64,000 nt of DNA, from positions 2,256,501 to 2,320,500 of the forward strand of contig NZ_CP023548.1 of the NCBI RefSeq assembly GCF_002407205.1, read 5' to 3'. Below, one piece after another: positions 1-64,000 of this stretch. A program made the translations under genes and the position numbers. The DNA comes from Rhodobacter sp. CZR27. GTDB taxonomy: Bacteria > Pseudomonadota > Alphaproteobacteria > Rhodobacterales > Rhodobacteraceae. The first letter of the stretch is position 1. Each line of letters opens with the position of its first letter. Under the pieces are notes generated by a model, which saw nothing but the letters and a program-made list of their open reading frames with translations, searched no databases and had not been told where the DNA came from.

Positions 1-610
1 AGCCACGGGCCATGTTCGGGATCGCGACGCGCACGCCCAGCGGCTCGTAGATGTAATTCTTCCAGTTGATGATGCCCCAGTCGGGGTCGATCGAATCGAC
101 GTCCTTGATCGTCGGCGCGGCCGCGGTCGAGATGATCTCGTCGCCCTCGAGGAAGGCGAGACCTTTCACCTGATGGCGCGCCTCGGCGAAGTTGTCGCCC
201 TCGTAGGCGCGGAGCAGGTTGACGAGCACTTCCTCGCCCTCGCCGCGGACGATGACGTCGATGTGCGGCGCCTCTTCCAGAACCTGACGGAACATGAAGG
301 TGGCGTGGATGCCGCCCAGCACGCGCAGGGCGTTCGGCACCACGTTCATCGCGATCTTCAGCGTCTCCTCGGCCTCGTAGATCGAGGGGGTGATGGCCGT
401 GGTCGCGACGACGTCGGGCTGAAGCGCCTTGAGCTTTTCGGCAAGCTGTTCATGCGAGACCCAGTCGGTCATCGCGTCGATGAAATGGTAGTCGGTGTAC
501 CCGGCCTTCTTCAGCGCGCCGCAGAGGTAGGCGACCCACGCCGGCGGCCAGCTGCCGGCGATCTCGGCGCCGCCGGAGTGATAGTTCGGGTGAACGAATA
601 CGATACGCAT
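1..610 (-). CDS. bchE: Anaerobic Mg-protoporphyrin IX monomethyl ester cyclase, N-terminal part
   Basis: Only the first 203 codons are in the window; the gene runs off the left edge. The start ATG is the complement of 608-610 and the protein begins [20 protein letters not shown], which I recognise as BchE. The part seen is the cobalamin-binding domain of this B12/radical-SAM enzyme; the radical-SAM Cys cluster lies outside the window. BchE forms the isocyclic E ring of bacteriochlorophyll without O2, taking the oxygen from water. The intergenic region to ppsR carries a PpsR-type palindrome 17 bp from the start codon and an FnrL-type site further upstream, matching a gene needed when oxygen is low. 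AcsF at 15824 is the O2-dependent counterpart. Confidence 0.95.
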
Positions 611-626
611 TGGTGGACTCCCGCTG

Positions 627-644
627 TGTCCATTTCAGTTGACA
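627..644. promoter_or_regulatory. PpsR-type operator before bchE
   Basis: The sequence TGTC-N10-GACA (18 bp) is a full match to the PpsR/CrtJ palindrome TGT-N12-ACA. It lies 17 bp upstream of the bchE start. PpsR represses bacteriochlorophyll genes aerobically in Rhodobacter, so this site should repress bchE. Binding is inferred from the motif. Confidence 0.75.
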
Positions 645-663
645 TACTTCTCTGGCGGGCAAT

Positions 664-677
664 TTGATGCATGTCAA
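664..677. promoter_or_regulatory. FnrL-type site before bchE
   Basis: TTGATgcatGTCAA differs by one base from the FNR consensus TTGAT-N4-ATCAA. It ends 67 bp upstream of the bchE start, and its right half (TGTCAA) is also a PpsR half site. FnrL activation of bchE without oxygen is known in Rhodobacter; occupancy here is inferred. Confidence 0.65.
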
Positions 678-722
678 AGCGACCATTCGTACCCGACGGG
701 ACACCGGAGGACGCCGCGGCCG

Positions 723-741
723 GGCGGAGGGCTGCTCCGCC
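723..741. terminator. Hairpin beyond the ppsR stop
   Basis: GGCGGAG and CTCCGCC pair across a 5-nt loop 21 bp past the ppsR stop, with more GC pairing possible on both sides. There is no clear T tract, so termination by this hairpin is only likely. Confidence 0.4.
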
Positions 742-762
742 GGGCCGACAAGGCGGGTCGCG

Positions 763-2157
763 TCACTCGTCCTTGTTGAGCAGGCCGAACTTGCGCAACT
801 TCACGTAGAGCGACTGGCGCGAGAGACTGAGCATCTCCGCCGCTGCGACGCGGTTGTTCCGGGTCAGCTCGAGCGCGGTCTCGATGCACATTTTCTCAAC
901 GACATCAGTGGTTTCCGCGACGATGTCCTTGAGCGTCGAATTGCCGACCAGTTCCATGACATTGCGCACCGGCTCGTCGATGACGCCCGGCTGCGGGGCG
1001 GGACGGCGCAGGGTGTCGGCGCGGCTCGCATCGCGGACGACAAGGACGAGCAGCGGCTGCTCGCGGTCGTCGAGCCAGGTGGCCGAAAGCTCTGCGGCAA
1101 TCTGCCCCGCAAAATCCGTGGTCAGCCGGGTCGAGTAGAGCCGGAGCTGTCCAGTGCGCCTGACACTGTCAAGCAGGACGCGCAGGTCCACCGTGCCGCG
1201 GGCGAGAAAGTCGGCCAGCGAGCGGCCGCGGATCGCGGCGAGGCTGGACGAGTCGGTCATGTTCAGGAAGGCTTCGTTCGCGCCGCGGATCGTGCCTTCG
1301 GCGTCGGTGAAGACGATCCCGTCCACGCCCTCGTGATAGAGTCGCGTCAGGTTTCCGGTCAGTTCGTCGCTGGGCGGCTGGGCGGCCTCGGCCGCGTCGA
1401 GCTGGCAGAGCAGCAGCCGCTCGCCCGCGGCGCGGAACACCTTGGGCGTCACGAGCACCCGCTTCTGCGAGCGGCGGGCGGTCAGCTCGGTCGGCGTCAC
1501 CGTGTCGGCCACGGCGAGATTGGCCATGGTCTCCATGAACTCGCCGCGGCGGCGGCCCTCGAACTCCTGCGCGATGGCTGCGCCCAGAAGGTCCTGCCGC
1601 ACGCCGCCGAGCAGCATGGCGGCGGCGGCGTTCACGTCGATGATCCGTCCCGTCGACATCGAGACCAGCACCATCGGATCGCGCGAGGCGTCCAGGATCA
1701 CGCGGTAGCGCGTTTCCATCTCGCGCTGGGTCTCGTAGTCGCGCTCCATCGCCAGTTGCGCGGCAACGAGTTGCTGCTGCACCTCCGCGATGGGACGCAG
1801 GTCGCGCCCGAGCATGAGGATCGAGCGGTCCTCGGCGATGCGGTGCAGCACGTAGCGCACCGGAAATTCGAAGTTGCGCTGGTCGGAGTGATTCAGCTCG
1901 ACCGCGACGGACCCTCGGCCGGGTTCCAGCGCCTCGGTCCGGGCACGGTATTTCGCCACGCTCTCGGGGGTCAGGACATCCTCGATCCGCTGGCCCTCCC
2001 AGGCGGAGAGCTGCCCGAACGAGGGATGGTGCGGATTGACCATGACCGCCCGGATGCGGGCGTCGGCGCCGACGAGAAGCGAGATGTCCGCCGCAGTGGA
2101 GATGACATCGCTCACCAGTTCCGGCGCGAGTGGCGGGAACTTCCCACCGGCGAGCAT
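763..2157 (-). CDS. ppsR: Aerobic photosynthesis repressor PpsR (CrtJ)
   Basis: PpsR represses bch, crt and puc genes under oxygen or strong light by binding paired TGT-N12-ACA sites. The ATG at 2157 gives 464 residues, the length of R. sphaeroides PpsR, and puts the redox cysteine of the HTH region at Cys424; an in-frame ATG seven codons earlier (2178) is possible but less likely. Order: an N-terminal PAS-like domain, a glutamine-rich linker (EVQQQLVAAQ), two further PAS domains and a C-terminal Fis-type helix-turn-helix (NNRVAAAEMLSLSRQSLYVK). The second redox cysteine (RLLLCQLD, near 251) is also present. ppaA, its antirepressor, lies immediately upstream in the same direction. Confidence 0.95.
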   Translation of the reverse strand: MLAGGKFPPLAPELVSDVISTAADISLLVGADARIRAVMVNPHHPSFGQLSAWEGQRIEDVLTPESVAKYRARTEALEPGRGSVAVELNHSDQRNFEFPVRYVLHRIAEDRSILMLGRDLRPIAEVQQQLVAAQLAMERDYETQREMETRYRVILDASRDPMVLVSMSTGRIIDVNAAAAMLLGGVRQDLLGAAIAQEFEGRRRGEFMETMANLAVADTVTPTELTARRSQKRVLVTPKVFRAAGERLLLCQLDAAEAAQPPSDELTGNLTRLYHEGVDGIVFTDAEGTIRGANEAFLNMTDSSSLAAIRGRSLADFLARGTVDLRVLLDSVRRTGQLRLYSTRLTTDFAGQIAAELSATWLDDREQPLLVLVVRDASRADTLRRPAPQPGVIDEPVRNVMELVGNSTLKDIVAETTDVVEKMCIETALELTRNNRVAAAEMLSLSRQSLYVKLRKFGLLNKDE

Positions 2158-2207
2158 ATGTCTTCCGTCCGAGCTCAATGTCCTACCGAATGGCCGCCGG
2201 CGCGGCC

Positions 2208-3011
2208 CTAAGCTTCACGTGCACGGCCCTGTTGCGGTCGGGGCAGGCTTCCGCCAAGACCGCAGGCCTGCAATGCCGTTTCGATGTCGTTCGTCACGAT
2301 GTCGGCCCCCGGCAGTGACGCGGTTTCGGTTCCGTCGAGGAAGAGGGCCCCGCCGACGGCGACCGGCACCGTGTTGCCGGTCATGTCCTTCAGCGTCTTC
2401 ACCAGATTGCGGCAGACTTCAAGCATCTCCGCATGTGCGATCGAAATGAGCACGGCGTCAAATCCCCGCCGCACGAAAAGTTCCCGCAGTTCCGCCGGCC
2501 CGGTGCCGATCCTGAGGCAGACCGAGATGCCCAGCCGCCGCAGCTTCGCCACCGCGACCATGGCGCCCAGCGTGTGCTGCTCGCCCTGCGGCAGCAGCAC
2601 GAGGACCGTTGGGCCGTCGCGCATCCCGCTCTCGTCGGCCGACCACGAGGTGGCGATGTCGCGCAGGATCGCCTGCAGTCGGGCGGTCCCGATCGTCACC
2701 TCGGCGAAGGTGCAGGTATCCTCGTGCCAGCCCTGCCCCAGCCGGCGCGCGACCTCGGGGATGTAGAGTTCGGCCAGCGCCACGCGGCTCACGCGGGCGC
2801 GGCGAAGCTCGGGCTTGAGCGCCTCGAAGGGCGCTCGTCCCGTGCTGCGCACGGCATCGAGCAGGCGGCGGACCAGATCCTCGCGCATGGGCGCGTTCGT
2901 GGCGCCGTCGCGGGCGGACAGTCTGGCGACGATCTCGGCCGCGAAGCGGGAGACGGCCACCGGCCCGTCGCCGGCGAGCCCAACCCTCTCTCTGTGCAAG
3001 CCGTCATGCAT
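2208..3011 (-). CDS. ppaA: PpaA/AerR-type cobalamin-binding antirepressor
   Basis: A 267-residue protein of the PpaA/AerR family, which binds B12 and counteracts PpsR/CrtJ. An N-terminal helical region (ARRLGQGWHEDTCTFAEVTI, helix-bundle cap of B12 sensors) is followed by a Rossmann-like B12-binding fold with VLVLLPQGEQHTLGAMV and VPVAVGGALFLD. I chose the ATG at 3011 because GGAG sits 6 nt before it; an in-frame ATG at 3101 has no ribosome site. The stop is 50 bp from the ppsR start and both genes run leftward. The gene diverges from bchF over a region with two PpsR sites, so PpsR may control its own antirepressor. Confidence 0.88.
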   Translation of the reverse strand: MHDGLHRERVGLAGDGPVAVSRFAAEIVARLSARDGATNAPMREDLVRRLLDAVRSTGRAPFEALKPELRRARVSRVALAELYIPEVARRLGQGWHEDTCTFAEVTIGTARLQAILRDIATSWSADESGMRDGPTVLVLLPQGEQHTLGAMVAVAKLRRLGISVCLRIGTGPAELRELFVRRGFDAVLISIAHAEMLEVCRNLVKTLKDMTGNTVPVAVGGALFLDGTETASLPGADIVTNDIETALQACGLGGSLPRPQQGRAREA

Positions 3012-3152
3012 CACCAGCTCCACCGGGCACCGGTCCACCCTCCCGCGAGCCGGGCCGCGGGACTCCTTGTTCGAATGCAGGGGAGCGCAGGACCGGCGCA
3101 TGCGGCATCGGCCGGACGCTCGTGGGCAGACTGTTCACCAAGCGCGGAAAGA

Positions 3153-3170
3153 TGTCAAAGAAAATTGACA
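3153..3170. promoter_or_regulatory. PpsR-type operator, distal to bchF
   Basis: TGTC-AAAGAAAATT-GACA is an exact TGTC-N10-GACA palindrome with an A-rich centre. Its 145-bp distance from the next site fits the known ability of PpsR/CrtJ to act at two separated sites. It may serve ppaA, bchF or both. Confidence 0.75.
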
Positions 3171-3297
3171 CCTTGCTCCGCGAGGCTGTGGATGCGGCGG
3201 CGTATCAGCTTGTTTTCCCTTTTCAATCACGGCGTATTGTCGCAGCTTCCGGGCGTCGGTCTGCCGGTTTGCCGCACCCCCCTGCGGCTGCAAAAGA

Positions 3298-5156
<1,859 letters not shown>

Positions 5157-5226
5157 CGCATCCCCACCATCCCAATTCTCGGCTATCCCAACGCCAAGGG
5201 GCGGCTCACGGCCCCGGGAACCGGAC

Positions 5227-6795
5227 ATGAAACTGACGCTCTGGACATATGAAGGCCCGCCCCACGTGGGCGCGATGCGCGTCGCGACCGGCATGACCGG
5301 CCTGCATTACGTGCTGCACGCCCCGCAGGGGGATACCTATGCGGACCTGCTCTTCACCATGATCGAGCGGCGCGGCAAGCGCCCGCCGGTCAGCTACACC
5401 ACCTTCCAGGCCCGCGACCTCGGCTCGGATACCGCCGAGGTGTTCCAGTCGGCCTGCCGCGACGCCTATGAGCGGTTCCAGCCGCAGGCGATCATGGTGG
5501 GCTCGTCTTGCACGGCCGAGTTGATCCAGGACGACACCGGCGGCCTCGCCGACGCGCTGAACCTGCCGGTTCCGGTCGTTCACCTGGAACTGCCCTCCTA
5601 CCAGCGCAAGGAGAACTTCGGCGCGGACGAGAGCTTCCTGCAGATCTGCCGCAAGCTCGCCAAGCCGATGGAGCGCACCGCGCAGGTGTCCTGCAACATC
5701 CTCGGTCCGACGGCGCTCGGCTTCCGGCACCGGGACGACGTGACCGAGATCACCCAGCTTCTGCAAGGCATGGGGATCGCGGTGAACGTGGTGGCGCCGA
5801 TGGGGTCGAGCCCTGCCGACATCGCCCGGCTGGGAGCGGCGCATTTCAACGTCCTCCTCTACGCCGAAACAGCCGAATCCGCCGCCCGCTGGGCCGAGAA
5901 GGCGCTGAAGCAGCCCTACACCAGGGTCGTGCCCATCGGCGTCGGCGCCACCCGCGACTTCATTGCGGAAGTGGCGAAGCTCGCCGGCGTGGAGCCGAAG
6001 GCAGACGAGAGCCGCCTGCGCCAGCCGTGGTGGTCGGCCTCGGTCGACTCGACCTACCTCACCGGCAAGCGGGTGTTCCTGTTCGGCGACGCGACCCATG
6101 TGATCGCCGCCGCCCGCATCGCCCGCGACGAGGTCGGCTTCGAAGTCGTCGGCATGGGCTGCTACAACCGCGAATACGCCCGCCCGATGCGGGCCGCCGC
6201 GAAGGACTACGGCCTCGAGGCGCTGGTCACCGACGACTATCTCGAGGTCGAGGAGGCGATCCAGAACCTCGCGCCCGAGCTGATCCTCGGCACGCAGATG
6301 GAGCGTCACATCGCCAAGCGCCTCGGCATCCCCTGCGCCGTGATCTCGGCTCCGGTCCACGTCCAGGACTTCCCGGCCCGCTATTCGCCGCAGATGGGGT
6401 TCGAAGGCGCGAACGTCATCTTCGACACCTGGATCCATCCGCTGGTCATGGGGCTCGAGGAGCACCTCCTCACCATGTTCCGCGAGGATTTCGAGTTCCA
6501 CGACGAGGCCGGCGCCTCGCACCACGGCGGCAAGGCGGTGCCGGCATCGGCGCCCCGCGCCGAGGCCACGGCCGACGAGGGGTCAATCCCCGAGGAGGCC
6601 GTCCCCCCCGTCGTGGCCGAGGCAACCACGGGCGAGATCGTCTGGCTGTCGGACGCCGAGAAGGAACTGAAGAAGATCCCGTTCTTCGTGCGCGGCAAGG
6701 CGCGGCGGAACACCGAGAAATTCGCGGCTGAAAAGGGCCTGACCCGGATCAGCATCGAGACCCTGTACGAGGCGAAGGCTCATTATGCGCGGTGA
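5227..6795 (+). CDS. bchB: Light-independent protochlorophyllide reductase subunit B
   Basis: Second subunit of the NB component, 522 residues from the ATG at 5227. Asp36 (PQGDTYAD), the unusual aspartate ligand of the NB cluster, is present, as is the conserved Cys in GSSCTAEL. The N-terminal two thirds is the nitrogenase-like core. After a low-complexity Pro/Ala/Glu-rich linker (about residues 425-460) comes the conserved C-terminal domain ([20 protein letters not shown]). A 70-bp gap follows bchN, and the last 11 bases overlap bchH in another frame. Confidence 0.97.
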
Positions 6796-9700
6796 AGTCC
6801 TGAGTTCGACCGGCCAGACCGGCTACAACATCGTCATCGTCACGCTCGACGCCCATGCGGCCGGGCCCGCCGCGCGCATCGTGCCGCGGCTGCGGCAGGA
6901 CTTCCCGGGCCTCAGCGTCAGCATCCACGCCGCCGCGGAATGGGCCGAGAAGCCCGCAGCCCTCGCCGCCGCGAAGGAGGCGATCGGCAAGGCCGACATC
7001 CTCATCGCGAACCTCCTCTTCATCGAGGAGCACATCAACGCCGTGCTCCCCGAACTTCAGGCCGCGCGCGAGCGGGTCGATGCCTTCGTCGGCATGATCG
7101 CCGATCCCCAGATCGTGAAACTCACGAAGATGGGCGATCTCGACATGCAGAAGCCCGCCTCGGGTCCGATGGCGCTCTTGAAGAAGCTGCGCGGCTCGTC
7201 GAAGGAATCGGGCAATTCGGGCGAAAGCCAGATGCGGATGCTCCGCACCATCCCGAAGATGCTGAAGTTCGTTCCGGGCAAGGCGCAGGACCTGCGCGCC
7301 TGGTTCCTGTCGATGCAATACTGGCTGGGCGGCTCGGACGACAACCTCGAGCAGATGGTCCGCTACCTCGTCTCGCGCTATTCCGCGAACCGGGCCTGGC
7401 ACAAGGTCCATGCCAAGGCCCCGATCGAATATCCCGAGGTCGGCCTCTACCACCCGCGCCTGCCCGACCGCATCACCACCGACCCGAACGACCTGCCCCG
7501 CCCGGCGAACGCCAAGGCGACCGTCGGCCTCCTGATGCTGCGCTCCTACATCCTCGCCTCCGACACCGCGCATTATGACGCGGTGATCGAGGCGTTCGAG
7601 CAGAAGGGCATTGCCGTCCTTCCCGCCTTCGCGGGTGGCCTCGACGGGCGCCCCGCGATCGACGCCTATTTCCATGACAAGCTGGGCACCACCATCGACG
7701 CGATGGTCTCGCTCACCGGCTTCAGCCTCGTTGGCGGGCCGGCCTACAACGACAGCAACGCGGCCATCGAGTCGCTGAAGGGCCTCGACGTGCCCTACAT
7801 CGCCGCGCATCCGCTGGAATTCCAGACGCTCGGCCAGTGGGCGCAGGCCGGCGGCGGCCTCGGCCCGGTGGAAACCACCATGCTCGTCGCCCTTCCCGAG
7901 ATCGACGGCGCCACCAACCCGACCGTCTTCGCCGGCCGCCACGACCTTGCCGGCTGCGATGGCTGCCCCGGCGGCTGCCGCGCCACGCAGGAAGGCGCCG
8001 AGACCCGCGCCATGGCCCCCTGCCACGAGCGCATCCAGACGCTCGCCGAAAAGGCGCTGCGGCTGGCCCTGCTCCGCCGCTCGAAGGTGGCCGAGCGCAA
8101 GGTTGGCGTGGTGCTCTACGGCTTCCCGCCGAACGCGGGCGCGGTTGGCACCGCGGCTTATCTCGGCGTGTTCGAAAGCCTCTTCAACGTGCTGAACGCG
8201 ATGAAGCGCGAGGGCTATCAGCTCGAGGTGCCGGAGTCGGTGCAGGCGCTGCGCGATGCCGTGCTGGGCGGCACGGCCAGCCAGTATGGCCAGCCCGCCA
8301 ACATCGCCGCGCATGTCCCGGCCGAGAAGATCGTGTCGGGCACACCGTGGCTGGCCGACATCGAGAAGGCCTGGGGCGCCGCCCCCGGCCGCATCCAGTC
8401 CGACGGCCGCGGTGTCTACATCCTCGGCCACAACTTCGGCAATGTCTTCGTGGGGGTCCAGCCGGTCTTCGGCTACGAGGGCGACCCGATGCGGCTGCTC
8501 TTCGAAAAGGGCTTCGCCCCCACCCATGCCTTCAGCGTCTTCTACCGCTGGCTGCGCGAGGAATACCACGCCGACGTGCTCCTGCACTTCGGGATGCACG
8601 GCGCGTTGGAGTTCATGCCGGGCAAACAGGCGGGCATGTCGGGCGCCTGCTGGCCGGATCGCCTGATCGGCGCCCTGCCGAACGTCTATCTCTACGCCGC
8701 CAACAACCCGTCCGAGGCGTCGCTGGCCAAGCGCCGGACCAACGCGATCACCGTTTCGCACCTCACGCCGCCGCTGACGCAGGCCGGCCTCTACCGCGGC
8801 CTGCAGGACCTGAAGGACAGCCTCACGCGCTACCGTCAACTCGCCCCGGAAGCTCCTGAACGCGAAGAGCTTTCCCTGCTGATCCAGGAGCAGGCCCGCG
8901 CCGTCAACCTCGACATGCACCCGGTCGAGACGATGTGGCTGAAGCTTCTCGAAACCGAGGGCTCGCTGATCACCGACGGCCTGCACGTCGTGGGCAAACC
9001 CATGGACGAGGAGCAGATCGCGGCCAACATCGCGCTGATGCCCGAGATGGACGCCGAGCGCCGTGCCGAGGTCGAGAACCTCCTGCGCCAGGAGACCGAG
9101 ATCCCCGGCGTCCTCCGCGCCCTCGGCGGCCATTTCATGGAGCCGGTGCCGGGCGGCGACCTGATCCGCGCACCCGAGATCCTGCCCACGGGCCGCAACA
9201 TCCACGCCTTCGACCCGTTCCGCATGCCCACCGCCTTCGCGCTGCAGGACGGTGCCGCGCAGGCGCAGCGGCTGCTCGACGCCCATCCCAAGCTGCCCGA
9301 GACGGTGGCGCTGGTGCTGTGGGGCTCGGACAACATCAAGTCGGACGGCGGGCCGATCGCGCAGGCGCTGGCGCTGATGGGCGCGCGGCCCCGCTTCGAC
9401 CACTACGGCCGTCTGGCGGGCGCCGACCTCATCCCGCTCTCGGAACTGGGCCGTCCGCGGATCGACGTGATCATGACCCTCTCGGGCATCTTCCGCGACC
9501 TGCTGCCCTTGCAGACCCGGATGCTGGCCGAGGCCGCCTGGAAGGCCGCCAATGCCGAGGGCGAGCCCCTGTCGCAGAACTTCATCCGCGCCCATGCGCT
9601 GGCCTATGCGCAGGAGATGGGCGTGGACATGGAGACCGCCTCGCTCCGCGTCTTCTCGAACGCGGAAGGCGCCTATGGCTCGAACGTGAACGTGCTCGTC

Positions 9701-10366
9701 GGCTCCTCGGCCTTCGGCGAGGAGGACGAGCTGGCCGACGCCTACGAAGCGCGCAAGTCCTTCGCCTATGGCCGGTCGGGCAAGCCCGTGCAGAACGCGG
9801 CGCTCTTGCAGAAGTCGCTCAAGACCGTGGACGTGGCCTACCAGAACCTCGAATCCGTGGAACTGGGCGTCACAACCGTCGACCATTACTTCGACACGCT
9901 GGGCGGCATTGCACGCGCGGTGAAGCGGGCCAAGGGCGAGGAAGCGGCGGTCTACATCGGCGACCAGACCCGCGGCGGCGGTACCGTCCGCACGCTGAAG
10001 GACCAGATCGCGCTGGAAACCCGCGCCCGCAGCCTGAACCCGAAATACTACGAGGGGCTCCTGCGCCACGGCGCCGAAGGCGTGCGCCAGATCGAGGCGC
10101 AGGTGACCAACACGCTCGGCTGGTCGGCGACGACCCAGCAGGTCGAGCCCTGGGTCTATCAGCGCCTCTCCGAGACCTTCGTGCTCGACGAGGCGATGCG
10201 CCGCCGTCTGGCCGAACTGAACCCGGAAGCGAGCGTCCGCATGGCCGAGCGCCTTCTGGAAGCGAGTGCCCGTAACTATTGGCAGCCCGACGCGGAGACT
10301 CTGGCCGCGCTTCAGGGGGCGGCGGACGAGTTGGAAGACCGGCTCGAGGGGATCGCCGCCGAGTAA
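6785..10366 (+). CDS. bchH: Magnesium chelatase subunit H
   Basis: The large porphyrin-binding subunit (1193 residues) of Mg chelatase, which with BchI and BchD inserts Mg2+ into protoporphyrin IX, committing it to bacteriochlorophyll. CobN/BchH family; full family length. Recognisable stretches include [18 protein letters not shown] at the N-terminus, the central [17 protein letters not shown] motif (about residue 600), and C-terminal [20 protein letters not shown]. It starts inside the end of bchB, so translation is likely coupled. BchI and BchD are not in the window. Confidence 0.98.
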
Positions 10367-10385
10367 GGCGGTCCCGGCTGGAAAG

Positions 10386-10401
10386 CCCCGCCGCGGCGGG
10401 G
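10386..10401. repeat. GC palindrome between bchH and bchL
   Basis: CCCCGCCGCGGCGGGG is a perfect 16-bp palindrome 20 bp after the bchH stop and about 30 bp before bchL. As RNA it would form a tight hairpin, possibly a processing or stability element inside the operon. No T tract follows. Confidence 0.4.
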
Positions 10402-10419
10402 ATGGTTCAAACAGGATGA

Positions 10420-11325
<906 letters not shown>

Positions 11326-11371
11326 TCCGACCCCTGCCGGGCCAGGAGGCCCGGCCATTCAGGAAGAACCC

Positions 11372-12040
11372 ATGAACGACTATTCGACCACCCGCGACCG
11401 TGTCGAACACTACTTCGACCGCACCGCCACCCATACCTGGGAGCGTCTGACCTCCTCCGCGCCGGTGAGCCGCATCCGCCAGACCGTCCGCGAGGGCCGC
11501 GACACGATGCGGGCCAGGATGCTCTGGCGGCTGCCGAAGGATCTGACCGGCCTGCGCGTGCTCGATGCCGGTTGCGGTGCGGGCCAGATGACGGCCGAGC
11601 TTGCCGCGCGTGGGGCGCAGGTCACTGCGGTGGACATCTCGCCGCAACTGGTCGAGATCGCGCGGAAGCGGCTGCCGCCCGAGCATCAGGACCGCGTCCA
11701 TTTCACCAGCGGCGACATGCTGTCTGACGAACTGGGCGAATTCGACTACGTCGTCGCGATGGACAGCCTGATCTATTACACCGACGCGGACATCGCGAAG
11801 GCGCTGGACAAGCTCGGCGCGAGAACGCGGCATTCGGTCGTCTTTACCGTGGCGCCGCGAACGCCTTTCCTGATGGCGTTTTGGTGGATGGGGAAGCTGT
11901 TTCCGCGTTCCGACCGTTCGCCGGTCATGATCCCGCACCCGTTCAAGCCTTTGAACGAGGCGACGGGGGGTAGGCTGGTGAAGGTCGGGCGCGTGTCGCG
12001 CGGCTTCTACATCTCCGAGTGTCTGGAGTTCCGGCCGTGA
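11372..12040 (+). CDS. bchM: Mg-protoporphyrin IX O-methyltransferase
   Basis: SAM-dependent methyltransferase (222 residues) that esterifies Mg-protoporphyrin IX, making the substrate for BchE and AcsF. The class-I SAM motif is VLDAGCGAGQMTAEL at about 62-76, and the acidic TAVDISPQ strand follows. The ATG at 11372 has AGGAAG upstream. Its TGA overlaps the GTG start of lhaA. Confidence 0.95.
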   Translation: MNDYSTTRDRVEHYFDRTATHTWERLTSSAPVSRIRQTVREGRDTMRARMLWRLPKDLTGLRVLDAGCGAGQMTAELAARGAQVTAVDISPQLVEIARKRLPPEHQDRVHFTSGDMLSDELGEFDYVVAMDSLIYYTDADIAKALDKLGARTRHSVVFTVAPRTPFLMAFWWMGKLFPRSDRSPVMIPHPFKPLNEATGGRLVKVGRVSRGFYISECLEFRP

Positions 12041-13476
12041 TCCTGGGGCGGAAGCAGCTGAAGAGACTGACGATCGGCGCGCTTCCCTTCGCGGATGCGG
12101 CCTCGGAAGGGCTGCCTCTGGGCCAGCTGCTGCGCCTGTCGCTGTTCCAGGTCTCGGTCGGGATGTGTTCGGTGCTGCTTCTGGGCACGCTGAACCGCGT
12201 GATGATCGTCGAACTGTCGGTGCCGGCCACGGTCGTGGCGCTGATGATCGCCCTGCCGGTGCTGTCCGCCCCGTTCCGCGCGCTGCTGGGGCACCGGAGC
12301 GACAACTACCGCTCGTCGCTGGGCTGGAAGCGCATCCCCTACCTGTGGTTCGGCTCGCTCTGGCAGATGGGCGGGCTTGCGATCATGCCCTTCGCGCTGA
12401 TCGTGCTGTCGGGCGACCAGATCCACGGCCCCACCTGGGCCGGCGAGGTTCTGGCGGCGCTCGCCTTCCTGATGGCCGGCCTCGGCATGCACATGACGCA
12501 GACGGCGGGCCTCGCGCTCGCCTCGGACCGCGCCTCGGACGAGACGCGGCCGCGCGTCGTGGCACTCCTCTACGTCATGTTCCTGCTCGGCATGGCGATT
12601 TCCTCGGTGATCGTCGGCTGGCTGCTCTCGGACTTCTCCGAGCTGCGCCTGATCCGCGTCGTGCAGGGCTGCGCCTTCCTGACCATGGTGCTGAACCTGA
12701 TCGCGCTGTGGAAGCAGGAAGCCTTCCGCCCGATGTCGAAGGAGGAGCGCGCGGCACCCCGTCCCCGCTTCCGCGACGCCTGGGCCGAGTTGAACCACGA
12801 TGGCACCGCCGCCCGGCTTCTGGCCGCGGTGGCCTTCGGCACCCTCGCCTTCAACATGCAGGACGTCCTGCTGGAGCCCTATGGCGGCGAGATCATCCAT
12901 CTGCCGGTGGCGGCGACGACCCTTCTGACTGCGATGTGGTCGGTGGGCGCGCTCCTCGGCTTCACCCTTGCCGCGCGCTGGCTGGCGCGCGGTCTCGACC
13001 CGGCCCGCATGGCGGGACGGGGAATCCTGATCGGGCTTGCGGCCTTCTCGCTCGTGCTCTTCGCGTGGCCCGCGGAGTCCTCGGCGATGTTCTTCGCCGG
13101 CGCGGCGCTGATCGGGATGGGCGGCGGTCTCTTCTCCGTCGCCACCCTCACGATGGCGATGGAGATCCCCGTGACCGGCCTCGCCGGGCGGGGCCTCGCC
13201 CTCGGCGCGTGGGGGGCTGCGCAGGCCACGGCGGCAGGCGTCGCCATCTTCATGGGCGGCGCGCTGCGCGACCTCATCGGCCATTGGGCCAAGGCGGGGC
13301 ATCTCGGTGCTGCGCTGCAGGACGCGGCCTTCGGCTACAGCTTCGTCTACATCCTCGAGATCGGGCTGCTGTTCGCCACCCTGATCGTGCTGGGCCCCTT
13401 GGTCCGGACCACGATCCTCTCATCCGAACGACCGGTCGGCGGGTCCCGCGTGGGCCTCGCCGACTTCCCCACCTGA
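12037..13476 (+). CDS. lhaA: LH1 assembly protein LhaA (PucC/BCH family transporter)
   Basis: Twelve-helix membrane protein of the BCH/PucC branch of the major facilitator superfamily, 479 residues. LhaA helps assemble light-harvesting complex 1, probably by handling bacteriochlorophyll. I chose the GTG at 12037, overlapping the bchM stop, because it starts the protein directly before the conserved GRKQLKRL...LPFADAASE region. It is a paralogue of pucC (44164): both share LRLSLFQV-VGM, GTLNRVMIVEL and DVLLEPYGG-like motifs. Confidence 0.93.
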   Translation: MILGRKQLKRLTIGALPFADAASEGLPLGQLLRLSLFQVSVGMCSVLLLGTLNRVMIVELSVPATVVALMIALPVLSAPFRALLGHRSDNYRSSLGWKRIPYLWFGSLWQMGGLAIMPFALIVLSGDQIHGPTWAGEVLAALAFLMAGLGMHMTQTAGLALASDRASDETRPRVVALLYVMFLLGMAISSVIVGWLLSDFSELRLIRVVQGCAFLTMVLNLIALWKQEAFRPMSKEERAAPRPRFRDAWAELNHDGTAARLLAAVAFGTLAFNMQDVLLEPYGGEIIHLPVAATTLLTAMWSVGALLGFTLAARWLARGLDPARMAGRGILIGLAAFSLVLFAWPAESSAMFFAGAALIGMGGGLFSVATLTMAMEIPVTGLAGRGLALGAWGAAQATAAGVAIFMGGALRDLIGHWAKAGHLGAALQDAAFGYSFVYILEIGLLFATLIVLGPLVRTTILSSERPVGGSRVGLADFPT

Positions 13477-13493
13477 CACCGGAGGACCCTTAA

Positions 13494-14276
13494 ATGGTTG
13501 GTGTGACTGCTTTTGGAAACTTCGATCTGGCGTCGCTGGCGATCTATAGCTTCTGGATCTTCCTCGCGGGCCTGATCTACTACCTCCAGACCGAGAACAT
13601 GCGCGAGGGCTATCCGCTCGAGAACGAGGACGGGACGCCGGCCGCGAACCAGGGCCCGTTCCCGCTGCCGAAGCCGAAGACCTTCATCCTGCCCAACGGC
13701 CGCGGCACCCTGACCGTTCCCGGCCCGGAAAGCGAAGACCGTCCGATCCCGCTGGCCCGCACGGCCGTGTCGGAAGGCTTCCCGCATGCGCCCACCGGCG
13801 ACCCGATGAAGGACGGCGTGGGCCCGGCTTCCTGGGTTGCGCGTCGTGACCTGCCGGAACTCGACGGCCACGGCCACAACAAGATCAAGCCGATGAAGGC
13901 CGCTGCCGGCTTCTACGTCTCGGCCGGCAAGAACCCGATCGGCCTGCCCGTCCGCGGCTGCGACCTCGAGGTTGGCGGCAAGGTCGTGGATCTCTGGGTC
14001 GACGTGCCCGAGCAGATGATCCGCTATCTGGAAGTCCAGCTGAAGGACGGCTCGACCCGGCTGCTGCCGATGCAGATGGTCAAGGTCAAGCACAACCGCG
14101 TCGACATCAACGCGCTGTCGTCGGACCTGTTCGCCGGCATCCCGACGATCAAGAACCCGACCGAAGTGACCTGCCTGGAAGAAGACAAGATCTGCGGCTA
14201 CGTCGCGGGCGGCCTGATGTACGCCGCGCCGAAGCGCAAGTCGGTTGTCGCCGCCATGCTGGCGGAATACGCCTGA
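13494..14276 (+). CDS. puhA: Photosynthetic reaction centre H subunit
   Basis: The 260-residue H subunit caps the cytoplasmic face of the L/M core and guides proton uptake to QB. One N-terminal membrane helix (about 12-31, [20 protein letters not shown]) is followed by a cytoplasmic beta-rich domain with the proton-entry histidines in GHGHNKIK and the conserved end [18 protein letters not shown]. Length and sequence are nearly those of R. sphaeroides PuhA. A strong hairpin follows, so this transcript end is probably stabilised above the downstream genes. Confidence 0.98.
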
Positions 14277-14284
14277 GGCCCTAC

Positions 14285-14310
14285 GGCGCGGCCCTTCGCG
14301 GGGCCGCGCC
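14285..14310 (+). terminator. Hairpin after puhA (attenuator or stabiliser)
   Basis: GGCGCGGCCC and GGGCCGCGCC form a perfect 10-bp stem with loop TTCGCG, starting 8 bp after the puhA stop. There is no T run, so it may protect the abundant puhA message from decay rather than terminate. Confidence 0.55.
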
Positions 14311-14322
14311 GCATCCCGGCCC

Positions 14323-14369
14323 GATCCGATCCGCGTCCGATCCCTGGGGATCCGATCCGCATCCGATCC
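14323..14369. repeat. Direct repeat between puhA and puhB
   Basis: Two 21-bp copies (14323-14343 and 14349-14369) of GATCCGATCCGCRTCCGATC plus C, differing at one base (R), are separated by CTGGG. Each copy is itself built from GATCC and TCCGATCC units. Function unknown; it could be a slippage product. Confidence 0.7.
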
Positions 14370-14398
14370 GCGCCGCAGCCGAACCACGGGAGACCACC

Positions 14399-15037
14399 AT
14401 GGACCATGACGATTTCGCCTTCGAACCGATCCCTGGTCTGCCCGCCCACCCGCCGAAGGGCGAGACCCTGCTGTGGCAGGGACGGCCGGCCACCTTTGCC
14501 CTCGCGCGCGAGGCCTACAAGGTGAACTGGATCGCCGGCTATTTCGCGCTCGTCGTGCTGTGGCGCGGCGGCACGGGCTGGTCCGAGGGCGGGCTGCCGA
14601 TGGCGCTGGCCTACGGCATCCCCTATGCCGGCCTGGGGCTTGCAACCTATCTGCTGCTGCTGCTGGGTGCCTTCTGGCAGTCGCGCGCCACGGTCTATAC
14701 GATCACCACCGCCCGCGTGGTGATGCGGATCGGGGCCGCGCTGTCGGTCACGCTGAACCTGCCGTTCAAGCAGATCGAAAGCGCCTCGCTCGACCAGCGC
14801 CGCTCGGGCACCGGCACGATCGCCATGCAGATCGCCAAGCCGAACCGGATCTCGAAGCTGGTGTGCTGGCCGCACATCCGCCCGTGGAAATGGCGCGGCG
14901 AGCCTGCCCTGCGCTGCATCCCCGATGCCGCCCGCGTGGCGCGCATCCTGTCGGACGCCGCCGAGGCGCGGCTGTCGATACCCACCGTCAGCCGCGCGGA
15001 AGACGCGGCCCCTGCCGGCGCCATGCCGGCCGCCTGA
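14399..15037 (+). CDS. puhB: Reaction-centre assembly protein PuhB
   Basis: A 212-residue membrane protein; in Rhodobacter PuhB dimers help reaction-centre assembly and indirectly LH1. Two or three membrane helices lie at about 43-100 (IAGYFALVVLWRG, YGIPYAGLGLATYLLLLLGA). They are followed by a bacterial PH-like beta domain (YTITTARVVMRIGAALSVTL, PFKQIESASLD) on the cytoplasmic side. It follows puhA after the hairpin and direct repeat, and puhC starts 9 bp later. Confidence 0.92.
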   Translation: MDHDDFAFEPIPGLPAHPPKGETLLWQGRPATFALAREAYKVNWIAGYFALVVLWRGGTGWSEGGLPMALAYGIPYAGLGLATYLLLLLGAFWQSRATVYTITTARVVMRIGAALSVTLNLPFKQIESASLDQRRSGTGTIAMQIAKPNRISKLVCWPHIRPWKWRGEPALRCIPDAARVARILSDAAEARLSIPTVSRAEDAAPAGAMPAA

Positions 15038-15046
15038 GGAAAGACC

Positions 15047-15508
15047 ATGACCGGACAACCTCCCCGCCCGAAGAAGACCGACGCCGAGAAGGAGCTGATC
15101 CCGCCCTTCGTCCTGAAGAGCATGTTCGCGCTCGCCCTCGGTTCGCTCATCATGGTGAGCCTTGCGGTCTGGTCGGGGCGCGAACCCTCGGGCCAGCCCG
15201 AGCCCGCGCCCATCGTGGCCGAGCGCCCGCTGGTGCTGGTCGGCCTTGGCGAGCAGGCGGTGGCGGTCCGCACGCCCGAAGGCGAAACCCTGTTCGAAGC
15301 CGAGAACGGCGGCTTCGTCACCGTGATCCAGATCGGCCTGAAGCGCGCCCGCACCGTGCATCGGGTTGAAGGCAATCCCCCCGTGCGGTTGGTGAAGTAC
15401 GAGAACGGCAGACTTTCCCTGCAAGATGACGCAACCGGCTGGAGCACCGAACTCCAGGCATTCGGAGTCGACAACAGGGCCAGTTTCGAACGGCTGCTCT
15501 CCGAATGA
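15047..15508 (+). CDS. puhC: LH1/RC assembly protein PuhC
   Basis: A 153-residue protein with a basic N-terminus, one membrane helix at about 24-43 (VLKSMFALALGSLIMVSLAV) and a periplasmic beta-rich domain (RPLVLVGLGEQAVAVRTPEG). PuhC is needed for normal RC-LH1 core levels in Rhodobacter. Tightly packed after puhB. Confidence 0.9.
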   Translation: MTGQPPRPKKTDAEKELIPPFVLKSMFALALGSLIMVSLAVWSGREPSGQPEPAPIVAERPLVLVGLGEQAVAVRTPEGETLFEAENGGFVTVIQIGLKRARTVHRVEGNPPVRLVKYENGRLSLQDDATGWSTELQAFGVDNRASFERLLSE

Positions 15509-15530
15509 CGCCAACCAGAAGGGAACCCCC

Positions 15531-15827
15531 ATGGGTCTGTTCACGAGAGAAGCCGAAGAGGTGCCCTGCACCGTCGAAGTGAGTCATCGGTTCGAGTCCC
15601 TGCACGCGCATGTGCGCTTTGACAATGGTGCCATCGTCCATCCGGGCGATGAGGTTCTGGTTCACGGCGCGCCGGTGCTGGCCGCCTTCGGCGAGGTGGT
15701 GGTCGAGGAGCGCACCGCCACCATCACCCGCGCCAGCCTGCTGGAGCGGCTCTGGACCCGCGCCACGGGCGATCTGGGCGCGATGGAGTTGTGCGAATTC
15801 TCGTTCTCCGAACAGGTGACGCTGTGA
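15531..15827 (+). CDS. Conserved 98-aa photosynthesis-cluster protein, function unknown
   Basis: A soluble 98-residue protein, no signal or membrane segment, with ATG at 15531 and AAGGGAA upstream. It is rich in short beta strands (CTVEVSHRF, HVRFDNGAIVHPGDEVLVHG). It lies between puhC and acsF, and its stop overlaps the acsF GTG (GTGA), so the two are probably translated together. A gene in this position is present in R. sphaeroides. The tight coupling suggests a role with the AcsF cyclase, but this is inference. Confidence 0.8.
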   Translation: MGLFTREAEEVPCTVEVSHRFESLHAHVRFDNGAIVHPGDEVLVHGAPVLAAFGEVVVEERTATITRASLLERLWTRATGDLGAMELCEFSFSEQVTL

Positions 15828-16915
15828 ACGCGGCGCCCGGAGATCTCTCCCCGATCCTCACCCCGCAGGCCGTCGCCGATACCACGGCAATGGCGACGGA
15901 AACCCACATCCTCAACCCGCGCTTCTACACCACCGATTTCGACGAGCTGGACCGGATCGACGTGACGCCGGTGCGCAAGGACTGGGACCAGCTGATCGCC
16001 GAGATGAAGGCCGACCCGAACAAGGCGCATTTCCGCAAGACGGATGACTGGGACCATGTGGACTGGGAGGCAATGGACCCCGCCCTGAAGGTCGAGTTCA
16101 TCGATTTCCTCGTGTCCTCCTGCACCGCCGAGTTCTCGGGCTGCGTGCTCTACAAGGAGATGAAGCGGCGCGGTTCGAACCCCGACATCTGCGAGCTGTT
16201 CAACTACATGGCGCGCGACGAGGCCCGGCATGCGGGCTTCATCAACGACGCGCTGCGCGAGGCGGGCGTGGCGGTGAACCTGGGCTTCCTGACCAAGGCG
16301 AAGAAATACACCTACTTCCGGCCGAAGTTCATCTACTACGCCACTTACCTGTCGGAAAAGATCGGCTACGCGCGCTACATCACGATCTACCGCCACCTCG
16401 AGGCGAACCCCGAGCATCGGTTCCACCCGATCTTCAAGTGGTTCAGGGAGTGGTGCAACGACGAGTTCCGTCACGGCGAGGCCTTCGCCCTGCTGATGAA
16501 GACCGATCCGAAGCTGACCACCTCGACGGTCAACAAGCTGTGGATCCGGTTCTTCCTGACCGCGGTCTATTCCACGATGTGGGTGCGCGATCACGCCCGG
16601 CCCGAGTTCCACAAGGCGCTTGGCGTGGACATCGACTGGTATGACCAGGAGGTGTTCCGCAAGACCTCCGAGATCGCGCGGCAGATCTTTCCGGTCGAGA
16701 TCGACATCGACCATCCGCGCTGGAAACCGGCGCTGAACCGCATGAACGCAGGCTTCCTTGCGATGGACGCAGGCAGCCGGCAGGGCGGGCTTGGCGGCCG
16801 GCTGAAGCAGGCGCTTGGCATGGCGCGGGCGGCGGCCGCCTTCGTCTCGCTCTACACCATCCCGGTCAAGGAACATTACCTGCCGGAAAACGTCCGCCTG
16901 GAGCCGAGCTATTGA
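15824..16915 (+). CDS. acsF: Aerobic Mg-protoporphyrin IX monomethyl ester oxidative cyclase
   Basis: AcsF is the diiron enzyme that forms ring E with O2 and NADPH, the aerobic counterpart of BchE. I chose the GTG at 15824 (363 residues), overlapping the previous stop; an internal ATG at 15890 is the only other early candidate. Ferritin-like diiron motifs are ARDEARHAGF and CNDEFRHGEAF with upstream carboxylates in SSCTAEFSGC. The C-terminus PVKEHYLPENVRLEPSY is typical. It lies between the 98-aa orf and puhE in the reaction-centre operon. Confidence 0.95.
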   Translation: MNAAPGDLSPILTPQAVADTTAMATETHILNPRFYTTDFDELDRIDVTPVRKDWDQLIAEMKADPNKAHFRKTDDWDHVDWEAMDPALKVEFIDFLVSSCTAEFSGCVLYKEMKRRGSNPDICELFNYMARDEARHAGFINDALREAGVAVNLGFLTKAKKYTYFRPKFIYYATYLSEKIGYARYITIYRHLEANPEHRFHPIFKWFREWCNDEFRHGEAFALLMKTDPKLTTSTVNKLWIRFFLTAVYSTMWVRDHARPEFHKALGVDIDWYDQEVFRKTSEIARQIFPVEIDIDHPRWKPALNRMNAGFLAMDAGSRQGGLGGRLKQALGMARAAAAFVSLYTIPVKEHYLPENVRLEPSY

Positions 16916-16976
16916 CTGTTCAAGACACAAGGGGGCGGGCCTCGCCCGCTTCCTGCGTAAGGCGGAGTGACCGCTG

Positions 16977-17852
16977 ATGTTCACGAGTCCCTGGGTCGTC
17001 GCCCTGTCGGCCATCTTCGTCTGGTGGTTCTCCACCGGCATCCTGCTGTGGCGGGTGCGCCATGCCGACAACCGCGGCCCCGAGTCTCACATGACCTCGG
17101 TCATCATCGGACTGCCGCTGCTGTTCGCGGGCGTCTGGGGGTATTCCCAGACGCTTGCCGACCTGTCGGTGCAGGGCGTCTACATCGCCTTCCTCTCGGC
17201 GCTCGCGATCTGGGGCTGGATCGAGCTGGCCTTCCTTTCGGGCGTCATCACCGGCCCGAACACCGAGCCCTGCCCACTCTACGCCCGCCCGGCCGAACGC
17301 TTCCTGCGCGCCGTGGGCACCGTGCTCTGGCACGAGATCGTTCTGGTGACGGTGCTGGTCGCGATGTCGATGCATGCGGTCGGCACGCCCAACCACTTCG
17401 GGCTCTGGACCTTCATGATCCTGTTCATCGCCCGGGTCTCGGCAAAGCTGAACCTCTACATGGGCGTGCCCTACATCAACGTCGAGTTCCTGCCGACGAC
17501 GCTTTCGCATCTGCCGAGCTACTTCCGCCGCACGCGGATGAACAACTTCTTCCCGCTGTCGGTGACGCTTCTCACCTTCGCCACCGGCTGCTGGGTCGAG
17601 CGCGCGCTGTCGGCCGGGGGATCGGCGCATCGCGCCGTGGGGTTCTGGCTGCTGGCCGCGCTGACCGCCCTGGCGGTGCTGGAACACTGGTTCATGGTGG
17701 TGAACCTGCAGGACAAGCGCCTGTGGAAATGGATGATGCCCGAGCCGCGCATCCCCGTCGGCCCGCGTCATGCGTCCCCGCCGCAGCCCCACCGGCCGCT
17801 GCCCGAGCCCGCGAGCGGGCTGCTCAAGGAAAAGGCGAACGGGCTGCCCTAG
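16977..17852 (+). CDS. puhE: Photosynthetic complex assembly membrane protein PuhE
   Basis: A 291-residue protein with about seven membrane helices, starting MFTSPWVVALSAIFVWWF and ending in a Pro-rich cytoplasmic tail. PuhE influences bacteriochlorophyll flux and RC-LH1 assembly in Rhodobacter capsulatus. It follows acsF after 61 bp that contains a small GCGGGC/GCCCGC hairpin, and is the last gene of the reaction-centre operon here. Confidence 0.9.
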   Translation: MFTSPWVVALSAIFVWWFSTGILLWRVRHADNRGPESHMTSVIIGLPLLFAGVWGYSQTLADLSVQGVYIAFLSALAIWGWIELAFLSGVITGPNTEPCPLYARPAERFLRAVGTVLWHEIVLVTVLVAMSMHAVGTPNHFGLWTFMILFIARVSAKLNLYMGVPYINVEFLPTTLSHLPSYFRRTRMNNFFPLSVTLLTFATGCWVERALSAGGSAHRAVGFWLLAALTALAVLEHWFMVVNLQDKRLWKWMMPEPRIPVGPRHASPPQPHRPLPEPASGLLKEKANGLP

Positions 17853-18195
17853 GAAGCGGAGGGCCTTTGCGCAAGGGCTGGTTCTGCGGCAATCCGTCAT
17901 ATCAAGAAGGTGGGTCCCCGGCGTCATAGTCGGCGCCGTCCGAATAGCTCCGGCAGGAAGCAAGATGTTCAGCCGCCCCTTTGCCTTCAGTCCCTTGCGG
18001 GCCTTCGGGTCGTCTTCTCCCGGCGCCGTGCGGCAAGCCCGCCCGTCACCCTTTTCGCCTTTGCTCCGAGACTGTTGCGTGTTGGCTGCTGCGGTGGCAT
18101 GACTTGTTCCGCAACTCGCGGTGAACGTATCCAGTATTCCGGTGCCGGCGGCATCCAACTCTTACCCATCATCTACCCATACAGGGAGGATCCTC
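17853..18195 (+). promoter_or_regulatory. cycA upstream region
   Basis: A 343-bp gap with no supported gene before cycA. It should hold the cycA promoters (R. sphaeroides cycA is known to have several). I see no PpsR- or FNR-type palindrome. A strong AGGGAGGA ribosome site lies 6 nt before the cycA ATG. Confidence 0.5.
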
Positions 18196-18630
18196 ATGAA
18201 GTTCGACGTGAAAGCTCTTGCGGCGATCGCCGCTTTCGCGGCTGTTCCCGCCTTCGCGCAGGAAGGCGACGCCGAGGCCGGCGCCAAGGCGTTCAACCAG
18301 TGCCAGACCTGCCACGTGATCGTGGACGACGCGGGCACCGTCATCGCCGGCCGCAACGCCAAGACCGGCCCGAACCTCTATGGCGTGGTCGGCCGCACCG
18401 CCGGCACCCGCGAGGATTTCAAGGGCTATGGCGAAGGCATGAAGGAAGCCGGCGCGAAGGGCCTCGCCTGGGATGAAGAGCACTTCGTCACCTACGTCCA
18501 GGACCCGACCAAGTTCCTGAAGGATTACACCGGCGACGCGAAGGCCAAGGGCAAGATGACCTTCAAGCTCAAGAAGGAAGAAGACGCCCACAACATCTGG
18601 GCCTACCTGGTTTCGGTTTCGCCGAAGTAA
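18196..18630 (+). CDS. cycA: Cytochrome c2
   Basis: Periplasmic electron carrier from the bc1 complex to the photo-oxidised reaction centre, and to cytochrome oxidase. 144 residues with a 21-residue signal peptide ending VPAFA. The heme site is CQTCH (36-40), and the Met ligand is Met121 (Met100 of the mature protein, KGKMTFK). The sequence is very close to R. sphaeroides c2, with the usual lysine-rich docking face. A strong terminator follows 22 bp after the stop. Confidence 0.97.
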   Translation: MKFDVKALAAIAAFAAVPAFAQEGDAEAGAKAFNQCQTCHVIVDDAGTVIAGRNAKTGPNLYGVVGRTAGTREDFKGYGEGMKEAGAKGLAWDEEHFVTYVQDPTKFLKDYTGDAKAKGKMTFKLKKEEDAHNIWAYLVSVSPK

Positions 18631-18652
18631 GGCCACCCGGCACCGCATGAGG

Positions 18653-18686
18653 AAGGCCGGCGGAGCGATCCGCCGGCCTTTCCCTT
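18653..18686 (+). terminator. cycA terminator
   Basis: A perfect 12-bp stem (AAGGCCGGCGGA / TCCGCCGGCCTT) with loop GCGA is followed by TCCCTTT. It lies just left of the transposon, so it belongs to the ancestral cycA locus. Confidence 0.85.
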
Positions 18687-18706
18687 TGGCGACCTGATAC
18701 CGGAAG

Positions 18707-18711
18707 CTCCT
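18707..18711. repeat. Target-site duplication CTCCT, left copy
   Basis: CTCCT directly abuts the outer end of the left inverted repeat and matches the copy at 26894-26898. Removing one copy and the element joins the cycA terminator region to the end of urtE, restoring a short intergenic gap. Confidence 0.9.
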
Positions 18712-18749
18712 GGGGTCTGCTGCCGGAGGGCGCAGAAAAGTACGCTAAG
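18712..18749. repeat. Left terminal inverted repeat
   Basis: A 38-bp repeat beginning GGGGTCTGCTGCCGGAGGGC and ending GTACGCTAAG. It differs from the right copy at positions 16, 20, 27 and 34. The tnpR stop codon (18745-18747) lies inside it. Confidence 0.95.
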
Positions 18750-19332
18750 GTCCGACTGGTCGGCTGACGCGGTTCAGGGTTCGGTAGACGGTCGGCCTGG
18801 AGACGGAGAAGAGTTCGGCCAGGTCGCTGATCGAGTAGTCGCCTGAGCCATGCATACGCCTCAGCTCTTTCTGCTGCCTTTCCGACAGCTTGGGCTGCTT
18901 GCCGCGCAGCTTGCCCCGCGCTCTGGCGATCGCCATTCCCTCGCGCGTCCGCGCGCGGATGAGGTCGGCCTCGAACTCCGCGAAGGTGGCGAGGACATTG
19001 AAGAACATCTTGCCCATCGGATCCGGGGGATGGTGAACCACCGCACCCAGCGCAAGCCGCACGCCCTTGGCGGCGAACTGGTCGGCGATGGCGCGGGCAT
19101 CGGGAACCGACCGCGCCAGGCGGTCGAGCTTGGAGACCACGAGCGTGTCGCTCTCCCGGACGGCGGCGAGCGCCTGATCGAGACCTGGCCGGGCGCGACT
19201 CGTCCCGGTCATGCCGTGGTCGGTGTAGATGCGATCTTCGGCAACACCCAGGGCCGCCAGCGCCTGCTTCTGCGCTTCGAGATCCTGCTTGTCGGTCGAG
19301 CAGCGGGCATAGCCGATGAGGGTCCGGGTCAT
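18745..19332 (-). CDS. tnpR: Serine recombinase, Tn3-type resolvase
   Basis: A 195-residue resolvase/invertase. The catalytic domain begins LIGYARCSTDKQ with the nucleophile Ser12, and the active-site arginines lie in VSKLDRLARSV. The DNA-binding C-terminus ends with a helix-turn-helix (SISDLAELFSVSRPTVYRTL). I chose the ATG at 19332 because the conserved fold starts there; 12 codons upstream is another ATG. Its role would be to resolve cointegrates at a res site, most likely in the 190 bp upstream. It reads as intact, in contrast to tnpA, and its stop codon sits in the terminal inverted repeat. Confidence 0.93.
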   Translation of the reverse strand: MTRTLIGYARCSTDKQDLEAQKQALAALGVAEDRIYTDHGMTGTSRARPGLDQALAAVRESDTLVVSKLDRLARSVPDARAIADQFAAKGVRLALGAVVHHPPDPMGKMFFNVLATFAEFEADLIRARTREGMAIARARGKLRGKQPKLSERQQKELRRMHGSGDYSISDLAELFSVSRPTVYRTLNRVSRPVGP

Positions 19333-19439
19333 GCAGCCGAGCGTACGGATAGGGACCCGCTTGCGCAAATTGTTCCGTACCAGTCATATGAGACGACTTT
19401 GCCGAGCATCTTCCAGAAGCCGAAGGGTTCGGCCACAGC

Positions 19440-19465
19440 GTCCGCAGAGGGTTCCTCTTGCGGAC
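19440..19465. repeat. Palindrome upstream of tnpR, candidate res subsite
   Basis: GTCCGC-AGAGG-GTT-CCTCT-TGCGGAC is a 26-bp near-perfect palindrome about 110 bp upstream of tnpR, in the gap where a Tn3 res site is expected. It could equally be an intrinsic hairpin beyond the MarC-like gene. Confidence 0.4.
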
Positions 19466-19523
19466 AGGTTTTCCGTCTTGCGCCCCGAGGAGGGCAGGAG
19501 GGAGGCCAGCGCCCTCATGAGTC

Positions 19524-20120
19524 TTACTGCGCCCCGATCATCTGCGTCGCGTTGATCAGGAACTGGAGGGCAAGCGCGAACTGGAGCACGCCGAACACGG
19601 CTCCGAACAGCTGAAGCGGGACGGGTCCAACCCTGCGCAGGATCGCTTTCGAACGCCGCATCAGGAGCCAGTTCACCAGCACCAGAGAGAGACCCATGGC
19701 CACCAGGCCCGCCTTGGTCTCCCGCCCTGGGAAGGGTACGCTGAAGATCAGCGGGATGGATACCGCGATCGGCGGGAAGAGACCGGGAAAGGCTATGGCG
19801 GCGGCTGACGGCGCAGCGGCATCAGCCGGAGGCGCAGAAGTGGGCTGCAGAAGCGCCTGCAACGACAGTGCGAAAAGCGCGGCGCCCCCCGCCGCGATCA
19901 GCGCCGGGAACGACACCCCCCAGTTGGCGAGAACGGCATTGCCGACAAGCACCGTCATCAGGAAGGCCGCCGCCACGAGCAGCGACGCGCGCGTGGCGAG
20001 GGCTCGGACCTCGGGCGCATCGTCGCTCGGGCCGACACGCGCGAAGACGGCGATCGCGCGGATCGGTCCCATCGTCATGAACAGCAGCCCGAAGAGGCTG
20101 CCCCAGGGCATGCTGGTCAT
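19524..20120 (-). CDS. MarC-like integral membrane protein (transposon cargo)
   Basis: A 198-residue membrane protein with about six helices, resembling the MarC/UPF0056 family: LFGLLFMTMGPIRAIAVFARVGP matches the family's N-terminal pattern (Phe, NP-like motif, Phe) and FPALIAAGGAALFALSLQALL the second repeat. The function of MarC proteins is unsettled; export of small molecules has been suggested. Start at 20120 with GGGAGA upstream. Last gene of the cargo unit, 73 bp after the outer-membrane gene. Confidence 0.75.
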   Translation of the reverse strand: MTSMPWGSLFGLLFMTMGPIRAIAVFARVGPSDDAPEVRALATRASLLVAAAFLMTVLVGNAVLANWGVSFPALIAAGGAALFALSLQALLQPTSAPPADAAAPSAAAIAFPGLFPPIAVSIPLIFSVPFPGRETKAGLVAMGLSLVLVNWLLMRRSKAILRRVGPVPLQLFGAVFGVLQFALALQFLINATQMIGAQ

Positions 20121-20193
20121 CAGGATGTCTCTCCCTTGTAGGTGATGAGGCCCTGCCTCGACGGCGCTCTTCGGCCTCGGCCTCGCATCATCG

Positions 20194-21870
20194 CTAGAAG
20201 GTCCAGAAGAGTTGTGCCTGTAGCGTGGTCCAGCGTTCGGCCTCGCCGTCCGTCGCGTCGCGAATGGCCTCTCCGGGAAACGCGACCGAGGCCACGCCGA
20301 GGAAGTAGAGGTTGTCCGACACCGCCCAGCGGGTGGTGAACTGGACCTCGCGCCCAAGCTCGTCCCAGGTCAGCTGTCCGAGCGCCGGGTTGGCGCCGAT
20401 GTTGTTCAATTCGTCCGCGCGGTGCAGGAAGACGTCGAATGTCAGGTCGAGCCGCTCCGTCGGCTCGAGGTTCAGCCGGATGCGGTGGCTCAGTCGGTTC
20501 TCGGGCCGCAGCACCTTGCCGAGCGAGATCCCCTGAAGCCATTCCGACAGCCCGCCCGACCAGAGCGCGTCGAACCTCTCGTAGCGCGCCGTCGAAGGAT
20601 CGTCGCCCGAGAAGGCCGAGGTGCGCCAGGACAGGCTCGGCCGCCAGGGCAGGTCCGCGGCGAGGTAGCCCAACGTACCATAGCCCGCCCAGGCGCTCAT
20701 GTCGAAGTCGTCGTGGCGCTGATGGGCGATCTCGCCCTCCAGCCAAAGCCCCGGCGCCACCGCGGGATCGGCCCACCGCAGATGGGCCGCAGCGGTCGAA
20801 AGCCCCTCGCGCGTGCCGATCACTCCGTCGGGCGTGCGATAGGCGGTGCGGGAGTCGAGGCCGCGGATGTAGCTCAAGTCGCCGTAGAAGCGGTCGGTGA
20901 CGTTGCGCCTGAGGTTGACGCCCGCGAGGATCGTGCCGCTTTCGAGCGGCTCGTATTCGTTCGGGTCGAGGTAGAAGGCGCTCGCCGTCCAGCCGTCCCA
21001 CTTGAGTGTGCCCAGCCCCGCGAAGTCGTGCGTGGTCCGCGGAGCAAGATAGACCCCCGGTCGCGGCCCTGCATTCCACTGCGAGCCGAACTGCGAGATC
21101 AGGAAGCCGTCGTTCAAGGTGAAGTTCTGCCGCCCGAACGAGAGGTTGATGCTGCGGGCGCGGTCGTCGGTCCCCCAGAGAAGACCTGCATAGGCTTTCT
21201 CCACGTCCAGCGTCGCGCGCGTGTCGGCGCGGAAGATGTCGCGTCCCGTCGAAAGAGGCGCCATTACGGTCGCAGCGCCATAGAGCGCGAAGTTGCTGTC
21301 GCCCAGCCGGGTGACGCCGGCGATGCCGGTTTCGACCCAGGCCTCGGCCCAGGTGGCGCGGCGGCCGGTTCCGGCGCCTACGGCCGGTTCCTCGACCAGC
21401 GGATTGCCCAAGGTGAAATTCGCGGGATTTCCGAACCAGGGGTTGCCGTCCGAGAAGGCGCCGATGCCGCCGTTCAGGATCACCCGCGCCATGCCTGCGT
21501 CGCCGCGCCAGAGGATCGGGAAGGCGGGCGGCTTGGCCGGATCCGCGCGCAGTCGCAGCACGGCCGCGCTGCGGCCGGCGCCGGACGGCCGCAGGTCCAG
21601 ATCCGCCGACCCCACGCCCGGCAGAGCCTGGACCCGGGAGAGTGCCGCATCCAGGACCGTCTGGGTCGGCCGATCCCCGGGCGACAGCCCCAGCACCTCC
21701 TGCGCGCGGGCCGCCAGCGCGGGATCGACGCCGGAGGCCTGCACCTCGACCCTCTCGAGTGCCAGCGTCTCCGGGGCTAGGACAAGCGCGCCGGGACCGC
21801 CCAGGCCCGCCCCCTCCTGTGCCGTCGCCGGATGCGCCAGCGCGAGCGCCAGCAGGAGGGCCCGCCTCAT
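20194..21870 (-). CDS. Outer-membrane beta-barrel protein, alginate-export-like (transposon cargo)
   Basis: A 558-residue protein with an 18-residue signal peptide (RRALLLALALAHPATAQ). About 100 residues form a small soluble domain (ERVEVQASGVDPALAARAQE, like a POTRA-type fold). The rest is alternating beta strands with many aromatic residues, ending in the C-terminal phenylalanine of outer-membrane barrels (QAQLFWTF). The strands NLSFGRQNFTLNDGFLIS and HDFAGLGTLKWDGW resemble the AlgE/alginate-export family. A substrate channel in the outer membrane is the likely role; the substrate is unknown. Its ATG overlaps the stop of the upstream SDR (ATGA). Confidence 0.8.
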   Translation of the reverse strand: MRRALLLALALAHPATAQEGAGLGGPGALVLAPETLALERVEVQASGVDPALAARAQEVLGLSPGDRPTQTVLDAALSRVQALPGVGSADLDLRPSGAGRSAAVLRLRADPAKPPAFPILWRGDAGMARVILNGGIGAFSDGNPWFGNPANFTLGNPLVEEPAVGAGTGRRATWAEAWVETGIAGVTRLGDSNFALYGAATVMAPLSTGRDIFRADTRATLDVEKAYAGLLWGTDDRARSINLSFGRQNFTLNDGFLISQFGSQWNAGPRPGVYLAPRTTHDFAGLGTLKWDGWTASAFYLDPNEYEPLESGTILAGVNLRRNVTDRFYGDLSYIRGLDSRTAYRTPDGVIGTREGLSTAAAHLRWADPAVAPGLWLEGEIAHQRHDDFDMSAWAGYGTLGYLAADLPWRPSLSWRTSAFSGDDPSTARYERFDALWSGGLSEWLQGISLGKVLRPENRLSHRIRLNLEPTERLDLTFDVFLHRADELNNIGANPALGQLTWDELGREVQFTTRWAVSDNLYFLGVASVAFPGEAIRDATDGEAERWTTLQAQLFWTF

Positions 21871-22661
21871 TTCCCGAAGAGGCGCACGACGCCGCCGCCG
21901 CCGTGGACGTTGATGGTCTGCCCGCTGACCCAGCCACTGGCGGGCGAGCAGAGCCAGAGCATGGCGTTGGCCACGTCCTCGGCGCGGCCCGGCCGGCCGG
22001 TCAGGTTGTCGGGATGCATCAGCCGCTCCTGCATGGCCGGATCGATGCCGGCCGCGCCGTAGCCCGCCGTCATCACCGTTCCGATCAGGACCGAGTTCAC
22101 CCGCACCTTCTGCGCCAGCATGTGGGCGATCGACACCATCATCTGGTTCAGCGCGGCCTTGGCGGTGCCGTAGGCGAGGATGTCGTAGGCCGGCACCGCC
22201 GACGAGAAGGACCCCGAATTGGTGATCGTGGGATTCTCCGCCTTCATGAGGTGCGGCAGGCAGGCCATGCTCATCCGGTAGGCGCTGATCGTGTTGAGCT
22301 TGTAGGAGGCGATGAAGTCCTCTTCCGGGATCGCGGTCGGGTCTTCGTGCCGGCCACCCCAGCCCACGTTGTTGACGAGCGTCGAGATGCCTCCGAAGGC
22401 TGTCACGGTGGCCGCCACAACGGCGTCGATCGCCGCCTTGTCGGTCACGTCGCAGGCCATGCCGCGGCAGTCGTTGCCCGTTTCGGCCGCGATGGCCGCG
22501 GCGGTTTCAGCCGCAAGATCGCCGTTCAGATCCGCGATCATCACCTTCGCTCCGGCGCCGCTCAGCGCCCTGGCGATACCCGCGCCGATGTTCTGCGCGC
22601 CTCCGGTGATGACGGCCTGATGACCGTCCATGCGGAAATCCGCGAGTGCATCGTAGCCCAT
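21867..22661 (-). CDS. Short-chain dehydrogenase/reductase (transposon cargo, first SDR)
   Basis: A 264-residue classical SDR. The NAD(P) motif is TGGAQNIGAGIA (one step off the usual TGxxxGIG), with NNVG at about 95 and the active-site region SGSFSSAVPAYDILAYGTAK giving Ser, Tyr and Lys. It lacks the usual basic residue after beta2 (ADLNGD), which suggests NAD preference. Like the next gene it resembles 7-alpha-hydroxysteroid or secondary-alcohol dehydrogenases, but the substrate cannot be read from sequence. Overlaps the outer-membrane gene by 4 bp; the second SDR lies 15 bp upstream. Confidence 0.85.
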   Translation of the reverse strand: MGYDALADFRMDGHQAVITGGAQNIGAGIARALSGAGAKVMIADLNGDLAAETAAAIAAETGNDCRGMACDVTDKAAIDAVVAATVTAFGGISTLVNNVGWGGRHEDPTAIPEEDFIASYKLNTISAYRMSMACLPHLMKAENPTITNSGSFSSAVPAYDILAYGTAKAALNQMMVSIAHMLAQKVRVNSVLIGTVMTAGYGAAGIDPAMQERLMHPDNLTGRPGRAEDVANAMLWLCSPASGWVSGQTINVHGGGGVVRLFGK

Positions 22662-22676
22662 GCCCTTCTCCCCTCG

Positions 22677-23444
22677 TCAGTCCAGTTCCTGCACGCCGCC
22701 GCCCGAGACGGTCAGCACTTGCCCGCTGATCCAGCTCGAGGCCGGGGCGCAGAGGAACAGCGCCGCATGCGCGATGTCCTCGGGCTCGCCCAGGCGCCCG
22801 AGCGGCGTGTGCTTCAGCATCGCCGTCTCGATCTCGGGGGTCAGCACCGAGGCCAGCGCGTCGGTCTTGATGGCTCCCGGCGCGATCGCATTCACACGGA
22901 TGCCCTTCGGCCCGAGGTCGAAAGCCACGTTGCGCGTCAGGTGGTTCACTGCGGCCTTCGACGAGGCGTAGGAGGCCATCATCCGGTTGCGGTTCTCGCC
23001 CGCCATCGACGAGATGTTGAGCACGGCACCACCCCCGGCTGCCTCCATGTGCGGCGCGCAGAGCTGCGTCAGCCGGAAGAGCGAGAAGACGTTCAACTCG
23101 TAGGCCCAGCGGAACGTGTCCATCGGCATGTCGAAGGGCTTGGGACCCCCGCCGCCAGCGTTGTTCACCAGGATGTCGATCCGCCCGAAGGCGTCGAGCG
23201 CCTCGGCCACCAGGGCCTCGAGCTGCGCCGGATCCGTCACGTCGCAGGCCACCCCCACGGCACGGCCGCCGGCCTCCGAGATGGTTTCCGCAACGGCCTC
23301 CGCCGCTTCCGCCTTCAGGTCCGAGACCACGACCGACGCCCCGGCTTCGGCAAAAAGCCGGGCGATGCCGCGCCCGATCCCGGCCCCTCCACCCGTGACG
23401 ATGGCCGTCCGCCGGTCGAGGCGGAACCTGTTCATGTCCAGCAT
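22677..23444 (-). CDS. Short-chain dehydrogenase/reductase (transposon cargo, second SDR)
   Basis: A 255-residue classical SDR with TGGGAGIGRGIA, NNAGGGG and catalytic Ser-Tyr-Lys in LNISSMAGENRNRMMASYAS and SYASSKAA. The aspartate after beta2 (VSDLKAE) suggests NAD. The start ATG at 23444 has GGGGGA 6 nt upstream; a longer open frame extends to 23762 but overlaps the regulator and lacks support. The two SDRs are paralogous but clearly different, so they may catalyse successive oxidations or opposite stereochemistry on the same compound. Confidence 0.87.
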   Translation of the reverse strand: MLDMNRFRLDRRTAIVTGGGAGIGRGIARLFAEAGASVVVSDLKAEAAEAVAETISEAGGRAVGVACDVTDPAQLEALVAEALDAFGRIDILVNNAGGGGPKPFDMPMDTFRWAYELNVFSLFRLTQLCAPHMEAAGGGAVLNISSMAGENRNRMMASYASSKAAVNHLTRNVAFDLGPKGIRVNAIAPGAIKTDALASVLTPEIETAMLKHTPLGRLGEPEDIAHAALFLCAPASSWISGQVLTVSGGGVQELD

Positions 23445-23526
23445 GGCTTGTCCCCCGTTTGTCAGCCGAAGGCTAAGGGCGAAGCCCGCGCACGCGAAAC
23501 GGGGTACCTGCCCAAAATGGGCAGTA

Positions 23527-23994
23527 TCAGAGCATCCGCTCGAGGTCCGTGACCAGCCGCGCCACGCGGTCGATGGCGCGGGCGTCCAGCGCCTCAAGAC
23601 CCAGGCGCGCGACGGCCTGCCGGTCCTCGACCGCCAGGGACCAGCGCCCTTGCGGGCCGCGCGTCGCCCAGCCCTTTGCTTCCAGCAGGGCGAGCTTGCG
23701 GCGCACCGTCTCGCGGGGGATGCCCGTGACGTCCGCAAGCCGTGAGGCCGAAGTGGAGCCACGATCCTCGGGCAGCGTCCAGGGATCGAGGCCGTCGGCG
23801 GCAGCGTCCCGCATGGCGCGCATCCGGACCTGCCCGAGCAGCGCCAGCACGATCATCTGCTGCAGGTCGCCCTTAAACACGCGGCTCAGGTCCGACAGGT
23901 GCTCGGCGAAGAACTCGACGAATTGATACTGGAACGTCAGGTAGTCGGCGGCAAAGGCGGAACGCACCTGTTCTCTGCGTTCGACACGGGTCAT
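23527..23994 (-). CDS. Winged-helix transcriptional regulator (transposon cargo)
   Basis: A 155-residue protein with a helix-turn-helix at about 85-120 (SASRLADVTGIPRETVRRKL, then LLEAKGW), the pattern of MarR/IclR-like winged helices. The N-terminal half is helical. It is the first gene of the cargo on the minus strand, 82 bp before the second SDR, and is probably its local regulator. Ligand and operator unknown. Confidence 0.75.
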   Translation of the reverse strand: MTRVERREQVRSAFAADYLTFQYQFVEFFAEHLSDLSRVFKGDLQQMIVLALLGQVRMRAMRDAAADGLDPWTLPEDRGSTSASRLADVTGIPRETVRRKLALLEAKGWATRGPQGRWSLAVEDRQAVARLGLEALDARAIDRVARLVTDLERML

Positions 23995-24438
23995 CGCAAG
24001 ACACTCCTCTGGCCGGCAGTCGGATCGGCCCGTGAACTGCAGCGGCGCTTGCCGCTGCCTGTCAAGACTCCGCCCAAGGCAGATTGTGCCAGGGCTCGCA
24101 GGCGCCGATCAAGGCTTCCACTGAGTGCGATGATCCGCAGGACCGGCCTCCCCGCGGCTCAGCTCGAGCGAGATCCCTGCAGGGCCTGACTTTGCCGATC
24201 CGTTTGGCGCACCGGATCTGACGAGCATCCGAACGCGGCCGGAAAGGCTCGCGGCTCTCCAGGAGCAGACGTCGGGAGAATACTGCCGTGGTGCGAGGAC
24301 TCGATCCCGAAACAGACATCAGGCTCCGGAGAGCGTGACTGCTCGCTCACGGTGCCACGCGCTCCTGTCCATGACCTTGTCGTCCAGCCACATGATACCT
24401 GCCAAAGCGTCACGCGAGATCAACGATGCAAGAGTCCC
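23995..24438. other. Gap between cargo regulator and tnpA
   Basis: 444 bp between divergently read genes. No convincing coding frame, tRNA or strong palindrome is visible. It should contain the promoters of the cargo unit and of tnpA. Confidence 0.5.
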
Positions 24439-26847
24439 ATGGCCAGACGTTCCGTTCTCACCGATCGCCAGCGCTCCTCCATCTGGGCGCTACTGACGGA
24501 CGAGCCGACCCTGCTGCGGCATTACACGCTGGCGGACGACGATCTCGACCACATCCGTGCCCGCCGCCGGGCGCACAACCGCTTCGGCTTCGCCCTCAAG
24601 CTCTGCGCTCTCCGGTTCCCCGGGCGGCTTCTGGCGCCGGGCGAGGTCATTCCCGAAGCGATTTTCCGTTTCCTCGGGGCGCAGCTCGGCCTCAGCCCTG
24701 ACGCCCTGATCGGCTATGCCATCCGGGCAGGGACGCGGCGCGCATCTCGGCGAGTTGCGCGAGATCTATGGCTACCGGATGTTTTCGGGCCGCGGCGCGC
24801 GGGATCTGAAGGTCTGGCTCGACGACCAAGCCGAACTGGCGCGGACGAACGAAGACCTCGTGCGGCGCTTCGTCGAGGAATGCCGGCGCACCCAGACCAT
24901 CCTGCCGGGGCTGACCGTGATCGAGCGGCTCTGTGCCGACGCCTTGGTCGCCGCCGAGCGCCGGATCGACGCGTGCATCGCTGCCCGTCTCGATGCCCGG
25001 ATGCGCGAGCGGCTCGAGGCGCTGCTCAAGGAGGTCGAGCGCGTCAGCCGCTTCGTCTGGCTGGGCAGTTCGAGGTGGGGAAGAACTCGGCCGACATGAA
25101 CCGCCTGCTCGACCGGCTGGAGTTCCTGCAGGGGCTAGGGCTCTCCGCCGATGTCCTGAAGGAGGTGCCGCCGCACCGGATCGCCCGGCTGCGCAGGCTC
25201 GGGGAGCGCTATTTCACCGACGATCTGCGCGATGTTTCGGGCGATCGGCGGCTGGCGATCCTGGCCACCTGCGCGGTGGAGTGGCAGGCCGGCCTTGCCG
25301 ATGCGATCGTCGAGACGCACGACCGGATCGTCGGACGGACGTGGCGCGATGCGAAGGCGCGCTGCGATGTCCGCATCGCCGATGCCCAGGCGGCATTGCA
25401 GGAAACGCTGCGGTCCTTCTCGGATCTGGGGGCCGCCCTGCTGGAGGCGCACGGCGATGGCGCCCCGCTCGATGGGGCCGTCGCATCCTCCTGCGGCTGG
25501 CAGAAGCTGCAGGGTCTGGTCGCGGCCGCCAGCTCGCTCACCGACACGATGGCGGCGGACCCGTTGGCCCATGTCGTCCAGGGCTATCCGCGTTTCCGGC
25601 GCTACGCGCCGCGCATGATCCGCGCGCTCGACATCCGGGCGGCACAGGTGGCCGAGCCGCTGCTCGCGGCCGCGAAGATGATCGCCCAGGATGCTCCGGC
25701 AGGTCCCCGACCGACCACCTTCCTGCGCCGCTCGTCACGCTGGCACCGCCATCTCCAGCGGCAGGAGGCCGGCGATCGCCGAAGGCCTGAACCTCGGCCT
25801 GAGCAAGATGGCCGAGGCCACCGACAGCCACGACTACTTCCAGCTCTCGCGCCTGTCGCGCTGGCACGTCGAGAGCGCGGCGATGAACCGGGCGCTCGCC
25901 ACGGTGATCGAGGCGCAGGCCGCGCTGCCGATGGCGCGGGTCTGGGGTGCCGGTCTCACCGCCTCCAGCGACGGCCAGTTCTTCCCGGCGGCCCGGCGGG
26001 GCGAGGCGATGAACCTCGTGAACGCGAAATACGGCAATGAACCGGGGGTGAAGGCCTACACCCATGTCTCGGACCAGTTCGGCCCCTTCGCCACCCAGAC
26101 CATTCCGGCGACAGTGAACGAGGCGCCCTACATTCTGGACGGCCTGCTGATGAACGAGCAGGGCCGCCGGATCCGCGAAAGCTTCGCCGATACGGGCGGT
26201 TTTACGGATCATGTCTTTGCCATCACGGCGGCTTTGGGCTTCCGGTTCGTGCCGCGGATCCGCGACCTGCCGTCGAAGCGGCTTTACGTCTTCGACCCGG
26301 CGAGCGTCCCGAAGGAGCTGAGGGGCCTGATCGGCGGCAAGGTCCGCGAGGGCACCATCACCAGCAACTGGCACGACATCCTTCGTAGCGCGGCCACCAT
26401 GGTGGCGGGCATCCTGCCGCCGAGCCAGCTCTTGCGGAAGTTTGCCGCCTATCCGCGCCAGCACGACCTTGCCGTGGCGCTGCGGGAAATCGGACGGGTC
26501 GAGCGGACGCTCTTCATCATCGACTGGCTGCTGGATGCCGACCTCCAGCGGCGCGCGCAGATCGGGCTCAACAAGGGCGAGGCACACCACGCCCTGAAGA
26601 GCGCCCTGCGCATCGGCCGCCAGGGCGAGATCCGCGATCGGACGCCGAAGGCCAGCACTACCGGATGGCCGGCCTCTACCTGCTCGCCGCGATCATCATC
26701 TACTGGAACACAGCGCACTTGGGCCGCGCCGTCGGCGAGCGCGAGACCGCCGGGCTGGTCTGCCCGCCCGAATTCCTGGCCCACACTTCGCCCCTTGGCT
26801 GGGCGCACATCCTGCTGACCGGCGAGTACAGGTGGACGAAACAGTAG
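24439..26847 (+). pseudogene. tnpA: Tn3-family transposase, frameshifted and internally deleted
   Basis: The reading starts MARRSVLTDRQRSSIWALLT at 24439 and ends ILLTGEYRWTKQ at 26847, but it switches frame near 24735, near 25070, between about 25700 and 25790, and near 26641. The 803-codon span is some 190 codons short of the family's usual near-990, and the missing part fits the third lesion, where RRSSRWHRHL jumps to IAEGLNLGLSKMAEA. The catalytic residues survive in pieces: Asp in TASSDGQFF, Asp in ILDGLLMNE and Glu in RQGEIRDR. As written no active transposase can be made. Confidence 0.92.
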
Positions 26848-26855
26848 CTCTCGCT

Positions 26856-26893
26856 CTTAACGTACTATTCTGCCCCCGCCGGCAGCAGACCCC
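26856..26893. repeat. Right terminal inverted repeat
   Basis: Reading inward on the minus strand it begins GGGGTCTGCTGCCGGCGGGG and ends GTACGTTAAG, 9 bp beyond the tnpA stop. It matches the left repeat at 34 of 38 positions. Confidence 0.95.
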
Positions 26894-26898
26894 CTCCT
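26894..26898. repeat. Target-site duplication CTCCT, right copy
   Basis: CTCCT directly follows the right inverted repeat, 6 bp from the end of the urtE stop codon, and matches 18707-18711. Confidence 0.9.
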
Positions 26899-26904
26899 GA
26901 CCCG

Positions 26905-27603
26905 TCAGACGGAAACCGCCTGACGCACTCGCTCGCGCCCGAGTTCCGCCTTGGTGCCCGCCACGTCCACCGCGCCGCGCTTCAGGACGTAGAAGCGGTC
27001 GGCAAGGCCATAGGCGAAGTCGAAATACTGCTCGACCAGGATGATCGCCATGTCGCCCTTCCCGCGCAGGTAGGAGATCACCCGCCCGATCTGCTGGATG
27101 ATGTTGGGCTGGATGCCTTCGGTCGGCTCGTCCAGCAGCAGAAGCTTCGGCTTCATGATCATCGCCCGCGCGATGGCCAGCTGCTGCTGCTGCCCGCCCG
27201 AGAGGTCGCCCCCCCGCCTGTGCGCCATGTCCTTCAGCACCGGAAAGAGGTCGTAGATCTCGTCCGGGATGCGGTGTTCGGACTTCGGCAGGGTGGCGAA
27301 GCCGGTCTGCAGGTTCTCGGTCACCGTCAGCAGCGGAAAGATCATCCGCCCCTGCGGCACGAAGCCCAGACCACGCCGCGCCATGCCCTGCGGCGGAAGC
27401 TTCGGCAGATCCTCGCCGTCCAGCACGATGCGCCCGCCCGAACGCGGATGCGCCCCGGCGATCGCCTTCAGAAGCGAGGTCTTGCCCACGCCGTTGGTGC
27501 CCATGATGCAGGTCACCTCGCCCGCGCGGGCCTCCATGTCGATCCCGTAGAGGATCTGGCTGCCACCGTAATGCAGGGTCAGCCCTTCGGTCTTCAGCAT
27601 CAT
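26905..27603 (-). CDS. urtE: Urea ABC transporter ATP-binding protein UrtE
   Basis: Second ATPase (232 residues) of the high-affinity urea importer, LivF-like. Walker A GTNGVGKTS at about 35, signature LSGGQQQQLAIARAM, Walker B LLLLDEPTEGIQPN (the EGIQP form is typical of UrtE), and the switch His replaced by Gln in LVEQYFDFA as in LivF. Last gene of the operon; its ATG overlaps the urtD stop. The transposon end lies just beyond its stop, so its native terminator is now separated or lost. Confidence 0.95.
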   Translation of the reverse strand: MMLKTEGLTLHYGGSQILYGIDMEARAGEVTCIMGTNGVGKTSLLKAIAGAHPRSGGRIVLDGEDLPKLPPQGMARRGLGFVPQGRMIFPLLTVTENLQTGFATLPKSEHRIPDEIYDLFPVLKDMAHRRGGDLSGGQQQQLAIARAMIMKPKLLLLDEPTEGIQPNIIQQIGRVISYLRGKGDMAIILVEQYFDFAYGLADRFYVLKRGAVDVAGTKAELGRERVRQAVSV

Positions 27604-28343
27604 CCGCGCCCCAGATAGACTTCGATCACGGCCGGGTTCTTCGTGACGTGGTCGAGGCTGCCCTCGGCCAGAACCGAGCCTTCGTGCAGCACCGTCACCT
27701 TGCAGTTCAGGCGGCGCACGAATTCCATGTCATGTTCGACCACCACCACCGCGCGGGTCTTCGCCATCTCGACCAGAAGCGCCGTGGTGTGCTCGCGCTC
27801 GGCCAGCGTCATTCCGGCCGCGGGCTCGTCCACCAGCAGCAGGCGCGGCTCCTGCGCCAGCAGCATGCCGATCTCCAGCCACTGCTTCTGCCCGTGGGAA
27901 AGTTCGCCCGACTTGCGGTCGAGCTGATCGCCCAGGCCGACCTCTTCGGCGAGTTCGCGCACCCGCTCGGCATCCGGCGCCGAGGGCCGGAACAGCAGCA
28001 CCGCGACCGGCGAGCGCGGCTTCTTCAGCGCCATCATCAGGTTGTCGAACACCGACTGATCCTCGAACACCGTGGGGCGCTGGAACTTGCGGCCGATGCC
28101 CGCCTGCGCGATCTGCGCCTCGGACAGCGACAGAAGCGAGACCGAGCGTTCGCCGAAGGTCACCGCACCTTCGTCGGGCCGCGTCTTGCCAGTGACGATG
28201 TCCATGAAGGTGGTCTTGCCGGCGCCGTTCGGCCCGATGATGGCGCGCAACTCCTGCGCGCCGATGTTGAACGAGAGGTTGTTGATCGCCCGGAACCCGT
28301 CGAAGGTGACCGAGACGCCCTGCACTTCCAGAAGCGCACTCAT
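27600..28343 (-). CDS. urtD: Urea ABC transporter ATP-binding protein UrtD
   Basis: First ATPase (247 residues), LivG-like. Walker A GPNGAGKTT, signature LSHGQKQWLEIGMLL (SHGQ rather than SGGQ is typical for UrtD), Walker B RLLLVDEPAAGMT and the switch His in VVVEHDMEFVRRL. ATG at 28343 overlaps the urtC stop, indicating coupled translation. Confidence 0.95.
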   Translation of the reverse strand: MSALLEVQGVSVTFDGFRAINNLSFNIGAQELRAIIGPNGAGKTTFMDIVTGKTRPDEGAVTFGERSVSLLSLSEAQIAQAGIGRKFQRPTVFEDQSVFDNLMMALKKPRSPVAVLLFRPSAPDAERVRELAEEVGLGDQLDRKSGELSHGQKQWLEIGMLLAQEPRLLLVDEPAAGMTLAEREHTTALLVEMAKTRAVVVVEHDMEFVRRLNCKVTVLHEGSVLAEGSLDHVTKNPAVIEVYLGRG

Positions 28344-29572
28344 TCCACAGCCTCCCTCTCCTGCAAGGCGCCGTCGTTCGGGCCGAGCGGCGCACCGCGC
28401 CGGTTCGGATGGCGCAGGCCCGCGGCCCAGTCGAACAGCCCGCCGATGCCCTGCGGCGCGAACAGCGTCACCATCACGAAGGCGAGGCCAAGAAGGATCT
28501 GCCACCAGTCCACCCACTGGATCGTGTAGAAGCCGAGGGAAACATCCGGCGCACGCCCCCCGGTGAACCAGGTCGAGAGCAGCGAGACGAAGGCGGCCCC
28601 GATCACCGCGCCGTAAAGCCGACCCCGGCCGCCGATCGCCACCCAGACCGCGAGGTAGATCGAGGCGATAGGCGCAAGCTCTGCCGGGTTGATGATCCCG
28701 GCCTGCGGGTAGTAGAGCGCGCCCGCGATGGCCGCAATCACGGCGGTCACGGTGAAGACGAACAGCTTGTAACCCTCGACCGAGTAGCCGAGGAAGCGCA
28801 CCCGCTGCTCGTCGTCGCGGATCGCCCGCATGACCGATCCGAACTTGCCCGAGACGACCCAGGCTGCGAGCAGATAGCCAAGCGCCAGCGCCGCCGCCGA
28901 GGCCCACAGGAACCAGACCGACAGCGCATCCTGCGGCACGCCCCCCAGCCCGGGGATGTTCTGCAGGCCCGAAAGCCCGTTGTTGCCGCGGAGCCCCGAG
29001 TCGTTCTGGAAGAGGTAGAGCGCCAGCGCCAGCGTCATCGCCTGCGTCAGGATCGAGAGATAGACCCCCGTCACCCGGCTGCGGAAAGCAAGCCAGCCGA
29101 AGGCCAGCGCCAGCAGCCCCGGCACCAGCACGACCAGTGCGAGCTGCGCCGGCAGGCTGTGCGCGAAGGTCCAGACCGCGGGAAGCTCGGCCCCGCCGAC
29201 CACGCCGAAGATCTGCGTGGCCACGCCGTCCGCGATCTCCTGCGGGGTAGCGGGCAGCGGTGCCTTGGCCAGCGCCTGCACCACGATCTCCTCGGTGCGG
29301 GCATACATCAGCCACATGCCGATCATGTAGCCCCCCAGCGCAAAGAAGGCCATGTGGCCGAGGCTGAGGATGCCTGCATAGCCCCAGACCAGATCCATCG
29401 CGATGGCGACGAGGCAGAGGCACAGCGTCTTGCCCAGCGTCTTGACGAAGGAGGTCGAGACGAAGCCGGTGCCATAGGCATGCGACAGAAGCGTGACGCC
29501 CAGCGTGAAGAGCGCGAGGACCAGCAGGAACACCAGCACCGAGGGGTTGCGGGAAAGGAAGCCCTGTCTCAT
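28340..29572 (-). CDS. urtC: Urea ABC transporter permease UrtC
   Basis: A 410-residue LivM-type permease with about ten membrane helices. The family motif GYAGILSLGHMAFFALGGYM is near residue 64, and the cytoplasmic loop contacting the ATPases is SVMRAIRDDEQRVRFLGY. Forms the pore with UrtB. Separated from urtB by 33 bp. Confidence 0.94.
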   Translation of the reverse strand: MRQGFLSRNPSVLVFLLVLALFTLGVTLLSHAYGTGFVSTSFVKTLGKTLCLCLVAIAMDLVWGYAGILSLGHMAFFALGGYMIGMWLMYARTEEIVVQALAKAPLPATPQEIADGVATQIFGVVGGAELPAVWTFAHSLPAQLALVVLVPGLLALAFGWLAFRSRVTGVYLSILTQAMTLALALYLFQNDSGLRGNNGLSGLQNIPGLGGVPQDALSVWFLWASAAALALGYLLAAWVVSGKFGSVMRAIRDDEQRVRFLGYSVEGYKLFVFTVTAVIAAIAGALYYPQAGIINPAELAPIASIYLAVWVAIGGRGRLYGAVIGAAFVSLLSTWFTGGRAPDVSLGFYTIQWVDWWQILLGLAFVMVTLFAPQGIGGLFDWAAGLRHPNRRGAPLGPNDGALQEREAVE

Positions 29573-29605
29573 GTCAGGCGGCCCCGGGATATGGTCGGGC
29601 GCATG

Positions 29606-31534
29606 TCAGTCTCCTGCGGCGCGGCCCTTGAGGGCGATGATCCCCCGCGGCCGGAACTGGATGAAGATGATGATGAAGAGGATCATGTAGGTCTGCGCCG
29701 CGAGGGTGTTCGAGGGGTTCAGCCACTCGATGCCCTTCTGCACGCCGCCGATCATCGCGGCGCCCGCGAGGGTGCCCCAGATGTTGCCGACGCCGCCCAC
29801 GACGACCGTCATGAAGCTCTGCACGATGTAGTCCTGGCCAAGCTCGGACGTGACCTTGGCGAAGAGGCCGATGGCCACGCCCGCGATCCCCGCGATGCCC
29901 GAGCCGAGGCCGAAGGTCAGCATGTTGATCCGGTCGGGGTTGATCCCCATAGAGGCGGCCATCGAGGGGTTCTGCGTCACCGCCCGCACCTCCAGCCCCA
30001 GCCGGGTGCGGCGCATGATGAACAGGAACACCCCGAGGAAGATGAGCGCCAGCACGAAGATCGCGATCCGGATATAGCTGATCGACACCACGTCATTGAC
30101 AGTCAGCGCCCCGTCGAGCCAGCCGGGGGCGGTCAGCGGCCGCGCCTGGGTGCCGAAGATGTTCTTGGCCAGCTGCTGCAGCGCGATCGAGATGCCGAAG
30201 GTGGCGAGGAGCGTCTCGAGCGGCCGCTTGTAGAGGTGGCGGATCACCAGCCGCTCCATCGCTACACCAGCGGCGAAGGTGACGGCGAAGGCCAGGGGCA
30301 GCGCCACGAGGATCGAGATCGTGTAGTCCGCGATCCAGAGTTGGGTGACGTAGCCAGTATAGGCGCCCATCATGATGAACTCGCCATGCGCCATGTTGAT
30401 CACCCGCATGACGCCGAAGGTGATGGCGAGGCCGATGGCGGCGAGGAAATAGATCGAGGCGAGCGAGGCCGCATCCAGTGCGAGGTCCGCCGCCTGCATC
30501 AGGCCGACGGTGCGGCCGATCCGGGTCAGGGCTGCGGATGCGGCGGCGGCCACTTCGGGATCGGGCTCGGCATAGACCTCGACGAAGCGGTGCGCCTCGA
30601 GCGCCGCCGTCACCTCGTCCTCGGTCGCGGCGGGGGGCACGGCTCCCTGCGCCTCGAGCGCGGTATAGGCCTCGTCCCGCGCTGCCTGGCTGTTCAGCGC
30701 GGCGACCGGGATGCCGGCCACCTGGCCGTTCCTGATCTGCGCCACCAGCGTCTCGCGTTGCGCCTGACGCGTCAGGCGCGCGGGCGCCTCTCCCTGGGCT
30801 ACGAGGAGGTCGTAGGCCTCTTCACGCGAGATATCACGACCGGGCGACAACTCATTGGCGATGTTCAGGTTATCGGGCTGTCCGGTCACCGCGACCCGCC
30901 GGGTGACCACCAGCGGGTTGAGCGCCGCGCGCAGGTCGAGGCCGAGGTCGGCGCCGAAGCTCTCGATGGCGGCCACGCGCTCGTCCGGGGTGGCGCCGAA
31001 GCGCAGTGTCAGCAGCCGCTCCAGCCGGGCCAGCGCCGGATCAGGCGACTGCGACAGTGCGGCGCGCAGCGGCTCCAGATGCTCGGGCGCGGGATCGCGC
31101 GCGATCGAGTTCAGCGCGGCCGAGCGGCGCGCCGGATCGGGGTCGGCCAGCTGGAACCGCACCAGCGCGGTGGCGATCAGCCCGCGGACGCCGCTGTTCG
31201 GGCGCAACTGGTCGATCTCGGCCTTGGCGGCGGTGCCGGCGGGGGCGCCGGACAGGTCGGTCAATGCCCAGCCGCTCTCGGCCGGCGCGATCAGGAAGAA
31301 GGTTCCATCCGCCTCGCGCAGGCCCAGCCCGCGGTTGGCCCAGGCCTCGAGGATGACGGCGGCAGCCGGGTCGCCGGAGGCGGCCAGCGACTCGATCACC
31401 GGCCCGATGGTCTGGCGCGAGGCCTTCTCGACCAGCGCCCGGTTCTCGGACAGGATCTGCGCGGCGGGTGTGCCCTGCGCAAGGACGGAGAGCGGGGCCA
31501 GCAGCACCGCCAGAAGAATCAGGACAAACCGCAT
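29606..31534 (-). CDS. urtB: Urea ABC transporter permease UrtB
   Basis: A 642-residue LivH-type permease. A cleavable signal (FVLILLAVLLAPLSVLA) leads into a long helical extracytoplasmic region (about 20-350, HEAT-like pairs such as DPARRSAALNSIARDPAPEH), a known feature of UrtB. The membrane part follows with AIGLAITFGVMRVINMAHGE and VGGVGNIWGTLAGAAMIGG. Two strong hairpins separate it from urtA, which would set more binding protein than permease. Confidence 0.94.
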   Translation of the reverse strand: MRFVLILLAVLLAPLSVLAQGTPAAQILSENRALVEKASRQTIGPVIESLAASGDPAAAVILEAWANRGLGLREADGTFFLIAPAESGWALTDLSGAPAGTAAKAEIDQLRPNSGVRGLIATALVRFQLADPDPARRSAALNSIARDPAPEHLEPLRAALSQSPDPALARLERLLTLRFGATPDERVAAIESFGADLGLDLRAALNPLVVTRRVAVTGQPDNLNIANELSPGRDISREEAYDLLVAQGEAPARLTRQAQRETLVAQIRNGQVAGIPVAALNSQAARDEAYTALEAQGAVPPAATEDEVTAALEAHRFVEVYAEPDPEVAAAASAALTRIGRTVGLMQAADLALDAASLASIYFLAAIGLAITFGVMRVINMAHGEFIMMGAYTGYVTQLWIADYTISILVALPLAFAVTFAAGVAMERLVIRHLYKRPLETLLATFGISIALQQLAKNIFGTQARPLTAPGWLDGALTVNDVVSISYIRIAIFVLALIFLGVFLFIMRRTRLGLEVRAVTQNPSMAASMGINPDRINMLTFGLGSGIAGIAGVAIGLFAKVTSELGQDYIVQSFMTVVVGGVGNIWGTLAGAAMIGGVQKGIEWLNPSNTLAAQTYMILFIIIFIQFRPRGIIALKGRAAGD

Positions 31535-31555
31535 TCAAACCTCGGTCTCACGGTC

Positions 31556-31578
31556 GGGGGCGACGGTGCGGCGCCCCC
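31556..31578 (-). terminator. Hairpin in the urtA-urtB gap, urtB-proximal
   Basis: GGGGGCG and CGCCCCC form a 7-bp GC stem with a 9-nt loop, 22 bp before urtB. Likely part of an attenuation or RNA-stabilising region together with the next hairpin. Confidence 0.45.
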
Positions 31579-31620
31579 GCTGAAGGCATGGCAGCCGCGG
31601 AAGCAGGGCCTCCGCGGCAA

Positions 31621-31644
31621 GGGGGACGGCGCGGCGCCGCCCCC
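31621..31644 (-). terminator. Hairpin just after urtA
   Basis: GGGGGACGGCGCGGCGCCGCCCCC folds on itself with one bulged base, ending 6 bp from the urtA stop. It probably protects or partly terminates the urtA message, as is common after abundant binding-protein genes. No T tract. Confidence 0.5.
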
Positions 31645-31650
31645 GGCCGG

Positions 31651-32931
31651 TCAGTAGTTCGACTTGATCTGGACGCAGTTCTTGGTCTCGGTGTTGTACA
31701 TGCCGCAATCCAGCGTCTTCCAGTCCGACTCGAGCACGGCAGATTCCGGCAGGAAGTCGGTCCAGGCATCGCCCGGCACCGGCTCGGTCTGCGAGACGAT
31801 GTCGAACTGGCCATCGTCCTTGATCTCGCCGATCAGCACGGGCTTGGTCAGGTGGTGGTTCGGCAGCATCTCGGCCTCCGTGCCGGTGAGGTTCGGGAAC
31901 TTCTGCCCGATCATCGCATCGGCGACCTTGTCCACTTCCGTGGTGCCGGCCTCGGTGACCGCGTTCACCCACATGTTGAAGCCGATGTAGGTCGCTTCCA
32001 TCGGGTCGTTCGTCACCCGCTTCTCGCCCATCCGGGCCTTCCACTCGGTGATGAACGCCTCGTTCGCCGGGCTTTCGGCGGACTGGAAGTAGTTCCAGGC
32101 GGCGAGATGGCCGACGAGGTTCGTGGTGTCGAGGCCGGAAAGCTCCTCCTCGCCGACCGAGAAGGCCACAACGGGGATGTCATCGGCCGAGATGCCCGCC
32201 GCGGCCAGTTCCTTGTAGAAGCCGATGTTGGCATCGCCGTTGATGGTCGAGATCACGCCGACCTTCTTGCCGTCGGCGCCCAGTGCCTTCACGTCGGCCA
32301 CGATCTTCGACCAGTCGGAATGGCCGAAGGGCGTGTAGTTCACGAAGATGTCGCCCTTGGCGATGCCCTTCTGCTGCAGGTAGCTTTCGAGGATGTTGTT
32401 CGTGGTGCGCGGATAGACATAGTCAGTGCCGAGCAGCGCGAATTTCTCGACGCCGAGTTCCTCGAGGAAGTAGTCCACCGCCGGGATCGCCTGCTGGTTC
32501 GGCGCGGCGCCGGTGTAGAACACGTTCTTCGACGATTCCTCGCCCTCATACTGCACCGGATAGAACAGCAGGCCGTTCAGTTCCTCGATCACCGGCAGGA
32601 CCGACTTGCGGCTGACGGAGGTCCAGCAGCCGAAGATCACGTCGACGTCGTTGACGGTCAGCAGTTCGCGCGCCTTTTCGGCAAACAGCGGCCAGTCCGA
32701 GGCCGGATCGACCACCACCGCTTCCAGCTTCTTGCCCAGCACGCCGCCCTTGGCGTTCTGCTGGTCAACGAGCATCAGCACGGTGTCCTTCAGCGTCGTC
32801 TCGGAAATCGCCATCGTGCCGGACAGCGAATGCAGGACGCCGATCTTGATCGTGTCCTCCTGCGCCCATCCGGCACCGGCGAGCGACAAACCCAGCGCCG
32901 TGCCGATCAGTAGTCCCCTGAAGCCGTTCAT
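31651..32931 (-). CDS. urtA: Urea-binding protein UrtA
   Basis: Periplasmic urea receptor, 426 residues with a 23-residue signal (GTALGLSLAGAGWAQ). Type-I binding fold of the amide/urea branch: IKIGVLHSLSGTMAISE, VIFGCWTSVSRKSVLPVIEE and GLLFYPVQYEGEESS are hallmark UrtA stretches. ATG at 32931. Most upstream urt gene, 295 bp downstream of ureG on the same strand. Confidence 0.96.
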   Translation of the reverse strand: MNGFRGLLIGTALGLSLAGAGWAQEDTIKIGVLHSLSGTMAISETTLKDTVLMLVDQQNAKGGVLGKKLEAVVVDPASDWPLFAEKARELLTVNDVDVIFGCWTSVSRKSVLPVIEELNGLLFYPVQYEGEESSKNVFYTGAAPNQQAIPAVDYFLEELGVEKFALLGTDYVYPRTTNNILESYLQQKGIAKGDIFVNYTPFGHSDWSKIVADVKALGADGKKVGVISTINGDANIGFYKELAAAGISADDIPVVAFSVGEEELSGLDTTNLVGHLAAWNYFQSAESPANEAFITEWKARMGEKRVTNDPMEATYIGFNMWVNAVTEAGTTEVDKVADAMIGQKFPNLTGTEAEMLPNHHLTKPVLIGEIKDDGQFDIVSQTEPVPGDAWTDFLPESAVLESDWKTLDCGMYNTETKNCVQIKSNY

Positions 32932-33226
32932 GTTCTCGTCCTTTTCTGGCCAAGCTCCGCCGGGCCGGTCCCGATGGGCCGGTTCACAGACTGTCAAGCG
33001 TGGCATTCCCCTGTTGAATCGCCGCAGTCCGGGACCGCGGGCGCCGGATCGGACTGGCTCGATCCTCGCGACGCCTAGATGACGGCGGGGCTGAGGGTGC
33101 GGCAATACTACGGGAAAACCGCCAGCCGCCCCCGCCGGCGTTCGCCCGAAATTTGTGCGGAACCCGCGGCCGCAGCCGCGAAACGGGCAGATGTCGGGCC
33201 GGAGGGATGCAGAACGGGCAGCCTGC
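32932..33226 (-). promoter_or_regulatory. ureG-urtA gap
   Basis: 295 bp with no gene. It should hold a promoter for urtABCDE. I looked for an NtrC-type TGCACC-N5-GGTGCA palindrome and a sigma-54 GG-N10-GC element and saw none that I would defend. Confidence 0.4.
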
Positions 33227-33862
33227 TCATTCGGCGGGCAAGAGTTGCAGCCCGCCTTCGCGTTCGAGGAAGGAGACGATCTCGGCCACGCCCTCGCCCG
33301 CGCGCACCCTGGCCATGACGTAGGGACGGCGGCCACGGGCGCGGCGGGTGTCCTCTTCCAGCAGTGCAAGGTCGACGCCCACATGCGGCGCGAGGTCGGT
33401 CTTGTTGACCACCAGCAGGTCCGACCGCGCCACGCCGGGCCCGCGCTTCCTCGGGATGTCCTGCCCCGCGGCCGTGTCGATGACATAGATCGTGAGGTCG
33501 GCCAGTTCCGGCGAGAAGGTCGCGGCAAGATTGTCCCCGCCCGACTCGATCAGGATCAGGTCGAGGTCGGGGAAGGCCCGGCGCAGATCGGCGACCGCGG
33601 CCAGGTTGATCGAGGCATCCTCGCGGATCGCGGTATGCGGGCAGCCACCGGTCTCGACCCCGCGGATCCGTTCCGCGGGCAGGACCTGCGCCCGCATCAG
33701 CGCCTCGGCATCCTCGCGCGTGTAGATGTCGTTGGTGATGACGGCCATCGAGCAGCGCCGTGCGAGGGCGGCGCAGAGTTTCTCGGTCAGCGTCGTCTTG
33801 CCGGCGCCCACCGGGCCGCCGATCCCCACCCGGAGCGGCCCGTGGGCCCTTTGGTCGGTCAT
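33227..33862 (-). CDS. ureG: Urease accessory GTPase UreG
   Basis: SIMIBI-class GTPase (211 residues) that supplies energy for Ni insertion into urease. P-loop [10 protein letters not shown] at about 15-24, the Ni-site Cys-Pro-His in [13 protein letters not shown], the base-specific NKTD, and [18 protein letters not shown] overlaps the ureF stop. Confidence 0.96.
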
Positions 33863-34491
33863 GTCCTGAAGATCCTCACGTCCATCGTCTCGTGCCGCAT
33901 CGCCGCCAGATCGGCGCGGAAGGCGGCGCTGCCGATCGCCTCCAGCGGCGCCTCGGCGGCCGTGGCGGCCAAGTCCTCGATCAGCGGATGAAGTGCAGCA
34001 AGGATCGCCTGCCCCTCGGTCTGGCCGAGCGGCACGAAGCGCACAGCGACCGAAACGAGATTCGCGGCGAAGGCATGCAGGGCGAGCGCCACCACCTGCG
34101 CGACAGGCAGGCCGAGCGACGCCGCGGCCTGCCCCACCGCCACCGGCAGCGGCCGCGCGGGCAGCGGCTGCCCGGTCAGCGCCGCGGTCGCGGCGGCGAA
34201 GGCCGCGCCCTGATCCTCGGTCTCGCGCAGGCGTTCGGCGGAAGGCGCGAGGGCGCGGGCCAGATCCGTCAGCGCGTCAAGGTCGTGGCCCTTCAGGGCA
34301 TGCGCCAGCAGGATGGCATCCGTCCGCCCCGCCCCGAAGCGCAGCACATCGGCGATCCAGCCGCGCGCAGTGTCCGCATTCCGCACCTCGCCCTCCGAGA
34401 TCGCCCATTCCAGCCCGTGGGAATAGGCGAAGGCCCCGGTCGGAAAGGCCGGGGACAGCCATTGCACGAGGCTGAGGAGTGCCTGGCTCAT
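33859..34491 (-). CDS. ureF: Urease accessory protein UreF
   Basis: All-helical 210-residue activator of UreG in the urease maturation complex. The N-terminal [20 protein letters not shown] is the family signature. Four-base overlaps on both sides (ureE and ureG) show one translational unit. Confidence 0.93.
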
Positions 34492-35045
34492 GCCGGGTCG
34501 GCGTCGGGCGCGTCATCCTCATCCGGCGGGCGCGAGACATGCAGGTGGACATGCGGATGGGCATGGCCATGCTCGTGCCCCGCCTCTTCGGGTCCGTGAT
34601 CGTGCCCCAGCGTGCGGCCGTGGCCGTAGGCGCCGCGCTCCGGCCGGAAGGGCTGGACCGCCTCGGCCACCGACGCCCCGAGCCCGCGCAGCATCTGCTC
34701 GAGCACGTGGTCGCGGCGGATCACCAGCCGGTCGGCCTCGATCTGGCAGGGCGTGTGGCGGTTGCCGATGTGCCAGGCAGCGCGGACCAGCGGGCCGGTC
34801 ACCACAAGCACCTCCTCCTCGGCTGCGCGCACCTCGATCAGGCGGCCGTCGGGGAGTTCGAAGGCGGACCCCTCCTCCAGATCCGCCGTCTCGGCCAGAT
34901 CGACAAGGAAGCTCTCGCCCGCCTCGGTCTCCAGCCGCTTGCGGCGCAGGAAGCGTTCATCATAGCCGAGCCGCACGAGACCCGCGGCCGCACCCGTCCA
35001 TTCGCCCGGTCGAAGCAGGCGGCGGGCATGGGGAAGCTCGGTCAT
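34488..35045 (-). CDS. ureE: Urease accessory nickel carrier UreE
   Basis: 185-residue Ni chaperone. The N-terminal and central domains (RLGYDERFLRRKRLETEAGE, AWHIGNRHTPCQIEADRLVI) contain the metal-binding His of the dimer interface. The C-terminus is a His-rich tail (HGRTLGHDHGPEEAGHEHGH, then HAHPHVHLHV) for extra nickel. Confidence 0.95.
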   Translation of the reverse strand: MTELPHARRLLRPGEWTGAAAGLVRLGYDERFLRRKRLETEAGESFLVDLAETADLEEGSAFELPDGRLIEVRAAEEEVLVVTGPLVRAAWHIGNRHTPCQIEADRLVIRRDHVLEQMLRGLGASVAEAVQPFRPERGAYGHGRTLGHDHGPEEAGHEHGHAHPHVHLHVSRPPDEDDAPDADPA

Positions 35046-35132
35046 GGGGAAGTCCTTTCTGTGTCCGGCATCAGCGATTCGTTAACGGAGCGGCGGCTAT
35101 GTGTCGAGAACAGATTGGCAACGGGGGCAGGA

Positions 35133-35429
35133 ATGCACAAGGCGAACCCGGCGGACGAACTGGCCGAGGTGCGGGCGGCCATCACGCGACTGCGGCTGAG
35201 GGAGGCGCGGCTCTGCGCGACCATCCTTGCCGCGCCCGAGGAAACCGTGGAAGGACGCCACTTCCGCGCGGAGATCGCCGAGCGCCGGTTCCGGCTGTTC
35301 GATGCGGCCCGGTTGCCGGAAACGGTGCTGGCCGATCCGCGCTACTGGTCGGAAAGCGTGACGCAGGAGGTGCGCTGCCTTCCGACTGCCGATCCGACCC
35401 TGCCGGCCTTCCTGCGCCCGCTGCACTAG
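35133..35429 (+). CDS. Hypothetical 98-aa protein, antisense-oriented inside the urease cluster
   Basis: A 98-residue soluble protein on the strand opposite to ure genes, between ureE and ureC. ATG at 35133 is preceded by GGGGGCAGG. Residues 8-35 form an amphipathic, possibly coiled-coil helix (ADELAEVRAAITRLRLREAR). The amino-acid profile is natural, unlike the minus-strand frame through the same bases, so I favour this strand. No function can be assigned. Confidence 0.6.
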   Translation: MHKANPADELAEVRAAITRLRLREARLCATILAAPEETVEGRHFRAEIAERRFRLFDAARLPETVLADPRYWSESVTQEVRCLPTADPTLPAFLRPLH

Positions 35430-35499
35430 GCGTCCGGCCCCGATCCTTCCGAACCTCTCACGCTCCTGACCAAGGCCCCGGCCCACTGCACCGCCCGCA

Positions 35500-37206
<1,707 letters not shown>

Positions 37207-37365
37207 GAACCCTCCTTAGCGGTAGCGCGGCCGGGCGAGACCCACCCGATGCGACAAATTGACACGGGAGCGGTCGCGGCGCGATACAGCCGCGTCCCGG
37301 ATGCGCGGCGGAGCATTTTCCCGTCCACGCCCGTCCCGGACGGATTTTGAGCAAGGAATAGTCAG

Positions 37366-38214
37366 ATGAGACTGCACGCCATGGTGCGCGGGCTTGTCCC
37401 CGTCGTTATTTGTCTTGCCGGTGCGGCAACCGCGGGCCCCTCGGTGGAACGGGGCGAATACCTGGTCCGAGGACCTGCCGGCTGCGGCAACTGCCACACG
37501 CCGAAGGGGCCGGAGGGCGCGTTGCCGGACAGGGAGCTCGCCGGCAGCGTGGTGCTCGACATCCCCGAGTTCACGGCAATCGCTGCCAACCTCACCCCGG
37601 CCGGGCGCATCGCGCAGTGGAGCGATGCCGAAGTTGCCCGCGCGATCCGCGAGGGCCGGCGCCCCGACGGGACGCTGATCGGCCCGCCGATGCCCATCGA
37701 GATGTATCGCGGCCTCTCGGACGAGGACGTGGCCTCGATCGTGATGTTCCTGCGCACCCTCGCGCCGGTGGAGAGCGACCTGCCCGCCTCGACCTACCGG
37801 ATCCCGCTGCCAGCTGCCTATGGGCCGCCCGTCGAGACGGTCACCGCGCCCGAGCGGGCCGTGACGGTGGACTACGGCGCCTACCTTGCGGGCCCCGTGG
37901 CCCACTGCATCGAGTGCCACACGCCCATGGGTCCACAGGGCTCCATGCTCGAGACCGACCTCGGTCGCGGCGGCTTCGAGTTCCACGGGCCATGGGGCGT
38001 CTCGGTTTCGGCCAACCTGACCAGCCACCCCGACGGGCTGGCCAGCTATTCCGACGAGCAGGTCGCCCGGATGATCACGCAGGGCGTGCACGCCGACGGC
38101 AAGCCGATGCTGCCGCCGATGCCCTACGGCCATTTCGCGCGCTTCACCGAGGACGACCTGAAGGCGGTGATCCTCTATCTGCGGAGCCTGCCGCCGCTGC
38201 CTGACGCCCCCTAG
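37366..38214 (+). CDS. Diheme cytochrome c, periplasmic
   Basis: 282 residues with a signal peptide ending near ATAG (about 24). There are two cytochrome-c domains with CGNCH (40-44) and CIECH (181-185). Candidate Met ligands lie in IGPPMPIEM and LPPMPYGHF. The twin-domain layout resembles cytochrome subunits that take electrons from periplasmic dehydrogenases or act as free carriers. It runs against the surrounding ure genes. ATG at 37366 with AAGGAA upstream. Its partner enzyme is not visible nearby. Confidence 0.88.
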   Translation: MRLHAMVRGLVPVVICLAGAATAGPSVERGEYLVRGPAGCGNCHTPKGPEGALPDRELAGSVVLDIPEFTAIAANLTPAGRIAQWSDAEVARAIREGRRPDGTLIGPPMPIEMYRGLSDEDVASIVMFLRTLAPVESDLPASTYRIPLPAAYGPPVETVTAPERAVTVDYGAYLAGPVAHCIECHTPMGPQGSMLETDLGRGGFEFHGPWGVSVSANLTSHPDGLASYSDEQVARMITQGVHADGKPMLPPMPYGHFARFTEDDLKAVILYLRSLPPLPDAP

Positions 38215-38248
38215 GGGCCGATCGCAGACAGAAGGCAGGCCCGTCACG

Positions 38249-38566
38249 TCACACCCTGGGCGTCTTCGCCGCGCGGGTCAGCCGCGCGGCATTGGCGCGG
38301 GTGCGGCGGCGGATCGGCTTCAGGGCCGCGGCGGCAACCTCATCCGGCCGCTTGCCCTGCATCGCGGCGGCGGTGGCGGCCTGCGCGGCCTGGGCGAAGG
38401 CGCGGCCCTTCTCGGCCACCATGCGCTGGTTCTCCATCGGGTGCGGCGTGAGCACCCCCATCATGCCGAGCGTCCGCAGCGTCATCACTGTCTGCGCTTC
38501 GGCCACCATCAGCCCCATCTGCCAGGAGAGCTTCATCATTTCGGCGATCGGCAAGGCAAGGGTCAT
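38249..38566 (-). CDS. Small helical Met/Ala-rich protein between ureB and ureC
   Basis: 105 residues, predicted almost wholly helical, with a Met-rich N-terminal half (IAEMMKLSWQMGLMVAEAQT) and a basic C-terminus (PIRRRTRANAARLTRAAKTP). It resembles small phasin-like proteins of Rhodobacteraceae that are often left as hypothetical. It is in line with the ure genes, 25 bp after ureB, so it is probably cotranscribed. Role unknown. Confidence 0.7.
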   Translation of the reverse strand: MTLALPIAEMMKLSWQMGLMVAEAQTVMTLRTLGMMGVLTPHPMENQRMVAEKGRAFAQAAQAATAAAMQGKRPDEVAAAALKPIRRRTRANAARLTRAAKTPRV

Positions 38567-38591
38567 CCGGTTCTCCTAAGGTTCGAGGCCG

Positions 38592-38897
38592 CTACACCTT
38601 GCCCATGATATGCCCGTTGAAGCCATAGACTTCACGGCTGCCGGCATACGACACAAGTCGCACTTCGCGAGTCTGGCCCGGCTCGAATCGCACGGCCGTC
38701 CCGGCCGGGATGTCGAGCCGCATACCCCGCGCGGCATCACGATCAAAGGTCAACGCGGGATTCGTTTCCGCGAAGTGGTAGTGCGATCCAACCTGCACCG
38801 GCCTGTCGCCGGCATTGGAGACAATGAGCGTGATCTGCGCGCGTTCCGCGTTCAGCACGATTTCCCCATCTGCGGGAAAGATCTCTCCGGGAATCAT
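38592..38897 (-). CDS. ureB: Urease beta subunit
   Basis: 101 residues; begins [19 protein letters not shown] and contains [13 protein letters not shown] and [14 protein letters not shown], all diagnostic. Non-catalytic structural subunit of the urease trimer. 9 bp after ureJ. Confidence 0.97.
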
Positions 38898-38906
38898 CGC
38901 GGCACC

Positions 38907-39506
38907 TCAGGCGAAGGCCAGCGCGAGGCCGGCGAGGGCCGCGCCCGCGCCCAGCGATCGGGCGGCACCCGCCCCGGCCAGCCGTGCAAGGCCGCGCCCG
39001 GCAAGCAGGCCCGTCAGGTGCAGCGCGGCGGTCGCGACGATGAAGCCGGCGGCATAGGGGGCAAAGCCCGCCTGCGGCCCCTCGGTCCCGTGCGCCAGAC
39101 CATGCGCGGCGCCGAAGACCGCGACGGCGGCCAGCGCGAGCGGCAGCGCCGGGCGCAGCGCAAGCGCCGCGGCAGCCCCGAACAGGATCGTGGAGGCGAG
39201 GATCATCGGCTCGACCGCCGCGACTGCGAGGCCCGCCGCCCCGGCAAGCCCGCCGCCCAGCATCGCGACAAGGAAGGCCAGAGGCATCGCCCAGACTGCA
39301 CGCCCACCGGTGACCGCCGCCCAGAGACCGACCGCCACCATGGCGAGCAGGTGGTCCGTGCCGCCCAGCGGATGGGAAAGGCCCGCGACCAGCGCCGCCC
39401 CCTCGGCATGACCCGGATGGGCCGAGGCGACCGCCGGCAGCAGCGCGAACCCCACGGCAAGGCCGGCGGCTGGGCGGCAGATCGGGGCAGAGATTCGGAA
39501 GCGCAT
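38907..39506 (-). CDS. ureJ: HupE/UreJ-type membrane protein, probable nickel permease
   Basis: 199 residues with a signal-like N-terminus and about six helices. The HupE/UreJ motif HPLGGTDHLLAMVAVGLWA is at about 45-63, and a second metal-ligand stretch is FGAAHGLAHGTE. The family is thought to import Ni2+ for urease or hydrogenase. Lies between ureA and ureB, a common alphaproteobacterial order. Confidence 0.93.
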   Translation of the reverse strand: MRFRISAPICRPAAGLAVGFALLPAVASAHPGHAEGAALVAGLSHPLGGTDHLLAMVAVGLWAAVTGGRAVWAMPLAFLVAMLGGGLAGAAGLAVAAVEPMILASTILFGAAAALALRPALPLALAAVAVFGAAHGLAHGTEGPQAGFAPYAAGFIVATAALHLTGLLAGRGLARLAGAGAARSLGAGAALAGLALAFA

Positions 39507-39515
39507 GGAAACCTC

Positions 39516-39818
39516 TCAGCGGATCGGATGATGGACGGTGACGAGCTTGGTGCCGTCGGGGAAGGTCGCCTCGACCTGAACGGAATGCAGCATCTCGGGC
39601 ACGCCCTCCATGCATTGCTCGGCGGTCACCACATGGGCGCCGGCCTGCATCAGGTCGGCCACGGTGCGTCCCTCGCGCGCGCCCTCGACCACGAAGTCCG
39701 AGATCAGCGCCACCGCCTCCGGGTGGTTCAGCTTCACTCCGCGCTGCAACCGCCCGCGCGCCACCATGGCCGCCAGACTGATGAGGAGCTTTTCCTTCTC
39801 CCGTGGTGTCAGGTTCAT
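39516..39818 (-). CDS. ureA: Urease gamma subunit
   Basis: 100 residues, [20 protein letters not shown] and [20 protein letters not shown] are diagnostic. Smallest structural subunit; 9 bp from ureD. Confidence 0.97.
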
Positions 39819-39827
39819 TCGTCCCCC

Positions 39828-40655
39828 TCAAACCTGCCAGACGCGCGGCAAATCGCGGCCGCGCAATGCCGCCAGAACCCGCGCGACCTGCCGGCGCAGC
39901 GGCCAGCCGTCGGGTGCGAGCATCCGCAGCACGAGTTTCCCGTCGAAGGCCGAGGCCGCGGCCTCCACCCCCGGCTCATCCAACACCGCGCGTGCGGCGC
40001 CAAGCGCATCCTCGGCACCCTGCCCGACCAGCGCCAGCGTGGCGAAGGCCCGAGCGCCGCCCAGCACCGCCGGCCCCCGACCCGCCGCAAGCGCCGCATC
40101 GTCGAAGCACAGCGGATCGACCAGCACCGGCCGCCCGGCGCGCCGGATGCTGCGCCGGTCGCGGAAGGCAAGCCGCCGCACGGTCTCGCCCATCGCGGCG
40201 CGGCCCAGCACGACCGATTCGACAATCAGGCAGCCCGCTTCCGGGGCAAGGTCGACCTCCGTCCGCCGATCGAGCGCGGCCCCCTCGTAAAGGATCGTCT
40301 CCTGCGGCAGCCAGTCGAGCCAGCCGCCGCGTCCGACCTCATGGACAACGCCCACGCGCGCCGCGCCTTCGCCCGCCGCATAGGCACGCTCGGCCGTCTG
40401 GGTCGTGGCGACCGCGCGGCACCCCTCGCCCAGCGTCAGGCGGTAGTCGAGCCGGTCGCCGCCGGTCAGCCCGCCCGAGGTATTGAGGAAGACCACCTCG
40501 GGCACCGGCCCGGCGATGCGCGGCAGGAAGGCCTTGGCCGAGCCGCGCTGCGCCAGATCCGCCAGCCTGACCGCCCCGCGGGCGAGGGCAAGCGCGACAT
40601 GCGCATCGCCTTGGCTGCGTTCCAGCCGCACGGGAGGGGGGGCACAGGCGTTCAT
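39828..40655 (-). CDS. ureD: Urease accessory protein UreD
   Basis: 275-residue scaffold that docks UreF-UreG on apo-urease. Typical stretches: LNTSGGLTGGDRLDYRLTLG, TTQTAERAYAAG and LDWLPQETILYEGAALDRRT. ATG at 40655 chosen because the conserved fold starts soon after; the open frame extends to 40904 without a better start. First gene of the ure series, divergent from the kinase gene at 40826. Confidence 0.93.
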   Translation of the reverse strand: MNACAPPPVRLERSQGDAHVALALARGAVRLADLAQRGSAKAFLPRIAGPVPEVVFLNTSGGLTGGDRLDYRLTLGEGCRAVATTQTAERAYAAGEGAARVGVVHEVGRGGWLDWLPQETILYEGAALDRRTEVDLAPEAGCLIVESVVLGRAAMGETVRRLAFRDRRSIRRAGRPVLVDPLCFDDAALAAGRGPAVLGGARAFATLALVGQGAEDALGAARAVLDEPGVEAAASAFDGKLVLRMLAPDGWPLRRQVARVLAALRGRDLPRVWQV

Positions 40656-40825
40656 CTTGCCTGTATCCGACCACTCCCCCGCCGGCGCCGCAATCTCGCC
40701 CCTCCTCCGCCCCGGCCGCCACGTCCGGTCCGCAAGCGCCGGTGCCGCCGGATTGGGCGCCTTGCCTACGCCTTGAGCGGAATGCGAATGCGGGCTTTCG
40801 CTTTCCTTCCTTTGCACGATCCCCG

Positions 40826-41911
40826 ATGATCCTTCGCATTCGCGCGCCCGAGGAAGCCGCCTTGCCCCAACCCGTCCCGCCGATCGGAGATCTTCTGAGC
40901 GCACCGCCGCCCGCGTTCACCGCGGCCGAGGCGGAAGCCCTGGCAGGTGTCCATTACGGTCTCGACGGCCGGGCTTCGGCCCTGACGTCGGAGCGTGACC
41001 AGAACTTCCGTCTCTGCACCGGACAGGGCGACTTCGTCCTGAAGATCGCCAATGCCGCCGAACCGCGCGGCGTGACCGAGTTCCAGACCCTCGCGCTCCT
41101 GCACCTCGAGGCGAAGGCGCCCGGCCTGCCGGTGCCGCGGGTGAGGCGGACGCGGGACGGCGCACCCTGGGTCGCCCTGCCCGGCGGCAACCTCCTGCGG
41201 GTGCTGAGCTGGCTGGAGGGCGAGCCGCTCTGGCGCAGGCGCGAGGGTGCGGCCCAGCGGCGGGCCGTAGGCATGTGCCTTGGCGGGATCGCCCGGGCGA
41301 TTGCGGATTTCGGGCATCCCGCCGCCGACTACGACCTGCTCTGGGACATCCGCCACGCGCCGCGGCTGCGCCCGCTGCTACCCGCCATTCCCGATGCGCG
41401 AACGGCAGCGCTTGCGGCGCGGGTTCTCGACCGGTTCGAGGCCGAGGTGGCGCCGCGGCTGGCAGCACTTCCCTGGCAGGTGGTGCACAACGACCTGAAC
41501 CCGCACAACGTCATGGTGGACCCGCAGACACCCGCGCGAGTGAGCGGCATCATCGACTTCGGCGACATGCTGCGGACGGCGCGAGTCTGCGACCTTGGCG
41601 TAGCGGGGTCCTATCAGGTCGATCCCGGCGATCCGGCGGGCTCGCTGTCCGAATTCGTGGCGGGCTACCACGCCGCGAACGCGATCCTGCCCGAGGAGCT
41701 GTCGGTGCTTCCCGACCTCGTGGCGGCGCGGATGGTGACCACCATCACCATCGCCTCGTCGCGCGCTGCGACTCACCCGGAGAACGCGGCCTACATCCTG
41801 CGCAACCTGCCGGCCTCGGCCGCGGGCCTCGCGGCGCTGACGGCACATCGACCGGATGACCTCGCCGCAGCGCTTGCGCGCGCGTGCGGGCAAGGGGAGC
41901 AGGCCCGATGA
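40826..41911 (+). CDS. Aminoglycoside-phosphotransferase-fold small-molecule kinase
   Basis: 361 residues of the APH/choline-kinase fold. The catalytic loop is VVHNDLNPHNVM and the Mg loop IIDFGDM. The N-terminal lobe has ERDQNFRL and DFVLKIANA. Of this fold it looks most like the hydroxylysine-kinase (AGPHD1) branch. Its stop overlaps the start of a class-III aminotransferase (ATGA), and in related proteins these two domains are even fused. Best guess: it phosphorylates a hydroxy-amine (hydroxylysine, ethanolamine or similar) for the partner to cleave. It is not an antibiotic-resistance gene on this evidence. Confidence 0.75.
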   Translation: MILRIRAPEEAALPQPVPPIGDLLSAPPPAFTAAEAEALAGVHYGLDGRASALTSERDQNFRLCTGQGDFVLKIANAAEPRGVTEFQTLALLHLEAKAPGLPVPRVRRTRDGAPWVALPGGNLLRVLSWLEGEPLWRRREGAAQRRAVGMCLGGIARAIADFGHPAADYDLLWDIRHAPRLRPLLPAIPDARTAALAARVLDRFEAEVAPRLAALPWQVVHNDLNPHNVMVDPQTPARVSGIIDFGDMLRTARVCDLGVAGSYQVDPGDPAGSLSEFVAGYHAANAILPEELSVLPDLVAARMVTTITIASSRAATHPENAAYILRNLPASAAGLAALTAHRPDDLAAALARACGQGEQAR

Positions 41912-43218
41912 CGACCGAGGCCATGCCCAATGCCTACCGCCCCGGCGCCACCGACCTGCCCGCGCGGGAGCTTGCGATGATCGAGCGGCGGCAGGCGCTG
42001 CTGGGCCCCGCCTACCGGCTGTTCTACGACCGCCCGCTGCACCTCGTGCGTGGCGAGGGCGTATGGCTCTACGACGCCGAGGGCCGCGCCTATCTGGATG
42101 CCTACAACAACGTGGCCTCGGTCGGGCATTGCCACCCCCGGGTGGTCGAGGCGGTGGCGCGGCAGGCGGCGACGCTGGCCACGCATACCCGATACCTGCA
42201 CGACGGAGTGCTGGACCTGGCCGAGCGGCTGCTGGCGACGCTGCCGGCGCCGATCGGGCATGTGATGTTCACCTGCACGGGGTCGGAGGCGAACGATCTG
42301 GCGCTGCGGCTCGCCTTTGCCGCGACGGGAGGGACCGGGCTGATCGTGACCGCGAACGCCTATCATGGCGTGACGCAGGCGGTGGCGCAGATCTCGCCCT
42401 CGCTGGGTCCCGGCGTGCCGCTTGGCGCGCATGTGCGAACCGTGCCGCCTCCGGATCCCGCGACCGGGGACGACGGGGGATTCGGTCCGGCCGTCGCCGC
42501 GGCCTGTGCGGATCTCCTTCGCCACGGCATCCGCCCGGCGGCGCTGATCCTCGACACGGTATTCTCCAGCGATGGCGTGTTCACCGAACCCGTCGGAACC
42601 CTCGCGCCCGCGGCGGAGGCAATCCGCGCCGCGGGCGGGCTCTTCATCGCCGACGAGGTTCAGCCCGGATTCGGCCGCACCGGCGAGGCCATGTGGGGAT
42701 TTGCCCGGCACGGCGTGGTGCCGGACATGGTTTCGATGGGCAAGCCGATGGGGAACGGCTATCCGGTCGCCGCACTGGCGCTGCGCCCCGAGCTTGTGGC
42801 CGGGTTCGGCGCGCAGGCGCGCTATTTCAACACGTTCGGCGGCAATGCCGTCGCCGCCGCCGCCGCGCTTGCCGTGCTGGAGGTGATCGCGACCGAGGAC
42901 CTGCAGCGCAACGCGCTGACGGTCGGCGGCCGATTCCGGCAAGGGCTTTCGGCACTGGCCACCCGGTTTCCCTGCCTTGGCGCGGTGCGCGGGGCCGGAT
43001 TCTTCATCGGCGTGGAGGTGATCCGGCCCGACTCGGGCCTGGCCGATGGCGCGATGGCCGCCAGGATCGTGAACCGGCTGCGCGAGGCGCAGGTGCTGAT
43101 CAGTGCCACCGGTCCGCAGGGGCATGTGCTGAAGATCCGCCCGCCCCTGGTGTTTTCCGACGAGAACGCGGCCTTCTTCCTTGACCGGCTGGAATCGGTG
43201 CTGGCAACGGCGGAGTGA
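41908..43218 (+). CDS. Class-III PLP aminotransferase, probable phospho-amine lyase
   Basis: 436 residues, fold-type-I PLP enzyme. The PLP lysine is in VSMGKPMGNGYP, the cofactor Asp in FIADEVQPGFGR, and the phosphate-binding stretch is FTCTGSEANDLALRL. The motif YLDAYNNVASVGHCHP near residue 60 is typical of the AGXT2L/ethanolamine-phosphate and 5-phosphohydroxylysine phospho-lyase branch. Coupled to the upstream kinase, it would release ammonia, phosphate and an aldehyde, which fits a neighbourhood devoted to urea nitrogen. Confidence 0.8.
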   Translation: MTTEAMPNAYRPGATDLPARELAMIERRQALLGPAYRLFYDRPLHLVRGEGVWLYDAEGRAYLDAYNNVASVGHCHPRVVEAVARQAATLATHTRYLHDGVLDLAERLLATLPAPIGHVMFTCTGSEANDLALRLAFAATGGTGLIVTANAYHGVTQAVAQISPSLGPGVPLGAHVRTVPPPDPATGDDGGFGPAVAAACADLLRHGIRPAALILDTVFSSDGVFTEPVGTLAPAAEAIRAAGGLFIADEVQPGFGRTGEAMWGFARHGVVPDMVSMGKPMGNGYPVAALALRPELVAGFGAQARYFNTFGGNAVAAAAALAVLEVIATEDLQRNALTVGGRFRQGLSALATRFPCLGAVRGAGFFIGVEVIRPDSGLADGAMAARIVNRLREAQVLISATGPQGHVLKIRPPLVFSDENAAFFLDRLESVLATAE

Positions 43219-43470
43219 GTCCCGCCGCCCGGCGCCCGGCCGGTCAGGGCCAACCTTCGGGTTTCATCGGAAAAATCCTGCGAGATAGGGGTCCGAGGCG
43301 GGCATGTAAAGGCCCGCGAGACGCCCGTTTCTGCCCGCGCCGCGGCCTTGGCGAAGGCCGCCGCATAGCGGCAATTTTCCACGTCCCTGCGGCAAAATTG
43401 TCCCTTTTCAAGCCCTTACCGGACGACTGCCGCTGATTTGGCGGCCAATAAGTCGCACCCAAAACGGCCT

Positions 43471-43488
43471 TGTCAGCCTACGTTGACA
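43471..43488. promoter_or_regulatory. PpsR-type operator upstream of pucB, distal
   Basis: TGTC-AGCCTACGTT-GACA is an exact match to the palindrome and contains TTGACA. It is separated by 7 bp from the next site, the close spacing known for cooperative PpsR binding at puc. Confidence 0.82.
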
Positions 43489-43495
43489 TTGAATC

Positions 43496-43513
43496 TGTCA
43501 GCCAGATGTGACA
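43496..43513. promoter_or_regulatory. PpsR-type operator upstream of pucB, proximal
   Basis: TGTC-AGCCAGATGT-GACA, second exact palindrome of the pair, 25 bp (about 2.4 helical turns) from the first. It ends 125 bp before the pucB start. Confidence 0.82.
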
Positions 43514-43638
43514 CCCATAATGTGAGCCGGGGCGGATCCAAGATCACCGACAAGGTGGACAAGGAACCTCCGGTCTCGTCGAAGCCAGCGTGCAGGCCCT
43601 ACACGCAAAACGTCGATTACCAGTTGGGAGACGACACA

Positions 43639-43794
43639 GTGACTGACGATCTGAACAAAGTCTGGCCGAGCGGCCTGACCGTTGCCGAAGCCGAAGAAGT
43701 TCAAAAGCAACTCATCCTCGGCACCCGCGTCTTCGGTGGCATGGCGCTCATCGCGCACTTCCTGGCCGCCGCTGCGACCCCGTGGCTCGGCTAA
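43639..43794 (+). CDS. pucB: Light-harvesting 2 (B800-850) beta polypeptide
   Basis: 51 residues, [20 protein letters not shown] at the N-terminus, and a single membrane helix with the bacteriochlorophyll-ligating His in [16 protein letters not shown]. The start is a GTG at 43639 with GGGAG upstream. Assembles with PucA into the peripheral antenna ring. Confidence 0.97.
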
Positions 43795-43809
43795 TAGGAG
43801 AATAGAACA

Positions 43810-43968
43810 ATGACCAACGGCAAAATCTGGCTCGTGGTGAAACCGACGACTGGCATCCCGCTGTTCCTCAGCGCCGTCGCGATCTCGTCGTTCCTCGTGC
43901 ACCTCGCCATCGTGACCAACACGACCTGGCTGCCCGACTACTACGCGGGCTCGGCGAAAGCCGAGTAA
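43810..43968 (+). CDS. pucA: Light-harvesting 2 (B800-850) alpha polypeptide
   Basis: 52 residues. It begins MTNGKIWLVVKPTTGIPLFL, and the formyl-Met end would bind B800. The B850 ligand is the His in SSFLVHLAIVTNTTWLPDYY. One membrane helix. Starts 15 bp after pucB. Its helix centre (SAVAISSFLVHLAIVTN) differs from the R. sphaeroides 2.4.1 PucA I remember. Confidence 0.96.
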   Translation: MTNGKIWLVVKPTTGIPLFLSAVAISSFLVHLAIVTNTTWLPDYYAGSAKAE

Positions 43969-43977
43969 TGCTGCCAA

Positions 43978-44005
43978 GGGCGGGGGCCCTTCAGGGGCCC
44001 GCGCC
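43978..44005 (+). terminator. First hairpin after pucA
   Basis: GGGCGGGGGCCC-TTCA-GGGGCCCGCGCC folds into a GC hairpin just beyond the pucA stop. In Rhodobacter such a structure stabilises the abundant pucBA message and limits read-through to pucC. Confidence 0.6.
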
Positions 44006-44023
44006 ATGCAGTAGCTAATCTCC

Positions 44024-44057
44024 GAGCAGGCCGGGATCGAAGGGTTCCGGCCTGCTC
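44024..44057 (+). terminator. Second hairpin after pucA
   Basis: GAGCAGGCCGG and CCGGCCTGCTC form a perfect 11-bp stem with a 12-nt loop. No T tract; with the first hairpin it separates pucBA from pucC. Confidence 0.6.
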
Positions 44058-44163
44058 GTCGCACAAGCGACGTGTGCCGTCGCCGTTCCTGTTCGGGCAG
44101 CGTGCCTGAAGCCCGATACGTTTCCTCAGTGCGCGCTTGCGCCTTCCCCGGGATTTCTCACGC

Positions 44164-45543
44164 ATGAGCCGCTTTGCCGAACACCTCGTCCGGATCGGAC
44201 CCCGTTTCCTGCCCTTCGCCGATGCCGCCTCGGACCAGTTGCCGCTGAAGAAGCTGCTCCGTCTGTCGCTGTTCCAGGTCGCGGTGGGCATGGCGATCGT
44301 GCTGCTGGTCGGCACGCTGAACCGGGTGATGATCGTCGAGCTGGAGGTGCCCGCCTCGGTCGTGGGCATCATGATCTCGCTGCCGCTGCTGTTCGCGCCG
44401 TTCCGCGCGCTGATCGGATTCAAGTCCGACACCCATATCTCGGCGCTCGGCTGGCGGCGGGTGCCCTGGATCTACAAGGGGACGCTGGCGCTCTGGGGCG
44501 GCTTTGCCATCATGCCCTTCGCCCTCATCGTCCTGGGCGGCAAGGGCTATGCCGAGGGTCAGCCGTTCTGGCTGGGCGTCTCCTCGGCCGGGCTTGCCTT
44601 CCTGATGGTCGGCGCCGGCGTCCACATCATCCAGACGGTGGGCCTCGCACTCGCCACCGACCTCGCCCCGCGCGAGGATCAGCCGAAGGTGGTGGGGCTG
44701 ATGTATGTCGTGCTGCTGGTCAGCATGATCTTCTCGTCGATCGGCTTCGGCTGGCTGCTCGATCCCTATTATGACGCGCAGCTGATCAAGGTGATCTCGG
44801 GCGTGGCGGTGGCGGTCTTCGTGCTGAACATGGTCGCGCTCTGGAAGATGGAGCCGCGCAACCGCGCCTATACCGTGAAGCCCGAGAAGGACCCCGAGTT
44901 CTCCGAGCACTGGCGCGAGTTCATCAATCGCAAGAACGCGCTGCACGGCCTGATCGTCATCGGCCTCGGCACGCTCGGCTTCGGGATGGCGGACGTGATC
45001 CTCGAACCCTATGGCGGTCAGGTGCTGGCACTGACGGTGTCGGAGACCACCCGGCTGACGGCGACCTTCGCCGGCGGCGGCCTTGCCGGCTTCTGGCTGG
45101 CGTCCTGGGTGCTGGGCCGCGGCTTCGACCCGTTGCGCATGGCCTTCCTTGGCGCGGCGGCGGGGATCCCGGGCTTCTTCGCCATCATGGCCGCGACCTC
45201 GGCCACGAACCCGTGGATCTTCGTGCTCGGCACGCTGGTCGTGGGCTTCGGCGGCGGCCTGTTCAGCCATGGTACGCTGACCGCCACCATGCGCCTTGCC
45301 CCCCGCGAGCAGGTGGGGCTGGCGCTCGGCGCCTGGGGTGCGGTGCAGGCCACTTGCGCCGGGGTCGCGGTGGCCGGCGCAGGCGTGCTGCGCGACGTGC
45401 TGAAGGCGATGCCCGACCTGCAAGCCCAGGGTCCTGCCACGCCCTACCTCGCGGTCTTCGCGGTCGAGACCGCGTTCCTCGCGATCACCCTCGTGGTGAT
45501 CCTTCCCCTGCTGCGCGCGGCCCTCGCGGCGCAGCGGGTCTGA
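44164..45543 (+). CDS. pucC: LH2 assembly protein PucC (BCH family transporter)
   Basis: 459 residues, twelve membrane helices, BCH/PucC branch of the major facilitators. Needed for LH2 assembly. Shares LLRLSLFQVAVGMAIVLLVG, NRVMIVELEVPASVVG and VILEPYGGQVL with its paralogue LhaA. ATG at 44164 chosen (SRFAEHLVRIGP); an in-frame ATG nine codons earlier is possible. A terminator hairpin follows. Confidence 0.95.
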   Translation: MSRFAEHLVRIGPRFLPFADAASDQLPLKKLLRLSLFQVAVGMAIVLLVGTLNRVMIVELEVPASVVGIMISLPLLFAPFRALIGFKSDTHISALGWRRVPWIYKGTLALWGGFAIMPFALIVLGGKGYAEGQPFWLGVSSAGLAFLMVGAGVHIIQTVGLALATDLAPREDQPKVVGLMYVVLLVSMIFSSIGFGWLLDPYYDAQLIKVISGVAVAVFVLNMVALWKMEPRNRAYTVKPEKDPEFSEHWREFINRKNALHGLIVIGLGTLGFGMADVILEPYGGQVLALTVSETTRLTATFAGGGLAGFWLASWVLGRGFDPLRMAFLGAAAGIPGFFAIMAATSATNPWIFVLGTLVVGFGGGLFSHGTLTATMRLAPREQVGLALGAWGAVQATCAGVAVAGAGVLRDVLKAMPDLQAQGPATPYLAVFAVETAFLAITLVVILPLLRAALAAQRV

Positions 45544-45571
45544 CCGAATCACCTTCGAACGACCGCCCCCC

Positions 45572-45604
45572 ACGCCGGTTCCGGACATGCGTCCGGGCCG
45601 GCGT
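45572..45604 (+). terminator. pucC terminator
   Basis: ACGCCGG-TT-CCGGAC / GTCCGG-G-CCGGCGT with loop ATGC forms a long stem with a small internal loop, 28 bp after the pucC stop, followed by TCCT. Confidence 0.7.
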
Positions 45605-45941
45605 TCCTCATCCCGTTGCCGCATCCTGAGGTAAGGCAACCGGTAGCCCCTTACACCGCATGGTTGCACCACCACAACTCTCAAGGCGAGATTTCGCCGA
45701 AGGACGGATAAGAGGGCTTGCGGCATTAAAGATGGTTAACACAGCGGAAACAATGTCTTCCGGGCACCCAGTTATCCCCAACCTGTCCTTTTCGGCATGC
45801 CCCGACGACTGAACGACGTTTTCCGTGCGAGAACAGCACTTTGCGCTCTCTCCCATGCATGCTAAAGTATAGAAATGGGCAAAACTTTGTGAGGTCGAAT
45901 TAACCGGGGGGACAAGTCCCATCAGACAGAGTGGACAGATT
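45605..45941 (+). promoter_or_regulatory. Upstream region of the LuxR-type gene
   Basis: 337 bp with no gene, and noticeably more AT-rich than its surroundings in the last 120 bp (for example TGCTAAAGTATAGAAATGGG). A likely promoter region for the regulator at 45942. GGGGGGAC at about 45908 is too far from the start to be its ribosome site. Confidence 0.5.
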
Positions 45942-46688
45942 ATGATGAATCATTCGCCAGACTCTTTTTCCAGAACCTTGAATACCATCGGCGGCGATCT
46001 GCCCGCTGCGACCAGTTCACAGCTGGTTGACCGCCGTTCTCTTGTAATGATCGACCCCCGGACGCTGGAGCGCGAGTGTCTGGTTCGATGCGTGGCCCTT
46101 GCCCATCCCGACATCGAGATTTCCGGTTTCGGCTCGATCGAGGAATGGCGGGCCAGACGGGATCGCAATGACCAGAAGGTCATCCTCTACAGCACCGGCA
46201 ACCGCCCGGTGGTCGAGGTATCGCACGAGATCGCTGCGGTGGTGGCCGATGCCGGGGCGTCCCCGGTGGTGGTCATAGGCGCCGCGAACGACCTTCGCGA
46301 GATGATCACCGCCTTCGACTGCGGGGCGCGCAGCTACCTGCCCTCTTCGGTCGGGATCGACGACATCGTCGAGGCCAGCCGTCTTGCGTCCTTCGACGGG
46401 ATCTTCCTGGCCCGGGCCAGCCTCGCCGCGCTGCGGGGGGCCATTCCCGAGCGGGAGGAGCCGCGCATCGCGGTCGACGAGCATCTGACCGAGCGTCAGC
46501 GCGCGGTTTGCGACGCCCTCCGGCGTGGCAAGTCGAACAAGATCATCGCGGGAGAGCTCAAGCTTTGCGAGAGCACCGTGAAGGTCCACATCCGCAACAT
46601 CATGAAGAAGCTGGGCGCGAAGAACCGCACCGAGGCTGCCTTCAAGCTGAATTCCAGCATGTTCGCGGGAGAAGGCCGCCTCTCCTGA
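45942..46688 (+). CDS. LuxR-type regulator with degenerate receiver domain
   Basis: 248 residues. The N-terminal 140 residues have a response-regulator-like alpha/beta pattern (RSLVMIDPRTLERECLVRCV, PVVVIGAANDLREMITAFDC), but where the phospho-acceptor Asp should be the sequence reads KVILYSTGNRP, so phosphorylation is unlikely. The C-terminus is a NarL/LuxR helix-turn-helix (HLTERQRAVCDALRRGKSNK, STVKVHIRNIMKKLGAKNRT). Target genes unknown; neighbours are pucBAC and hemN. It converges with hemN on a shared terminator. Confidence 0.8.
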   Translation: MMNHSPDSFSRTLNTIGGDLPAATSSQLVDRRSLVMIDPRTLERECLVRCVALAHPDIEISGFGSIEEWRARRDRNDQKVILYSTGNRPVVEVSHEIAAVVADAGASPVVVIGAANDLREMITAFDCGARSYLPSSVGIDDIVEASRLASFDGIFLARASLAALRGAIPEREEPRIAVDEHLTERQRAVCDALRRGKSNKIIAGELKLCESTVKVHIRNIMKKLGAKNRTEAAFKLNSSMFAGEGRLS

Positions 46689-46703
46689 CGCAGGAGAGGC
46701 CGT

Positions 46704-46731
46704 CGCCCCGGCCGTCGTCGCGGCCGGGGCG
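46704..46731. terminator. Bidirectional terminator between LuxR-type gene and hemN
   Basis: CGCCCCGGCCG and CGGCCGGGGCG form a perfect 11-bp stem with loop TCGTCG in the 49-bp gap between convergent genes; AAAT follows on the plus strand. Confidence 0.7.
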
Positions 46732-46737
46732 CAAATC

Positions 46738-48096
46738 TCAGGAAGCCTGCGAGTAGCGCGCTTCCGGCGTCTCATAGGCATCGAACACCCGCGCGATCAT
46801 CCGCGCCAGCGCCCGGCCCTCGGGTGCGATGGTGAACGACCCCGTGGCATCCGTCTTCACGAAGGGCGCGAACTTCGCCTCCGCCTCGGCCACCCGCCCG
46901 GCCAGCTCGTCGGCGGCGTCGCCGAAGGCGGCCTTCAGTGCCGGCATGTCGAAGTGGAAGTCGCACATGATCATCTCGATTGCGCGCGCGTGGAGATAGT
47001 CGTCCTCGGTCATGCGGTGGCCGCGATAGCCGGGAAGCTCGCCGTCCTCGACCTTCTTGATGTAGGCGGCCGTGGCTGCGGTGTTCTGCAGGTAGCCTTC
47101 GCTGAACTTCGAGATCGACGAGGCGCCGATGCCAAGCAGCGTCGGGCAGGTGTCGTCGGTATAGCCCTGGAAGTTGCGGCGCAGCTTGCCGGTGCGGGCG
47201 GCGACTGCCATGCTGTCCTCGGGGCGGGCGAAGTGGTCGATGCCGATGCGCTCGAACCCGCCTTCCGTGAACAGCTTCGCGGCGAGGTTCGCCAGTTCGT
47301 GCCGCTCGATGTCGGGGGGCAGCACGGTCTCGTCGATCAGCTTCTGGCGCTTGGCCATCCACGGCACGTGGGCATAGCCGAAGATCGCCACCCGGTCGGG
47401 CCGCAGCTGCAGCACCTTGTCGATCGTCGCGGCCAGGCTGTCGCGGTTCTGGTGCGGCAGGCCGTAGACGAGGTCGGTGTTCAGCGAGTTCACCCCGTAG
47501 CGGCGCAGCGTCTCGACGCAGGCCAGGGTGTTCTCGAACGGCTGCTCGCGGCCGATGGCATTCTGGACGATGTCGGTGAAGTCCTGGATGCCGATCGAGG
47601 CGCGGTTCATGCCCTCCTCGCTCAGCGCGCGGATCTTCGGCTCGTCCACCATCATCGGGTCGATCTCGACCGAGAACTCGTAGTCGTCCGCGAAGGGGAT
47701 CACCGCCTTGATCGCTTGGGCAAGCTTGTGGATCAGCTCGGGCGACAGGATCGTGGGCGTGCCACCGCCCCAGTGCAGCCGTCCCGCCTTCACGCCGGCG
47801 GGCAGGTGCTTCTTCACCAGCTCCAGCTCCTGCAGGAGCGTTCCGACATAGGCCTCGACCGGCGCCAGCGTCTGGGTGCCCTGGGTCCGGCAGGCGCAGA
47901 ACCAGCAGAGCCGCTCGCAGAACGGGATGTGGACATAGACCGAGATCGGCACGGCCGGATCGAGCGCCTCGATGGCCGCGGCCTGGAATTCGGATCCCAC
48001 GGCGCCCGAGAAGACGGGCGCCGCCGGGTAACTCGTGTAGCGCGGCACGCGCGCATCGAAGAGTCCGAGACTCTGGAGGAGGGCGATGTTTGTCAT
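46738..48096 (-). CDS. hemN: Oxygen-independent coproporphyrinogen III oxidase
   Basis: 452-residue radical-SAM enzyme that decarboxylates coproporphyrinogen III without O2, feeding heme and bacteriochlorophyll synthesis. The 4Fe-4S cysteines are Cys60, Cys64 and Cys67 (FCERLCWFC) with Cys69 in the HemN-specific CxC. Other stretches: LHWGGGTPTIL and SIGIQDFTDIVQNAIGREQP. Called hemN or hemZ in Rhodobacter. An FnrL-type site lies 36 bp upstream of the ATG, so induction in low oxygen is expected. Confidence 0.95.
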   Translation of the reverse strand: MTNIALLQSLGLFDARVPRYTSYPAAPVFSGAVGSEFQAAAIEALDPAVPISVYVHIPFCERLCWFCACRTQGTQTLAPVEAYVGTLLQELELVKKHLPAGVKAGRLHWGGGTPTILSPELIHKLAQAIKAVIPFADDYEFSVEIDPMMVDEPKIRALSEEGMNRASIGIQDFTDIVQNAIGREQPFENTLACVETLRRYGVNSLNTDLVYGLPHQNRDSLAATIDKVLQLRPDRVAIFGYAHVPWMAKRQKLIDETVLPPDIERHELANLAAKLFTEGGFERIGIDHFARPEDSMAVAARTGKLRRNFQGYTDDTCPTLLGIGASSISKFSEGYLQNTAATAAYIKKVEDGELPGYRGHRMTEDDYLHARAIEMIMCDFHFDMPALKAAFGDAADELAGRVAEAEAKFAPFVKTDATGSFTIAPEGRALARMIARVFDAYETPEARYSQAS

Positions 48097-48131
48097 GGGG
48101 AACCTCTTAACGGTTCCGGTCGCAGGACACT

Positions 48132-48145
48132 TTGCGCAAGATCAA
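48132..48145. promoter_or_regulatory. FnrL-type site before hemN
   Basis: TTGCGcaagATCAA matches the FNR consensus TTGAT-N4-ATCAA with a perfect right half and two changes in the left. It lies between the nnrU stop and hemN, 35 bp from the hemN ATG. FnrL control of this gene is known in R. sphaeroides. Confidence 0.7.
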
Positions 48146-48171
48146 ACGCCCCGGACAGGGTGTCGCAGCCC

Positions 48172-48867
48172 CTACATCGGCAGCGGCGAGACGCCGACAA
48201 CCGTCTGATGCAGCGCCAGCGCCAGCGCCCAGATCGCCGCCGCCGCCAGAAGCCGCGGCAGGATGTGCTCCTCGTTCTGCTTCAGCCAGTGCGGATCGAC
48301 CAGCGGCCGCAACGAGAAGAGCGGCGCAGCCCGGAACGCGGCGTCACGCTCCGCCGGTGGCAGGGCGCGGCGGGCGCGGCGATCGAACATCGGGATGGCC
48401 GCGACGGACAGGCCGAAGAACGAGCCGAACATGATGACATGCGCCAGATCGCCGTTCGTCAGCGTATGCGCCGCCGACCAGAGCATGAGCGCGATCAGCA
48501 GCGGATGACGCGACAGCGCGGCGAGGCCCGGACGCTCGGGATCGAAGGGCATGCGGCGCTTCCCGCCAAGGGTCCAGGGCCAGGGCAGGCCGAAGCCCTG
48601 CGCCACCAGCATCCAGACCACCGGCGCGGTGCAGTTCGGCACCCAGCGCACCGCCGGCGTCTGCGGCCAGAGTTCCACGAAGGGCGCCCGGGCGGCCGCT
48701 GCGATCAGCCAGGCCAGCACGAGAAGCGACACCACGCCATAGGCGGCGAAATAGGCGCGCCGCCCCAGCAGTCCGATCAGAGGCTCGCGCACGCCCGGCC
48801 GCGCGGGCAGCAGATGCGAGGCAAAGAAGACGGACAGCGCCGCCGCGAATTCGATCCAGTCCGTCAA
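48172..48867 (-). CDS. nnrU: NnrU family membrane protein
   Basis: 231 residues, about six helices, of the NnrU family linked to denitrification: YGVVSLLVLAWLIAAAARAP, GKRRMPFDPERPGLAALSRH and RHPLLIALMLWSAAHTLTNG are typical. The start is inferred as TTG at 48865-48867, which overlaps the upstream stop (TTGA); no ATG or GTG is close in frame. Exact function unknown; R. sphaeroides nnrU lies in the same nor operon. Confidence 0.85.
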   Translation of the reverse strand: MTDWIEFAAALSVFFASHLLPARPGVREPLIGLLGRRAYFAAYGVVSLLVLAWLIAAAARAPFVELWPQTPAVRWVPNCTAPVVWMLVAQGFGLPWPWTLGGKRRMPFDPERPGLAALSRHPLLIALMLWSAAHTLTNGDLAHVIMFGSFFGLSVAAIPMFDRRARRALPPAERDAAFRAAPLFSLRPLVDPHWLKQNEEHILPRLLAAAAIWALALALHQTVVGVSPLPM

Positions 48868-49082
48868 GCGCGCTCCGCCTGCTCCATCAGCCGGACGATG
48901 TGCCCGGCAAATAGGTGCGTGGCGGGTATCCCGATGATCATCCCGCCCAGAAACGACCATATCGGCGGAATGAGCGGCACGTCGACCCATGAAAGGATCA
49001 ACGAGGCGAAGAAAAGGTTCACCCCCGCAGCCCCGGCACCGAACGGATAGAGCCAGAGGGTGACGCGGGTGCGGCGGGTCAT
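48864..49082 (-). CDS. Small two-helix membrane protein of the nor operon (nnrT/norF position)
   Basis: 72 residues from the ATG at 49082, with two hydrophobic segments (LWLYPFGAGAAGVNLFFASL, SFLGGMIIGIPATHLFAGHI). In R. sphaeroides the order norCBQD-nnrT-nnrU is known, and the position here fits nnrT; the VNLFFASL and GIPA pattern also recalls NorF. I leave the symbol open. Overlaps both neighbours by 4 bp. Confidence 0.7.
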   Translation of the reverse strand: MTRRTRVTLWLYPFGAGAAGVNLFFASLILSWVDVPLIPPIWSFLGGMIIGIPATHLFAGHIVRLMEQAERA

Positions 49083-49252
49083 CTGCGCTGCACCATCCAT
49101 TGCACCGCGGCCAGCGCCAGCACGAAGCCGAGCGAGGCCATGGCGAACCAGAACTCGGCCACGTCGGTCTGGGCCTGCGGGACGGGCCGTTCGAAGGTGG
49201 CCGCCGCGACCGCGCCGGGGATGAGGATCAGCAGGGGAAGCAGGATTCGCAT
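49079..49252 (-). CDS. 57-aa membrane-anchored peptide of the nor operon
   Basis: 57 residues from the ATG at 49252, 1 bp after the norD stop. It has a signal-like segment (RILLPLLILIPGAVAAAT), a short periplasmic loop and one more helix (FWFAMASLGFVLALAAVQWM), ending in basic residues. Its overlap with the next gene shows it is translated in the nor series. Too short for usual gene calls; function unknown. Confidence 0.65.
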   Translation of the reverse strand: MRILLPLLILIPGAVAAATFERPVPQAQTDVAEFWFAMASLGFVLALAAVQWMVQRR

Positions 49253-49253
49253 G

Positions 49254-51143
49254 TCAGATCTCCTGGGTGAGGGAACGGTAGATGTCGGGCAGCGCGCGGG
49301 ACAGCCGCGCAGGGTCGGGAAGCAGCGTGAAACCGACGCGGCCGAAGATCCGGGCGAACCAGTCCTGTCCGTCCGCATCCACGATCACGCCATGGACGGA
49401 CTGCGCCAACGCGCGGGCCTCGCGCACCGCCATGCGGCTGTCCTCGATGCCGTGGATGCCCTCGTAGTGGTCAAGGTCGTTGGGCTTGCCGTCGGTCAGC
49501 ACCAGCAGCAGCTTCCGGCTGGCGGCTTCCTCGGCCAGCATCGCCGAGGCATGGCGGATCGCGGTGCCGAGGCGGGTGTAGTGGCCGGGACGCAGGCCGC
49601 CGATGCGCCCCGTCACCGCCTCGCCCATCGGCTCGTCGAAGCCCTTGCATTTCTTGAGGAACACCCGGTCGCGGCGCAGCGAGGAGAAGCCCCAGATCGC
49701 CAGCCGGTCGCCCGCCACGTCGATGCCGCCCGCCAGCGCCGCCAGCGCCTCGCGCGCGGTGTCGATCACCGAGCGGTCGCCGACGACGGCCTCCGTCGAG
49801 CGCGAGCAGTCCATCAGGATCGCGACCGACAGGTCACGCTCGATGGCGCGCGAGTTGAGGTAGATCCGGTCGGAGCCGCGGCCCGTGGTGCGCAGCGCCA
49901 CCTGAGCCTCGATCAGCGCGTCGAGGTCCAGCTCCGCGCCCTCTACCTGCCGCTTGCAGAGGATGCGGCGCGGGTGGAGCGTCTCGAACTGCCGCCGCAC
50001 ACGGGTCATCAGCCGGGGGTCGGGAGCGAAGCCTGGACCCGCCTCGGCCTCGGCCTCGGCCTCGAGCACGCGGCAGTGATCGGGCATCAGGCTCTTCGAG
50101 CGGTGGTTCCATTCGGGATAGGTGAAGCGGTCCGACAGGCGCTCGTGGTCGGCATCCTGCGGGGCGAGGTCGAGGTGCAGGCGCAACCGGCTGGCCGCGC
50201 GCTTGAAATGCTGGGTCAGGGTGATGTGGTCCTGATCCTCGGCCGCCTTCTGCGCGTTCTCCTGATCGTCGTCGTCGGTGGCGCGGTTGATGTTCAGCGC
50301 CTCGACCCAGCTCAGGATCGCTTCGAAGCGGTGGACGATGAAGCCGTCCTTGCGGTTCGCCTGGTCGAGGTCGCGCCGCTGGCCCACCTTGCGCGTGGTG
50401 GTGGGAAGGCTCGCCGGCGCGTTTGTCTCATCGGGGTTCGAAGCAGCCTTGCCCCCTGCCCCGCGCGACAGCCGCAGCCAAAGCGGAACCGGCGCGAAGG
50501 GGGCGTAGCCCGAGGGTTCGTGCCCGCCGGTCAGGTCGTGCGCCCGGGCGGTCATTGTGCCGCCAAGGGCCGCGCGCACACGCTCCTCCACCGCGGTTTC
50601 GGTGCCGAAGGCGGCATGGGTCTCGCGCGACAGGCGGACATGGGCCGAGAGCGTGCGATAGACGTCGGCCAGCCCCGGCGCCAGCGACAGGACGCGGGCG
50701 GTCGCCGCCTCCATCGCCGCGATCTGCGCCAGATCGAAGGCCAGCGGCCCGGCAGGCTCTGGCAGGTCCACCTGCGCCGCAAGGGCCGCGAGCCAGAGAT
50801 AGGCCGCCCGGTTCAGGTCGGCCGAAGGGAAACAGTCGAGGACGGGAGGCAGCCGCAGCCGCTCCCCGTCGAAGCCAGCCACATGTTCAAGGATCCGCGT
50901 CTCGCCCAGCTTCGAGCCGAGGCCGCGCCGGTGCCGGGCGGCGGTCGCCGGGCTCTCGCCGATCTCGACGCCCGCAGGGCCGCCGAGCGCGCGGAAGAGG
51001 ACCGCCACGCTCGGGCGCATGGCTTCCAGCGTAACGGCGGCGCCCTCGTGGCCGCGGGTCGCGGCGAAGCGGCTGGCGTAGTCGTGCCAGAGGTTGCCGA
51101 CGGTTTCCTCCGGCTCCATCAGGTCGAACACGTGGAAGCTCAT
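49254..51143 (-). CDS. norD: Nitric oxide reductase activation protein NorD
   Basis: 629 residues. The C-terminal von Willebrand A domain has an intact MIDAS motif (ILMDCSRST) and LVLTDGKPNDLDHYEG. With the AAA+ protein NorQ it forms an insertase that matures NorCB, probably placing the non-heme iron. The middle region is acidic and low in complexity (NRATDDDDQENAQKAAED). 9 bp after norQ. Confidence 0.93.
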   Translation of the reverse strand: MSFHVFDLMEPEETVGNLWHDYASRFAATRGHEGAAVTLEAMRPSVAVLFRALGGPAGVEIGESPATAARHRRGLGSKLGETRILEHVAGFDGERLRLPPVLDCFPSADLNRAAYLWLAALAAQVDLPEPAGPLAFDLAQIAAMEAATARVLSLAPGLADVYRTLSAHVRLSRETHAAFGTETAVEERVRAALGGTMTARAHDLTGGHEPSGYAPFAPVPLWLRLSRGAGGKAASNPDETNAPASLPTTTRKVGQRRDLDQANRKDGFIVHRFEAILSWVEALNINRATDDDDQENAQKAAEDQDHITLTQHFKRAASRLRLHLDLAPQDADHERLSDRFTYPEWNHRSKSLMPDHCRVLEAEAEAEAGPGFAPDPRLMTRVRRQFETLHPRRILCKRQVEGAELDLDALIEAQVALRTTGRGSDRIYLNSRAIERDLSVAILMDCSRSTEAVVGDRSVIDTAREALAALAGGIDVAGDRLAIWGFSSLRRDRVFLKKCKGFDEPMGEAVTGRIGGLRPGHYTRLGTAIRHASAMLAEEAASRKLLLVLTDGKPNDLDHYEGIHGIEDSRMAVREARALAQSVHGVIVDADGQDWFARIFGRVGFTLLPDPARLSRALPDIYRSLTQEI

Positions 51144-51152
51144 GGGTCTACC

Positions 51153-51950
51153 TCAGCCGTAGACGGTTGCGACGAGGTCGCGCAGCGCTTGCGCCACGTC
51201 GGGTTCGTCGGTCAGCGGCTCGATCACCGCGGCTTCCAGCGCCTGCTCCACCGTCATGCCGCCCGCCATCAGCGAGGCCGCGTAGACGAGAAGCCGGGTT
51301 GAGACGCCTTCCTCCAGGTCCATGCCCGAGAGGGCGCGGACGTGTCCGGCGAGCCGCACGAGCGGCGCGACCCTGGCCTCGGACAGCCCGCTCTCGCGCG
51401 CCACCACGGCCGTCTCGGTCACCGGGTCGGGGAAGGTGAAGCTGATCGACAGGAAGCGCTGCCGGGTCGAGGGCTTCAGCCGCTTCAGGATGTTCTGGTA
51501 GCCGGGGTTGTAGGAGGCGACCAGCATGAAGCCCGGAGGCGCCACCAGTTCCTCGCCCGTCCGGTCGATCATCAGCGTGCGGCGGTTGTCGGTCAGCGGG
51601 TGAAGCACCACCGTCACGTCCTTGCGGGCCTCGACCACCTCGTCGAGATAGCAGATCGCGCCTTCGCGGACGGCGCGGGTCAAGGGCCCGTCCACCCATT
51701 CGGTGGCTCCCCCCTTCAGGAGGAAGCGCCCGATGAGATCCGCCGCCGACAGGTCGTCATGGCAGGCGACGGTATATAGCTTGCGCCCCATCCGCGCCGC
51801 CATGTGCTCGACGAACCGCGTCTTGCCGCAGCCGGTCGGCCCCTTCAGAAGAAGGGGAAGACCTTTGTTGCTGGCCGCCTCGAACAGGCTGCACTCGTTG
51901 CCGACGGGCTTGTAGAAGGGCACCGTGACGTCGCGGACGAGGGCGTTCAT
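51153..51950 (-). CDS. norQ: MoxR-type AAA+ ATPase NorQ
   Basis: 265 residues. Walker A KGPTGCGKTRF at about 35, Walker B AICYLDEVVEARKDV, sensor-1 VASYNPGYQN and the arginine finger region STRQRFLSISF. Works with NorD to activate NO reductase. Its ATG overlaps the norB stop. Confidence 0.95.
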   Translation of the reverse strand: MNALVRDVTVPFYKPVGNECSLFEAASNKGLPLLLKGPTGCGKTRFVEHMAARMGRKLYTVACHDDLSAADLIGRFLLKGGATEWVDGPLTRAVREGAICYLDEVVEARKDVTVVLHPLTDNRRTLMIDRTGEELVAPPGFMLVASYNPGYQNILKRLKPSTRQRFLSISFTFPDPVTETAVVARESGLSEARVAPLVRLAGHVRALSGMDLEEGVSTRLLVYAASLMAGGMTVEQALEAAVIEPLTDEPDVAQALRDLVATVYG

Positions 51951-53284
51951 GCCGCCTCTCCCACCGCATTGGCCACGGGGGCCCGGCGAACCACGGCGAG
52001 GCTGTAGATGAACAGGAGCGCACCGAGGACCACCGCCGCACCCGAGCCGAAGCGGATCACGTAGAACATCGCCAGCTGGTCCTGCACGTCCATGTAATAC
52101 TCGCCCATCACGCGCTGCAGGTGGACCTGGATGGTGCCCGCGAAGGTCAGCGTGAAGGTCATGAACGCCATGCCGCCGGTCATCAGCCAGAAGGCCGCCA
52201 TGTTCATCCACTGGCTGTAGGGAGCCCGCTCACGCAGCATCGGCATCGCATAGGTGAACATCGCGAGGTTCAGGGCCACATAGGCGCCGTAGAACGCGAG
52301 GTGGCCGTGGGCCGCGGTGATCTGCGTGCCGTGGGTGAAGTAGTTCACGCCATGCAAGGTGTGCAGGAAGCCCCAGACGCCCGCGCCGAAGAAGGCGACC
52401 GTGGAGGAACCGAGCGACCACAGCAGCGCGGCCTTGTTCGGGTGGTTGCGGCGGCCCTTCCAGACCATCACGAAGGCGAAGGACATCATCGCGAAGAAGG
52501 GCGCGACTTCCATTGTCGAGAAGATCGAGCCGATCCACTGCCAGTAGCCGGGAGTGCCGATCCAGTAGAAGTGGTGCCCGGTGCCGAGGATGCCCGAGAA
52601 GAGCGCGGTGGCGACGATGACGTAGAGCCACTTCTCGATCACCTCGCGGTCGACGCCCGTCAGCTTCAGCATCAGGTAGCCGAGGATGGCCGCCATCACC
52701 AGTTCCCAGGTGCCTTCGACCCAGAGGTGCACGATGTACCACCAGTACATCTTGTCGAGGCCGAGGTTGTCGGGGTTGATGAAGGCAAAGAGCCAGAGCA
52801 GGCACAGAAGCCACAGACCCGTCAGCAGGATGTTGGTGATCGCGGTCTTGCGGCCCGCAAGCGCCGTCATCGAGATGTTGAACAGGAAGATCAGCGCGGC
52901 GACGAGGATGCCGCCCTTGACCCAGAGGGGCTGTTCCAGGAACTCGCGCCCGCCGTGGATGCCGACCAGGTAGCTGACGACGGCGCCCAGCGTGCCGACG
53001 ACGAGGATGCCCAGCTGCAGATAGGCGAGCTTGACCGAGAAGAGTTCACGCTCGGCTTCCTCGGGGACAAGGAAATAGGCCGCGCCGAAGAAGCCGAGCA
53101 GCAGCCAGACGATCAGCGCGTTGGTGTGGATCATCCGCACCACGTTGAACGGCAGGATTTCCGAAAGCGTGTTGGGCGAGACGTAGATCCAGCCCGCGAG
53201 CAGCCCGCCCAGCACCTGGATGGCAAAGAGCGCCATCGCCACGCTGAAATAGGCCAGCGCCACCTTTTGCGATTGGTATTTCAT
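51947..53284 (-). CDS. norB: Nitric oxide reductase cytochrome b subunit
   Basis: 445 residues, twelve helices, heme-copper-oxidase fold. It reduces 2 NO to N2O using electrons from NorC. Heme and FeB ligands: MIHTNALIVW, HLWVEGTWELV (Glu near FeB), GTGHHFYWIG and HGHLAFYGAYVALNL. Catalytic member of the norCBQD operon. Confidence 0.97.
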   Translation of the reverse strand: MKYQSQKVALAYFSVAMALFAIQVLGGLLAGWIYVSPNTLSEILPFNVVRMIHTNALIVWLLLGFFGAAYFLVPEEAERELFSVKLAYLQLGILVVGTLGAVVSYLVGIHGGREFLEQPLWVKGGILVAALIFLFNISMTALAGRKTAITNILLTGLWLLCLLWLFAFINPDNLGLDKMYWWYIVHLWVEGTWELVMAAILGYLMLKLTGVDREVIEKWLYVIVATALFSGILGTGHHFYWIGTPGYWQWIGSIFSTMEVAPFFAMMSFAFVMVWKGRRNHPNKAALLWSLGSSTVAFFGAGVWGFLHTLHGVNYFTHGTQITAAHGHLAFYGAYVALNLAMFTYAMPMLRERAPYSQWMNMAAFWLMTGGMAFMTFTLTFAGTIQVHLQRVMGEYYMDVQDQLAMFYVIRFGSGAAVVLGALLFIYSLAVVRRAPVANAVGEAA

Positions 53285-53298
53285 GTTGCGTCCCCCCC

Positions 53299-53748
53299 TC
53301 AGCCGGCGTCGTTCGGCGGCCAGGATTGCGTGTTCATCTTGTCCGCCCAGCGCAGGAACTCGGACAGGCCGCGCTTCTCCTCGTCGGTGAGGGTGAAGTG
53401 CGGCATCTGGCGGCGGCCCTCGACGCCCGAGGGCTGCGCGTCGATCCAGCCGCCCAGCATCTCGGCAGCGGCGTCGGGATCGTCCAGCACGCCCCAGCGC
53501 GTCATCACGTTGCCGACCTCGGGGGCGAAATAGGCGCCCTCGCCGTGCAGCGTGTGGCAGTTGATGCAGCTGTTCTTCTCCCACACTTCCTTGCCCAGCC
53601 TGACCTCCTCGGTCAGCGGCACGGCGGCGGTTGAGGTGACCACGTAGTTGTGGCTCTGAACCGTCAGACCCACGAAAATGGCTATGAAGAAGAGCGATCC
53701 CCCATAGAACACGTTCCGGGCCCGCGATTTCGTAAGGAGTTCCGACAT
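53299..53748 (-). CDS. norC: Nitric oxide reductase cytochrome c subunit
   Basis: 149 residues: one N-terminal membrane anchor (VFYGGSLFFIAIFVGLTVQS) and a periplasmic cytochrome-c domain with CINCH at about 61-65 and Met ligand in RRQMPHF. Passes electrons from cytochrome c to NorB. First gene of the operon; an NnrR/FNR-type site lies 63 bp upstream. Confidence 0.96.
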   Translation of the reverse strand: MSELLTKSRARNVFYGGSLFFIAIFVGLTVQSHNYVVTSTAAVPLTEEVRLGKEVWEKNSCINCHTLHGEGAYFAPEVGNVMTRWGVLDDPDAAAEMLGGWIDAQPSGVEGRRQMPHFTLTDEEKRGLSEFLRWADKMNTQSWPPNDAG

Positions 53749-53810
53749 GGGACGGTCCTGGCGAATGGTTTCGGGTGAGGATGTCCTAGCGGAGGCCGCC
53801 CCGGCGGAAG

Positions 53811-53824
53811 TTGCGGGATCACAA
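53811..53824. promoter_or_regulatory. NnrR/FNR-family site between norC and the DUF1858-type gene
   Basis: TTG-CGGGATCA-CAA matches the TTG-N8-CAA core of NnrR/FNR-type sites. It is 62 bp from the norC ATG and 74 bp from the divergent gene at 53899, so it may serve both. Binding by NO-responsive NnrR is inferred. Confidence 0.6.
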
Positions 53825-53898
53825 AGAAGCCCGCGATTGGCTGGCGCATGGTGGGTGCATCGGACGGGCGGCATGCGCCCTCCGCCGGGAACCCGATC

Positions 53899-54105
53899 AT
53901 GCGACCGAACCTCGACGACCCCGACCTGCCGCTCGCGCGGATCTTCGACCGCTGGCCCGCCACGGCCGACGTCTTCCTGTCGCGGCGGATGCTGTGCCTT
54001 GGCTGCCCGATCGCGCCGTTCCACACGGTCATCGACGCCTGCGCCGAATACGGACTGGACGAGGCGGACTTCCGTCTGGCCCTGCATCGCGCGGCGATGC
54101 CCTGA
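53899..54105 (+). CDS. DUF1858-type small disulfide-domain protein
   Basis: 68 residues from the ATG at 53899; an in-frame ATG 17 codons earlier (53848) exists. The pattern LARIFDRWPATADVFLSRRM, then LCLGCPIAPFHTVIDACAEY, matches the DUF1858 family, often found near hybrid-cluster and NO-detoxifying proteins, with the CxxC-like Cys in CLGC. Divergent from norC over the shared site, so probably induced by NO. Biochemical role unknown. Confidence 0.75.
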   Translation: MRPNLDDPDLPLARIFDRWPATADVFLSRRMLCLGCPIAPFHTVIDACAEYGLDEADFRLALHRAAMP

Positions 54106-54177
54106 GCCGCGCCCGCGCCGCCCGGTCATGTTCGGGCGGGTTTCGTGCCCCGCAGAGGGCTCCATAGGGTTGGGACC

Positions 54178-54199
54178 GCCCTTCCGCTTCGGAAAGGGC
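54178..54199. terminator. Hairpin between the DUF1858-type gene and the Crp/Fnr gene
   Basis: GCCCTTCCG-CTT-CGGAAAGGGC forms a stem with one bulged base, between two convergent genes. The surrounding 180 bp contain further GC repeats but no gene. Confidence 0.5.
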
Positions 54200-54286
54200 T
54201 CTCCGCGCGGGCTGGCCCGCCGTGTCAGTTCGGAAAAGGCTTCCGGGCGTCAAGGCCCGCCACTTCTAAAAGGGCTGCCGCGCGGA

Positions 54287-55036
54287 CTAGCCGGCCGCGC
54301 CGCTCAGGATGACCAGCCGGTGCGGGGCGGTCACCACGATGCGACGGCGGGCGCTCTCCACGATCCCCTCGCGCTCCCAGGCCGACAGCAACCGAGAGAC
54401 CGTGTGCAGGGTCGTGCCCGTCATCTCCGAGATGTTCTGGCGGGTGATCGGGAACGAGATCTCGAGGCCGTTCTCGACCTTGCGCCCCGACTGGGTCACC
54501 ATCCGCAGCAGGCAGGCGGCCACCCGCTGCTCGACCTGCTGGGTGGCCAGTTCGGTGATGCGGTTCTGCATCTCGCCCAGCCGCTCGCCCAGCGTGCGGT
54601 AGCTTTCGGTCGCGAACCCCTCGTAGCTCTGGGTGAACTCAGGCCACAGTCGCACTGGCCACGACAGCGCAAGGCACTCCCCCGCCGCGACCGCGGTGGC
54701 CGGATAGGTGTCCCGCGCCAGTGCCGGGGCGATCCCGAAGAGCTGGCCCGGCCCGATGTGCAGCGCAATGATCTGCTCGCCGGTCGGCGTGGTGCGGATC
54801 ACCCGGATCGTGCCGTCCAGCAGCAGGTAGAAGCGGTCGGCCGGCATGCCCTCGCCGAAGACGGTCACCCCTTCGTCGTAGCGTTTCGGCGACGCCTGGT
54901 CGAGGATCGCCCGGATCTGCGCGCGGTCGAGCCGGCTGAAGGGCGGAAGCTTGGCAAGAAGGCTTTCGTCGAGCTTGTTCAAGAGCCTGATCCGAGTTTG
55001 CGGCAGGACAACGAAGGCCTGCCGGGACTGACACAT
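54287..55036 (-). CDS. Crp/Fnr-family regulator, probable NO-responsive (NnrR/DNR type)
   Basis: 249 residues from the ATG at 55036. The cyclic-nucleotide-like domain (RYDEGVTVFGEGMPADRFYL) is followed by a dimer helix and a Crp helix-turn-helix (TRQNISEMTGTTLHTVSRLL). It lacks the four-Cys N-terminal cluster of FNR/FnrL (only one Cys near the start, MCQSRQ), so it is not an Fe-S oxygen sensor. Lying between norC and nnrS, an NnrR- or DNR-like NO regulator is the best guess, recognising sites such as 53811-53824. Confidence 0.75.
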   Translation of the reverse strand: MCQSRQAFVVLPQTRIRLLNKLDESLLAKLPPFSRLDRAQIRAILDQASPKRYDEGVTVFGEGMPADRFYLLLDGTIRVIRTTPTGEQIIALHIGPGQLFGIAPALARDTYPATAVAAGECLALSWPVRLWPEFTQSYEGFATESYRTLGERLGEMQNRITELATQQVEQRVAACLLRMVTQSGRKVENGLEISFPITRQNISEMTGTTLHTVSRLLSAWEREGIVESARRRIVVTAPHRLVILSGAAG

Positions 55037-55141
55037 ATTCACTCGGGACGGAACAAAACGCGAGGGCCGACCTGCAAGGGCTCCGCCACCGTCAACCGGC
55101 AGGAGACCGGCCACCAGCGTCCCGGATGGTCGGCATCCTGA

Positions 55142-55172
55142 GGGCGGCGGCACCAGCCGCCGCCCCCTTTTT
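55142..55172 (+). terminator. Intrinsic terminator in the nnrS leader
   Basis: GGGCGGCGGC and GCCGCCGCCC form a perfect 10-bp stem with loop ACCA, followed by CCTTTTT. It faces nnrS and ends 16 bp before the start codon. There is no plus-strand gene close upstream, so it reads as a leader attenuator for nnrS rather than an ordinary operon end. Confidence 0.75.
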
Positions 55173-55188
55173 GCACGAGGAGACGGCG

Positions 55189-56382
55189 ATGGCCAGCGAT
55201 ACACCAAGATCCTACGACGGACCGGCAATCCTCAGCTACGGCTTTCGCCCGTTCTTCCTGATGGCCGCGCTGTTCGCGGCCACGATCATCCCGGCCTGGA
55301 TGGCGGCATGGAGCGGCCATGTCACCCTGCCCTCGTCGTTCTCGCCCATCGACTGGCACATCCACGAGATGCTGTTCGGCTATACCTCGGCGGTGATCGC
55401 GGGCTTCCTGTTCACGGCCATCCCGAACTGGACCGGGCGGATGCCGCGGCAGGGACGGCCGCTGGCGCTGCTCGCGGCGCTGTGGATCGCGGGGCGCTTC
55501 GCTGTCGCCGGGGCCTTTGGCGACCTGCCCCTGCTCGTCCTCGCGATCGACGCGGGCTTCCTTGTCGCCGTGGCCGCCATGGCGGTGACCGAGATCGCCG
55601 CCGGGCGGAACTGGAACAACCTCAAGGTGGTGGTTCCGGTGATGCTCTACCTGGTGGCCAATGTGGTCTTCCACGTCGAGGCGATGCAGGCGGGCGAGAG
55701 CGACTATGGTCGGCGGATGGGTTTTGCCACGGTGGTGTTCCTGATCATGCTGATCGGTGGGCGCATCATCCCGAGCTTCACCCGCAACTGGCTGGCGAAG
55801 CGCCCCGGCGCCGTGATGCCCACCCCCTTCAACCGCTTCGACGCCGCCTGCCTGATCGCGGCGGCCCTTGCCCTCGTGCTCTGGATCGCTCGGCCCGAGG
55901 GCTGGCCCACGGCGCTTGCGCTGACGGCGGCCGCGGGCCTGCATGTCGCGCGCCTGTCGCGCTGGCAGGGCCATGCGGTCTGGCGCTCGCCGATCCTGCT
56001 GATGCTGCACGTGGCCTATGCGTTCCTGCCGCTCGGCTTCCTCGCCGTGGCGCTGGCCGCCGCGGGCTGGATCGGCCAGCCTCCGGGCATGCACCTGCTG
56101 GGCATCGGCGCGATCGGCGGCATGACCCTTGCGGTGATGATGCGCGCCTCGCTGGGGCACACCGGCCGCGCGCTGGAAGCCGGGCCGCTGCTGACCGCGG
56201 GCTTCGCCTGCATCGTGGCCGCGGCCCTTGCCCGGGCGCTGCTGGCCGATGCGGAACTGGCGGGCTTCGACGGCTACACGCTCGCCGCGCTGCTCTGGAC
56301 GACGGGCTTTGCCACCTTCATCGGCCGGATCGGCCCGTTCCTTCTTTCGCCCAATCCGGCACGGCGGCAGGCGAACGGCTGA
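55189..56382 (+). CDS. nnrS: NnrS family heme/copper membrane protein
   Basis: 397 residues, twelve predicted helices. N-terminal SYGFRPFFLMAALFAATIIP and WHIHEMLFGYTSAVIAGFLF with the metal-binding His are diagnostic of NnrS, a protein induced by NO and linked to relief of nitrosative stress. ATG at 55189 with GAGGAG 7 nt upstream. Its leader carries the terminator described at 55142. Confidence 0.93.
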   Translation: MASDTPRSYDGPAILSYGFRPFFLMAALFAATIIPAWMAAWSGHVTLPSSFSPIDWHIHEMLFGYTSAVIAGFLFTAIPNWTGRMPRQGRPLALLAALWIAGRFAVAGAFGDLPLLVLAIDAGFLVAVAAMAVTEIAAGRNWNNLKVVVPVMLYLVANVVFHVEAMQAGESDYGRRMGFATVVFLIMLIGGRIIPSFTRNWLAKRPGAVMPTPFNRFDAACLIAAALALVLWIARPEGWPTALALTAAAGLHVARLSRWQGHAVWRSPILLMLHVAYAFLPLGFLAVALAAAGWIGQPPGMHLLGIGAIGGMTLAVMMRASLGHTGRALEAGPLLTAGFACIVAAALARALLADAELAGFDGYTLAALLWTTGFATFIGRIGPFLLSPNPARRQANG

Positions 56383-56511
56383 TCCGTCCCTGCGGCGGGC
56401 AAGTGCTTGACAATCCGGGGCGCGGCGCGATTAATTCTCATTACGGTCAGCCCATTCCCGGGCGCCGTGGGCCGCCGCCCGGTCCCGCCTCAGCAGGAGC
56501 TTCAACGGAGC

Positions 56512-57525
56512 ATGTGCAAGACCGATGTCGAAGCCGGGCGACTGGCGGCGCTGCAGAGATACGAAATTCTCGACACCCAGTCCGAGCCGGAATTCGACCT
56601 GATTACCGAGCTGTTGCGCTCGATCTACGCGGCGCCCATGGCGGCCATGACGCTGATCGATGCGGACCGGCAGTGGCTGAAATCCCACCCGGGGATCGAA
56701 TCCAACGTCACGCCCCGCCATGACGCCTTCTGCAACTGCACGATCCAGAGCAACCAGGTGCTGCAGGTCGTCGATGCCTCGACCGACCGGCGTTTCCGCG
56801 ACAATCCCTACGTGGTCGGCCCCCCGCACATCCGCAGCTATCTCGGCGCGCCTCTGACCACGCCCGACGGCTACAACATCGGCAGCATCTGCGTGATGGA
56901 CACCATCCCGCGCGACTACACCCAGGTGGACCGCGATGTTCTGGTGAACCTTGCCCGGCTCACGGTCGCCCAGCTCGAGCTGCGGCTGATGGCCACGGAG
57001 GATCCGCAGACGACCGCGGCCACCCGGCGCGCCTTTCTGTCGATCCTGCGCCGCGCGATGGAACGGGCACGCAGCGGCGGACAGGTCTCGAGCCTCGTCA
57101 CGTTCAACCTGGACCGGTTCCGGGACATCAACGAGACGCATGGCCATGACTTCGGGGACGTGGTGCTGTCCACGGTGGCGCGCACGATCCGCGGCGCGAT
57201 CCGCCGCGGCGACCATCTCGGGCGGCTCGGCGGAGAGGCCTTCGGCGTCTTCCTCGAAGGCGCGAGCCTCGAGGCGGCGGTTCAGGCCGCCGAGCGCCTG
57301 AGGCTCGCGATCGAGGACTCGCGCTTTCCCGGCCATCCCGAGGTCCGCGTGACGGCCAGCTTCGGCGTTGCCCCCGTCTCGGCGCAGCACAGCAGCGCCG
57401 AGGCCTGGGTCGCGGCGGCCGACAGGCTGCTCAAGATCGCCAAGGTGGCCGGGCGCAACCGGTGCGTCGCCCCCGACGGCGCGCACAAGGTCATCGCCTT
57501 CCGGCCAACCGAGCGCATCCACTAG
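56512..57525 (+). CDS. GAF domain plus degenerate GGDEF domain protein
   Basis: 337 residues. GAF domain at about 10-165 (ALQRYEILDTQSEPEFDLIT, HDAFCNCTIQSNQVLQVVDA, YLGAPLTTPDGYNIGSICVM), then a GGDEF domain (LVTFNLDRFRDINETHGHDF). The active-site motif reads GGEAF where GG(D/E)EF is needed, so diguanylate cyclase activity is doubtful; it may bind GTP or act as a receptor. It converges with the cellulose operon, whose synthase is c-di-GMP activated. ATG at 56512. Confidence 0.85.
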   Translation: MCKTDVEAGRLAALQRYEILDTQSEPEFDLITELLRSIYAAPMAAMTLIDADRQWLKSHPGIESNVTPRHDAFCNCTIQSNQVLQVVDASTDRRFRDNPYVVGPPHIRSYLGAPLTTPDGYNIGSICVMDTIPRDYTQVDRDVLVNLARLTVAQLELRLMATEDPQTTAATRRAFLSILRRAMERARSGGQVSSLVTFNLDRFRDINETHGHDFGDVVLSTVARTIRGAIRRGDHLGRLGGEAFGVFLEGASLEAAVQAAERLRLAIEDSRFPGHPEVRVTASFGVAPVSAQHSSAEAWVAAADRLLKIAKVAGRNRCVAPDGAHKVIAFRPTERIH

Positions 57526-57544
57526 CCCGCGCCGCAGCCGCAGG

Positions 57545-58900
57545 TCAGCGGCTCGCGGCGAGTCCGGCCCGGGTTTCCGGGGTGGCAAGCTGGTCGTTCA
57601 ACTCGGTGAAAAGCCTTTTCGCCTCTGCCCGCTTGCCGATGTTGAGCCAGGCATAGGCGCGCAGAAGTGCCAGATCCCGGCGAAGGCCGCCGGTCAGGTC
57701 CTCGTAGGCGTCGAAATAGGCGATCGCCCGGCGATATTCCTTCAGCCGGTAGGACCGGACGCCGCGCTGGTCGAGGATGATGGCCTCGACCTCGACGCGT
57801 TGCTGGTCGGTCAGGTCGGTTGCGGCTGCGATGCGCGCGGCCTCCTCCGTCATCTGAAGCGCGAGGAACGCGAGCGCCTTGCCGAAGCGCGCATCCCGCG
57901 CCACCTGTCCCCCCAGCCGGCCCGACGCCGCGGGTTCGAAGGCCCAGAGCGCCTCGAGCGGGCGGTTGAGGTTGTAGACGCACCACGCCCGCTCGTAGAG
58001 CACCTCGGCCGAGGTCGCGCCGGCCGTCAGCGCGGCGCAGCGGGTCCAGTCCCCCCGGGCTGCAGCCGCCCGGACCGCGGAGGAACCGCTGCCGCCGCCG
58101 ACCCGCGGGGACGCGGCTGCAACGGCCGCCCCTGCGGTGCGCGGCCTGCCCGCCGCGGGAAGGTCCGTCGCCACCGCCGGCGCCGCGCCACGGCCGGACC
58201 TCAGCCGGGTCTCCAGCGCCTTGAGCGCCGGCCCCGCCCCGGGCAGCTGGCCGCTCGCAAGGCGGAAGAGATCGGCCAGTTCGGCATCGCTGGCCACCGC
58301 ATCGGCCTTTTCCAGCGTAGCGGAGATCTCCGGCAGGCCGGTGCACGAGGTGATCACGCCGCGATAGCTCTGCACGGCGGCGGCAGTCTGGCCCAGTGCG
58401 ACCTGCATCTCGGCCAGCCGCCAGGCGTTGTTCACCCGGTCGCAGCGCAGGATCTGCGGGCTGCGCCGGGCGATCTCGACCGCCAGTGCGGCATCGCCCG
58501 AGGCCGCGGCGCTGTCGAAGGCGGCCTGCGCCTCGGCCGTGTCCAGAAGCTGCACCATCTCGGCGGGCGGGACCCAGCCGGGAAAGATGCGCGTCGTCTC
58601 TTCCATCGTCCGCCGCGCCTCGGCCAGTTCACCGTCGGCGATCAGGCGGTAGATCCGGTCGATCTCCTCGGCCGGAGAGCGCTGTCCCAGAGTGGTAAGG
58701 TCCGAGGGCACCTCCCACTCCGGGAACTGCGCGCGCAAGCGGCGCAGCTCGGCCTCGGCCGCGGCGGTGTCGCCGCTCGAGACGTAGTAGTTCAGCGCCT
58801 CGAGATCCTGTGGCAGCGGCGCCGCGCCCTGTCCGAAGGCGGGCCCCGCAAGGGCCAGAACCAGCGCCGCCCGGCGCAGCAGGGTCAGATCGGCGCGCAT
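57545..58900 (-). CDS. TPR-repeat periplasmic protein of the cellulose operon
   Basis: 451 residues with a signal peptide (LRRAALVLALAGPAFG) and many helix-pair repeats (NNAWRLAEMQVALGQTAAAV, SYRLKEYRRAIAYFDAYEDL, LLRAYAWLNIGKRAEAKRLF). The middle (about 235-275) is Ala/Gly/Pro-rich linker. Last gene of the bcs operon; it likely acts in cellulose secretion or as a BcsC-like scaffold, without a visible beta-barrel. Its start overlaps the GH8 gene by 16 bp. Confidence 0.8.
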   Translation of the reverse strand: MRADLTLLRRAALVLALAGPAFGQGAAPLPQDLEALNYYVSSGDTAAAEAELRRLRAQFPEWEVPSDLTTLGQRSPAEEIDRIYRLIADGELAEARRTMEETTRIFPGWVPPAEMVQLLDTAEAQAAFDSAAASGDAALAVEIARRSPQILRCDRVNNAWRLAEMQVALGQTAAAVQSYRGVITSCTGLPEISATLEKADAVASDAELADLFRLASGQLPGAGPALKALETRLRSGRGAAPAVATDLPAAGRPRTAGAAVAAASPRVGGGSGSSAVRAAAARGDWTRCAALTAGATSAEVLYERAWCVYNLNRPLEALWAFEPAASGRLGGQVARDARFGKALAFLALQMTEEAARIAAATDLTDQQRVEVEAIILDQRGVRSYRLKEYRRAIAYFDAYEDLTGGLRRDLALLRAYAWLNIGKRAEAKRLFTELNDQLATPETRAGLAASR

Positions 58901-59967
58901 GCGGAAAACCCTTCCACTTGGGCGACGAGCGCCATCAGGTGCAGCGTCGCGGGATAATAGGGCTGGCGCGCTTCGAAAGGCGGAATCGCCGCTCCGGGCT
59001 GGCCGGCCAGCGCGCATTCCCCCAGCGCCGGGATCGCGCGGAAGCCGGGGTCGGCGGAACGCTCCAGCACCTTCCCGGTAGCCCGCTCGAAGACGACGGG
59101 GGCGCCGGCCTCGGCCGGGGCTGCACGCTGCGCCTCGGCGAAGCGGCGCAGAGCGGGGTTGGCGGTCAGGCCCGACCACAGCAGGAACAGCGGCACGCGC
59201 ATCGCATCATAGCCCGAATTGCCGGACAGGCCCGGTGCGGGCCGATCGCCCTCGGGCGTGACCAGCGCCCAGTCCGGTGCAAGGCCGAGGCCCGCGATCC
59301 AGGCCGCGCCATCGCGGGCACAGCGGCGCAGCCGGTCCTGTCCGCTGAAGGCACCAAGTTCCATCATCGCCCGCGGCATGTAGTAGGAGGGGTTGAGCAC
59401 GACGCCCTCGGTCGTCTCGAAACCCTCGGCGCCCGGCAGCAGCACGAGCTTTTCGGAGCCGTCGGGATGCGGCCGGATGCAATGCAGCGCGATGGCGCGC
59501 GCAAGCTCGGTCGACCGGGCGGCCAGATCCGCGTCGCCGAAGCGGCGCGAGCCGAGCGCCAGCGCCCAGGCATAGAACAGGTCGCCATCGGTCGCGTTGT
59601 TGCGGTCGGGCACCGCCAGCGTCACGCCGGGCAGCCAGCGCCAGGCAAGAAGACCGTCGTCGCGGCGGGCGAGGTTGGCCTCGGTCCAGTCGGCGATCCT
59701 GCGCAGCGCCTCCTCGTCGCCGAAGATGGCGGCGAGGGCTGCCCCGTAGCCCTGCCCTTCCGAATGGCTGGCATTCTGCTGCGGGCCATCCACGATGCGG
59801 CCCGCAGGGAGCAGGAAGGCGGCCTTCCAGTCGCTCCAGGCCGCCTGCAGCGGATGGTCGGGCGGCAGGCCCCCGCCATCCTCGGTCGCCGCCTGCCCGG
59901 CGATCCGCAAGGCCGGCCAGCACAGCGCCGCCGCGGCGGCCGAGCGTAGCAGCGTGCGGCGCATCAT
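58885..59967 (-). CDS. bcsZ: Glycoside hydrolase family 8 endoglucanase (BcsZ-like)
   Basis: 360 residues. The N-terminus RRTLLRSAAAAALCWPAL looks like a twin-arginine or Sec signal. GH8 catalytic residues: the acid Glu in NASHSEGQGYG and the Asp in NNATDGDLFYAWAL. NPSYYMPRAM is also typical. It trims cellulose in the periplasm during export. Starts 4 bp inside the end of bcsB. Confidence 0.9.
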   Translation of the reverse strand: MMRRTLLRSAAAAALCWPALRIAGQAATEDGGGLPPDHPLQAAWSDWKAAFLLPAGRIVDGPQQNASHSEGQGYGAALAAIFGDEEALRRIADWTEANLARRDDGLLAWRWLPGVTLAVPDRNNATDGDLFYAWALALGSRRFGDADLAARSTELARAIALHCIRPHPDGSEKLVLLPGAEGFETTEGVVLNPSYYMPRAMMELGAFSGQDRLRRCARDGAAWIAGLGLAPDWALVTPEGDRPAPGLSGNSGYDAMRVPLFLLWSGLTANPALRRFAEAQRAAPAEAGAPVVFERATGKVLERSADPGFRAIPALGECALAGQPGAAIPPFEARQPYYPATLHLMALVAQVEGFSACAPI

Positions 59968-62126
59968 TTCCTGCCTCTCCCCCTCGTCCTCACCACGAAG
60001 GCCAGCGCCACGGCGGCGCTGATCCACGCAAGGCCCAGCATCCCCCCCAGCAGCATCGGCGGGCGCGCCGAGGCGACGTTGCCCACCACCTGCCGGAGGT
60101 TGCCCGGGCTCAGCGGTTCCTTCAGCCGCGGAAGGATACCGGGGGCGGTCCAGCTCGACCAGCGCCCGTCCGTCCCCAGAACGGCCAGTTGCCCCTGCGG
60201 GCCCAGCGGGGAATGCGGCGCACGCGCCAGCGCGGCCGCCACCGCCGCAGGCTCGGCATCGGGGCCGAGCACGACCCAGAGCCGGCCCGGCGCTGGCGCA
60301 AGGACCACCGCCACACCCTTCCGGACGGAAAGCCAGTCCGCAAGCGCGCCGTCCCCCGGCTGAAGCAGCCGTCGCGCGCCCACCACCGCCGGTTCCAGTG
60401 TCGCCGCCACAAGCGCCTTCGCGCGCCCGAGCCAGTGCGTGCCAACCAGCGGCGGCGATCCGCCCTCTGCCGGGCCAAGGCCCAGCGGCACCGGCGCGGC
60501 CCCGGTCGCCGGCTCCTCCGGCCGCTCCACAAGGCGCGAGACGGTGGGCGGCAGCAGCGCCAGCGCCAGAAGCCGCGGGGTGAGGCCGGCCTCGGCCATT
60601 GGCACGCGCCCGAGATCGTGCAGGCCAGCCACCGTCAGCGAGACCTCGCCCTCGGCCGAGCCGGTTCCGAAGGCCGCCATGAAGGGCAGCGCCCGCGCGA
60701 GGCCCTCGGGCGTCGCCGGGTGGATGCCCTCGGCCCGCAGGCCCGCCAGATCGCGCGCCATGTCGTCCATCTCCATCCGCGGCGCCGGCGGCACCGTCAG
60801 CTCCGAGGAATCGAGCACCGCCAGCAGGTCGCCGGCCCCGGCCGGACAGGGTTCGTCGGCCGGATCGCCGGGGATGATCGATTCGAAGGTCAGCCGGTTC
60901 GGCCCCGGCCGCAGCAGCCGCGCCGGGAAGCGGATGTCGAGCCGCGGCTTCACCGGCCCCGCCTCGCGGTCGAGCGGCAGCATCCGCACGGTGGTGCCGT
61001 TCACCTTCACGAGCAGCACGGCGCCCTCGGGCAGGCCCTCGGCGAAGCCGTAGTCGAGCCCGAACCACGCCTTCTGCGTGGCCAGCAGCAGCCAGTCCTC
61101 CGGCAGGCGGAAGTCGAGGTCGCGGCGGTAGTAGCGGTCGTCGGTCACGAGCGTGGAGAGGCCCAGCGTCGACAGCGGCACCGCGGCCCCCGGCTCGAGC
61201 AGCGGAAGCGCGGAAGGCGGCCCGCTTGCGGCCCGGCCGAAGAGCCCGGCCACCAGCTCGGTCTTCGGTGGCCGGCCCGCAGGATGTTCCAGCACCAGCA
61301 CCAGCGCCTCGTCGCCGCCACGGCGGATCGACACCCGGTCGGCGTCCGACGGCAGCACCGACACGCGGGCAAAGCTCGGGCTCGGCGTCCGTGCCCAGGG
61401 CTGCCCCAAGGCGATCGGCAGGGCCTCTCCCGGCAGCGGGCGACCCAGCGCCACGGCCAGATCGCGCAGGGCCGCCTCGTCCGGCACCTCGGCCGCCCGG
61501 ATCTCGAGCGGCCTGCCCGAGGCCGCCTGCGCGGTCACGGCGGCCAGGAAGGTCTCGGGGCTGGTGTCGAGCGCCTCCGCCGGCAGGACGAGGCCGCTCT
61601 GGCGCAGGTCGAACTCGGTCCAGACCGCGAATTCGGCCTCGGCGCCGCAGTAGATCCGGTGGCGGTGCTCGGTCTCGATGGTGACCGTGTTCTCGCCCAC
61701 CCGCGCCGAGGTGCCCAGCGGCAGCGTCACCGCGGCAAGCGGGCCGAACTGGCGCGGCTCGAACCGGCCGATCACCTCGCCGTTCACCCGCACCACCACC
61801 GAGGAGCGTTCTGGCAGGACGTTGATGCTGCTGCGGTAGGCCAGCGTCAGGGTGCCAAGCTCGCCCGCGGGCGGCAGGAACAGCCGGAACGCGGCCCGCA
61901 CATGCTGGCCCTGCAGGCGGAACAGGCCGCTGGCGTCGGCCCCCTCCTGCACCGGGCGCAGCGGGATCAGCCAGGGGGCGACCTCGGGCGGCGCCTCGGC
62001 CGGGGTGGCGGGGGCTGCGGTGTCCGGCGGCGTCACGCCCTCGATCACGATCATCGGCGCCTCGTCAGCCAGGGCGGCGGTGCCCCAGGCGAGAAGGACC
62101 ATCGGCAGGATCGGAAGGCGCATCAT
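59964..62126 (-). CDS. bcsB: Cellulose synthase periplasmic subunit BcsB
   Basis: 720 residues, signal peptide, two repeats of a carbohydrate-binding jelly-roll plus flavodoxin-like fold, and a C-terminal membrane anchor (MLLGGMLGLAWISAAVALAF) needed for BcsA activity, ending in a basic tail. YRSSINVLPERSSVVVRVNG is typical. The ATG overlaps the bcsA stop. Confidence 0.94.
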   Translation of the reverse strand: MMRLPILPMVLLAWGTAALADEAPMIVIEGVTPPDTAAPATPAEAPPEVAPWLIPLRPVQEGADASGLFRLQGQHVRAAFRLFLPPAGELGTLTLAYRSSINVLPERSSVVVRVNGEVIGRFEPRQFGPLAAVTLPLGTSARVGENTVTIETEHRHRIYCGAEAEFAVWTEFDLRQSGLVLPAEALDTSPETFLAAVTAQAASGRPLEIRAAEVPDEAALRDLAVALGRPLPGEALPIALGQPWARTPSPSFARVSVLPSDADRVSIRRGGDEALVLVLEHPAGRPPKTELVAGLFGRAASGPPSALPLLEPGAAVPLSTLGLSTLVTDDRYYRRDLDFRLPEDWLLLATQKAWFGLDYGFAEGLPEGAVLLVKVNGTTVRMLPLDREAGPVKPRLDIRFPARLLRPGPNRLTFESIIPGDPADEPCPAGAGDLLAVLDSSELTVPPAPRMEMDDMARDLAGLRAEGIHPATPEGLARALPFMAAFGTGSAEGEVSLTVAGLHDLGRVPMAEAGLTPRLLALALLPPTVSRLVERPEEPATGAAPVPLGLGPAEGGSPPLVGTHWLGRAKALVAATLEPAVVGARRLLQPGDGALADWLSVRKGVAVVLAPAPGRLWVVLGPDAEPAAVAAALARAPHSPLGPQGQLAVLGTDGRWSSWTAPGILPRLKEPLSPGNLRQVVGNVASARPPMLLGGMLGLAWISAAVALAFVVRTRGRGRK

Positions 62127-64000
62127 TCCGCCCCCCAGGCAAGAGGCGCGGGCCGCGACGGCACCTGCCACGTGGGATCGAGCAGCTCGTCCGCCCAGTC
62201 GGTCCGGCCGCTGAAATCGGATCCGAAGGCCATCAGATGCGCCGGCCGGTCGGGAGGCGCAGCGCGGCGGCGGCGGCGGCGGCCCGGCTCGGCCAGGAAG
62301 TCGCCCAGCGTGCGCGGAAGGGTCGACACCGCCAGCCAAAGCACCTGCGCCATGCCGGCGAGCAACCCCTTCGGTCGGCTCGTAGCGGCGCGCATCGCCT
62401 GCCAGTGCGCGCTTTCGCCGAAGATCAGATAGGCCACCGTCTCGCGCACCGCGATGGGCTGGCCCGCATCGAACACGAGGCCGACCATCACCGTCCCGCC
62501 GTCGCGCCGGGCGGACCGCACGCGGCCCTTCACCATCCGCTCAAGCTGCGGTGCATCCGGAAAGCGCGGCTGGAACTGGATCTGCGTTCCCGGCTCGATC
62601 GCCGGGCGCGGATCGCCGGTGCCCGGCAGGCGCAGCAGGAGCCGCACGCCGCTGGTCGAGGCGTCGAGCACGGTGGCCGCCATCGGCCGGTTGCCGAAGG
62701 CCGGCAGCAGCGCCTCGGCGGGAACCTCCATCTGGACGCGGGGCGCGGCACGGCGTTGCTGCTTCTCGGCGACGGAGCGCAGCGCGAGTCCGACGAGAAG
62801 CAGGTTGAACACCGCCCACCCCCCCACGACGAGCAGCACCGAGCGGTCGCCGGGGAAGGCCAGCCAGCGCGCCGCCGCGGCCGCCACGCCGGCAAGGCAG
62901 AGCAGGAAGGTGGCAAGCAGCGGCTTGTAGATCGGCGAGATGTAGTTCTCGCTCAGCGTCTCGTCCTTGGCGGTGACGGCAAAGCGCGCGCTGCGCGGGC
63001 GGAGCAGCGTGCCAAGGATCGCGCGCGTCAGGTAAGGCGCCTGCGCGATCTCGTAGACCTCCGAGACCAGCGGCCATCGCTGCCGCGAGAACAGCGCGTT
63101 CTGGACAAGGAAGCTGACCGCCAGATAGCCCGGCATGTAGGCCAGAACCTCCTCGAAGGTCGCCACGAAGATCTCGACCCCGAAGAACAGGTAGATCATC
63201 GGCGCGATCAGGAAGATCATCCGCACCAGCGGGAAGAACCAGAAACTCATCGAGTTGAGATAGCAAAGCCGCTGCGACAGGCTCAGCCCGCGGCGGAACA
63301 GCGGGTTCTTCAGCATCAGCATCTGCATCATGCCGGTGGCCCAGCGGCCGCGCTGCTGGATGAACGAGGCGAAGGTCTCGGGCTGCAGGCCCGCGATCAT
63401 CGCGCGGTCGAGATAAAGGCTCTTCCAACCGCGGGAATGGATCTCCAGCGCGGTCTCGGCATCCTCGGTGATGGTCTCGCCGGCAAAGCCGCCCACCTCG
63501 TCCAGCGCGCTGCGCCGCAGGACGGCGGCCGAGCCGCAGAAGAACGCCCCGCCCCAGCGGTCGAGGCCGCGGTGGATGCGTCCGTAGAACATCTCGTTCT
63601 CGGGCGGACAGCGGTCGCCGAGGCCGAGGTTGCGCTGGATCGGGTCGGGATTGATGAAGAAATGCGGGGTCTGGACCAGGAACAGCCGGGGGTCGGCGAC
63701 GAAATAGCCGACCGTCCGGGCAAGGAAGTCGCGGCTCGGCACGTGGTCGGCATCGAAGACCACCACGAGGTCGCCCTTCAGCCGCTCGAGCGCGGCGGAC
63801 ATGTTGCCGGCCTTGGCATGCTCGTTGCGCTCCCGCGTGGCATAGACCACGCCGAGGTCGCGGCAAAGCTGCTGCAGTTCGCGCCGCCGCTCCTGCGACC
63901 GGTGGGCAAGCTCGGGATCGGCGGACAGGCAGCGCTCGTCGGTGCCGCCGTCGTCGCACAGCACCACCGTGCGAAGCCGGGCGGGATAGATCATGTTCTT
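62123..64000 (-). CDS. bcsA: Cellulose synthase catalytic subunit BcsA, C-terminal part
   Basis: The right window edge cuts the N-terminus; 625 codons are present. GT2 synthase motifs: VVFDADHVPSRDF (DxD), ITEDAETALE (TED) and QQRGRWATGMMQ (Q-R-x-x-R-W type). Several membrane helices form the glucan channel. A PilZ domain follows with RRAAPRVQM and DASTSGVRLLL, the c-di-GMP-binding signature. It polymerises UDP-glucose into cellulose and exports it. Very close to the R. sphaeroides enzyme of known structure. Confidence 0.96.
   Translation of the reverse strand, partial: KNMIYPARLRTVVLCDDGGTDERCLSADPELAHRSQERRRELQQLCRDLGVVYATRERNEHAKAGNMSAALERLKGDLVVVFDADHVPSRDFLARTVGYFVADPRLFLVQTPHFFINPDPIQRNLGLGDRCPPENEMFYGRIHRGLDRWGGAFFCGSAAVLRRSALDEVGGFAGETITEDAETALEIHSRGWKSLYLDRAMIAGLQPETFASFIQQRGRWATGMMQMLMLKNPLFRRGLSLSQRLCYLNSMSFWFFPLVRMIFLIAPMIYLFFGVEIFVATFEEVLAYMPGYLAVSFLVQNALFSRQRWPLVSEVYEIAQAPYLTRAILGTLLRPRSARFAVTAKDETLSENYISPIYKPLLATFLLCLAGVAAAAARWLAFPGDRSVLLVVGGWAVFNLLLVGLALRSVAEKQQRRAAPRVQMEVPAEALLPAFGNRPMAATVLDASTSGVRLLLRLPGTGDPRPAIEPGTQIQFQPRFPDAPQLERMVKGRVRSARRDGGTVMVGLVFDAGQPIAVRETVAYLIFGESAHWQAMRAATSRPKGLLAGMAQVLWLAVSTLPRTLGDFLAEPGRRRRRRAAPPDRPAHLMAFGSDFSGRTDWADELLDPTWQVPSRPAPLAWGAE

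Follow-up and report, generated by a model that had tools for sequence, protein, structure and literature searches.

How did a metabolic operon of Rhodobacteraceae come to lie beside cycA, within a Tn3 family transposon and directly against its resolution site? The element in question comprises 8,182 bp (18712-26893) of the 64-kb stretch of DNA analysed here, which comes from a photosynthetic bacterium and is referred to as the window.

Ends and insertion site of the element

The element is bounded by a 38-bp left terminal inverted repeat (IRL, 18712..18749, plus strand) with the motif GGGG...TAAG, and by a right repeat (IRR, 26856..26893, minus strand), identical to IRL at 34/38 positions. 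A perfect 5-bp duplication, CTCCT, flanks it on both sides (18707..18711 and 26894..26898). A scan of the whole window confirmed these repeats and the duplication, which the sequence-only reading had already described. Terminal repeats of about 38 bp with this motif, quoted for the Tn3 family in the text consulted from PMC6920998, and a 5-bp target duplication are hallmarks of this family. Matching target duplications were present in 9/11 elements checked, including that of the window, and were mismatched in L058 and L129. Searching both strands of the 64-kb window with IRL, at up to 13 mismatches, found no copies beyond IRL and IRR. Thus, the possibility that the repeats belong to a larger element was rejected.

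Two convergent genes flank the insertion point, cycA on the left and urtE on the right. The right neighbour was identified as UrtE (TIGR03410, 336 bits; cut-off 285.8), with UrtB further out, in agreement with the urea-transport locus proposed from the sequence. The left neighbour reached 70 bits with the CycA cytochrome model, under the 240-bit cut-off, and the name cycA is therefore likely, short of a curated-level call. In silico removal of the element leaves a cycA-urtE gap of 87 bp, which bears out the short gap that had been predicted. The joined flanks were compared with four other congener genomes, one genome per species, and the element was absent from the locus in all four, as expected of an empty site in sister species. 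The flanks form a single continuous match in G003 and G001 (G001 is 83% complete), and two matches in G002 and G004, with 246 and 354 bp between them. At up to 13 mismatches, the cycA-urtE loci of the four congeners contain no Tn3 repeat.

Resolution module and transposase gene

The tnpR gene (18745..19332, minus strand) encodes a serine resolvase of 195 aa with an intact frame (PF00239, 137.8 bits; HTH_7). Its stop codon, TAG at 18745-18747, falls within IRL as had been pointed out, a trait shared with relatives such as L127, L124-L126 and L058. The res region (19333..19465) includes site I, a 26-bp palindrome at 19440-19465 with TT at its centre. The same kind of site I adjoins tnpR in 40/42 loci (0-1 mismatch); its central dinucleotide is TT in Cereibacter elements and AT in the Pseudosulfitobacter elements compared. 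The intact TnpR frame and the conserved palindromic site I point to the presence of a Tn3 family resolution module.

The transposase gene tnpA (24439..26847, plus strand) is a pseudogene: bases have been lost out of frame at several places, and a stretch of about 470 bp is missing. A Tn3 DDE domain (PF01526, 333 bits) and DUF4158 are recognisable in separate frames; the intact TnpA of the relative L127 reaches 1007 bits with NF033527 (cut-off 500). Only two copies of the cognate TnpA were found in this genome, both broken (E<=1e-50, C-terminal piece as query). With its own tnpA broken, the element can probably no longer move, except with a TnpA supplied in trans. The description of a complete transposon therefore holds for both ends and tnpR, which are whole, and not for the frameshifted and shortened tnpA.

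Cargo genes

As the sequence-only reading had stated, tnpR and tnpA are separated by about 5 kb of cargo. Sequence comparison places this slot of about 4.97 kb between site I and the tnpA start (19466..24438); that the cargo begins at site I is a point absent from the earlier description. It carries five genes, all on the minus strand, with tnpA on the plus strand. These encode a MarC-family membrane protein (19524..20120, PF01914), a 558-aa protein with an Alginate_exp domain, taken as an outer-membrane protein (20194..21870, PF13372), the short-chain dehydrogenase SDR2 (21867..22661, profile matches), the 7-alpha-hydroxysteroid-dehydrogenase-like short-chain dehydrogenase SDR1 (22677..23444, PRK06113, 463 bits, cut-off 367), and a probable winged-helix regulator travelling with the operon (23527..23994, all Pfam matches under gathering scores). 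The operon may import and oxidise a hydrophobic hydroxylated compound. The 558-aa protein has no meaningful sequence match in PDB; a protein 96% identical to it occurs in a record named Cereibacter sphaeroides. A Pfam scan confined to the five ORFs of the cargo (19524-23994) detected no type II toxin-antitoxin (TA) pair.

The same operon, with gene order kept, is present in Rhodovulum strictum and Roseovarius litoreus, and no TnpR, TnpA or inverted repeat match was found at either locus. That the cargo was imported recently from a donor already sequenced was rejected, as the best donors share about 65-77% DNA identity over the longer matches. The search for an element carrying this operon at another site I found none.

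The two cargo junctions differ in their relation to res. Within the element, the pattern GTCCG(N14-18)CGGAC occurs only at 19440-19465, and hence the cargo has no res half-site where it meets tnpA. Allowing one mismatch gives seven more matches, all of them within tnpR, at its start or inside cargo genes. By eye, conservation at this junction seems limited to about 17 bp ahead of tnpA. A further break, which exchange at site I leaves unexplained, must therefore be assumed on the tnpA side.

The slot between site I and tnpA in related elements

The clade to which the element belongs is mainly alphaproteobacterial and has the basic form IR-tnpR-res-tnpA-IR. Closest for comparison are L127 and L124-L126, similar to the window in TnpR (93-94% identical), inverted repeats (1-4 mismatches), site I (the same) and tnpA DNA (92-93%), with tnpA annotated as whole. 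They differ from the window in the slot, which is empty in L127, from Cereibacter azotoformans pORIO1, where 68 bp separate site I from tnpA and either side of the slot is 92% identical to the window. The corresponding distances in L142 and L145 are 29 and 33 bp. L124-L126, on the SY5 and EBL0706 plasmids, are elements of 4,749 bp with MarR and a hypothetical gene in the slot. All 4,749 bp of an element of this type are identical at two targets within one strain, and therefore slot-loaded elements transpose.

Altogether, relatives hold three other unrelated loads, namely a cation ATPase with an SDR, the MarR and hypothetical genes, and TniA- and TniB-like genes, the last occupying the interval between site I and tnpA in L059. 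Every load starts almost directly at site I, a few bases away at most. The placement of tnpR and tnpA at opposite ends, which had been called unusual, is so when compared with the textbook arrangement, yet other members of the clade show it too, with different cargo.

The second replicon of the same genome, C2, is among the carriers of a different load at site I; C2 lacks the tnpA start, and only its site-I side is comparable. In G003, an element with both repeats and the target duplication TCGTT has a load that starts with the same sequence as that of C2. The two are 85-93% similar on the tnpR side and 90-94% on the load side, by block. Window and C2 differ at 5 of 722 columns in their tnpR modules and at 39 of 1,082 in tnpA, and no difference occurs in the 519 bp that end with site I. 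Gene conversion could be behind the near-identity of the two tnpR modules.

Reciprocal exchange at site I

The Pseudosulfitobacter plasmid NZ_CP086929.1 carries the two reciprocal products left by a crossover within site I, with a Tn3-type and a TniA/B-type element as partners. Compared with the swapped halves of the parents L137 and L177, its joints agree at 700/700 and 869/870 positions, and the parental joints were both found on other plasmids. L134 matches one joint in the tnpR half only (698/700). Beside the joint on NZ_CP086929.1, the parents share only the 26-bp site I. Judged by these alignments, reciprocal crossovers inside site I have been shown to join different transposon halves in this clade. 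With the reciprocal products on one plasmid and the parental joints on others, site I is, at the level of sequence, a natural exchange point in the clade. Kholodii reportedly wrote of a "shuffling function of resolvases".

Origin of the cargo

The window holds a Tn3 family transposon of this clade, which went in between two convergent genes and left a 5-bp duplication. We consider it likely that TnpR acting at site I would move blocks into and out of the slot, and that the operon, elsewhere in Rhodobacteraceae free of such transposons, would have come in through such an exchange. This would account for a metabolic operon of this family beside cycA. The TniA- and TniB-like genes in the interval of L059 suggest another route, nested transposition of a Tn5053-like res hunter or an IS into the short res-tnpA interval, with its own genes and ends lost later. 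Transposons of the Tn5053/Tn402 type, known as res hunters, use res as entry point. In the Bacillus mercury transposons, mobile elements lie between res and mer, a "possible hot spot" in the text drawn on from PMC6920998. Against this route, the window differs from that type in having no TniA or TniB match (tblastn with L059 queries, E<=1e-5), its outer pair of repeats is the only one of Tn3 type, and the loads all start right next to site I; nested transposition is considered unlikely.

Somewhat more improbable still is that the cargo position is ancestral to a Cereibacter sub-lineage and that copies came to differ in cargo by exchanging sequence through ordinary homologous recombination or gene conversion, TnpR being uninvolved. 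Joint descent predicts the similarity of C2 and G003 on both the tnpR and load sides, and a conversion tract would give the identical 519 bp through site I in the window and C2. However, the intervals of 68, 29 and 33 bp in L127, L142 and L145 argue against an ancestral load, and the joints of NZ_CP086929.1 share only 26 bp, too short for the usual homologous recombination, whose length limit lies above this value. An ordinary Tn3 family remnant with metabolic cargo, mechanistically uninteresting, appears less doubtful than either of these and is still rather unlikely. The family hallmarks and the broken tnpA agree with it, and variation of cargo and exchange of modules are already on record for Tn3 elements (PMC7157771 and PMC3281130, in the portions used). 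Nonetheless, an operon of 5 kb without TA genes at site I is at odds with what PMC7157771 states on the position of passengers, and four different loads occur at site I in the clade.

Relation to known elements

According to the sections of PMC7157771 drawn on, Tn3 family passengers other than TA genes are generally located away from res, and the non-TA cargo at site I runs against this printed rule. The TA-at-res elements described there are similar to that of the window in having extra genes in the transposition module, abutting res site I in the tnpR-tnpA interval. In contrast, the load of the window is a metabolic operon of 5 kb, which brings a probable regulator of its own and is encoded on the other strand from tnpA, whereas in divergent elements the TA genes are transcribed with tnpA. 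The same sections call the acquisition of TA genes at the res-adjacent niche unclear, and propose exchange at site I for Tn5501.12. No other literature on non-TA cargo at site I was found in a search of openly accessible papers, nor any joining "Tn3 family" with Cereibacter sphaeroides.

More tentatively, and with somewhat less than even confidence, site I of this resolvase clade may be a general docking and exchange joint beyond cointegrate resolution. Whatever lies past the joint, be it tnpA, TniA/B, plasmid genes or metabolic operons, would then be swapped by TnpR from one element to another, unrelated one, with the central dinucleotide setting the trading partners. If true, docking at site I would account for passenger genes set against res. 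Four unrelated loads in the res-adjacent niche of one clade, together with one plasmid bearing both reciprocal products and relatives bearing the parental joints, make the route by which genes reach this niche directly testable.

Tn6122 and Tn3434a of Paracoccus are cryptic alphaproteobacterial Tn3 family transposons, captured as functional (PMC3281130, in the part used). By the description given there, they resemble the element of the window in possessing tnpA and tnpR with res and 38-39-bp repeats, and differ from it in their lack of cargo, at about 3.7-3.8 kb. Their resolvases are 28% identical and their transposases 73%, a pattern suggestive of a swapped resolvase module.

Transposon borders and insertion site

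In Rhodobacter sp. CZR27, the 3′ ends of a cytochrome c gene and of urtE flank a real, sharply bounded Tn3-family transposon with a broken tnpA; the layout of the element reflects the presence of a cargo slot at res site I. The 38-bp inverted repeats (IRL, 18712-18749; IRR, 26856-26893) are identical at 34 of 38 positions and enclose 8,182 bp, the 5-bp duplication CTCCT is exact at both ends, and excision in silico leaves a gap of 87 bp between the cytochrome c gene and urtE, all in agreement with the sequence-only reading. The alternative that the repeats belong to a larger element found no support, as the window holds no such repeat beyond this pair at up to 13 mismatches. The empty site expected in related genomes was present: the element is absent from the locus in all four other genomes of the genus examined. 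The joined flanks matched in one piece in G003 and G001, and in two pieces in G002 (246 bp apart) and G004 (354 bp apart); no Tn3 repeat (up to 13 mismatches) was detected in the corresponding loci of these four congeners. TnpR matches are present in Cereibacter plasmids, and a 96% homologue of a cargo protein was found in a record named Cereibacter sphaeroides; both point to a probable Cereibacter host. The photosynthesis genes for AcsF and PuhE (15791-17852) lie directly upstream of the cytochrome c gene.

State of tnpR and tnpA

The frame of tnpR is open over 195 codons and, as read earlier, terminates within IRL; its product possesses resolvase and HTH domains. DUF4158 and Tn3 DDE domains were detected in tnpA, in different frames. 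Compared with L125 (an SY5/EBL0706 plasmid element) and L127 (Cereibacter azotoformans pORIO1), both with whole frames of 962 codons including the stop, tnpA carries small out-of-frame losses at several places and one deletion of ~470 bp. One small lesion is common to the window and the second copy of the genome (L009, on replicon C2), and is missing from L125, L127, and G003, which indicates a broken common ancestor or homogenised copies. A search with the C-terminal piece of TnpA matched 5 of the 61 genomes searched, and only these two copies were found in the own genome at E<=1e-50. With tnpA broken and no copy found beyond these two, the element can probably no longer move unless it receives help in trans.

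Res site I and the cargo slot

The palindrome GTCCG(N16)CGGAC, at 19440-19465 in the window, adjoins tnpR in relatives as well, and was detected in 41 of 42 loci of a non-random sample (15 loci from 13 of 35 matching genomes, 24 plasmid records hand-picked from 483 matching records, and 3 loci of the window's genus). Thirty-five loci fit the search pattern, five have one mismatch, and one (L146) has two, which by our own estimate is about the chance expectation in 400 bp; L147 is the only locus in which no palindrome was found beside tnpR. By position and symmetry, the palindrome is a putative res site I. TnpA starts 22-76 bp past it in 16 of the 41 loci, and TnpA there is 35-96% identical at its start. 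In seven of the 41 the distance exceeds 1 kb: 4,974 bp in the window, 4,025 bp in L009 (TnpA from residue 62 only), 2,393 bp in L059, 1,064 bp in each of L124-L126, and 1,056 bp in L128, the sequence after site I being the same in the last four. TnpA was not found on the site-I side within the fetched stretch in the remaining 18 loci, several of which have TniA-like or other plasmid genes after site I.

Homology between the window and the slot-empty relative L127 runs from IRL to six bases beyond site I and resumes one base ahead of the tnpA start, with 92% identity on either side of the slot; the 4.97-kb slot content of the window has no counterpart in the 68 bp of L127. Against L125, the boundaries lie within about one base of site I and within two bases of tnpA. 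Beyond tnpA, L127 has other cargo as well (2166-5951), which is enclosed by its outer repeat; an internal repeat in this stretch, at 5905, is worn. The same tnpR and site I module adjoins plasmid replication genes in L135 and a VapC/AbrB toxin-antitoxin pair in L136, and tnpA was not found on that side in either.

Other loads in the slot

The C2 copy carries an SDR and a cation P-type ATPase between a tnpR module 99% identical and a tnpA end 96% identical to those of the window. No IRL-like repeat remains in this copy at up to 14 mismatches; the left repeat was lost beside a transposase gene that by eye is IS5-like (L009 15272-15931, 16157-16720), and the tnpR C-terminus is altered as a result. 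The load of G003 resembles at its start that of C2 (92% over the first 100 bp, 94% over the next 300 bp) and additionally possesses Na/H exchanger and Usp genes. The G003 element has both repeats, the target-site duplication TCGTT, and 6,986 bp provided that the contig is circular, and its tnpR is interrupted by two internal stops.

Plasmids p3 and p4 of C. azotoformans SY5 and p.D of C. sphaeroides EBL0706 carry 4,749-bp elements with zero differences, loaded with MarR and a hypothetical gene. Their target-site duplications are AGGGG, TATCA, and AGGGG, respectively; the same loaded element at two targets in one strain indicates that elements with a filled slot transpose. L059 holds TniA- and TniB-like genes, identical in L060 and L061, and these three contigs of genome G039 share the same tnpR and site I. 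A TniA-like gene is present in L137 as well. In the window, C2, and the SY5/EBL0706 elements, the res-adjacent gene runs toward site I and ends 29-58 bp away, a direction that differs from that of the toxin-antitoxin (TA) genes in the literature.

Recombination at site I

The plasmid NZ_CP086929.1 possesses two copies of site I, at 25802-25827 and 34865-34890. The tnpR half of the first copy agrees at 700/700 positions with the Tn3-type element of NZ_CP086867.1 (L177), in which tnpR is followed by the start of a DUF4158 transposase, and its other half agrees at 869/870 positions with the TniA/B element of NZ_CP086878.1 (L137). The second copy shows the opposite pairing, with 700/700 to L137 in the tnpR half and 869/870 to L177 in the other. 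All three records belong to different strains of Pseudosulfitobacter pseudonitzschiae. A further plasmid, L134, has only the tnpR half in common (698/700). The two tnpR halves align at ~76% (492/645 aligned bases), with no alignment in the 100 bp adjoining the site, and the two non-tnpR halves do not align to each other; hence the 26-bp site, which differs at one base in the left arm, is the sole shared sequence next to the joint. The joints of NZ_CP086929.1 are the reciprocal products, and L137 and L177 the parental joints, of a crossover inside site I. The place of the crossover and the shortness of the homology suggest the resolvase as its probable agent.

The tnpR modules of the window and C2 differ at 5 of 722 columns, with none in the 519 bp through and including site I, and their tnpA ends at 39 of 1,082 columns (Fisher p=3.4e-5), whereas identity to L127 is about equal for both modules (92%). 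C2 and G003 resemble each other to the left and right of site I, with block identities of 92.6, 93.0, and 85.0% on the tnpR side and 92.0, 94.3, and 89.9% on the load side. From this uneven divergence and the likeness across site I, the tnpR half in the window looks as if it had been acquired from the C2 lineage, or converted with it, and joined at site I to a different right half; gene conversion between the window and C2 copies fits too. The operon may have entered the slot through such an exchange, which would require a second junction ahead of tnpA.

Comparison with published systems

According to the parts of PMC7157771 considered here, TA pairs adjoin res site I and other passengers lie mostly elsewhere, Tn5501.12 is consistent with site-I exchange, and how the TA pairs were acquired is unclear. 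Tn6122 and Tn3434a are described with the basic layout in the corresponding part of PMC3281130, and the res-mer region of a Bacillus transposon as a possible hot spot for mobile elements in that of PMC6920998. Relative to these portions of the three papers, three things are new: a non-TA operon occupying the slot, multiple unrelated loads within one clade, and a reciprocal exchange of which the two products and the two parental joints are all represented.

Cargo operon

The operon in the window runs regulator-SDR1-SDR2-OMP-MarC. With 463 bits against a cut-off of 367, SDR1 passes the 7-alpha-hydroxysteroid dehydrogenase model, and its top PDB sequence matches are 7-alpha-HSDHs. An alignment search of genome contigs with SDR2 matched 29 loci, six of them (L148-L153) encoding a 72-82% relative. 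All five genes were matched in the same order in Rhodovulum strictum (L149), with the marC match split over two frames, and in Roseovarius litoreus (L151). The contig of L153 starts just ahead of SDR1 and carries SDR1, SDR2, OMP, and MarC; L148, L150, and L152 possess the SDR1-SDR2 pair but lack OMP and MarC within the stretch examined. No TnpR, TnpA, or inverted repeat matches were detected in any of seven loci, L154 in addition to these six. R. litoreus (L151 10582-11049) and R. strictum have an extra small membrane gene that separates OMP from MarC and is missing in the window (20120-20194). Genes near the Roseovarius operon that by eye encode a P450, a fumarylacetoacetase-like protein, and transporters suggest a role of the operon in catabolism.
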